NCBI GenBank assembly: GCA_001801685.1
Contig: MGYJ01000002.1
Coordinates: 1 to 38,191, forward strand
Length of the DNA stretch: 38,191 nucleotides
Direction: 5' to 3'
DNA from: Gammaproteobacteria bacterium RIFCSPHIGHO2_12_FULL_63_22
GTDB taxonomy: Bacteria > Pseudomonadota > Gammaproteobacteria > Xanthomonadales > Xanthomonadaceae
This document shows positions 1-38,191 of the stretch, one piece after another; position 1 is the stretch's first letter, and the number at the start of each line of letters is the position of its first letter. The notes below the pieces were generated by a model. It searched no databases. It worked only from the letters and a program-made list of their open reading frames with translations, and was not told the origin of the DNA. Both the position numbers and the translations under genes were made by a program.

Positions 1-358
1 CCAGGCCAATCAGGCTTCCGCCACCACCGATGGTGCCGACCATGTTCAGGCCGTCCAGCGGGAATGCCTCGAGCGCTTCCTTGCGACGGTTCGGGTCGGG
101 GCGCAGGCCGCTGCCTGAATCCCGATCCGGCACGGGCACCGCGAACGGATCGCGCAGGCCTTCGGACGAATACTCGAACGTCTCGAACTGGCGCATCACC
201 GGCAGCGGGTCCAGCGGCGGCGCGGGACGCGCCTTCACTTCGACCACCCAGGCTTCCACTTCCTTGGTATCGCTTGTGCAGGCCGTCAGCAGCCCCAGCA
301 TCGCAACACCCAGGAGGGCGGACTTGAGGAAACTCGTCTGTCGCAGGGCGGAAATCAC
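1..358 (-). CDS. pilP: Type IV pilus lipoprotein PilP (C-terminus beyond window)
   Basis: PilP is the inner-membrane lipoprotein that links the PilM/N/O platform to the outer-membrane secretin PilQ. The GTG start at 358 overlaps the pilO stop (GTGA), so the two are translationally coupled. The first ~27 residues form a lipoprotein signal peptide ending in the lipobox L-T-A-C, with lipidation expected on Cys27. A Pro-rich linker (ARPAPPLDPLPVM) follows, then the typical 'EGLRDPFAVP' segment and the start of the beta domain (LDGLNMVGTIGGGG). About 119 residues are visible; the rest, and probably pilQ, lie to the left of the window. Identification rests on operon position plus the lipobox and the RDPF segment, and is secure. 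Confidence 0.93.
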   Translation of the reverse strand, partial: MISALRQTSFLKSALLGVAMLGLLTACTSDTKEVEAWVVEVKARPAPPLDPLPVMRQFETFEYSSEGLRDPFAVPVPDRDSGSGLRPDPNRRKEALEAFPLDGLNMVGTIGGGGSLIGL

Positions 359-981
359 TTCGCACCTCCGGCGGTCTGCGCGGTCACTTCTTCATCGTCT
401 AGGTAGCGATAGGTCTTGATCGTTCCCTGCAAGACCAGCAGCCCGGGTTTGCCGGCGCGCGGCGTCAACGAGATGTTGTGCATGGTCATGATCACGACGC
501 GAGGCAATGAGGCCACGCCGCTGACGAATGCGCCGAACTGGTGGTAGGTGCCCACCATGCGCAGATTGATTGGCTTCTCGGCATAGAACTCTTTGGCCGA
601 CTCAGGACCGGGCTGGAACAGTTCGTTGCTGATGCCCGTCGCCAGCGCAGTCTGCGAAACGTCGACGATCAGGTCGGGCATTTCGTTCTTGCTGGGCAAC
701 TGGCGCAGCATCTGCTGCAGCATGAGCTCCATCTGGGCGAGTTGCTGCTTGAGCGGCTCGAGGTTCGCGGCACGACCTTGCTTGTCTTCGAACTCGGCCT
801 TCAGCGTGCCCTCCTTCGCGACCAGGCCTGCCAGCTCGGTGCGACGGTCAGCGACGAAGAAGTACCAGGCGGCACCGATGATCACGATGCCGGCCATCAG
901 GCAGGCAAACAGTTTCACCGGCAAGGGCCACGAACCAGGATTGCTGGTGTCGAGGTTGCGCAGGTCCATTTTCTTGCTCAT
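355..981 (-). CDS. pilO: Type IV pilus inner-membrane protein PilO
   Basis: PilO is a bitopic inner-membrane protein that dimerises with PilN in the pilus alignment subcomplex. The 208-aa product has a short cytoplasmic N-terminus, one transmembrane helix at about residues 24-44, a periplasmic coiled coil (about 50-95, including KAEFEDKQGRAANLEPLKQQ) and a ferredoxin-like C-terminal domain (KPINLRMVGTYHQFGAFVSG, then LTPRAG). Length and architecture match the family. The ATG start overlaps the pilN stop by 4 bases, and its own stop overlaps the pilP start, as expected in pilMNOPQ. Confidence 0.96.
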   Translation of the reverse strand: MSKKMDLRNLDTSNPGSWPLPVKLFACLMAGIVIIGAAWYFFVADRRTELAGLVAKEGTLKAEFEDKQGRAANLEPLKQQLAQMELMLQQMLRQLPSKNEMPDLIVDVSQTALATGISNELFQPGPESAKEFYAEKPINLRMVGTYHQFGAFVSGVASLPRVVIMTMHNISLTPRAGKPGLLVLQGTIKTYRYLDDEEVTAQTAGGAK

Positions 982-1792
982 GGCTGGCCTCCTGCGGCCG
1001 GGGCGGGCGGCGTGGTGGGCGCCGGCGCGGGGGTCGCGGTGGCAGGAGCCGGAGTGGCAGGAGCCGTGGTGGCCGGAGCCGTGCCGGTCGCGGGCGAGGC
1101 GCCCGGGGCCGCAGCCGGATCAGTGGCTGCAGGCGCGGCTGCGGCCGGAGCAGTCGCGTCAGTAGCGGCGGGCGCCAGCGGATCGGGTGGCGGTGGCGCC
1201 GCCGGATCCTGCGCTGCGGCAGCGGCTGCAGCAGCGGCCTGCGCGGGATCGTTCGGGTTTTTCAGCTTTACCTTCAACGAGAACTCGTTGGGCAGGCCAG
1301 GTTCAGTGCCACGCAGCTCGATGATCGACAGATCGGGGTCACCCATCCAGCCCGACACATCCAAATTGCGCATATAGGTACTGACGCGGGCGTTGGACTG
1401 GGCGCGGCCCAGCAATGTCATCTCGGCGCCGTTCTGCTGGATCGAGGTGATCTGCGTGCCATCGGCAATCGTGCGTGCTAGTTCGTCGAACAAGTGCACC
1501 ATCTGCGAACGACTGGCCTGCAACTCCTCGATGACCTGCTTGCGCCTCAGCAAGCCAGCCTTCTTCTTGTCCAGCTCGGCGATCTCGGCAATTTGCTTGT
1601 CGAGGGACGTGATCTGGTCGGTCAGGTACTGGTTGCGGTTGTTCTGGCCGTCGATCTGGCCGTTGTAATACATCACGATCAGCAGGCTGATCAGCACGGC
1701 CGCGGCCGAAGCCACGCCCAGCATCGTCAGGAATTCCTGCTGGCGCTGTTTGCGCCGCTCGGCGCGCCAAGGCAATAGGTTGATCTTGGCCA

Positions 1793-1793
<1 letters not shown>
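978..1793 (-). CDS. pilN: Type IV pilus protein PilN with long Ala/Pro-rich C-terminal tail
   Basis: PilN anchors the cytoplasmic actin-like PilM to the membrane and pairs with PilO in the periplasm. The conserved N-terminal INLLPWR motif (residues 4-10), which binds PilM in studied homologues, is present. A transmembrane helix (about 24-43), a coiled coil (about 50-95) and the ferredoxin-like core (to about residue 180) follow. Residues ~181-271 are a low-complexity tail made almost only of Ala, Pro and Thr with some Asp and Gly, beginning with a run of nine alanines. Many PilN proteins are about 180-200 aa, so the tail adds roughly 90 residues. It is periplasmic by topology and its role is unknown. 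The gene overlaps the pilM stop by one base (TGATG). Confidence 0.95.
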
Positions 1794-2854
<1,061 letters not shown>

Positions 2855-2910
2855 TTATCCCCTTTTGCCACTTGCCACGGGCGCTTACACGCTATTCGTG
2901 CGCCGTTACA

Positions 2911-2938
2911 TTAATAACGAAATTTTCCGAAATGGCAA
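2911..2938 (-). promoter_or_regulatory. Candidate sigma70 promoter of pilMNOP
   Basis: On the minus strand there is TTGCCA (2938-2933), a 16-base spacer, then TATTAA (2916-2911), about 60 bases upstream of the pilM GTG. The match is 5/6 for the -35 and 4/6 for the -10, in a locally AT-rich patch that stands out from the GC-rich surroundings. This is pattern matching only. Confidence 0.45.
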
Positions 2939-3030
2939 TGCCCCCCGCCATCTTTTCGGTCCATTGGCTCAAAATGCCATGCCAGTTCACAGCTTTAACG
3001 GCAAAAAGGCCTGAGACCGACACCCTTTGG

Positions 3031-3059
3031 TCCGACGGGGGCCTGCCTCGTTCTATACT
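3031..3059 (+). promoter_or_regulatory. Candidate promoter of mrcA
   Basis: TATACT at 3054-3059 is a good -10 hexamer about 38 bases upstream of the mrcA start. The best -35 at 17-base spacing (TCCGAC, 3031-3036) is weak. The 246-bp gap between pilM and mrcA holds this and the pilM promoter; I see nothing else in it. Confidence 0.35.
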
Positions 3060-3097
3060 CTCGGTCCCGCCCGATGTAAACGAGGAAGAGGCCCAGG

Positions 3098-5554
3098 ATG
3101 GCCCAAGTGACACGCTGGTTGCGCCGCCTGGCCCTGCTCGCAGGCTTGGGCCTGGTACTCGGGATACTGGCACTGGGCATCATGTACTGGCTGGTCGCGC
3201 CTCGCCTGCCGGACGTGCAGGAACTGCGCAACGTCGCCATGCAGGTACCCCTGAGCGTCTACACCGCGGACGCCAAGCTGATCGCGCAGTTCGGCGAAAC
3301 GCGGCGCTATCCGGTGAAGATCGACAAGATCCCGACCCAGCTCAAGCAAGCCTTCATCGCCATCGAGGATGCCCGCTTCTACAAGCACCAGGGCCTGGAC
3401 TTCAAGGGCATCACCCGCGCGGTATGGCTGTTGGCCACGACCGACAACAAGCGCGTGCCCGGCGGCAGCACCATCACCCAGCAGGTGGCCAAGAATTTCT
3501 ACCTCAGCTCGGAATACAGCTACAGCCGCAAGCTGATGGAGATGGCCCTGGCCATCAAGATGGAGCGCGAGCTGACCAAGGACGAGATCCTCGAGCTCTA
3601 CCTCAACAAGATCTTCTTCGGCAACCGCGCCTACGGCGTGGCCGCGGCGGCGGAGTTCTATTTCGGCAAGTCGATAGACCAGCTGAGCCTGGCCGAGAGC
3701 GCCGCCTTGGCAGCAACGCCGAAATACCCATCCAGCGGCAACCCGGTCATCAATCCCAAACGCAACATCGAACGTCGCAACTACGTGCTGCAACGGATGC
3801 GCGAAGTCGGCTTCATCACCGAGGCGCAGGCGGCTGCGGCCCGCGCCGAGCCCAGCCGCGCCAGCCCGCACGAACCCAAGACCGAGCTGGACGCGCCCTA
3901 CCTGGCCGAAATGGTGCGTGCGGCCATGCAGGAGCGTTATGGCGCCGAGTCCGAGACCAGCGGCTTCAAGGTGTACACCACGGTCCGCAGCGTGGACCAG
4001 GCGGCTGCGTCGAAATCGGTACGCGACGGCCTGGTGGAATACGACCGCCGCCATGGCTATCGCACGGTTGAAGGCAAGCTGGACCTGACCGGCACGGAAA
4101 CCCCGACCGAGCTCGGTGCAGCGCTGCGTCGGTTCGTGCCGATCAGCGGCATGCCCGCTGGCGTCGTGACCAGCGTCGGCGACGGCAAGGCGACCGTCAC
4201 GCTGCGCTCGGGTGAAGTGGTCGTGCTCGATGCGAAGTCCAGCAAATGGACGGGACGCACGCCGGCGGCACTGCTGAAGCGTGGCGACGTCGTGCGCGTT
4301 TCTGCGGCCGAGGAGCCGGGCCAATTCGAATTGACGCAGGTTCCCAAGGCCGAAGCCGCACTCGTTTCGCTGCAGCCCGAGGATGGCGCGCTGCGCGCCC
4401 TGGTCGGCGGCCTGAGCTTCTCGCGCAGCAAGTTCAATCGCGCGGTGCAGGCACAACGCCAGCCCGGGTCGAGCTTCAAGCCCTTCCTGTATTCGGCCGC
4501 CTTCGAGCGGGGTTACACGCCCGCGACCATCGTGCTCGACGCGCCAGTCGTGTTCCGGGATCGCGTCGGCCACGTCTGGCAGCCGCAGAACGACAACGGC
4601 AAGTTCTCCGGCCCCATGCGCATGCGCGAAGCACTGGTGCAGTCGCGCAACCTGGTGTCGGTGCGCCTGCTCGATGCCATCGGCGTTGATTTCGCGCGCA
4701 AGTACATCACCCAGTTCGGCTTCAAGCTCGAAAGCCTGCCGGCCAACCTGTCCATGTCACTCGGCACGGCCTCGCTGACGCCGATCTCGATTGCGCGCGG
4801 CTACACGGTGTTCGCCAACGGCGGATTCCTGGTGGAGCCGTATTTCATTGCGAAAGTAGTGGACCGCAATGGCGTGGTCATCGCCGCCACGCACGCGCCG
4901 CGCGCCTGCCGCCTGTGCCCGCAACGGCTGGCGACGGAGGCCCGTGCCGCCGTGGTGGTGGACGATTTCGATTTCAGCGCCAACGGCCCGACCGCCACCG
5001 CCGCGCCGGCGCAGGACAAGATGGAAGCCGACCTGGTGGGGCCGTCGCAGGTCACGCTGGCGCCGCGTGCGATTGACGAGCGCAGCGCCTTCCTCGCTTC
5101 GTCGCTGATGCGCGATGTCGTGCAGCGCGGCACGGCAACAGCCGCCAAGGTATTGGAACGCGCCGACATCGGCGGCAAGACCGGCTCGACCAACGACCAT
5201 CGCGACGCGTGGTTCTCCGGCTTTGGCGGCGACCTGGTCACCACCGTGTGGGTGGGCAAGGACAACTTCGAGTCGCTCGGGTTCCGCGAATACGGCGGCA
5301 AGGCCGCGCTTCCGATCTGGATCAACTACATGCGCGTCGCGTTGAAGGATGTTCCCCTCACCGATGCCGCGCCGCCGACCGGCATCGTCACCGTCAGCGT
5401 CAACCGCAGCACCGGCGGACTGGTGCCGGATGGAACGCCCGGCGCGCTGGTCGATTATTTCAAGCAGGAAGATTACGACCGCATCATTTCCAGCGGCTTC
5501 AACCAGCAGGACATGGGCGAAGAACAGCAGGCCGAGGCCTTCGACATCTTCTAG
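3098..5554 (+). CDS. mrcA: Penicillin-binding protein 1A (bifunctional peptidoglycan synthase)
   Basis: Class A PBP that polymerises glycan strands and cross-links peptides in the periplasm; also called ponA. The 818-aa product has an N-terminal membrane anchor (about residues 10-34). The GT51 glycosyltransferase domain follows with catalytic Glu90 in EDARFYKHQG and the motif GGSTITQQVAKN. An OB-like insert sits around residues 320-420. The transpeptidase has S458-S-F-K461, an SRN motif (VQSRNLVSV) and K694-T-G696. The ATG at 3098 is preceded by GAGG-type ribosome-binding sequence. A Cys pair (CRLC) lies in the region before the KTG motif. Divergence from pilM is the usual arrangement in this group. 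Confidence 0.97.
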   Translation: MAQVTRWLRRLALLAGLGLVLGILALGIMYWLVAPRLPDVQELRNVAMQVPLSVYTADAKLIAQFGETRRYPVKIDKIPTQLKQAFIAIEDARFYKHQGLDFKGITRAVWLLATTDNKRVPGGSTITQQVAKNFYLSSEYSYSRKLMEMALAIKMERELTKDEILELYLNKIFFGNRAYGVAAAAEFYFGKSIDQLSLAESAALAATPKYPSSGNPVINPKRNIERRNYVLQRMREVGFITEAQAAAARAEPSRASPHEPKTELDAPYLAEMVRAAMQERYGAESETSGFKVYTTVRSVDQAAASKSVRDGLVEYDRRHGYRTVEGKLDLTGTETPTELGAALRRFVPISGMPAGVVTSVGDGKATVTLRSGEVVVLDAKSSKWTGRTPAALLKRGDVVRVSAAEEPGQFELTQVPKAEAALVSLQPEDGALRALVGGLSFSRSKFNRAVQAQRQPGSSFKPFLYSAAFERGYTPATIVLDAPVVFRDRVGHVWQPQNDNGKFSGPMRMREALVQSRNLVSVRLLDAIGVDFARKYITQFGFKLESLPANLSMSLGTASLTPISIARGYTVFANGGFLVEPYFIAKVVDRNGVVIAATHAPRACRLCPQRLATEARAAVVVDDFDFSANGPTATAAPAQDKMEADLVGPSQVTLAPRAIDERSAFLASSLMRDVVQRGTATAAKVLERADIGGKTGSTNDHRDAWFSGFGGDLVTTVWVGKDNFESLGFREYGGKAALPIWINYMRVALKDVPLTDAAPPTGIVTVSVNRSTGGLVPDGTPGALVDYFKQEDYDRIISSGFNQQDMGEEQQAEAFDIF

Positions 5555-5563
5555 GCGGCAGCC

Positions 5564-6229
5564 ATGAGGCGGGACCGTGGGCAACGTGAATTGCAGTTGC
5601 TCGAACGCAGGCAACGCATTGCGTTCGAGGCCGCCCGCCTGATGGCGCGTGACGGAATGCAGGACCCGCGCCAGGCGAAACTGCGTGCTGCACGCCAGCT
5701 CGGCATCGATGACGAAGCCTCGCTGCCGCGAGATGCCGATGTGCGCGAGCAACTGCTCGGCTACCAGCGCCTGTTCCGCGGCGACGAACAGTCGAGGCAA
5801 CTCCAGGTTCGGCGTGAGGCCGCAGTCCCGGCCATGCAGTTCTTCCAGTCATTCCAGCCGCGGCTGGTGGGCAGCGTGCTGGACGGCACCGCCGATGCGA
5901 CATCGCCGATCCGGCTGCAGGTCTTCAGCGACGACCCCGAACTTTTCGCGCGATTCCTGATGGACGCCAACATGCCGGCGAGCCAATTGCCGGAACAGTC
6001 ACTCCGGGTGGATCGGGAAACCCGCGCGCGTTACCCGGCCTGGGCGTTCCAGGCCGACGGCCTGGCATTCGAGATCATGGTCCTGCCGCAGGCCCTGCTC
6101 CGCCAGGCACCGCTGGGCGCCGATGCGCAGCCGATGGCGCGCGCCAGCCTGGCGGCGGTACGCAAGCTTGTCGGGGCTGGATTGAACGCGCCGCCCGAAT
6201 CGGGCGGCGCAGGTGACGAAACGACTTAA
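5564..6229 (+). CDS. Conserved-looking 221-aa protein of unknown function
   Basis: I do not recognise a characterised family with certainty. The protein is soluble, without signal peptide or membrane helix. The N-terminal ~60 residues are Arg-rich and helical ([21 protein letters not shown]). A central region (about 95-190) contains [19 protein letters not shown], then [21 protein letters not shown] and [22 protein letters not shown], alternating strands and helices. It resembles short proteobacterial proteins I have seen labelled either hypothetical or, wrongly, as UDP-N-acetylmuramate-alanine ligase; the alpha/beta core could be nucleotidyltransferase-like, which is a guess. It starts 9 bases after mrcA, so it is probably co-transcribed, and its TAA overlaps the gltA stop tail to tail. 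Confidence 0.75.
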
Positions 6230-7515
6230 CGCTTGCCCAGGGGCACGTAGTCGCGGGCCGGCGAGCCGGTGTAAATCTGGCGCGGACGGCCAATCTTGTT
6301 TTCCGGATCGGTCTGCTGTTCGAGCCAATGCGAAACCCAGCCGGCGGTGCGTGCGATGGCGAACATGACGGTGAACATTTCGCGCGGGATGCCCAGCGCC
6401 TTGTAGATGATGCCGGAATAGAAATCGACGTTCGGATACAGCTTGCGGGCGATGAAGTACTCGTCCTTCAGCGCTGCCTCTTCCAGCTTCAGCGCCACTT
6501 CCAGCATCGGGTCGTTGACGCCGAGTTCGCCCAACACTTCGTGGGTCATCTCGCGGATGATGGTCGCGCGCGGATCGAAGTTCTTGTACACGCGGTGGCC
6601 GAAGCCCATCAGGCGGAAGCCGGAGTTCTTGTCCTTGGCGCGATCCACGGCCTTGGCGACATCTTCAGGACGGCCGATGCCGGCCAGCATGTCGAGCACG
6701 GCTTCATTGGCGCCGCCATGCGCGGGACCCCACAGCGCGGCCACGCCGGCTGCCACGCAGGCATACGGATTGGCGCCGGTGGAACCGACCAGGCGAACGG
6801 TGGACGTGGAGGCATTTTGTTCGTGGTCGGCGTGCAGGATGAACAGCAGGTCGAGCGCGCGCGCGGCCACCGGCTTCATCGCCAGCGGCTCGCTCGGCAC
6901 CTCGAACATCATGTGCAGGAAACGCTCGACGTATTCGAGGTTGTTGCGCGGGTAGCGGATGGGCCAGCCGATCGAATAACGATGGCAGGCAGCAGCAATG
7001 GTCGGCACCTTGGCCAGCAGGCGGATGGCGGCGAGGCGACGCTGCTCGGGATCTTCCAGGTCCAGGTCGCCGTGGTAGAACGCGGCCAGCGAGCCGAGCA
7101 TGCCGGTCATCATCGCCATCGGATGCGCATCGTGGCGGAACCCGTACAGGAAGGTCCGGAACGCCTCGTGCATCATCGTGTGGTGGGTGACTTCGTGTTC
7201 GAAGTTTCCGAACTGTTCGGCGTTCGGCAACTCGCCGTGCATCAGCAGATAGCTGACTTCGAGGAAGTTCGACTGCTTGGCCAGTTGTTCGATGGGATAG
7301 CCGCGATACATCAGCACGCCGGCGTCGCCATCGATGTAGGTGATGGCGCTGCGGCAACTGGCCGTGGACATGAAACCCGGGTCGTAGGTGAAGTTGCCGG
7401 TTTCCTTGTACAGCTTGCCGATGTCGATGCAGGACGGACCCAGGGTGCCGGTGTGCACGGGAAGTTCGACGGATTTGTCGCCAGCGTTGAGAATCACGCT
7501 CGGGTTGTCAGACAC
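6226..7515 (-). CDS. gltA: Citrate synthase
   Basis: Condenses acetyl-CoA and oxaloacetate to citrate, the entry step of the TCA cycle. The 429-aa product matches the type II (hexameric, Gram-negative) length. Catalytic residues are visible: His in [10 protein letters not shown], His in the signature [13 protein letters not shown], and Asp in [10 protein letters not shown] chose the GTG at 7515 ([12 protein letters not shown]) because AGGAG lies 6 bases upstream and it gives the family length; an in-frame start at 7578 would add 21 residues without a ribosome-binding site. The stop codon overlaps that of the convergent gene (TTAA at 6226-6229). Confidence 0.97.
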
Positions 7516-7641
7516 GACAGGCTCCTTGAAAACGATATTTTGGCCAAGCGCCAAGTATCGCATACGGGATTTGTGCAAGGCAGTGCAAACCCGCCGGAAA
7601 ATGCCCCAAGCAGGTCGCTAGCGTGAACCGATGCACGAAAA

Positions 7642-7670
7642 CGACAACGGCCGCAGGGCGGCCGTTGTCG
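7642..7670 (-). terminator. Intrinsic terminator downstream of rpmE
   Basis: A perfect 13-bp stem (7642-7654 with 7658-7670, core ACAACGGCCGC) has a 3-base loop. Read on the minus strand it is followed by TTTTCGT, the expected U-tract for a transcript coming from rpmE, so it insulates gltA from rpmE. Confidence 0.85.
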
Positions 7671-7712
7671 GAAATTGCTGGCCGGCGGGTTGGCCGGCGG
7701 CGAACCGAGGTA

Positions 7713-7973
7713 TTACTCGGTCGCTGGCTTGGCGGCACCGTAGCGCTTGCGGAACTTGTCCACGCGGCCACTGGTGTCCATCAACTTCTGCTTGCCGGTG
7801 TAGAAGGGATGCGAAGCCGACGAGACTTCAACCTTCACCAGCGGATATTCCTTGCCATCTTCCCACTTGATCGTCTCTTTGCTGGACAGCGTGGAGCGCG
7901 TGAGGATGATGAAATCTGAGGTAACGTCCTGGAAGACGACGTCTTGGTACTTGGGATGGATATCGGCTTTCAC
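7713..7973 (-). CDS. rpmE2: 50S ribosomal protein L31, zinc-free type B
   Basis: Large-subunit ribosomal protein near the central protuberance, contacting the small subunit. The 86-aa product ([16 protein letters not shown], then [21 protein letters not shown] and FRKRYG) matches the type B (YkgM/RpmE2) form. It contains no cysteine, so the CxxC zinc site of the zinc-binding form is absent. The start is GTG at 7973 with GGAG 6 bases upstream; an open frame extending upstream to 8285 is GC-driven. In other bacteria type B L31 replaces the zinc form during zinc limitation; I see no Zur box and cannot tell whether this genome has a second copy. Confidence 0.95.
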
Positions 7974-8007
7974 AGGAAAGCTCCACAGTGATTCGGGAAA
8001 GACCCCC

Positions 8008-8037
8008 ATTTTAGCCAGATAGCCCCACCCCACGCAA
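8008..8037 (-). promoter_or_regulatory. Candidate rpmE promoter
   Basis: On the minus strand TAAAAT (8013-8008), a 5/6 match to the -10 consensus, is preceded at 18 bases by TTGCGT (8037-8032). It lies 35 bases upstream of the rpmE GTG. The -35 is weak. Confidence 0.35.
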
Positions 8038-8166
8038 GCCTGGCCGCGCAGCCGGGCGCTGGGGGCCAGTGCTGGCGGTTTCCTGAACGGCCCCGCCCGT
8101 GGCCGCCGGGCCGCCCGGAATCGAAGGCTGCCGGGCTCAAGCGCCCGGGCGGGACGGGCCGCGCCT

Positions 8167-8208
8167 TTGATCTGGGTCAACCCGCCGTGCCGGAACCGGG
8201 AATATGGT
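8167..8208 (+). promoter_or_regulatory. FNR/Anr-like box with candidate fadD promoter
   Basis: TTGATCTGGGTCAA at 8167-8180 fits TTGAT-N4-(A/G)TCAA, the site recognised by FNR/Anr-type regulators. A -10-like TATGGT lies at 8203-8208, implying a start near 8215 and placing the box centre at about -41.5, the classical class II activator position. It is 122 bases upstream of the fadD ATG. The rest of the 329-bp gap (7974-8302) is GC-rich and shows nothing else beyond the rpmE promoter. Which regulator binds, if any, is unproven. Confidence 0.4.
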
Positions 8209-8302
8209 GGAAATGCAGTGACGGAGCGTCCAGGCCCACGAGGCCCTGCACCAGACGGCGAGCTGCCGATCGCCGTCCGCTTCAAATCGGGAGCTGATGG
8301 TC

Positions 8303-9982
8303 ATGGATAAATTCTGGCTTGGACAATATCCACCGGGCGTTGAAGCCGACGTCGATATCAATGCGTATGCGTCGATCCGGGACATCCTGGAGTCCACGTG
8401 CCAGCGCTTCGGCGAGTTGCCCGCCTATTCCAACATGGGCGCATCCATCCGCTATTGCGAACTGGACAGGTTGAGCCGCGACTTCGGCGCCTACCTGCAG
8501 CAAGTCGCCGGCATGCACAAGGGCGATCGCATCGCACTCATGCTTCCCAACCTGCTGCAGTATCCCGTCTCACTATTCGGTGCATTACGCGCCGGCATGG
8601 TGGTGGTCAACGTCAATCCGCTGTACACGCCGCGGGAGCTCGAATACCAACTGAAGGACTCGGGCGCGACGGTGATCGTGATACTGGAGAACTTCGCCCA
8701 CACGCTGGAGCAGGTGATGGCCCGCGTGCCGATCAAGCGCGTGATCACCACCCAGGTCGGCGACCTGTTTCCTGCCGCCAAGCGGCTGCTCACCAACCTG
8801 GTCGTGAAGCACGTGAAGAAGATGGTTCCGGCCTGGCGACTGGAAGGTGCTGTGCCATTCAATACCGTGTTGAAGTTGGGTCGCGACAAAACGCTGCAGG
8901 ACATCCCGCTGGACCACAATGACATCGCGTTCCTGCAATATACCGGCGGCACCACCGGCGTTGCCAAGGGCACCGTACTGACGCATGGCAACCTGGTCAG
9001 CAACATGCAGCAGTTGGCTGCGTGGATTTCACGCGACCTGGTGGAAGGTCGCGAGTGCGCGATCCTGCCGTTGCCGCTGTACCACATCTATGCACTCATC
9101 GCGAACCTGGTCTTCATGAAGATCGGCGCGCACGTCGTATTGATCACCAACCCGCGCGATATCCCGGACTTCCTCAAGACGCTCGACCATCACCATCCAA
9201 CCGTGATGATCGGGGTCAACACGCTATACAACGCCTTGCTCAATGCGCCGGGATTCGAGGCTGTCGACCTGGGCAAACTCAAGCTGGCCTGCGCCGGCGG
9301 AATGGCCGTGCAGCGCTCCGTGGCCGAACGCTGGAAGAAGGCCACGGGCACCCCTCTGGTGGAAGGCTATGGACTCACGGAAACCTCGCCCGTCGTCACA
9401 TCCAACCTGCTCAGCATCAAGGACTGGACCGGCACCGTCGGCCTGCCGCTTCCGTCCACCGAAGTCAGCGTGATCGACGATGACGGCGGACACCTGGCCC
9501 GAGGTGAGCGGGGCGAGCTCGCCGTCCGCGGGCCGCAGGTGATGAGGGGCTACTGGAACCGTCCGGAAGAGACGGCGAAGGTCTTTACCCAGGATGGTTG
9601 GCTGCGCACCGGCGATATCGGCTACCTGGATGAAAAGGGCTATTGCCGGATCACCGACCGGAAGAAGGACATCATCATCGTCTCGGGTTTCAAGGTCTTC
9701 CCCAATGAGATCGAGGACGTGGTCGCGATGCATCCCGGCGTGCTCGAGGTCGCGGCCGTCGGCGTTCCCGATCCTTCCTCGGGCGAGGCGGTCAAGATCG
9801 TCGTGGTGAAAAAGGATCCTGCCCTCACCGAAGCAGGGCTCATCGCGCACTGCCGCGAAAACCTGACGGGCTACAAGATTCCCAAGCTGGTCGAGTTCCG
9901 CACCGAACCCCTGCCCAAGAGCAACATCGGCAAGGTCCTGCGCAGGCTGCTACGCGATCCACCCGCCGCGGCCGCGGCCTAG
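8303..9982 (+). CDS. fadD: Long-chain fatty acid-CoA ligase
   Basis: Activates long-chain fatty acids to acyl-CoA with ATP via an acyl-adenylate, at the inner membrane, as the first step of beta-oxidation. The 559-aa product opens MDKFWLGQYPPG, like FadD of enterics and pseudomonads. It contains the ATP/AMP motif Y213-TGGTTGVAKG-223, the GYGLTETSP motif, and the fatty-acyl-CoA synthetase signature DGWLRTGDIGY to DRKKDIIIVSGFKVFP. The C-terminal catalytic Lys segment is PKSNIGKVLRR. An ATG at 8297 is also in frame, but GGGAG (8289-8293) is 9 bases from the 8303 ATG and only 3 from the 8297 one, so I chose 8303. Confidence 0.95.
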   Translation: MDKFWLGQYPPGVEADVDINAYASIRDILESTCQRFGELPAYSNMGASIRYCELDRLSRDFGAYLQQVAGMHKGDRIALMLPNLLQYPVSLFGALRAGMVVVNVNPLYTPRELEYQLKDSGATVIVILENFAHTLEQVMARVPIKRVITTQVGDLFPAAKRLLTNLVVKHVKKMVPAWRLEGAVPFNTVLKLGRDKTLQDIPLDHNDIAFLQYTGGTTGVAKGTVLTHGNLVSNMQQLAAWISRDLVEGRECAILPLPLYHIYALIANLVFMKIGAHVVLITNPRDIPDFLKTLDHHHPTVMIGVNTLYNALLNAPGFEAVDLGKLKLACAGGMAVQRSVAERWKKATGTPLVEGYGLTETSPVVTSNLLSIKDWTGTVGLPLPSTEVSVIDDDGGHLARGERGELAVRGPQVMRGYWNRPEETAKVFTQDGWLRTGDIGYLDEKGYCRITDRKKDIIIVSGFKVFPNEIEDVVAMHPGVLEVAAVGVPDPSSGEAVKIVVVKKDPALTEAGLIAHCRENLTGYKIPKLVEFRTEPLPKSNIGKVLRRLLRDPPAAAAA

Positions 9983-9995
9983 AAATTCGCCCCGG

Positions 9996-10018
9996 GCGCG
10001 CGGCGTGCCACCGCGCGC
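9996..10018. terminator. Hairpin between convergent fadD and recG
   Basis: GCGCGCGG (9996-10003), a 7-base loop, and CCGCGCGC (10011-10018) form a perfect 8-bp stem in the 44-base gap between two converging genes. There is no U-tract on either side, so termination is only suggested by position. Confidence 0.35.
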
Positions 10019-10026
10019 AATCGGAT

Positions 10027-12177
10027 TCAGGCGCCGGCGAAGCGCGCTGCGCTGCCAATCCACCGTTGCACGATCCGCTCGGCCAGCGCCGGCGATTCCG
10101 CGAGCAATCCATCCGCCGTGCGGTGCACGGTCGGCAACAGGTGCGCGTCGCGCACCAGGTCGGCGATCCGGAAGCCGGCCAACCCGGTCTGCCGGGTTCC
10201 AAGCAACTCGCCGGGACCGCGTAGCTCCAGGTCCTTCTCTGCGATCACGAAACCATCGGTGGTCTGCCGCATCACTTCCAGCCGTTGCCGCGCCATCTGC
10301 GAAAGAGGCGGCTTGTACATCAGCACGCAACTCGATGCCTGAGCGCCGCGCCCGACCCGACCGCGCAGCTGGTGCAACTGCGCGAGGCCGAGCCGCTCGG
10401 CATTCTCGATCACCATCAGGCTGGCATTGGGCACGTCCACGCCCACTTCGATCACCGTGGTGGCGACCAGCAATTGCAACTCGCCTGCCTTGAACTGCGC
10501 CATCACCGATTGTTTTTCGGCCGGCTTCATCCGCCCGTGCAGCAGGCCGACCCGCAGCCCGGGCAGCGCCAGCGTCAGGGCCTCGAAAGTACTCTGCGCG
10601 GCTTGCGCATCGATGCGCAGGACACCCGGCCCAGGCTTGTCCTCGGCATCGGCTTCGTCGATCAGCGTGCACACCCAATAGACCTGGCGGCCTTCCGCGC
10701 AAGCCACCCGGATGCGCTCGACGACCTCGTCGCGGCGCGTGCCCGGCAATGCGACGGTGGTCACCGGCGTTCGGCCGGGCGGCATTTCATCGATCACCGA
10801 TACATCCAGGTCGGCATAGGCCGACATCGCCAGCGTTCGAGGGATCGGCGTGGCGGTCATCACCAGTTGATGCGGAACGCGACTGCCGTCCAGCCCCTTG
10901 TCGCGCAGTGACAGGCGCTGGTGTACGCCGAAACGGTGTTGTTCATCCACGATCGCAAGCGCGAGGTCCTTGAAGACCACGCCCTCCTGCATCAGCGCAT
11001 GCGTACCGACCACCACCTGTCCTTCACCGGACGCGATGCGCGCCAGTGCAGCCGTGCGCGCCTTGCCCGTTACCTTGCCGGCCAGCCACGCGACCTGGAT
11101 GCCGAGTGGCTCGAGCCAGCTGCGAAAATTGATGAGGTGTTGCTCGGCGAGCAGCTCGGTCGGCGCCATCAGCGCGACCTGCTTGCCCGCTTCCACTGCA
11201 CGCAAGGCGGCGAGTGCGGCGACCACGGTCTTGCCGCTGCCAACATCGCCTTGCACCAGGCGCAGCATCGGCTCGGGCTTGCGCATGTCCGCGGCCACTT
11301 CGTCGTAGACACGACGCTGCGCGCCGGTCAGGGAATACGGCAAGCCCTTGCGCAGGGAGTCGGCAAGCGCACCGCGGCCCTTGATCGCGCTCGCGCCGTG
11401 CGCACGCAAGGCAATGCGCTGTCGGCGCAGGCTGAGGTGGTGCGCCAGCATTTCCTCGAACGCGAGCCGTTGCAGCGCCGGATGCCGGCCGCTGGAAAAC
11501 AGCAAGACGTCCGTGTCGGGCGGTGGCCGGTGCGCCACCTGCAAGGCTTCCTTCAAGGTCGGCATGTCCAGCGCGCGAGTCACCGCGCCGGGCAACAGCT
11601 CCAGCTCTTCCGCCGGCGGCAATCGCTTGAGCGCCTCGGCTATCAGCCTCGACATCGTCTGCGGTCCGATGCCCTCTATCAGGGGATAAACCGGATCGAG
11701 TGAGTCGCGCATCGCGCCTTCGTCGGACTCCGCGAGGAAGCGATAGCTCGGGTGCACGATCTCCAGGCCGTGGCCACTCGGCCGCGCATCGCCGTAGCAG
11801 CGCAGCCTGCGTCCTGGAATGAATTGCGCGGCCTGGGCCGAGTTGAAATGGAAGAAGCGCAAGGCCAGCGTGGCTCGCGAGTCGTCGGCGATGGTCACGC
11901 GCAGAAGGGGGCGATATCGAAAACCGCGCTCCACCGCTTCCACCCGACCCTCCACCTGCGCCGGCTGCCCGGGCACCAGGTCGCGGATCGGCGTCAGCGT
12001 CGTGCGGTCTTCATAGCGCGTCGGCAGGTGCAGCCACAGGTCCTGCAGCCTGATGAGGCCGCGCGCCGCCAGCTTTTCGGCCAGCGCGGGCCCGACGCCG
12101 GGCAAGTCCCGGACCGATGCCTCGCCGCCAGCCGCCAGGGTCGGGGCCGGCGCGCCTGGATTGGCCCGGCGACCCAC
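10027..12177 (-). CDS. recG: ATP-dependent DNA helicase RecG
   Basis: Superfamily 2 helicase that regresses stalled forks and processes recombination intermediates. The 716-aa product has the N-terminal wedge domain with its OB fold (about 60-190), then the helicase core. Walker A GDVGSGKT is at 310-317, the DEQH box at 411-414, motif III is TATPIPRT, and motif VI is HQLRGRVGRG. The C-terminal TRG region is present (GELLGTRQTGLAGFRIADL). The GTG start directly follows the ridA stop (TGAGTG) and lacks a clear ribosome-binding site, so translation is probably coupled. It is somewhat longer than usual because of an N-terminal extension rich in Ala, Pro and Gly; a later start cannot be excluded. 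Confidence 0.96.
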   Translation of the reverse strand: MGRRANPGAPAPTLAAGGEASVRDLPGVGPALAEKLAARGLIRLQDLWLHLPTRYEDRTTLTPIRDLVPGQPAQVEGRVEAVERGFRYRPLLRVTIADDSRATLALRFFHFNSAQAAQFIPGRRLRCYGDARPSGHGLEIVHPSYRFLAESDEGAMRDSLDPVYPLIEGIGPQTMSRLIAEALKRLPPAEELELLPGAVTRALDMPTLKEALQVAHRPPPDTDVLLFSSGRHPALQRLAFEEMLAHHLSLRRQRIALRAHGASAIKGRGALADSLRKGLPYSLTGAQRRVYDEVAADMRKPEPMLRLVQGDVGSGKTVVAALAALRAVEAGKQVALMAPTELLAEQHLINFRSWLEPLGIQVAWLAGKVTGKARTAALARIASGEGQVVVGTHALMQEGVVFKDLALAIVDEQHRFGVHQRLSLRDKGLDGSRVPHQLVMTATPIPRTLAMSAYADLDVSVIDEMPPGRTPVTTVALPGTRRDEVVERIRVACAEGRQVYWVCTLIDEADAEDKPGPGVLRIDAQAAQSTFEALTLALPGLRVGLLHGRMKPAEKQSVMAQFKAGELQLLVATTVIEVGVDVPNASLMVIENAERLGLAQLHQLRGRVGRGAQASSCVLMYKPPLSQMARQRLEVMRQTTDGFVIAEKDLELRGPGELLGTRQTGLAGFRIADLVRDAHLLPTVHRTADGLLAESPALAERIVQRWIGSAARFAGA

Positions 12178-12561
12178 TCAGTCGAACGCGAGGATGGCGT
12201 CCACCTCGACCCGCGCACCACGCGGCAGGCCGGAGACCTGGATGGTGGATCGCGCCGGATAGGGCGCCGTGAAGTAGTCGGCCATCACCGCATTGACGGC
12301 GGCGAAGTCGCCCAGGTCCATCAGGTAGATACCGACGCGCACGACCTGGTCCAGCGAGCCGCCCGCGGCCGCGCAGACCGCCGCCAGGTTGTCGAAGACG
12401 CGCCGGGACTGGGTTGCGATGTCGCCCTCGACCAGTTGCCCGGTGGCGGGGTCGAGCGGGATTTGCCCGGACAGGAACACCTGGTTTCCGCTGCGTACGG
12501 CTTGCGAATACGGCCCGATGGCGGCGGGCGCATTGTCAGTGGCAATGGGTTGGCGAGGCAT
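12178..12561 (-). CDS. ridA: RidA family reactive-intermediate deaminase
   Basis: RidA (YjgF/YER057c/UK114 family) hydrolyses reactive enamine/imine intermediates released by PLP enzymes. The 127-aa product shows IATDNAPAAIGPYSQAVRSG, FLSGQIPLDP and the C-terminal RSTIQVSGLPRGARVEVDAIL, which holds the substrate-binding Arg. I chose ATG at 12561 because GAGAG lies 8 bases upstream and the length fits the family; a GTG at 12570 has the same GAGAG touching it. It lies between spoT and recG in one transcription unit. Confidence 0.95.
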   Translation of the reverse strand: MPRQPIATDNAPAAIGPYSQAVRSGNQVFLSGQIPLDPATGQLVEGDIATQSRRVFDNLAAVCAAAGGSLDQVVRVGIYLMDLGDFAAVNAVMADYFTAPYPARSTIQVSGLPRGARVEVDAILAFD

Positions 12562-12608
12562 GGCGGACACTCTCGGAATGGTGGGCTGAGTTTACGCCGG
12601 GGCGCGGC

Positions 12609-14777
12609 CTAAAGGCGCTCCACGCCGTGCACCACGCCCAATCGACGCACGCGCCGGATCACGTCGGCCAGGTGCTTGCGATTGCGCACCTCGATGCCGA
12701 ATTCCATGACCGAAATCTGCAGGTCGCGCTCGCGATATTCGACGGAGTCGATGTTGGAGTCGCTCTCGGCCACCGCTGCGGCAACCTGCGCCAGCACACC
12801 GGGCTTGTTGTCCACGTCCAGCTTCAACGCCGCGCGGTAGTCACCCTGCACATAGCGGTCCCAAGCCATCGGCACGCAACGCTCCGGATGCTTGCGGTAC
12901 TCGGCGATATTCGGGCAATCGATGCGGTGCACCACCACGCCCTTGCCGGCGCTGATGTAGCCCATGATCTCGTCGCCTGGAATCGGATAGCAGCAGCGCG
13001 CGAAGCTGAGCACGCCGCGTTCGGTGCCGGTGATCAGGATCTGCTCGCTGCTGGTCGCGGTGCCATGGCGCAGCGGCAACTCCGCCGAGCCCTGCACCAG
13101 CACCTGCGCAACTTGTGCCGGCATGCGATTGCCCAGCGCGATGTCCGCCAGCAATTCCTCCAGCCGGCGGTAACGATGCTCGGCGAGGAATTGTTCGATG
13201 TTTTCCTGCGGTACGCGGTCCAGCGACGTCTCGCGCGCTTCCAGCGCACGATCGAGCATGCGATGGCCGAGGTCCACGGCATCCTCGTGTTCCAGCCGCT
13301 TCAGGAAGTGGCGGATGGCGGTGCGCGCCTTGCTCGACACCACGAACTCCAGCCACTGCGGTCCAGGCGTGGCCGACGGCGCGGTGATGATCTCGACCGT
13401 CTGTCCGCTGGCGAGCTTGCTGCGCAGGGGCACCAGCTTCTTGTCCACGCGCGCGGCCACCGCATGGTTGCCGACGTCGGTGTGCACCGCATAGGCGTAG
13501 TCGAGCGCCGTGGCATTGCGTGGCAAGGAAAAAATATCGCCCTTGGGCGTGAACAGGTAAACCTCGTCCGGGAACAGGTCGACCTTGACGTTTTCCAGGA
13601 ACTCCAGCGATGAACCCGCAGACTCCTGGCTGTCCATCAGGCTGCGCACCCAGTCCTGCGCGCGCACCTGGGCGGTGTTCATGCCCTGCCCGATCGTCTT
13701 GTAGAGCCAGTGCGCGGCGATGCCGCGCTCGGCGATGACATCCATTTCCTCGGTGCGGATCTGCACTTCCACCGGCGTGCCGTAGGTGCCGAACAAGACC
13801 GTGTGCAGGCTCTGGTAACCGTTGGCCTTCGGAATCGCGATGAAATCACGGAAGCGCGCATCCAGCGGCTTGAACAACGAATGCACCGCGCCCAGTGCGA
13901 GGTAGCACTGCATCAGCTTGGGCACCACCAGGCGGAAGCCGAACACATCCATCACCTGGTCGAAGCTTTTGTTCTCCTGCCGCATCTTCTGGTAGATGCT
14001 CCACGGCGCCTTGACCCGGCTGACCAGGCGGAACGGCAGGCCTTCCTGCGCCAGCCGCTGGCAGATCTTGGCCTCGATGGTCGCCATGGCCTCGCGCCGC
14101 ATCACCGGTTGCGCGGCGATGCGCTTGGCGATGGTCTTGTGGCGAAGCGGGTGCAGGGCGCGGAAGCCCATGTCCTGCAGTTCGGCCTTGATCCGGTTCA
14201 TGCCGAGCCGGTGCGCGATGGGCGCGTAGATGTCGAGCGTCTCGCGGGCGATGCGCCGGCGAGAGTCGGGGCTCATCGCATCCAGCGTGCGCATGTTATG
14301 CAGCCGATCAGCCAGCTTGATCAGGATGACGCGCAGGTCGCGCGACATCGCCAGCATCATCTTGCGGAAACTTTCAGCGTCCGCTTCCTGGCGGTCGCGG
14401 AACTGGATCTTGTCGAGCTTGGTGACCCCGTCCACCAGTTCCGCCACGGCTTCGCCAAACTCTTCCGAGATGGCGCTGCGCGGCAGGTCGGTGTCTTCAA
14501 GCGAGTCGTGAAGGATGGCCGCGCACAGGGTTTCGGTATCCATGCGCAATTCCGCGAGGATGCCGGCGACCGCAACGGGGTGGGTGATGTAGGCCTCGCC
14601 CGAGCGACGGGTCTGGCCGGCGTGCGCCGCTGCGCCAACCTGATAAGCCCGGCGGACCTTCAGCACCTGTTCCTTGGTGAGGTAGTCGGCCAGCTTCACC
14701 TCGAGCGCGCGCACGGCATCCGGACACGGGTCCGGATTGGGTTGCTTCGCGGCAGTGGGCTGGGTCAGGGACGACAT
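12609..14777 (-). CDS. spoT: Bifunctional (p)ppGpp synthetase/hydrolase SpoT
   Basis: Makes and degrades the stringent-response alarmone (p)ppGpp in the cytoplasm. The 722-aa protein has an N-terminal HD hydrolase domain with His66, His90-Asp91 and Glu94-Asp95 (ILHDSLEDTD), so the hydrolase looks active. The synthetase domain follows (about 240-370; IPKANGYQSLHTVLFG and VEVQIRTEEMD), then a TGS domain (about 395-455; VYLFTPKGDIFSLP), a zinc-finger/CC region (CCYPIPGDEIMGYISAGKG) and a C-terminal ACT domain. It follows rpoZ, as in many gammaproteobacteria, with a terminator-like hairpin in between. Confidence 0.97.
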   Translation of the reverse strand: MSSLTQPTAAKQPNPDPCPDAVRALEVKLADYLTKEQVLKVRRAYQVGAAAHAGQTRRSGEAYITHPVAVAGILAELRMDTETLCAAILHDSLEDTDLPRSAISEEFGEAVAELVDGVTKLDKIQFRDRQEADAESFRKMMLAMSRDLRVILIKLADRLHNMRTLDAMSPDSRRRIARETLDIYAPIAHRLGMNRIKAELQDMGFRALHPLRHKTIAKRIAAQPVMRREAMATIEAKICQRLAQEGLPFRLVSRVKAPWSIYQKMRQENKSFDQVMDVFGFRLVVPKLMQCYLALGAVHSLFKPLDARFRDFIAIPKANGYQSLHTVLFGTYGTPVEVQIRTEEMDVIAERGIAAHWLYKTIGQGMNTAQVRAQDWVRSLMDSQESAGSSLEFLENVKVDLFPDEVYLFTPKGDIFSLPRNATALDYAYAVHTDVGNHAVAARVDKKLVPLRSKLASGQTVEIITAPSATPGPQWLEFVVSSKARTAIRHFLKRLEHEDAVDLGHRMLDRALEARETSLDRVPQENIEQFLAEHRYRRLEELLADIALGNRMPAQVAQVLVQGSAELPLRHGTATSSEQILITGTERGVLSFARCCYPIPGDEIMGYISAGKGVVVHRIDCPNIAEYRKHPERCVPMAWDRYVQGDYRAALKLDVDNKPGVLAQVAAAVAESDSNIDSVEYRERDLQISVMEFGIEVRNRKHLADVIRRVRRLGVVHGVERL

Positions 14778-14829
14778 GGGTCCAGACTACCCGCCCCTGC
14801 ATGAGGCTTCAATCAATTGACGCAGAACG

Positions 14830-14853
14830 AAAAACGGCCCCGAAGGGCCGTTT
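14830..14853 (-). terminator. Intrinsic terminator or attenuator between rpoZ and spoT
   Basis: A perfect 9-bp stem AAACGGCCC / GGGCCGTTT (14832-14840 with 14845-14853) has a TTCG tetraloop on the minus strand and is followed there by a run of five Ts (the last two at 14831-14830). It would limit read-through from rpoZ into spoT. Confidence 0.8.
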
Positions 14854-14880
14854 GCATTTCGATCACGCCATCGCGACGGA

Positions 14881-15180
14881 TCAGTCGTCGCCGCCCTTGC
14901 TCAGGTCGTCGTCCACCACTTCGGCGGCGGCCCATTCCAGGGCTTCACGTTCGGCGCGCTCGCGCTCGATCTTCTCGACTTCGTCAATCAGGTTCTGGTC
15001 GATCTTGCGCGCGGCGATTTCACGCAGGGCCATGACAGTCGGCTTGTCCTGGTGTTCGCTGTTGTCCAGGGTCGGCTCGACGCCGGTCGCCAGCTGGCGG
15101 GCGCGCTTGGAAGCCATCAGGACGAGCTCGAAGCGGTTTTCGACTACGTTCAGGCAGTCTTCGACGGTAATGCGGGCCAT
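14881..15180 (-). CDS. rpoZ: RNA polymerase omega subunit
   Basis: Omega helps fold and assemble the beta-prime subunit and contributes to a ppGpp binding site in proteobacterial RNA polymerase. The 99-aa product begins [20 protein letters not shown], followed by [13 protein letters not shown] and [13 protein letters not shown], all family hallmarks, and ends in an acidic tail. GGAGA lies 4 bases before the ATG. Its neighbours gmk and spoT match the classical gmk-rpoZ-spoT gene order, but here a ~500-bp repeat element separates it from gmk. Confidence 0.97.
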
Positions 15181-15249
15181 ACAGTCTCCAGGGCGGTACC
15201 GGCGGGACTCAGCCGGCTCGCAAAATCAATGGGTTACGCGGAACTGGGC

Positions 15250-15279
15250 ATTATACGCGCTGTTGCCCTTGCCGTTCAA
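15250..15279 (-). promoter_or_regulatory. Strong sigma70-like promoter of rpoZ
   Basis: On the minus strand TTGAAC (15279-15274), an 18-base spacer and a perfect TATAAT (15255-15250) lie about 70 bases upstream of the rpoZ ATG. The promoter is between the gene and the inverted-repeat element, so rpoZ need not depend on transcription from gmk. Confidence 0.7.
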
Positions 15280-15314
15280 ATCCCCTTGTTCTGGGTGCGG
15301 CGGTTGCCGCGCAT

Positions 15315-15813
15315 CATTTTGAGTCGCCACACGGAATCGGCTTGGTCAAAATGACACCCGGCACCCGCCCTCCCTCAGCTGCGACCAACATCGCTCCAGG
15401 GCAACACACTGCCGTTGTATCGATAACGCAGGTCGCCCGGCGCCCCATTCGCAGGTGTGCTCGGTGGGGACTGCCTGGCGATCCTGCGTTTCGTCGCCAG
15501 TGGGAGCGCCTTTGGCCGCAATTCCCGACTGGAGCGAAGCAAATCTGGACATCACCGGCTGGAGATACCCACACAACTGACTCCATCAACCCGGCAGGCA
15601 GCGGCATGCGCAGCGATGCGCCCGCACAGCGGCGACAGAACGCAGGATCGCCTGGTGGCCCCACCGAGCACACCTGCGAATGGGGCAGCGGGCGACCTGC
15701 GTTGGCGACGGAACAGCAGGGTGTTGCCGTGAAGACCCAGACCGCGCAGGAAGTTGCGGGCGAGCGCCGGATTTTATTTTGACCAAGCCGGTATCGTGCG
15801 GCGACTCAAAATG
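15315..15813. repeat. ~500-bp inverted-repeat element between rpoZ and gmk
   Basis: Two arms, 15315-15498 (184 bp) and 15631-15813 (183 bp), are imperfect reverse complements, separated by a 132-bp spacer. Outer ends begin CATTTTGAGTCGCC and contain CGGCTTGGTCAAAAT on both sides. The best-conserved inner part comprises an identical 28-bp block (15439-15466 in the left arm, starting GCCCCATTCGCAGG) flanked by identical AACGCAGGTCGCCCG and GGCGATCCTGCGTT. The middle of each arm is diverged. Each tip also carries a small palindrome (TTTTGA ... TCAAAA). I see no transposase and no obvious target-site duplication. It has the look of a miniature inverted-repeat element or paired copies of a dispersed repeat. 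The remaining flanks of this 685-bp gap hold the rpoZ promoter and, at 15823-15838, a small hairpin that may end the gmk transcript. Confidence 0.8.
15500..15523 (+). repeat. REP-like half-site in the spacer of the inverted repeat
   Basis: GTGGGAGCGCCTTTGGCCGC followed by AATT closely resembles the REP arm found inside valS at 31277-31298 (GTGGGAGCGGCCTTGGCCGC). It is a single degenerate copy, oriented on the plus strand. Confidence 0.45.
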
Positions 15814-15865
15814 AAAGCCGGCGATCGCCAGTGGCGACAAGCTTTTCGATTGCCCTTCGCAAGAG

Positions 15866-16492
15866 TCAGCGCTTTTGATCTTCCGACAGCAACGCGCTGA
15901 TCAGTTCCGCATGCCGCTCGGATTGCACGGCGATGCGTTGGCGGCTGGCGAGGAAGATGGATTGCATCTCGCGCACCGCCGCTTCGAAGTCATCGTTGAC
16001 GATCAGGAAATCGAATTCCGCGTAGTGGCTCATTTCTTCGCGCGCGGCCGAAAGGCGCAGGGCGATCGTTTCTTCGCTGTCCTGGCCGCGGCTGCGCATG
16101 CGGGTTTCCAGCGCGTGGCGCGATGGCGGCAGGATGAAGACGCTGAGTGCGTCCGGCATCTGCTCGCGAACCTGGCGGGCACCTTGCCAGTCGATCTCGA
16201 GCAGTACGTCCAGACCGGCGGCCAATTGGGGTTCGACGGACTGGCGGGCGGTGCCCTTGTAGTCGCCGTGCACGAGTGCGTGTTCAAAGAAATCGCCGGC
16301 GGCGATCATGCGCTGGAATTCATCCGCACCGATGAAGTGGTAGTGCTGGGCGTGGCGCTCGCCCGGTCGCGGCGCGCGCGAAGTGTAGGAGATGGACAGG
16401 GCGATGCCCGGCGTGTCCTTCAGTACCGCGTTGACGATGCTCGACTTGCCTGCACCTGATGGCGCGGCGACGATGAAGAGGGTTCCGCGCAT
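15866..16492 (-). CDS. gmk: Guanylate kinase
   Basis: Phosphorylates GMP to GDP with ATP; essential for GTP and (p)ppGpp supply. The 208-aa product begins MRGTLFIVAAPSGAGKSS with the P-loop APSGAGKS, and has the GMP-binding segment SYTSRAPRPGE and HYHFIGADEFQ. I chose ATG 16492 because GGAG lies 5 bases upstream and E. coli Gmk starts at the same point; the GTG at 16498 overlaps the yicC stop but abuts the ribosome-binding site. It follows yicC directly. Confidence 0.96.
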   Translation of the reverse strand: MRGTLFIVAAPSGAGKSSIVNAVLKDTPGIALSISYTSRAPRPGERHAQHYHFIGADEFQRMIAAGDFFEHALVHGDYKGTARQSVEPQLAAGLDVLLEIDWQGARQVREQMPDALSVFILPPSRHALETRMRSRGQDSEETIALRLSAAREEMSHYAEFDFLIVNDDFEAAVREMQSIFLASRQRIAVQSERHAELISALLSEDQKR

Positions 16493-16494
16493 GC

Positions 16495-17358
16495 TCACTC
16501 CAGGTTCTGGACTTGTTCGCGGAGCTGTTCGATCAGCACCTTGAGCTCCACGGCGGCCTGCGTAGTCCGCGAATCCACCGACTTCGAACCGAGGGTGTTG
16601 GCCTCGCGATTGAATTCCTGCATCAGGAAATCAAGGCGGCGGCCGACGGCTTCGGGCAAGCCCAGGACGCGGCGCGCTTCCGAGACATGGCTGGCCAATC
16701 GGTCGAGTTCTTCGTCCACGTCGATCTTCTGCAGGTTCAGCACGACTTCCTGCTCGAGGCGACCCGGGTCCAGCGGCAGCTTGAGGTCGGCAAGGCGGGC
16801 ATCGAGCTTGGCGCGCAACGCGGCCCGGATTTCCGGCAGCCAGCCCTTCACCTGGGCGGCGATGCGCTCGATGCCGTCCAGGCGTTCGCGCATCACGGCG
16901 GCCAGGTTGGCGCCTTCGCGTTCACGCGCGGCGACGAATTCGGCCAGGGTCTGGTCGAGCAAGGCCATGGCATCGGCCTGCAGGCCCGCGGCATCGAGTT
17001 CGGCCTCCTCGACCACGCCGGGGTAACGCAGCAGTTCGACGAAGTCGATGGACATCTGCGGGAACTGGGAATGATGGCGGCGCGCAAGCATGGACAGCTG
17101 CCCCATCAACTCGTCGTTCACCGTCAATGCCGCGCGCGCGCCCGGGGCGGAACGCAGGCGGAAGGACAGGTCCACCTTGCCGCGGGACACCTTTTGCGCG
17201 ACGCGCTCGCGGAAGGCCGCTTCGACCGGGCGCAGTTCCTCCGGGGCGCGGACCGACAGCTCCAGGAAACGATGGTTGACCGCGCGCAGTTCGCAGCTGA
17301 GCTGGCCGCCGGTGGCGGCGCGCTCGCAGGCGGCGAAGGCGGTCATGCTGCGGATCAT
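16495..17358 (-). CDS. yicC: YicC family endoribonuclease
   Basis: YicC proteins have been reported as stress-related endoribonucleases acting on small RNAs. The 287-aa product, equal in length to E. coli YicC, starts [12 protein letters not shown] and contains the family segments [31 protein letters not shown] and the C-terminal [20 protein letters not shown]. The ATG at 17358 is chosen on this homology; the frame stays open upstream to 17787 only as a GC artefact over rph. It is divergent from rph (79-bp gap) and immediately upstream of gmk. Confidence 0.95.
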
Positions 17359-17437
17359 GGCGGGAGTCGCTCCACGGGGCCCGGCAGGGCTGGACGCGAA
17401 TGGTAATCTAGCAGACCAGAATTTGTCGGATCCGCCC

Positions 17438-18172
17438 ATGTCCCCTATTACCCGGCCCAGCGGCCGCGCCTTCGACCAGCTGCGCGATGTCCGCATCGAA
17501 CGGCAGTTCACCAAGCACGCCGAAGGCTCGGTGCTGATCAGCTTCGGCGATACCCGGGTGCTGTGCACCGCCACCGTCGAGAACCGGGTGCCCGGCTTCC
17601 TGCGCGGCAAGGGCGAGGGCTGGGTAACCGCCGAGTACGGCATGCTGCCGCGCTCGACCAACGAACGCATGAATCGCGAAGCCGCCAGCGGCAAGCAAGG
17701 CGGCCGCACGCTGGAGATCCAGCGGCTGATCGGCCGCTCGCTGCGCGCCTGCGTCGATCGCCGCGCCCTGGGCGAGCGCAGCATCACGCTCGATTGCGAT
17801 GTGCTTCAGGCCGACGGCGGCACCCGCACCGCTGCCATCACCGGCGCCTATGTGGCCTTGTGCGATGCGATCGCACTGCTGCGCAAGCGCGGCGACCTCA
17901 GCCGCGATCCCATTCTCGGCGCCATCGCGGCAATTTCGGTCGGCATCTACCAGGGCGAGCCGGTGCTGGACCTCGACTACGCCGAAGATTCCAACTGCGA
18001 CACCGACATGAATGTGGTCATGAATGATGGCGGCGGTTTCATCGAATTGCAGGGAACGGCGGAAGGCCACGCCTTCCGTCGCGAGGAACTCGACGCGCTG
18101 CTCGCGCTCGCGGGCAAGGGCGTGGCCGAGTTGGTGGCGATGCAGCGCGCCGCGCTCGGATTGCCCGCCTGA
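17438..18172 (+). CDS. rph: Ribonuclease PH
   Basis: Phosphorolytic 3'-5' exoribonuclease that trims tRNA 3' ends, forming a hexameric ring. The 244-aa product begins [20 protein letters not shown] and carries the family motifs [58 protein letters not shown] and [18 protein letters not shown]. The ATG at 17438 is preceded by GGA. It heads the rph-rdgB-hemW series. Confidence 0.97.
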
Positions 18173-18191
18173 TACCTTGCAGGCAGAAGCG

Positions 18192-18788
18192 ATGAAGACG
18201 CTGGTACTGGCGACCTCGAATCGCGGCAAGCTGGCTGAAATCCAACCCTTGCTCGCTGGCCTGGACTTGCGCCTCGTCACCCAGGGCGAGTTGGGCGTGG
18301 CCGATGCCATCGAGGATGGGCTGAGCTTCGTCGAGAATGCGCTGATCAAGGCACGTCATGCCTGCACGATGACCGGCCTTCCGGCCTTGGCTGACGACTC
18401 AGGCCTCGTGATAGATGCGCTGGGCGGTGCGCCCGGGCTGATCAGTGCCCACTATGCCGGCGTACATGGCGATTCCGCTGGCAACATCGCCCGCGTGCTG
18501 CGGGAACTGGCCGGCGTTCCCGCAGATAAACGAACAGCGCGCTTCCATTCGACCATCGTCTTGCTCCGACACGCCGCCGATCCGCAGCCCCTGATCGCGG
18601 AAGGCAGCTGGGAAGGCCTGATACTGGACGCGCCACGCGGCGACCGCGGATTCGGCTACGACCCGATCTTCTTCGATCCCGCATTGAACGCCGGCGCCGC
18701 GGAATTGCCGGCCGAAATAAAAAACCGGGTGAGCCACCGCGGCCAGGCGCTGGCGCAGCTGCGCACGCGGCTGCGCGAATTTCGGTGA
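18192..18788 (+). CDS. rdgB: XTP/dITP (non-canonical purine NTP) pyrophosphatase
   Basis: Removes ITP, dITP and XTP from the nucleotide pool. The 198-aa HAM1 family product begins MKTLVLATSNRGKLAEIQPLL (nucleotide-binding SNRGK). It has SFVENALIKARHA, GLPALADDSGLVIDALGGAPG (catalytic acidic residues), GDRGFGYDPIFF and the C-terminal SHRGQAL. The ATG at 18192 has AGG 8 bases upstream. Its stop overlaps the hemW start by 4 bases (GTGA), so the two are coupled. Confidence 0.97.
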   Translation: MKTLVLATSNRGKLAEIQPLLAGLDLRLVTQGELGVADAIEDGLSFVENALIKARHACTMTGLPALADDSGLVIDALGGAPGLISAHYAGVHGDSAGNIARVLRELAGVPADKRTARFHSTIVLLRHAADPQPLIAEGSWEGLILDAPRGDRGFGYDPIFFDPALNAGAAELPAEIKNRVSHRGQALAQLRTRLREFR

Positions 18789-19942
18789 GCCTTCGCCCGC
18801 CGCCGCTGTCGCTCTACATCCACATCCCGTGGTGCGTGCGCAAATGCCCGTATTGCGATTTCAATTCGCACCAGCAACCGGATGCGTTGCCGATCGCAGA
18901 GTACGTGGACGCGCTGGTCGCCGACCTCGACCAGGACTTGCCTCTGGTCTGGGGCCGCACCGTGCACAGCGTGTTCTTCGGGGGCGGCACGCCCAGTCTG
19001 TTTCCACCCGAGGCGATCAACCAGATCCTCGCCGCGGCATCGTCACGACTGCGTTTCGCGCCCGGCGCCGAAATCACCATGGAGTGCAATCCGGGTACCG
19101 CCGAACACGGTCGCTTCGAAGGCTACCTGGCGGCGGGCGTGAACCGGCTTTCCTTCGGCATCCAGAGCTTCGACGACGGCTGCCTGCAACGGCTCGGCCG
19201 CATCCACGACAGTGCGGAGGCGGAAGCCGCCGTGAAACTTGCGCAGGACGCCGGCTACGAAAACATCAACCTCGACCTGATGTATGCCCTGCCCGACCAG
19301 TCCCTGGCCATGGCATTGCACGACGTGGAGCGCGCCATTGCCTTGTCGCCCACGCACTTGTCGCATTACCAGCTGACGCTGGAACCCAATACCGCCTTCG
19401 CCGCGAAGCCTCCCACCGGCATTCCATTGGAAGACGACGCCTGGGACATGCAGGAGCGCTGCATCGAGCGCATGGCGGACGCCGGCTACGCGCAATATGA
19501 AGTGTCGGCTTATGCGCGCGAAAGCCGGCAGTGCGCGCACAACCTCAACTACTGGCGCTTCGGCGACTACCTGGGTATCGGGGCCGGCGCGCACGGAAAG
19601 ATTTCGTCGGGCGCCGACGGCTCGGTGCTGCGCCGCTGGAAGGTGAAGAACCCGCGTGAGTACCTGGCGCAGGCGGCAGGCGCGGGCCGCATCGGTGGCG
19701 ACGACCCGATTCCGCCGTCGCAATTGCCCTTCGACTACATGCTCAATGCCCTGCGCCTGGTCGAGGGTTTCAGCCTGGGCGATTTTGAATCGCGCACGGG
19801 CCTGGGCCGCGATGTCATCCGCGGCGAACTGGACCACGCGAAGCTGATGGGCTGGCTGCAGCAGACCGGCGACCGGGTGCTGCCCACCGAACTTGGGCGA
19901 CGGTTCACCAACGACGTGATATCGCTGTTCCTGGCCGCTTGA
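18785..19942 (+). CDS. hemW: Radical SAM heme chaperone HemW
   Basis: HemW binds heme and delivers it to respiratory proteins; it is a radical-SAM relative of HemN often mislabelled as coproporphyrinogen oxidase. The 385-aa product has the 4Fe-4S motif CVRKCPYC followed by DFNS rather than a fourth Cys, which is the HemW pattern. Other segments are FFGGGTPSL, TMECNPGT, NRLSFGIQSFDDGCLQRLGRIH and YEVSAYAR. The GTG start at 18785 overlaps the rdgB stop. Confidence 0.95.
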   Translation: MSLRPPPLSLYIHIPWCVRKCPYCDFNSHQQPDALPIAEYVDALVADLDQDLPLVWGRTVHSVFFGGGTPSLFPPEAINQILAAASSRLRFAPGAEITMECNPGTAEHGRFEGYLAAGVNRLSFGIQSFDDGCLQRLGRIHDSAEAEAAVKLAQDAGYENINLDLMYALPDQSLAMALHDVERAIALSPTHLSHYQLTLEPNTAFAAKPPTGIPLEDDAWDMQERCIERMADAGYAQYEVSAYARESRQCAHNLNYWRFGDYLGIGAGAHGKISSGADGSVLRRWKVKNPREYLAQAAGAGRIGGDDPIPPSQLPFDYMLNALRLVEGFSLGDFESRTGLGRDVIRGELDHAKLMGWLQQTGDRVLPTELGRRFTNDVISLFLAA

Positions 19943-19991
19943 CCAGGCCTTTCCGATCACAGCCGGTTGATCCCACCGCGAGGCAGCGACC

Positions 19992-20177
19992 ATGCTCGAT
20001 TCCACTTTCGTCCGATGCCCATTTTGCGGCGAGCGCTTCGAAGCCCTGGCCGACGCCTCCGGCGGCGAGGCCGAGTACATCGAGGACTGCCCGGTCTGCT
20101 GCCGCCCGATCACGCTGCACCTGCGCACCGGCAGCGACGGTGAATTCGAAGGACTCGACGCCGACCGCGACGAGTGA
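19992..20177 (+). CDS. CPxCG-motif Cys-rich small protein
   Basis: A 61-aa protein with two cysteine pairs, CPFCG (residues 9-13) and CPVC (residues 33-36, with another Cys at 37), spaced as in a small zinc ribbon, and an acidic C-terminus (FEGLDADRDE). It matches the CPXCG-motif Cys-rich proteins commonly annotated in gammaproteobacteria; their function is unknown to me. GAGG lies about 8 bases before the ATG. It is 49 bases after hemW and just upstream of the btuB riboswitch promoter. Confidence 0.85.
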   Translation: MLDSTFVRCPFCGERFEALADASGGEAEYIEDCPVCCRPITLHLRTGSDGEFEGLDADRDE

Positions 20178-20190
20178 AGGCGGGATGAAT

Positions 20191-20196
20191 TACAAT
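20191..20196 (+). promoter_or_regulatory. Candidate -10 element for the btuB transcript
   Basis: TACAAT is a 5/6 match to TATAAT and lies about 9 bases before the predicted riboswitch P1 stem, so transcription would begin at the aptamer edge. No good -35 is visible at the right distance. Confidence 0.4.
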
Positions 20197-20204
20197 CACC
20201 GCGT

Positions 20205-20357
20205 CCCAGGTGCTCGGGAAGCCGGTGAGACTCCGGCGCTGCCCCCGCAACGGTAAGCCAGGACACTCCTTCATCACGCCACTGGGTTCGCCTGGGAAGG
20301 CGAAGGATCCGACGTCAGCCCATCGACGTCCCTGGCAAGTCCGGAGACCGGCCTGGA
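20205..20357 (+). promoter_or_regulatory. Cobalamin (AdoCbl) riboswitch upstream of btuB
   Basis: The conserved core is clear: GGGAAGCCGGTGAGACTCCG, then GCGCTGCCCCCGCAACGGTAA, and the 3' element AGTCCGGAGACCGGCC, ending in a P1-type pairing of CCAGG (20206-20210) with CCTGG (20352-20356). Cobalamin riboswitches of this form repress B12 uptake genes when coenzyme B12 is abundant. The gene that follows, btuB, is the expected target. Confidence 0.95.
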
Positions 20358-20363
20358 ACACAG

Positions 20364-20414
20364 CGGCGTTGCCCATCGGCAACGCCGTCCATCAGCACGT
20401 TGCGGAGGGCAACG
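20364..20414 (+). promoter_or_regulatory. Riboswitch expression platform with mutually exclusive hairpins
   Basis: A 10-bp hairpin (20364-20373 with 20378-20387, loop CATC) is followed by a 6-bp hairpin CGTTGC / GCAACG (20398-20403 with 20409-20414) whose loop is GGAGG. The segments CGTTGC (20367, 20398) and GCAACG (20379, 20409) each occur twice, so the arms can swap partners. The GGAGG loop lies 10 bases before an ATG at 20419 that is in frame with btuB. No U-tract is present, so control is more likely translational. Confidence 0.6.
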
Positions 20415-20508
20415 CGGCATGACCGTCGCGCCTTGCCGCGCCTGTGTTTTGCCGTTTTTCCTGTCGCGCGCGCTAAATCCCACGCGGGTGAGCGTTCCAG
20501 GAGAACAC

Positions 20509-22353
20509 ATGAAGCACACGATCCAGCAGGCAGCCCTCGCGGTCGCCATTTCCATCGCACTGTCCCCCAGCTGCTTCGCCGAAGAAGCACAACGAAATAC
20601 CTTGGACACCGTCCAGGTCACCGCCAACCGGATTGAAAAGCCGGTGGCTGAAACACTGGCCTCGGTAACCGTCATCACGCGCGAAGACATCGAACTCGCC
20701 CAAGCCCCGGACCTGATCAACTTGCTGTCGCGACAGGCCGGCGTGGACATCGCGCGCAACGGCGGCCCCGGCCAGGCCAGCACCCTGTTCCTGCGCGGCA
20801 CCAACTCCAGCCACTCGCTCGTGCTGGTGGACGGCGTGCGGGTCAACGCGGCTACGCAAGGCGTGATCGACTTTGCCCATATCCCACTCGCACAGATCGA
20901 TCGGATCGAAATCGTGCGCGGGCCGCGCGCGGCCTTGTGGGGTTCCGACGCCATCGGCGGCGTCGTGCAGATCTTCACGCGCGATGCGTCGAAGGGATTT
21001 TTCGAGGCTCGGTTGGGAGGCCATCGTCTCGCGGGTGCGACCGCGGGCTTGGGCATCGCGCGCGACGGCGCCTCGATCGGGCTGTCCGTGGGTGGCGAAC
21101 GGCTTGAGGGCTTCTCTGCCACCAACGATGCGGCGTTCGGCCACGACCCCGACGCGGATGGCTATCGCAACCGGAATTTCGCCCTTCGCGGCGAAGCCCG
21201 ACTGGGCTCGCAGAGCCTGTTCATCACCGGCCTGGTCACCGATGCCGACGTGGACTTCGATGCCGGGACCGGCGTCCCCGGCGAGGGCCAGACCGCGGCG
21301 CTCAACCGGGTCTTCGGCCTGGGACTGCGCGGCCCGGTTTCGGACCGCTGGACCCACGCCCTGACCCTGGGCCGCAGCAGCGAGGACCTGGACACGCCCG
21401 CCTACTTTTCCCGATTCGGCAGCACCCGCGATTCCCTGGACTGGGTGAATTCGCTGGCGCTTCACGACCGCCAGAGCCTGGGTTTCGGCGTGAACTGGAG
21501 CCGCGAGACCGGGTATTCCGACGAAGGCTTCCAGGGCTTCGAGAAGAGCCGACGCAATGCCGCGGCGTTCGTCACCTGGCAGGGCGGATTCGGGGCGCAC
21601 ACCTTCGATGCTTCGCTGCGCCGTGATGAGAACAGCCAGTTTGGCGGCGCCAGCACCGGCAACTTCGCCTGGGGATGGCGAGCTGCTGATTCGCTGCGGC
21701 TGCGCGCGAGCTGGGGTCAGGGATTCCGGGCGCCCAACTTCAATGAGCTGTATTACCCGGGCTTCGACCTGGGAGGAGGCTTGGTGCTGTTCGCGGGCAA
21801 CGAGAACCTCAATCCCGAGCGCTCGCGCAGTGTCGAAGTGGGCATGGACTGGCAAATGTCCGACTCGCAATCACTCGGCCTGTCCGCCTACCGCACCCGC
21901 ATCAACGACTTGATCGCCTTCGCCGGCCCGCTGCTCGACGCCATCAACATCCGCAGGGCAGCCATCGACGGCGTCGAACTCGACTACACGCTGACCAAGG
22001 GCGCGCTGGCCATTCGCGCCAATGCGACCTGGCAGGACGCGCGTGACAACGATACCGGTGAGCGCCTGTTGCGTCGCGCCAACCGCAAGCTGCACGCCTC
22101 GGCGGACTACTCGTTCGCCAACGGCGCAAGCGCCGGTCTCGACGTGTCGGTCCATTCGCCGCGGCCTGATTTTGGCGGGGCGCTCCTGCCCGGCTACTCA
22201 CGCGTCGATTTGCGCGCTTCCGCCCCGCTTGCACAGGGCTGGACGGTTGATGCCCGCGTCGAAAATGTTGGCGACGCCGACTATGAGTTGGTGCAGGGCT
22301 ACAACACGCCCGGCCGTACCGGCGTGATCAGTTTGCGCTGGCAGGCGCGGTAG
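20509..22353 (+). CDS. btuB: TonB-dependent vitamin B12 receptor BtuB
   Basis: Outer-membrane receptor for cobalamin, powered by TonB. From ATG 20509 the 614-aa product has a signal peptide MKHTIQQAALAVAISIALSP ending ...CFA, then the TonB box LDTVQVTANR. The plug domain includes ETLASVTVITREDIE, FLRGTNSSHSLVLVDGVRV and IEIVRGPRAALWGSDAIGG. The 22-strand barrel follows, ending near YNTPGRTGVISLRWQAR. GGAG lies 6 bases before this ATG. The frame is open back to ATG 20419, which would add 30 non-signal-like residues. The last residue is Arg instead of the usual Phe/Trp. The upstream riboswitch supports B12 as substrate. Confidence 0.94.
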   Translation: MKHTIQQAALAVAISIALSPSCFAEEAQRNTLDTVQVTANRIEKPVAETLASVTVITREDIELAQAPDLINLLSRQAGVDIARNGGPGQASTLFLRGTNSSHSLVLVDGVRVNAATQGVIDFAHIPLAQIDRIEIVRGPRAALWGSDAIGGVVQIFTRDASKGFFEARLGGHRLAGATAGLGIARDGASIGLSVGGERLEGFSATNDAAFGHDPDADGYRNRNFALRGEARLGSQSLFITGLVTDADVDFDAGTGVPGEGQTAALNRVFGLGLRGPVSDRWTHALTLGRSSEDLDTPAYFSRFGSTRDSLDWVNSLALHDRQSLGFGVNWSRETGYSDEGFQGFEKSRRNAAAFVTWQGGFGAHTFDASLRRDENSQFGGASTGNFAWGWRAADSLRLRASWGQGFRAPNFNELYYPGFDLGGGLVLFAGNENLNPERSRSVEVGMDWQMSDSQSLGLSAYRTRINDLIAFAGPLLDAINIRRAAIDGVELDYTLTKGALAIRANATWQDARDNDTGERLLRRANRKLHASADYSFANGASAGLDVSVHSPRPDFGGALLPGYSRVDLRASAPLAQGWTVDARVENVGDADYELVQGYNTPGRTGVISLRWQAR

Positions 22354-22360
22354 CTAACGA

Positions 22361-22399
22361 CCCGGGTGCGGCCGTTGCAACTGAACGGCCGCATCCGGG
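22361..22399 (+). terminator. Hairpin after btuB, terminator-like
   Basis: A 16-bp stem with a single G-U wobble (22361-22376 with 22384-22399; core TGCGGCCGTT / AACGGCCGCA) and a 7-base loop begins 7 bases after the btuB stop. There is no U-tract, so it may terminate weakly or protect the 3' end. Confidence 0.5.
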
Positions 22400-22465
22400 G
22401 CGCTAGGCGAGCAGGCCCTGCTGTGCCTAGAATCAGGCTTCGGAATCCGACTCGGGAGGGGCCGA

Positions 22466-24832
22466 ATGTCCGTTTCTGCCAGCCAGTCGACCGCGCTTCC
22501 CACCCTGGACTCGCAAGCCCTGCCGCGCCGCGTGCGCGAATTGCTGAAGTCGGTACTGAAAGTCATGTCCCCGGAACTCGAGCGCGGCGTCGACGGCGCC
22601 ATCCGCGAGTTCGAACAACTGCTGTATCGGCAGATCGAAGCCAGCATGGAGAAGTCGCTGGGCGAGCAGTGGCAGATCGCCCAGGACAAGGTCGCGCACT
22701 CGCGCCCCGACATCGTGCTGAACTTCATGAATGCGCTCGAGGCCGAGATGGCCAACCTGCAGGACCCGCAGATCGTGCGCGGCCAGTTGCAGGCCAGGCA
22801 CCGGCGCGGCGATGAACTCGCCCTCGTCAACGACCTGGAAATCGAAGAGACCAGCGCACTGACCGACGCCGCCACGCGCGCGGAACTTCAGCACAGCCTG
22901 CAGCTGTTCCTGCTGGGGCAACGCTTCGGCGTGCTCGCTGGGCGACCGGCCTTCGACGTTGAAATGCTCCCGGTCGGCCCGCAGGCCCTGTGCCGGTCAC
23001 TGCGACGCGCAACCGAGCGACTGGAACTCGATGTCCAGGCGCGCCTGCTGTTCTTCCGCGCGTTCGAACGCCAGGTGATGCCGCTCTTCGGCAACCTGGT
23101 GGAAGCGGTGAATGCCGAGCTCGCCCGCAGCGGCGTGCTTCCCAACCTGCAATACGTGCCGATCCGCGCGCGCCGCGTCGAACAGAAACCCGGTGCCGGC
23201 ATGTTGCAGGAGATCATCGACCACGGGCTCAGCCTGTCCGGCAGTTCGACCGAACGGACGGCGCGAACCGTGCTTCGAAACCGTTCCGGAAGTTTCGAAG
23301 GCGAGGCGGCCAACGCCATTCCACCCGACCTGGCAAGGCAGGCCGCGGAGTTGTTGATGTCGATGGCGCGCGGCCACGGCGACATCGCCAACGACCAGGG
23401 ATACAACCTGCTGCGCCAGCTCATGTCCAGTCGCCGGCAGTTGCTGGGCAAGCTCAATCCCGATCGCAATCGCGACAGTCGCGAGGCCCCGCACGTGGTT
23501 GGCGCCGCGGACCTGCAGGAGGCGCTGCGCGGTATGCAGCATCGTCCGATCTCGCCAGTGATCGCCCACGGCCGGGCCACGCCGCGCAATGTCAGCCATC
23601 TCAAGCAGGACATGCTCGCCTTGCTGCGTCGCGTCTCCCCGAACCAGGAGGCGCCCGCGTTGTCGGAGGAACACAACGACGCGCTCGACCTGGTCGGCAT
23701 GCTTTACGACAATCTGATGCGCGACGTGAAGCCAGGCAGCAACGCCGCCGCCCTGCTTTCGAAAATGCAGGTGCCCTTGATGCGCGTGGCCTTGCAGGAT
23801 TCCGGGTTCTTCACGCGCCACGAGCATCCGGCACGCCAGATGCTGAACACCATCGCCGAAACCAGCACGCACTGGCTCAGCGATGACGATAGCGATGGCC
23901 TGGCCAAGCAGATGCATTCCATCGTCGATCGCGCGGTGCAGGACTACAAGGGCGATCCAGCGGTGTTCAATGACGTGGTGCATGAGCTGATCTCCCACCT
24001 TCAAATCCTGTCGAGGAAGGCAGAGGTGGCCGAGCGGCGCCACGTCGAGGCCGCGCGTGGCAAGGAAAAGCTCACCCTCGCGCGGGAACACGCATCCCAG
24101 GCTGTCGAGGCGCTGATCAAGGCCCAGAAGCTGCCGCGCTTCACCCGCACCATGCTCAGCCAGGCATGGACCGACGTGATGGCGCTGACGGCCTTGCGCC
24201 AGGGCGAGGATTCGCTGGCCTGGAAACGACAGTTGCTGGTGGCCGAGCGCCTGATCGAAATCTCGCAACTGCCCGAAGGCACGCACCCCGACCAGCTCGA
24301 TCCCGAGCGCGGCCTGCAGCGCGAGATCGAGGAAGGTCTGGCCAAGGTCGGCTACCAGGGCGACGATGTCGCCGCCATCGCCCGCCGCCTGGTGCATCCC
24401 AACGACAAGGACGACACCAGCAGCCGCACTGAATTGACCATGCGCCTCAAGGCGCAGGCTCGCCTGGGCGAGGAACTTCCCAGCAAGCGTGGTCGGCGCA
24501 TTCCGCTGACCTCGGCCGAAGAAGCCGAGATGGAACGCATCCAGCAGGCGCCGGTCGGCACCTGGTTCGAATTCGTCATCAATCCGCAGGGTGATCGCGT
24601 GCGCCGGCGCCTGTCCTGGCTCAGTACCGCCACCGGCGATGCCTTGTTCGTCAACCAGCGCGGCCAGAAGAACGCCGAATACACGCTCGACAGCCTGGCG
24701 CGGCTGATGGCTAAGGGCCAGGTCGCCATCGTCGAGGAAGACAAGACCAGCGCAATTGATCGCGCCTGGGAAAACGTGCTGAACGCGCTGCGCTCGTTCG
24801 CGGTGCCCGGTGATTCCGAGGTGGCCCAATGA
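22466..24832 (+). CDS. DUF1631 family protein
   Basis: A 788-aa soluble, largely helical protein that I recognise as DUF1631, a family without an established biochemical function. Visible segments are an N-terminal helical region (SQALPRRVRELLKSVLKVMS), then DIVLNFMNALEAEMANLQDP and LARRHRRG-type basic stretches. The C-terminal domain (about 690-785) is WFEFVINPQGDRVRRRLSWL followed by LFVNQRGQKNAEYTLDSLARLM; that part looks like a PilZ-like beta barrel with an RxxR-type stretch, which is my inference. GGAGGGG precedes the ATG. Its stop overlaps the start of a PilZ gene (ATGA), so it likely works with c-di-GMP signalling. Confidence 0.85.
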   Translation: MSVSASQSTALPTLDSQALPRRVRELLKSVLKVMSPELERGVDGAIREFEQLLYRQIEASMEKSLGEQWQIAQDKVAHSRPDIVLNFMNALEAEMANLQDPQIVRGQLQARHRRGDELALVNDLEIEETSALTDAATRAELQHSLQLFLLGQRFGVLAGRPAFDVEMLPVGPQALCRSLRRATERLELDVQARLLFFRAFERQVMPLFGNLVEAVNAELARSGVLPNLQYVPIRARRVEQKPGAGMLQEIIDHGLSLSGSSTERTARTVLRNRSGSFEGEAANAIPPDLARQAAELLMSMARGHGDIANDQGYNLLRQLMSSRRQLLGKLNPDRNRDSREAPHVVGAADLQEALRGMQHRPISPVIAHGRATPRNVSHLKQDMLALLRRVSPNQEAPALSEEHNDALDLVGMLYDNLMRDVKPGSNAAALLSKMQVPLMRVALQDSGFFTRHEHPARQMLNTIAETSTHWLSDDDSDGLAKQMHSIVDRAVQDYKGDPAVFNDVVHELISHLQILSRKAEVAERRHVEAARGKEKLTLAREHASQAVEALIKAQKLPRFTRTMLSQAWTDVMALTALRQGEDSLAWKRQLLVAERLIEISQLPEGTHPDQLDPERGLQREIEEGLAKVGYQGDDVAAIARRLVHPNDKDDTSSRTELTMRLKAQARLGEELPSKRGRRIPLTSAEEAEMERIQQAPVGTWFEFVINPQGDRVRRRLSWLSTATGDALFVNQRGQKNAEYTLDSLARLMAKGQVAIVEEDKTSAIDRAWENVLNALRSFAVPGDSEVAQ

Positions 24833-25179
24833 GCAGCGAATTCCGTCGCGCCAAGCGGCGCAAGGTCGAGCATCGCATCGAGGTGCTCGACTTGATGACC
24901 GAACGCGTGGTCGGCCACCTCAGCGACCTGTCCGAAACCGGCATGCTACTGATCGCGAACCAGGCCCTGGCCAGCGATGGGCTGTACCAGTTGCGCTTCA
25001 AGCTGGCCGACCCGCACGGCCACGAACATGCGCTGGAAATCGGCGCCCATGAGTTGTGGTCCGATGCCGCCGCGGCGCCGGGCCAGGTCTGGACCGGGCT
25101 GCGCTTCATCGACATGTCGCCGAGCGACCTGTTGTTCGTGCGCAGTTGGGTAGCCGCGCCCGGTGGCGAACACGTCTGA
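24829..25179 (+). CDS. PilZ domain c-di-GMP receptor protein
   Basis: A 116-aa single-domain PilZ protein. The c-di-GMP-binding signature is intact: an N-terminal Arg cluster (RRAKRR at residues 6-11, satisfying RxxxR) and D33-L-S-E-T-G38, satisfying (D/N)xSxxG. It ends with the usual WTGLRFIDMSPSDLLFVRSW segment. Its start overlaps the stop of the DUF1631 gene (ATGA), so both are translated together. It faces a GGDEF-EAL gene across a 28-base gap. Confidence 0.9.
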   Translation: MSSEFRRAKRRKVEHRIEVLDLMTERVVGHLSDLSETGMLLIANQALASDGLYQLRFKLADPHGHEHALEIGAHELWSDAAAAPGQVWTGLRFIDMSPSDLLFVRSWVAAPGGEHV

Positions 25180-25187
25180 CGGGGCAG

Positions 25188-25209
25188 GACCGGTGCGGCG
25201 CCGCCGGTC
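25188..25209. terminator. Hairpin between convergent PilZ and GGDEF-EAL genes
   Basis: GACCGG...CCGGTC with an inner G-U and G-C pair makes an 8-bp stem that touches the stop codon of the minus-strand gene. No U-tract is visible; the position between converging genes is the only support for termination. Confidence 0.3.
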
Positions 25210-27865
25210 AACGCATGAAGTAAGCCAGCTCGGGGCGATGGACGTGGAAGCCCTGCGCGTAATCCACGTCTGCCTCCCGCAATATTTCGATCGTCTGCGC
25301 GTCTCCCACCCACTCGGCCACCACCTTCAGCCCCAGTTGATGGCCGATGTCGGTCACCGCGCGCACGATCGATGCGCTGATCGGGTCGGTCTGCAGGTTT
25401 CGGATGAAACTGCCGTCGATCTTCACGTAGTCCACCGGCAGGTTCTTCAGGTAACCGAAGGACGCCATGCCCGCACCGAAGTCGTCCAGTGAAAACTTGC
25501 AGCCGACCTTGCGCAGCGTGCCCATCAGTTCCACCACGCGGATCATGCTGGCGACCGCAGCGGTCTCGGTGATCTCGAAGCAGATGGACGCGGGCGGCAC
25601 GCCGTAGCGCTCGAGCCGCTCGAGCACGAAGGGCGCGAAAGTATCGTCCTCGATGGTCAGCGCCGACAGGTTGATGGCGCACATGTGCACCTGGCGTCCC
25701 TTCGGGTCCAGGCGATTGAAATTCGCAAAGGCAGTTTCCACCACCCAGCGATCGAGTTGCAGCATCAGGCCGAAACGTTCCGCCGCCGGGATGAAGGCGC
25801 CGGGCGGCACCATGGTGCCGTCCTCGTCGCGCAGGCGGATCAGAAGCTCCATGTGCAGGCCTTCGCCGTCCTGCGCAGGATGCAGCCCCGCCAGTTCCTG
25901 GAAGTGAAGCACGAACCGGTCGTCAATCAGCGCCTGGCGCAGGCGACTGGCCCATTCCATCTCGCTGCGCCGGAGCATGGTGTCGGCGTCCTTTTCCGAA
26001 TAGAGCTGCACGCGGTTGCGGCCGCGTTCCTTCGCCATGTAGCAGGCTGTGTCGGCCAACGACAGCACTTCGCGCTGGCTCATGCCGGGCCGGTCCAGCA
26101 GCACCAGGCCGACGCTCACGCTTACCGCATAGATGCGCTGCTCCGAACTGAACACGAAGCCGTCGATCTCCAGGCGCATGCGCTCGGCGAATTCCAGGGC
26201 TTGTTCGCGGGTCGCCGACTCGAGCAGGATGCCGAACTCGTCGCCACCCAGCCGCGCCAGCGTCTCGCCCTCGAACAGATGGCTACCCAGCAGGCCTGCG
26301 AGTTGCGACAACAACTGGTCGCCCACGTTGTGGCCGGAGGTGTCGTTGATGATCTTGAACTGGTCAAGGTCGAAGTACAGCAGGGCGCTGGACGGACCGC
26401 CCGCATCCACCCGTTCCAGCGCGGCGTCCAGGCGCCGGCCGAACTCGCGGCGGTTGTACAGGCCGGTCAGCGGATCATGCGCGGCCTGGTAGAACAGCAT
26501 TTCGTTCAGGTCGCGCAACTCGGTGATGTCGTTGGCCACGGCCAGCAGGTGCGGGCTGCCGTCCAGGTCGATGCGCGACACCGACAGCGTGGCCCAGAAC
26601 GGCGAGAATTTCTCCCCGGCGAAGCGCAGCGGAAGATTGCGCATCGGCAGGTCATCGATGATCACCTGCCGGATTTTTTCCTGCACGGTCACGTCATCGA
26701 AGATGTCCCTGACCTGCACCGGCTCCTTCTCGGGATCGCCGAGCGCGAGGCGCTCGCGCGCCACCTGGTTGGCGTACACGAGCCGGCCGTCGGGCCGGGC
26801 CAGCAACACGAGGGTCGGCAACAACTCGTTCAAGGCACGGAAGCGTTCCTCGCTCTCGCGGTACTGCGCGGCCATGTCGCGGCCCAGCACCAATGCACGC
26901 GCGCGTGTATTGGCCATCGACCAGGTGAGCGAGGCGAGCAGCAGGCTGGCAAGCACGCCGCCGGCCAGGGTGAGCGCCGGCAACCACAGCGGACCGCCGC
27001 CACCGGGGTGGCCGGTCAGTTCCATGCGCCAGGTCCTGCCGCCGTATTTCACGTCGTTCGAAAACCGGTAATCGAGTGCACCAGGCGCACCCACTGCGGC
27101 CGGTGACGAACGCGGGGAGTGGAACAGCGGCCAGCGTTGTCCGCTGGTGATGTCCACGACCCGCACGTCCATCGTTTCCCGCGTCTCCGCGGGCACCGCG
27201 CTTTCGAGCAACTTGCTCACCCGGAACGACACGGCGATCGAGCCGATGAATCGTTGCCGTCGTTCGGCTTCGCTCCAGGGCGGCTCGCCCGGGGAAAATG
27301 CCGGTAGCCGGATGGTGATGCCGTCACTCGGACCCGGCAAGCCCAGTCGCTGGATCAACGTGAATGACCCTGACATCGCCGGCTGGTCGGTATCGCGGGA
27401 CATCGCCACGGCCCGCAGGTTCAAGGGTTGCGTCGCCAGGTCGAGGCCGGCCAGCCGCTCGTTGCCGGGGCCCGGTGCGACCATGGTCGTGATGAAGTGT
27501 TCGCGTCCGGTCTCCGGACTGACCCGTCGCTCGGAATAGGCAACCGCCTGCAGGCTCGGGAACAACTCGCGAGGACGCAGGTTGGAATAGATGCTGTCGA
27601 ATTCGCGCGGCGTCACCTGGTCCGATGCCAGGAACAAGGCCTGGACGGTGCGCACCAACAGGCCGCAGTTCTCGAGCTGGTTCTGCACGGCGGCAAAACT
27701 GCGCTCGGCGCGCCGCTCGAGCAGACTGCGTTCGGATCGCGAAATCGCCGACTGATGCAGCCAGGCGGCCGTCACCGCCAGCGTGAGGCCCGCCAGCAGC
27801 GCGCCCAGGCTCCATAGCCAGGCAGGTAGCCCGAGAAATCCGCCGTCGTCACGCCTGTCTTGCAT
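25208..27865 (-). CDS. CHASE-PAS-GGDEF-EAL membrane protein (c-di-GMP turnover)
   Basis: An 885-aa inner-membrane signalling protein. TM1 (about 15-37) and TM2 (about 293-317) flank a periplasmic CHASE-type sensor (FAAVQNQLENCGLLVRTVQALF, then EFDSIYSNL). A PAS domain (about 335-450) follows, then GGDEF (motif G540-GDEF-544, intact) and EAL (M672-E673-L-L). The inhibitory RxxD site before GGDEF reads FEGE, so product inhibition is probably absent. EAL metal and catalytic residues look present: N in CAINLSA, E in CFEITET, DDFG, K in YVKIDGSF, and Q in YAQGF. The usual AEGVE segment reads AEWVGD. Whether it acts as cyclase, phosphodiesterase or both cannot be read from sequence. Confidence 0.95.
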   Translation of the reverse strand: MQDRRDDGGFLGLPAWLWSLGALLAGLTLAVTAAWLHQSAISRSERSLLERRAERSFAAVQNQLENCGLLVRTVQALFLASDQVTPREFDSIYSNLRPRELFPSLQAVAYSERRVSPETGREHFITTMVAPGPGNERLAGLDLATQPLNLRAVAMSRDTDQPAMSGSFTLIQRLGLPGPSDGITIRLPAFSPGEPPWSEAERRQRFIGSIAVSFRVSKLLESAVPAETRETMDVRVVDITSGQRWPLFHSPRSSPAAVGAPGALDYRFSNDVKYGGRTWRMELTGHPGGGGPLWLPALTLAGGVLASLLLASLTWSMANTRARALVLGRDMAAQYRESEERFRALNELLPTLVLLARPDGRLVYANQVARERLALGDPEKEPVQVRDIFDDVTVQEKIRQVIIDDLPMRNLPLRFAGEKFSPFWATLSVSRIDLDGSPHLLAVANDITELRDLNEMLFYQAAHDPLTGLYNRREFGRRLDAALERVDAGGPSSALLYFDLDQFKIINDTSGHNVGDQLLSQLAGLLGSHLFEGETLARLGGDEFGILLESATREQALEFAERMRLEIDGFVFSSEQRIYAVSVSVGLVLLDRPGMSQREVLSLADTACYMAKERGRNRVQLYSEKDADTMLRRSEMEWASRLRQALIDDRFVLHFQELAGLHPAQDGEGLHMELLIRLRDEDGTMVPPGAFIPAAERFGLMLQLDRWVVETAFANFNRLDPKGRQVHMCAINLSALTIEDDTFAPFVLERLERYGVPPASICFEITETAAVASMIRVVELMGTLRKVGCKFSLDDFGAGMASFGYLKNLPVDYVKIDGSFIRNLQTDPISASIVRAVTDIGHQLGLKVVAEWVGDAQTIEILREADVDYAQGFHVHRPELAYFMR

Positions 27866-27932
27866 CGCCCTGCCCTAAACGGAAGGCTCGATGAGGCAGA
27901 ATAATCAAGCCGCCACCAGCGAATCCCCAGCC

Positions 27933-29252
27933 ATGTCTTTCTTTTCGTCCCGTCATCTTTACCCTGCCCACCTGTCAACAATCAAGACACGTGTCGATAC
28001 TGCCTTGTCCCGTCACGGTTTTGACCACCTGCTGGTGGCTTCGGGCATTGAAAAGATGCGCTTCCTCGACGACACGCCCTACCCGTTCAAGGTGAACCCC
28101 CAGTTCAAGCAATGGCTACCGCTTACCCGGCACCCGCATTGCTGGATTGCCTACACCCCGGGGCGCAAGCCGGTGCTGGCCTACTACCAGCCCGACGACT
28201 ACTGGCATGTCCCACCCAGCCCGCCCGAAGGTGAATGGGTCGAACACTTCGATATCCGCGTGCTGGCCGATCCGGTCGAGGCCGTGCTCCATCTTCCGAC
28301 GAACGGTCGATCGGCCATCATCGGCGAGGCCGATGCCGCGTTGCCCGGCTTCGCGCCGAACAATCCGAAGGCCGTGCTCGACTACCTCCACTTCCACCGC
28401 GCCTTCAAGACACCCTACGAACTGGCGCTGATGCGGCTGGCCCAGCGCAAGGGTGCGCGTGGCCATGTTGCCGCGCGCCATGCCTTCCTCGGCCGCGAAT
28501 CCGAGGCGGGAATCAACGCCGCCTTCCTGGCCGCCGCCGGCCATACCGATTCCGACGTGCCCTACAACAACATCGTGGCGCTGAACCAGAACGGCGCGAC
28601 CCTGCACTACCAGTACAAGCAGTTCGAAGCACCTTCCGAACACCGGTCCCTGCTGATCGATGCCGGCGCCGAAGTGGATGGCTATGCCTCCGACATCACC
28701 CGCACCTGGGCCAATGGCGACCAGGCGTTCGCCGAATTGGTGAGCGCGGTGGACAACGAGCAGCAGCAGCTCGCGGGCAAGGTGCGCGCCGACCTGGACT
28801 ATCGCGACCTGCACCTGGAAACGCACCTTCGGCTCGGCGGCGTACTCAAGGCGCTCGATATCGTCGACATGGATCCGGGCAACATGCTCGAAACCGGCGT
28901 CACCTCGACGTTCTTCCCGCACGGGCTCGGCCATCCGATCGGCCTGCAGGTGCACGACGTGGCCGGATTCTCGGACGTGGACGGCAAGCTGATCCCGCGC
29001 CCCGAGGGCCATCCCTTCCTGCGTATGACGCGTACGCTGGCCCCGGGCATGGTGGTGACGATCGAACCGGGCATCTACTTCATTCCTACGTTGCTGGAAA
29101 AACTAAAGGCCACGGCGCAGGCCAAATCAGTGAACTGGAAGAAGGTCGAGCACCTGACCCGCTTCGGCGGCGTGCGCATCGAGGATGAAGTCCATTGCAC
29201 CGACGCGGCCCCCGAAAACCTGACGCGGGACGCCTTCGCCGAGCTCGGCTGA
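27933..29252 (+). CDS. pepQ: Xaa-Pro dipeptidase (prolidase)
   Basis: M24B metallopeptidase that cleaves dipeptides with a C-terminal proline. The 439-aa product aligns by eye with E. coli PepQ over its length (DDTPYPFKVNPQFKQWLPLT, DYLHFHRAFKTPYELALM). Metal ligands are visible: two Asp in LLIDAGAEVDGYASDITRTW, His in FPHGLGHPIGLQVHD, Glu in TIEPGIYF and Glu in GVRIEDEVHC. I chose ATG 27933 by homology; an upstream ATG at 27891 adds a polar stretch not seen in the family. It is divergent from the GGDEF-EAL gene with a 67-base gap. Confidence 0.94.
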   Translation: MSFFSSRHLYPAHLSTIKTRVDTALSRHGFDHLLVASGIEKMRFLDDTPYPFKVNPQFKQWLPLTRHPHCWIAYTPGRKPVLAYYQPDDYWHVPPSPPEGEWVEHFDIRVLADPVEAVLHLPTNGRSAIIGEADAALPGFAPNNPKAVLDYLHFHRAFKTPYELALMRLAQRKGARGHVAARHAFLGRESEAGINAAFLAAAGHTDSDVPYNNIVALNQNGATLHYQYKQFEAPSEHRSLLIDAGAEVDGYASDITRTWANGDQAFAELVSAVDNEQQQLAGKVRADLDYRDLHLETHLRLGGVLKALDIVDMDPGNMLETGVTSTFFPHGLGHPIGLQVHDVAGFSDVDGKLIPRPEGHPFLRMTRTLAPGMVVTIEPGIYFIPTLLEKLKATAQAKSVNWKKVEHLTRFGGVRIEDEVHCTDAAPENLTRDAFAELG

Positions 29253-29365
29253 GGCCCTGGCCGGCGCCGCGGGGTGCGGAAAATGCCCGGTTTTGCTAGC
29301 ATTCCAGCCCATTCCCGCCTGATCACCGCCCGGCCCCGCGCCGGGCGCTCCGTCTGTTGAGCCCC

Positions 29366-32185
29366 ATGGAAAAGAGCTTCGAGCCGCAAACTTTCGAGAC
29401 CCGCTGGTACGCCCACTGGGAAGCCACTGGCTGCTTCAAGCCCAGTGGCACCGGCAAGCCCTACACCATCATGCTGCCGCCGCCGAATGTCACCGGCACG
29501 CTGCACATGGGCCATGCCTTCCAGCACACGTTGATGGACGCGCTTATCCGCTACCACCGCATGAAGGGCTTCGACACCCTGTGGCAGGTCGGCACCGACC
29601 ACGCCGGCATCGCCACCGAGATGGTGGTGTCGCGCAACCTCGCGCGCGAAGGCCTGACCCGCGACGGCCTGGGCCGCGAGGCTTTCATCGAACGCGTCTG
29701 GCAATGGAAGCAGGAATCAGGAGACACCATCACGCGGCAGATGCGACGCATGGGCGCCTCGGGCGACTGGTCGCGCGAACGCTTCACGATGGACGAGGGC
29801 TTGTCCACCGCCGTCGTCGAGACCTTCGTGCGCCTGTACGAGGAAGGCCTGATCTATCGCGGCCAACGTCTCGTCAATTGGGACCCGGTACTGAAGACCG
29901 CGATCTCCGATCTTGAAGTGGTCAGCGAAGAAGAAGACGGCAAGCTCTGGTCGATCAGCTATCCGCTGTCGGATGGCAGCGGCTCGCTGGTGGTCGCGAC
30001 CACGCGCCCGGAAACGATGCTGGGCGACACCGCGGTGATGGTGCATCCCGAGGACGAGCGCTACGCGCACCTGATCGGCCGATCCGTCCGCTTGCCCCTG
30101 TCCGACCGAGAAATTCCGATCATCGCCGACGCCTACGTTGATCGTGAATTCGGCACGGGTGTGGTGAAGGTGACGCCTGCGCACGATTTCAACGACTACG
30201 CGGTGGGCCAGCGACATGGCCTGCCGATGATCAACATCCTGACCCCGGATGCGGCCATCAACGACAACGCGCCGGAAAAATACCGCGGCATGGACCGCTT
30301 CGCCGCGCGCAAGATCGTGCTCGCGGATCTGGAAGAACTCGGCCTGCTCGTCGAGGAAAAGAAGCACAAGCTGCAAGTACCGCGTGGCGATCGCACCGGC
30401 CAGGTCATCGAGCCCTACCTCACCGACCAGTGGTTCGTGAAGATGGACACGCTGGCGGCGCGCGGATTGGAGCTCGTCGAAGGCGTTGACGGAAAGCCGG
30501 GCCCTGTACGCTTCGTGCCCGAAAACTGGATCAGCACCTACCGGCACTGGATGGGCAACATCCAGGACTGGTGCATCAGCCGGCAACTCTGGTGGGGCCA
30601 CCGCATCCCGGCCTGGTATGACGACCAGGGCAGCATCCATGTCGGCCGCAGCGAAGACGAAGTGCGCAGCAAGGCCGGCCTCGGCCCTGACCTGGCCTTG
30701 CGTCGCGACAACGACGTGCTGGAAACCTGGTTCTCGTCGTCGCTCTGGTCACATTCGACGCTCGGCTGGCCGCAGCCCGAAGCGATGGCGCAGCTCGGCT
30801 ACGACCGTTACCTGCCCTCGTCCGTGCTGGTCACCGGCTTCGACATCATCTTCTTCTGGGTCGCCCGGATGATCATGATGACCGACCACTTCACTGGCGA
30901 AGTGCCGTTCAAGGATGTCTATATCACCGGCCTGGTGCGCGACAGCCACGGACAGAAGATGTCCAAGTCCAAGGGCAACGTGCTCGACCCGATCGACATC
31001 ATCGACGGCATCACCGCCGATGCGCTGGTCGCCAAGCGAACCACCGGCCTGATGAAGCCGACCGACGCGCCCAAGATAGAAAAGGCCACGCGCAAGGAAT
31101 TCCCCGACGGCATCCCGGCCTTCGGCGCCGATGCGCTGCGCTTCACTTTCGCCTCGCTGGCCACCCATGGTCGCGACATCAAGTTCGACTTGAATCGTGC
31201 CGAGGGTTACAAGAATTTCTGCAACAAGCTGTGGAATGCCGCGCGCTTCGTGCTGATGAATTGCGAAGGCCTGGGTGTGGGAGCGGCCTTGGCCGCGAAT
31301 CCAGATAGCGCCAGGAGCATCGCGGCCAAGGCCGCTCCCACGGTGACAACTGATGCCGAGCGTTGGATCATCGCGCGCCTGGCACGCACGGTGACCGAGG
31401 TGGAAACGCAGTTCGCCGCCTACCGCTTCGACCTGGCCGCGCAGGCGATGTACGACTTCACCTGGAACGAATACTGCGACTGGTTCCTGGAACTGGCCAA
31501 GCCCGCCCTGCATGGCGACGACCCGGCCGCCGCGGACAGCACCCGGCACACCTTGTTGCTGGTGCTCGAGCGATTGCTGCGACTGCTGCACCCGCTGATT
31601 CCCTTCGTCACGGAAGAAATCTGGCAGACGGTCGCGCCGAAACTCGGCATCACCGGCACCAGCATCAGCACCCAGCCCTATCCCGAGGCCGGCGGGCTCG
31701 ATGCGGACACCGCAGCCGCGGAGGCCGATGTCGAGTGGCTCAAGCAGGTCGTGTCGCAACTCCGCCGCATCCGCAGCGAACTCAACCTGTCGCCGGGCAA
31801 GGCCATCTCGCTCCGCCTGCAGGGTGGCAGCGACGTCGACCGCGCACGGGTGGAGAAATCCAACTCGCAGATCCGCTTCCTTGCCCGGGTGGAAGCGATC
31901 GACTGGGTCGGCGACGACCAGGCCGACGGCTGCGCCGCTGGCGTCGTTGGCGATTTGCGCTTGCTGGTGCCGCTGGAAGGGCTGGTGGACCTGTCAGCCG
32001 AACGCACGCGACTGGACAAGGAAATTCGCCGCATTGAAGCGGAGATCGCCAAGTGCCAGGCGAAGCTGTCGAGCGAGACGTTCGTCGCCAATGCACCGGC
32101 TGCCGTGGTCGCGCAGGAGCGGGATCGCTTGGCGGATTGGGGTACGCAATTGGCAGCGCTGACCGGACAACGCGCGCGCATCTGA
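29366..32185 (+). CDS. valS: Valyl-tRNA synthetase with in-frame REP insertion
   Basis: Charges tRNA-Val; essential. The 939-aa product starts [19 protein letters not shown], like E. coli MEK..., so I chose ATG 29366 over the in-frame TTG at 29357. HIGH is in [15 protein letters not shown], the editing (CP1) domain includes [19 protein letters not shown], and KMSKS is in [11 protein letters not shown]. The anticodon-binding domain begins near AERWIIARL, and the C-terminal coiled-coil arm is [19 protein letters not shown]. Residues ~638-659 ([11 protein letters not shown]...AAKAAPT) are encoded by a perfect palindromic repeat and lie between the catalytic and anticodon-binding domains. The 113-bp gap upstream shows no clear promoter. 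Confidence 0.97.
31277..31341. repeat. REP-type inverted repeat inside valS
   Basis: Two 22-bp arms, 31277-31298 and 31320-31341, are perfect reverse complements separated by 21 bases. Each arm begins or ends with GTGGGAGCGGCC / GGCCGCTCCCAC and itself contains a small hairpin GCGGCC-TT-GGCCGC. This arrangement (paired, oppositely oriented, GC-rich hairpins with a GTGGGAGCG head) resembles REP/BIME elements that are normally extragenic in pseudomonads and xanthomonads. The reading frame is maintained through it. Confidence 0.85.
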
Positions 32186-32256
32186 GTCCCGCATTGTATC
32201 CGTACGCCGCCGGAGGTTAAGCTTCCTGAGTACGGAATAAACCCTTGGGGGGGCCA

Positions 32257-33210
32257 ATGCATTCCGATGTCCGCGACAAAGCGGCGCCAGCAGCGCGCGT
32301 AATGAAAGCTGCAGCCGTGTTGGCAGCACTGTTTGTTTCCTCGCAGGCCATTGCGCAGGTCGCAGCCCTGGGCAGGCTGGAACCCTGGCAGGGGACCTTG
32401 AAGATCACCGCCCCCATCACCCCCGAATCCACGGGCGGCACGGTGCTGGCCAAGTTGCTGGTCGAGCGCGGCGACAACGTGAAGGCAGGCCAGCTGCTGG
32501 CGGTCACCGAGGCCGCCGAACTGATGAAAGCGCAGGTCGAGCAAGCCAAGGTCGAACGCGAATACCAGCGCCGGATGGCAGCCGCCGCGAACAGTGAGGC
32601 CACCTCCGCCTGCGTCCAATCCGTGGTTGCCGGGCAGGTCTCGAAACGTCGCCAGGACTTGCTGGCCCGCAAACTTTCCTCGAACGAAGACGCCGAGCGC
32701 GCCAAGGGCGACGCCGATGCCGGCAAGGCGGCCTGCGCCGCAGCGCGCGCCAACGCCAGCGCCGCTGCGGCGGCAGTCAGCGTGGCAGACGCGCAGCTCA
32801 ACCGCGCTGCCGCAGTGCAGCAACGCGCCTACATCCGCGCACCGGTCGCCGGCCGCATCCTGGACATCAATGCGCGTCCCGGCGAGATGATCGGACCGAA
32901 GGGCATCGTCGAACTCGGCCAGGTGAATCGCATGTACGCCATTGCCGAGGTCTATGAGACCGACATCGGCCGCGTCAGCGTCGGGCAGCGCGCCACTGTC
33001 ACCAGCCGCGCGCTGGGCCGCCAGCTGGGCGGCGTCGTCGAACGCATCCGGCAACAGGTGCGCAAGCTCGACCAGATCGGCACCGATCCCGCCGCCCGCA
33101 AGGACGCGCGCATCGTCGAGGTCGAGATCCGGTTGGACGATTCGGCCCCGGCGGCCGGATTGACCAACCTGCAGGTCGAAGTCGCCATCGGTCGTCGTCC
33201 CGGACGATGA
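32257..33210 (+). CDS. DevB-like periplasmic adaptor of an ABC exporter
   Basis: HlyD/DevB family membrane-fusion protein, expected to bridge the permease to an outer-membrane channel. From ATG 32257 it is 317 aa. It has an N-terminal hydrophobic segment resembling a signal peptide (KAAAVLAALFVSSQAIA) and the DevB hallmark ALGRLEPWQGTLKITAP. A biotinyl-lipoyl half (VERGDNVKAGQLLAV) follows, then a coiled-coil hairpin (about 85-190, Ala-rich), then YIRAPVAGRILDINARPGEMI and a beta domain. A later ATG at 32302 would start exactly at the signal peptide but lacks a ribosome-binding site. The 71-bp gap after valS contains a 7-bp inverted repeat (TCCGTAC/GTACGGA) and no clear promoter. Its stop overlaps the next gene by 4 bases. 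No TolC-like gene is in the window. Confidence 0.85.
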   Translation: MHSDVRDKAAPAARVMKAAAVLAALFVSSQAIAQVAALGRLEPWQGTLKITAPITPESTGGTVLAKLLVERGDNVKAGQLLAVTEAAELMKAQVEQAKVEREYQRRMAAAANSEATSACVQSVVAGQVSKRRQDLLARKLSSNEDAERAKGDADAGKAACAAARANASAAAAAVSVADAQLNRAAAVQQRAYIRAPVAGRILDINARPGEMIGPKGIVELGQVNRMYAIAEVYETDIGRVSVGQRATVTSRALGRQLGGVVERIRQQVRKLDQIGTDPAARKDARIVEVEIRLDDSAPAAGLTNLQVEVAIGRRPGR

Positions 33211-34355
33211 GCGCGCCCCTGGGGTGGATGCAACTTCGCCACCGGCCGCTGCGCCTGCTGGTGGCGCTGCTCGGCATCGGTTTCGCCGTGCTGCTGATCA
33301 TGATGCAGCTGGGCTTCCGCTCGGCATTGTTCGAAAGCGCGGTGCGTTACCACGAGCGCTTCAACTACGACATCGCGCTGTTCAGTCCCGACAGCGTGTT
33401 CATCGTGCGGCCGGAGCAATTCTCCATCCGTCGCCTGTACCAGGCGCAAGGCGATCCGGCAGTTGAATCGGTAGCCCCGGTCTATATCTTCCCCGCAGTG
33501 TGGAAGAACCCGTGGACCCACCAGCGCCGCACCATCAACATGATCGGCTTCAACCCGGCCGACGACCTGCTGGACTCCAAAGGTTTCGACGAATCGCGTC
33601 CCTTGCTGCAGGACCAGGACGTGGTCATCTTCGACGCGCGTTCACGACCGGAGTTTGGTCCCGTCGCACAAACGCTGCGCGACCGCGGCATCGTCATCAC
33701 CGAAGTCAACAATCGCGAAGTCCGCGCCATCGGCCTGTTTGAAATGGGCACGTCGTTCGGCATCGACGGCAGCCTGATGACCAGCGACGACAACTGGCTG
33801 AGGATGTTCCCCGACCGCTCGCGCAACGACATCCAGCTCGGCCTGATCAAGCTCAAGCCCGGCAGCGACGCCGACCAGGTGCGCGACCGCCTGAAGGCCG
33901 CCTTGCCCAAGGATGTGCTGGTGCTGACCAAGGCCGATTTCGTCGCCCGCGAAAAAGCCTACTGGAACCGCGCCACGCCGATCGGCTACGTGTTCGCATT
34001 CGGCGCCATCATGGGTTTCGTGGTCGGCGCGATCATCGTCTACCAGATCCTGTTCGCCGACGTGTCCGAGCACCTGCACGAATACGCCACGCTGCGCGCC
34101 ATGGGTTATCCGAATCGCTTCGTCGCCGGCATCGTGCTGCAACAGGCGGCCATCCTGGGCGTGCTGGGTTACCTGCCTGGGCTGGCGTTGTCGCATTTCC
34201 TGTACGGGCGTGCGGCGGCGGCCACCTTCCTGCCCCTGCACGTGACTTTCGAACGCGCAGCGACGGTCTTCGTGCTCACGCTCGGCATGTGCGCGATCTC
34301 GGGTTTGCTGGCAGTGCGCAAGGTTCGCAAGCTCGATCCGGCTGAGGTGTTCTGA
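33207..34355 (+). CDS. DevC-like FtsX-family ABC permease
   Basis: A 382-aa membrane subunit of a MacB/DevC/LolC-type (type VII) ABC system, which export or extract substrates by mechanotransmission rather than by a classical channel. TM1 is at about 17-37, a ~220-residue periplasmic domain follows, then three helices at about 261-283, 308-332 and 350-371. The coupling-helix region is SEHLHEYATLRAMGYPN and the terminus is RKLDPAEVF; both are typical of DevC. It overlaps the adaptor gene by 4 bases (ATGA) and the ATPase gene by 1 base (TGATG), showing tight coupling. Confidence 0.93.
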   Translation: MSAPLGWMQLRHRPLRLLVALLGIGFAVLLIMMQLGFRSALFESAVRYHERFNYDIALFSPDSVFIVRPEQFSIRRLYQAQGDPAVESVAPVYIFPAVWKNPWTHQRRTINMIGFNPADDLLDSKGFDESRPLLQDQDVVIFDARSRPEFGPVAQTLRDRGIVITEVNNREVRAIGLFEMGTSFGIDGSLMTSDDNWLRMFPDRSRNDIQLGLIKLKPGSDADQVRDRLKAALPKDVLVLTKADFVAREKAYWNRATPIGYVFAFGAIMGFVVGAIIVYQILFADVSEHLHEYATLRAMGYPNRFVAGIVLQQAAILGVLGYLPGLALSHFLYGRAAAATFLPLHVTFERAATVFVLTLGMCAISGLLAVRKVRKLDPAEVF

Positions 34356-35689
34356 TGGCCGCCTCGCCGATCGTCATCGAAAACCTGTCCCACCACTTCG
34401 GCAAGGGCAACCTGCGCAAGCAGATCCTGTTCGACGTGAACGTCGAGATCCCGCAGGGCGAGATCGTCATCGTCACCGGGCCGTCGGGCTCGGGCAAGAC
34501 CACGCTGCTGACCCTGGTCGGCGCACTGCGATCCACCCAGGCCGGCAGCGTGCGCGTGCTGGGCGACGAACTGCGCGACGCATCCCCGGCCACCCTGGAA
34601 AAAGTGCGGCGGCAAATCGGTTTCATCTTCCAGCAGCACAACCTGCTCGGTGCGCTCAGCGCGGTGCAGAACGTCGAGCTCGGCCTGCGCGTGACCGGTC
34701 GCTACAACGCGGCGGCGCGGCGCAAGACGGCCATCGCCATGCTCGAAGCCGTCGGCCTCGGCCAGCGCATCCACTACAAGGCCGAGCAGCTTTCAGGCGG
34801 CCAGCGCCAACGCGTCGCCATCGCGCGCGCGCTTGCCGCGGAACCGTCAATGCTGCTGGCCGACGAGCCTACCGCCTCGCTCGACAAGCAGTCGGGACGC
34901 GAAGTCGTGGACCGCATGAAGAAGCTGGCGAAGGACCAGGGTTGCACCATCCTGCTGGTCACCCACGACAACCGCATCCTCGACATCGCCGATCGCATCG
35001 TGCACCTCGAAGATGGCAGGCTGTCGAACTTCTCCGACTCGGTGCTGGCCAACAACCAGCAGATGATGCAGTTGCTCGCCGACAGCCGGCAGAAGCAGGA
35101 CATTGGCGCCGAAGTGGAAGCGATGGACGAAGCGGCCTTCCACGACCGCCTGCAGGAGATCACCGACGAGGCCGTGCGCTTCCTCGACGCCACCGCCCTG
35201 GCCAACGACACCGTCTTCCAGGCCATGCTGGAACAATCCCTGTTCGCGATCACGCGCAAGCTGGCGCAGTTGGTGAACGCCGAGCGCTCGTCGCTGTTCC
35301 TCGTTGATCGCCCGAGCCAGACCCTGCTGCTGCGCATCACCGAAGGCCTTGCCGGTCGCCAGGAAATCCGCATCCCGATCGGCAGCGGCATCGCCGGCGC
35401 GGTGGCCGCCAGCGGTAAATCCGAGCGCGTTGCCGATGCCTACCAGGATCCGCGCTTCAATCCGGACGTGGACAAGATGTTCGGCTACCACACGAAGTCG
35501 ATCATGACGATGCCGATGTTCGACCGCCGTGGCGACGTGTTCGCCGTCGCCCAGTTGCTCAATCGTCGCGACGGCCAGGCCTTCACCGAAGAAGACGAAA
35601 AGCACATCGCAGACCTGCTGGCCTCCATCGCCCGCATCTTCGAGGGCTTGCAGGTGGGCCGGCGCAGCGCGCTGAAGGAACGCACGTGA
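34355..35689 (+). CDS. DevA-like ABC ATPase fused to a C-terminal GAF domain
   Basis: Residues 1-~225 form a complete DevA/LolD-type ATPase: Walker A GPSGSGKTT (42-50), Q-loop (FQQHN), signature LSGGQ (146-150), Walker B LLADEP (D170, E171) and H-loop H204. A linker (about 226-284) follows, then a GAF domain (about 285-432). The GAF carries QDPRFNPDVDKMFGYHTKS and an NKFDE-like motif: N403-R404, F410, then D414-E415 in the spacing F-x3-DE. That motif marks cyclic-nucleotide-binding GAF domains of phosphodiesterases and some adenylate cyclases; Lys is Arg here. DevA proteins are normally ~225-250 aa, so this 444-aa fusion is unusual. The start overlaps devC, and the end overlaps the phospholipase gene (GTGA). 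Confidence 0.93.
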   Translation: MAASPIVIENLSHHFGKGNLRKQILFDVNVEIPQGEIVIVTGPSGSGKTTLLTLVGALRSTQAGSVRVLGDELRDASPATLEKVRRQIGFIFQQHNLLGALSAVQNVELGLRVTGRYNAAARRKTAIAMLEAVGLGQRIHYKAEQLSGGQRQRVAIARALAAEPSMLLADEPTASLDKQSGREVVDRMKKLAKDQGCTILLVTHDNRILDIADRIVHLEDGRLSNFSDSVLANNQQMMQLLADSRQKQDIGAEVEAMDEAAFHDRLQEITDEAVRFLDATALANDTVFQAMLEQSLFAITRKLAQLVNAERSSLFLVDRPSQTLLLRITEGLAGRQEIRIPIGSGIAGAVAASGKSERVADAYQDPRFNPDVDKMFGYHTKSIMTMPMFDRRGDVFAVAQLLNRRDGQAFTEEDEKHIADLLASIARIFEGLQVGRRSALKERT

Positions 35690-37560
35690 TTGAAGTCGGG
35701 GACAGCACCCACCCGACTCCCATCGACGCCAGCACCGTTGCCATGCTGGAAGCGTATTTCGGCATGCGGCTCGCCGGTGAACCGGGCCTGCGCGACCTGC
35801 TGGACGTGGTGGAGGTCGCTGGCGGCCAGTGGCTGTTCCGCCAGGACGAACCGGGCTCGAGCATGTACCTGCTGGTGCGCGGCCGCCTTCGGGTCTGGCG
35901 CGATGTCGCCGATTCGCCCGGTGAAGAAGACGTACTGCTTGGCGAAGTGGCGCCCGGCGAAAGTGTCGGCGAAGCCGGCCTGCTGACCGGCCATCCACGC
36001 AGCGCCGGCGTGCGCGCCATCCGCGACAGCCTGCTGGTGCGCGTGGACCGCAAGGGCCTGGAATTGATGGCCCGGCAAAATCCTGCGCTGGTGATGAAGC
36101 TCGCTGCCAGCGTCGCCGACCGGATGCGGCAGAACATGCAGCCGCGTCCTGCCGGCAGCCGCGTGCTGAAGACGATCGCGTTATTGCCGCTGGACGATTC
36201 ACCGCGCGTCACCGGCTTCTGTGAAGCCCTGGTGGCATGCCTGGCCGCGCAAGGCACGATCGTCGACCTGCATCGCGAGACGCTCGGCAAGGCAGGCGCA
36301 CCGACCGACTCCCTGCATGAGATGCAGTACCCCGACGCGAACCTGAAGCACTGGCTCGCCGACCAGGAATCCCGGTTCGACCACCTCGTGTTCCGCTGCG
36401 ATCCGTCGGCGACGCCGTGGTCGGCGTTCTGCATGCGCCAGGCCGACCTGGTGCTGCGAATTGGCGATGCCGGCAGCGACCCGGCCTTGCGCACCTGGGA
36501 GTCCGAACTCGAGGCCACCCACGAGCGCGCGGGTGGGTCGAACCAGGCGCTGGTGCTGATGCAGCCGGAAGCTGCGACGCCGATCACCGGCACCCTCGCC
36601 TGGCTGGAAGCGCGCCAGATCGATTTCCACCTGCATGTCCGCGCCGACCGGCCCGATGACGTGCAGCGCGTGCTGCGCATCATCTCCGGCCGCGCCACCG
36701 GCCTGGTGCTGGGCGCCGGGGCGATTCGCGGCTTCGCCCACCTGGGCGTGTACCAGGCCATGCAGGAATCGGGCGTCGCGCTCGACTGGGTGGGTGGTTC
36801 GAGCATCGGCGCCATCATGGCCGCTGCGATGTCCTACGACTGGCCCGCCGCGCACGCCATCGACGTCGCCTACCGAGCCTTCGTCAAGGGCAAGCCATTT
36901 TCCGATTACACCTTGCCGCTGGTGTCACTGCTGCGCGGCCGGCGCATGCGTCGCCTGTTGCGCGAGCACTTGCCGGGCAATATCGAAGACCTGCCGATCC
37001 CCTTCTTCTGCGTTTCCAGCAACCTGTCCACGGGTGCCTCCAACGTGCACCAGCGCGGGCCATTGTGGCTCGCGCTCAGCGCAAGCGCCGCATTGCCCGG
37101 CGTGATGCCGCCCGCCGTGCACAAGGGCCAGCTGGCCATCGACGGTTCGGTGTTGAACAGCCTGCCCGTGGACGTGATGCAGGCGATGCCGGTGGGCCGG
37201 GTGATTGCGGTGGACTTGTCCACGCGCAAGGAATACCTGCTCGACTACAAGCACGTGCCGTCGGCATGGACCTTGCTGCGTTCGCGGCTGTTCGGCGGCA
37301 AGCGGCGTATCCGCGTGCCCAGCCTCGCCACCCTGATGCTGAAGTCCACTGAAATCGGCACCGTGGCGCGCGTGCGCGAACTCGGTGCGCGCGCGGATTT
37401 GCTGCTGGTGCCGTCCGTGTACCAATTCAACATCCTGGACGTCTCGTGTTTCCACAAAGTCGTCGAAGCCGGCTATGCGCATGCCCGCGAAGCGATTCCT
37501 GCGTGGATCGAGCGCACTGCGAAACCGGCTACTCCGGCGGAAGCAACTCGCGAGCCATGA
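35686..37560 (+). CDS. NTE-type phospholipase: cyclic-nucleotide-binding domain plus patatin domain
   Basis: A 624-aa protein. Residues ~35-150 are a CRP-like CNB domain with an intact phosphate-binding cassette (G95-E96 ... R105-S106-A107). Residues ~160-340 match the linker domain of neuropathy target esterase (CDPSATPWSAFCMRQADLVL). A patatin domain follows with oxyanion region GAGAIRG, nucleophile Ser373 in G371-S-S-I-G375, and Asp486 in DGS (DGG/DGA in most relatives). NTE-family enzymes hydrolyse (lyso)phospholipids. There is no signal peptide, so it likely acts at the cytoplasmic face of the membrane. The GTG start overlaps the ATPase-GAF stop. The last 32 bases overlap rimI on the other strand. 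Confidence 0.93.
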   Translation: MIEVGDSTHPTPIDASTVAMLEAYFGMRLAGEPGLRDLLDVVEVAGGQWLFRQDEPGSSMYLLVRGRLRVWRDVADSPGEEDVLLGEVAPGESVGEAGLLTGHPRSAGVRAIRDSLLVRVDRKGLELMARQNPALVMKLAASVADRMRQNMQPRPAGSRVLKTIALLPLDDSPRVTGFCEALVACLAAQGTIVDLHRETLGKAGAPTDSLHEMQYPDANLKHWLADQESRFDHLVFRCDPSATPWSAFCMRQADLVLRIGDAGSDPALRTWESELEATHERAGGSNQALVLMQPEAATPITGTLAWLEARQIDFHLHVRADRPDDVQRVLRIISGRATGLVLGAGAIRGFAHLGVYQAMQESGVALDWVGGSSIGAIMAAAMSYDWPAAHAIDVAYRAFVKGKPFSDYTLPLVSLLRGRRMRRLLREHLPGNIEDLPIPFFCVSSNLSTGASNVHQRGPLWLALSASAALPGVMPPAVHKGQLAIDGSVLNSLPVDVMQAMPVGRVIAVDLSTRKEYLLDYKHVPSAWTLLRSRLFGGKRRIRVPSLATLMLKSTEIGTVARVRELGARADLLLVPSVYQFNILDVSCFHKVVEAGYAHAREAIPAWIERTAKPATPAEATREP

Positions 37561-38002
37561 CAATGGCGTCCTCGCGCCCCTTGTGCGCGGGATAGTAGTT
37601 CGGTCGGCGGCCGATCTCGTTGAAGCCTTCGCTGTCGTAGAGCGCGATCGCGCCCGGATTGGACGGCCGCACTTCCAGGAACACCCGGTCGGCCATGTGC
37701 CAGCGCGCGATATCCACCAGGCGGCGCAGGATATGCCGGCCATGACCGTGGCCCTGATGCTCGGGCGCGACGCAGACATTCAACACATGCGCCTCGCCCG
37801 CCGCACAACTCAACACGCCGTAGCCGATGATGCCGACCCGGCAATCGAGCACCCAGCATTCGTGCCCGACGCGCAGGCAGTCGCGGAAGATGCCGGGCGT
37901 CCACGGAAATACATAGGCGCGCTGTTCGATGGCCGACACGGCCTCGATATCGGCCTGCCGCATGATCCTGATCTGCGATGCGTCGGCAGCCAGCGCGCTC
38001 AT
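37529..38002 (-). CDS. rimI: Ribosomal protein bS18-alanine N-acetyltransferase
   Basis: GNAT acetyltransferase that modifies the N-terminal alanine of ribosomal protein S18. The 157-aa product aligns by eye with E. coli RimI: IEQRAYVFPWTPGIF, HVLNVCVAPEHQGHGHGRHIL (acetyl-CoA-binding Q-x-x-G-x-G/H), LEVRPSNPGAIALYDSEGFNEIGRRPNYYP and GREDAIVMA. The ATG at 38002 follows the preceding gene's stop by one base. Its 3' end overlaps the phospholipase gene tail to tail by 32 bases. Confidence 0.95.
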   Translation of the reverse strand: MSALAADASQIRIMRQADIEAVSAIEQRAYVFPWTPGIFRDCLRVGHECWVLDCRVGIIGYGVLSCAAGEAHVLNVCVAPEHQGHGHGRHILRRLVDIARWHMADRVFLEVRPSNPGAIALYDSEGFNEIGRRPNYYPAHKGREDAIVMARELLPPE

Positions 38003-38003
38003 G

Positions 38004-38191
38004 TCAATGGCTCCGGCGCAGCGCCCGCAGGCGCGGCCACAACGCGCGCTTCAGCGCAGGCTGGGCGCGCAGTTTTTCAATGTCATCGACCAGTGCGCTG
38101 ATGTCGTTGCCACCCGCGGCGCGGCGCAGGGCCTCCTGCAATTTCTCGTGCATCTGGCTCGCAGCCACTCTGGTGGAAGGGGCAGTTGTGG
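38004..38191 (-). CDS. C-terminal part of an unidentified protein (truncated by window edge)
   Basis: An open frame enters from the right edge and ends with TGA at 38006-38004, one base before the rimI ATG, so it is probably co-transcribed with rimI. About 62 residues are visible. The last part is basic and helical (MHEKLQEALRRAAGGNDISA, VDDIEKLRAQPALKRALWPR), ending in an Arg-rich tail. I do not recognise the family. The internal ATG at about 38153 could even be a start of a small protein, but the frame is open to the edge. Confidence 0.5.
   Translation of the reverse strand, partial: TTAPSTRVAASQMHEKLQEALRRAAGGNDISALVDDIEKLRAQPALKRALWPRLRALRRSH

Follow-up and report, generated by a model that had tools for sequence, protein, structure and literature searches.

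A conserved gene unit in gamma-proteobacteria joins a DevBCA-type exporter with a GAF domain to a CNB-patatin phospholipase

Four closely packed genes at positions 32245-37560 (forward strand) of the window, the whole 38,191 nt stretch of contig MGYJ01000002.1 that was analysed, raise the question of why an exporter and a phospholipase, each with a predicted nucleotide sensor, are encoded together. ORF calls with Pfam and NCBIfam searches identify the products as DevB, DevC, DevA carrying a GAF domain (DevA-GAF), and a protein with CNB, NTE_Ploop and patatin domains (Table 1). The initial annotation had described overlaps of 1-4 bases between successive genes; these were confirmed as 4, 1 and 4 nt, in gene order, with the start codons at the overlaps checked. 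DevB, DevC and DevA all score above the NCBIfam curated cut-offs, and the exporter is classed as a member of the MacB superfamily (Type VII). Machines of the DevBCA/MacB type export lipidic or peptide cargo by way of TolC-type channels, and phospholipids are deacylated by patatins of the NTE type.

Table 1. Positions of the genes of the four-gene unit and of two other genes in the window.
Feature	Position	Strand	Matches and remarks
DevB-type periplasmic adaptor	32245..33210	+	TIGR02971, 7.7e-61, 206 bits (cut-off 129)
DevC-type permease (MacB/FtsX family)	33207..34355	+	TIGR01185, 2.7e-133, 444.6 bits (cut-off 290)
DevA ATPase with C-terminal GAF	34355..35689	+	TIGR02982, 6.4e-101, 336 bits (cut-off 296)
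NTE-type phospholipase	35686..37560	+	PF00027, PF24179, PF01734; GTG start
CHASE-GGDEF-EAL protein	25208..27865	-
DUF1631 protein	22466..24832	+	1.8e-146

The adaptor starts at TTG 32245 or ATG 32257, has an N-terminus that by eye is signal-peptide-like, and also matches Pfam HlyD_D23 (2.5e-14), while the permease matches FtsX (3.5e-17) and MacB_PCD (4.2e-8). DevA-GAF consists of an ATPase domain (about residues 1-230), a linker and a GAF domain (292-426; Pfam GAF, 1.2e-16), and its Walker A, Walker B, signature and H residues are conserved in every aligned row that reaches them. The last gene product contains a CNB domain (42-131; cNMP_binding, 3.9e-17), an NTE P-loop-like region (161-324; NTE_Ploop, 1.2e-22) and a patatin domain (340-497; Patatin, 3.6e-22) with Ser373 and Asp486. 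No secretion signal is visible by eye in its sequence, and it is predicted to be a cytoplasmic NTE-type phospholipase. The operon sits between valS and a convergent GNAT gene. Ten OEP (TolC-type) matches are found on five other contigs of the genome and none on the contig of the operon. A DUF1631 gene and, 4.4 kb upstream of the operon, a gene for a CHASE-GGDEF-EAL protein are also present in the window; clustered relatives of the latter occur near the operon in L019, L024 and L030, which may be chance.

Searches of the PDB with the GAF profile placed the cAMP-binding CyaB2 nearest (1ykd, 2.5e-63), with PDE5 (3.5e-46), PDE2 (1.1e-39) and PDE10 also close; the remaining GAF domains are much weaker (3e0y, 3.5e-10; PtsP-type, 2.2e-6), except 4mcw at 3.3e-33. 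The residues of CyaB2 listed as contacting cAMP in the available part of PMC4411481 are R291, T293, I308 and D356, and their counterparts in the window are R311, S313, I328 and D373. Across 39 deduplicated GAF sequences, including three from patatin-free loci (L006, L052 and L072), R is found at the first position in 35, S or T at the second in 39, V or I at the third in 35 and D at the fourth in 39. According to excerpts of PMC11977230, the NKFDE motif distinguishes cyclic-nucleotide GAF domains, and altering its residues weakens binding without direct contact. The window has N403-R404, F410 and D414-E415, which is NKFDE with K replaced by R; N, R/K, F and D are each present in all 39 sequences and E in 38. 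As the structure model of DevA-GAF is weak (pLDDT 66.6, pTM 0.42, with values of 69-91 in blocks over residues 301-430), its structure matches were used only alongside the sequence search.

In the CNB domain the cassette is formed by G95-E96 and P104-R105-S106. E96 and R105, together with S373 and D486 of the patatin domain, are retained in all 35 readable rows of 36. The model of this protein (pLDDT 80.9) has PlpD as its best PDB match, followed by CapV, CapE and CRP-type CNB domains. Both features that had been read from the letters of this locus, a GAF domain with an NKFDE-like motif on the ATPase and an intact phosphate-binding cassette in the CNB domain, were thus borne out. Judged by these residues, the two sensors look competent for cyclic nucleotide, and binding is predicted for each.

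A scan with a profile of the linker and GAF domain, using one genome per species, detected at least 80 loci. Among the matches listed, L012-L033 encode DevA-GAF proteins with 48-59% identity to that of the window and are from metagenome-assembled genomes (MAGs) of gamma-proteobacteria, assigned to Lysobacterales/Xanthomonadales, Wenzhouxiangella, Chromatiales, Woeseiaceae, Steroidobacteraceae and Pseudomonadales, or only to Proteobacteria or Gammaproteobacteria. A patatin gene adjoins the exporter genes at all 22 of these named loci of the gamma-proteobacterial branch listed, downstream in 17 and upstream in 5, though in L020 it is interrupted by the contig end. The linkage thus persists when the gene order changes; four of the five loci with the patatin gene upstream form one supported clade in the permease tree. 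The order of all four genes is the same in G018, G042 and G052. Overlap of the DevA-GAF and patatin genes is common but not universal (15 of 25 junctions scored), and four of the ten junctions that lack it belong to loci with the patatin gene upstream.

The same linkage is seen across 398 genomes of the order, a set that overlaps the list of named loci, so that the two are not independent collections. The DevA-GAF profile matches 42 of these genomes at E 1e-25; in 32 of them the E-value is at most 1.2e-85, and in the other 10, which match through the GAF part alone, it is no lower than 5.8e-35. The patatin profile matches 127 genomes, 32 strongly and 95 at no more than 425 bits, and the strong sets for the two proteins are the same 32 genomes. 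DevA-GAF and patatin are on one contig in all 32, the patatin continuing on another contig in G177 and G191. In the other 95 genomes the CNB-NTE-patatin is more distant and no strong DevA-GAF match accompanies it; unlike these relatives, the patatin of the operon sits in an exporter cluster. Whether phospholipase and exporter genes stay together outside this genome had been set as a test that could refute a joint unit, and linkage was found at all listed loci of the gamma-proteobacterial branch and in all strongly matching genomes of the order. A chance arrangement is rejected, as the genes are neighbours at 22 of 22 loci among the matches listed and occur in the same 32 of 398 genomes.

In a class sample of 369 genomes there were two matches, the window itself and a weak match to the GAF part in G663 (1.8e-43), and no further strong DevA-GAF match. 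No relative is encoded on viral contigs, where one stretch matched a pattern. Within the genus of the window, DevA-GAF was detected at E 1e-60 only in G018 among 26 other genomes. A valS match is present in 26 of the 27 genomes; valS and the GNAT gene are adjacent in 19, the exporter follows valS in two (the window and G018), and in five there is a contig end or no GNAT match within the valS flank. With the valS site mostly exporter-free and G018 providing the only other DevA-GAF match, few members of this genus have gained or kept the unit.

Patatin is absent from the DevA-GAF stretches read in Nostoc, Leptolyngbya and an acidobacterium. On a plasmid of Nostoc sp. C052 typed as conjugative (L006, NZ_CP040275.1, 1-12325), a DevBCA set with DevA-GAF lies among PKS, carbamoyltransferase, diaminobutyrate transaminase and NRPS genes, which offers a lead to its cargo, and no patatin match was found within the 17 kb read. 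In the acidobacterium (L052, 9278-13103) a separate gene 1.5 kb downstream of the DevBCA-GAF set encodes a CNB protein. Free-standing CNB proteins are also encoded near the operon in L022 (1725-2491) and L023 (12452-13144), that of L022 adjoining another ABC transporter whose similarity to RbbA is below the cut-off. In L008 (12061-13047) and L009 (11801-12817) a fifth gene overlaps the end of the patatin gene and predicts a calcineurin-like phosphoesterase with a lipoprotein-like start (Pfam search with the L008 product). The DevA-GAF reading frame of L015 (9318-10654) is split in the MAG contig.

Pairwise distances of DevA-GAF and the permease correlate (rho 0.542; none of 1000 permutations as high), and those of the permease and the patatin do so moderately (rho 0.333; 4 of 1000). 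Between DevA-GAF and the patatin there is no such agreement (rho 0.045, n=21, reached in 347 of 1000 permutations; untrimmed, rho 0.166, n=23, 163 of 2000), which counts against a joint unit. The Wenzhouxiangella lineages L024/L030 and L027/L031 group in the permease tree and not in the patatin tree.

A possible source of the messenger was found near some of the operons. PF00211 has 47 matches in 28 of 33 operon genomes, and four of the five genomes with no match fall below the mark of 90% completeness and 5% contamination, G200 being the exception. It is present in 27 of 32 genomes with the operon versus 111 of 366 without, a comparison confounded by kinship. In 8 of the 33 a class III cyclase is encoded on the same contig, 4.1-13.0 kb from the GAF domain, where uniform placement would give 0.47 genomes. 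Since five of the eight are from one genus, four lineages is the fairer count, for which the chance of at least four is 0.001 and not 1e-8. In the window genome PF00211 has no match on the contig of the operon.

The linked genes differ in arrangement. In L025 a divergent gene for a receiver-cyclase comes first, then, on the strand of the exporter, genes for a hybrid kinase and a receiver (Pfam); the last of these ORFs stops 2 nt ahead of the called adaptor ORF. Sequence clustering indicates similar genes in L012 and L014, the cyclase of L012 having also been identified with Pfam. Larger cyclases are found near the operon in L027, where Pfam predicts HisKA, receiver and cyclase domains, and in L030 and L031, whose cyclases were found with a local profile seeded with five linked cyclases and that of L020; receiver-domain checks cover three of the nine distinct linked cyclases. 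The cyclase gene of L020 is convergent to DevA-GAF, and in Leptolyngbya (L072), where DevA has two GAF domains, DevC and DevB are separated by a cyclase gene. Two further ORFs were left uncounted, both in the 8 of 33 and in the nine: one in L028 that overlaps DevA-GAF (cyclase 3mr7, 1.3e-6; no Pfam match; R at the base-specifying site) and one in L029 with a weaker match (0.0066).

The residues that specify the base bear on which nucleotide is made. Adenylyl cyclases are described in part of PMC4215837 as having K with D, and guanylyl cyclases E with C, S, T, H, A or G; the same source reports that Cya2, with E and G, has equal affinity for both substrates. The first site is E in all nine linked cyclases, and the second is G in five (L012, L014, L025, L168 and L170) or A in four (L027, L030, L031 and L171), so by these residues they would be of the guanylyl type. 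The best solved relatives of the L025 cyclase are Cya2 (2.4e-54) and a chimera (2.5e-64) built on Cya2 (PMC5995499, in part). Ten of 39 unlinked cyclases were also examined: four have K and T, one has E and T, two could not be placed, and in three the second site is outside the alignment, the first being K in two (window genome and G018) and E in one. As E is carried by two of the ten (L132 and L133), it is enriched in the linked cyclases and not confined to them. The best cyclase of the window genome has K and, by eye, a following DDVFGDAVN, which suggests a K-D enzyme of the adenylyl type; its tail, also by eye, is FHA-like. The ligand is accordingly given as cAMP or cGMP, since the relatives point to cGMP and the window's own genome to cAMP.

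Each part of the unit has known counterparts. DevBCA-HgdD (TolC), which exports heterocyst glycolipid in Anabaena, has the B-C-A order that is also seen in the window, whose three exporter parts exceed the DevB, DevC and DevA cut-offs and whose genome has TolC-type genes elsewhere. In the window, though, the ATPase is fused to a GAF domain, and the exporter is linked to a phospholipase. The GAF domains of CyaB2 and the PDEs share the pocket and the NKFDE-like residues but are fused to cyclase or phosphodiesterase rather than to an ABC ATPase. In NTE-type patatins with CNB, a single polypeptide likewise combines the three domains CNB, NTE P-loop-like and patatin. A comparable pairing is YbbAP-TesA, in which a MacB-superfamily transporter is genetically joined to a lipid hydrolase, and PDB searches with DevA, by sequence and by model alike, give YbbA/YbbAP entries among the best matches. 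According to the accessible text of PMC12646458, a lysophospholipase can act as the partner of a Type VII transporter. TesA has another fold and is an esterase of the periplasm, whereas the hydrolase of the window is a patatin without visible secretion signal, and here exporter and hydrolase both carry nucleotide sensors. The unit is proposed as an analogue of YbbAP-TesA that responds to a signal and keeps its hydrolase inside the cell, and we infer that the two activities are coupled. The earlier statement that no described system with this combination is known holds for the open-access literature searched, where no description of the four genes together was found; the arrangement of known parts is real, conserved and undescribed in that literature.

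On balance we lean towards a single functional unit, in which a DevBCA exporter and a cytoplasmic phospholipase would be under allosteric control of one messenger class, cAMP or cGMP. The earlier inference that a second messenger gates export and lipid hydrolysis is partly supported, by the linkage outside this genome, by the site residues of both sensors and by the cyclases near the operon in relatives; lysophospholipid would be one candidate cargo. A signal would raise the nucleotide through a class III cyclase, which in some relatives has a receiver domain and is beside a histidine kinase gene. Binding to the GAF domain at the C-terminus of DevA would set the ATPase rate or dimer state, and binding to the CNB domain would free or position the patatin, which may then act at the inner leaflet to deacylate either phospholipid or a cargo that is acylated. 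The lipid product or lipidic cargo would be moved outward by DevBCA together with a TolC-type channel whose gene lies elsewhere. It is conceivable, though we put it forward tentatively, that a two-component system drives the cyclase and that its product gates the exporter via GAF and the phospholipase via CNB post-translationally. Lipid cleavage and lipid export might, equally tentatively, be switched together in such a circuit, with a cyclase of guanylyl or adenylyl type.

The same nucleotide could instead gate both proteins with no product passing between them. The exporter would then carry an unrelated cargo, for instance a glycolipid or lipopeptide, and the phospholipase would adjust inner-membrane lipids on its own. 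The Nostoc C052 DevBCA set, surrounded by PKS and NRPS genes and without a patatin match in the 17 kb read, would suit such an arrangement, as would the DevBCA-type pumps reported, in the available parts of PMC8277102 and PMC6161253, to export heterocyst glycolipids or give drug resistance. The patatin is nevertheless always present in the gamma-proteobacterial branch, at every listed locus and in every strongly matching genome, and co-regulation without coupling is considered rather unlikely. That the sensors are degenerate or repurposed, serving dimerisation, membrane docking or another ligand next to incidental cyclases, appears improbable. It is common for GAF and CNB folds to bind a different ligand or no ligand at all, and the window has no PF00211 cyclase on its contig, but the ligand-site and NKFDE-like residues are kept in at least 35 of 39 GAF domains, the cassette E and R in all readable CNB domains, and the proximity of cyclases exceeds the chance estimate.

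An abortive defence system of the Pycsar or CBASS kind, in which a cyclase product lets the CNB-patatin damage the membrane, would account for the matches of the patatin model to the CBASS proteins CapV and CapE after PlpD, of the CNB domain to PycTIR (8.2e-10) and of the L025 cyclase to PycC models (down to 1.7e-23). These matches, however, sit in domains common to many other proteins; the L025 cyclase resembles Cya2 much more strongly, the L020, L028 and L029 sequences match no PycC model, and the strong-match patatin is never without the exporter in the gamma-proteobacterial branch, making a defence role very improbable.

To our knowledge, cases of ABC exporters switched by cyclic nucleotide are few, and the list of bacterial cGMP targets is short. 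The operon offers two predicted cyclic-nucleotide targets, to which some relatives add a predicted source of the messenger nearby. It would tie phospholipid cleavage to export in gamma-proteobacteria, and opens a direct way to test what CNB-patatins do and what DevBCA exporters do outside cyanobacteria.
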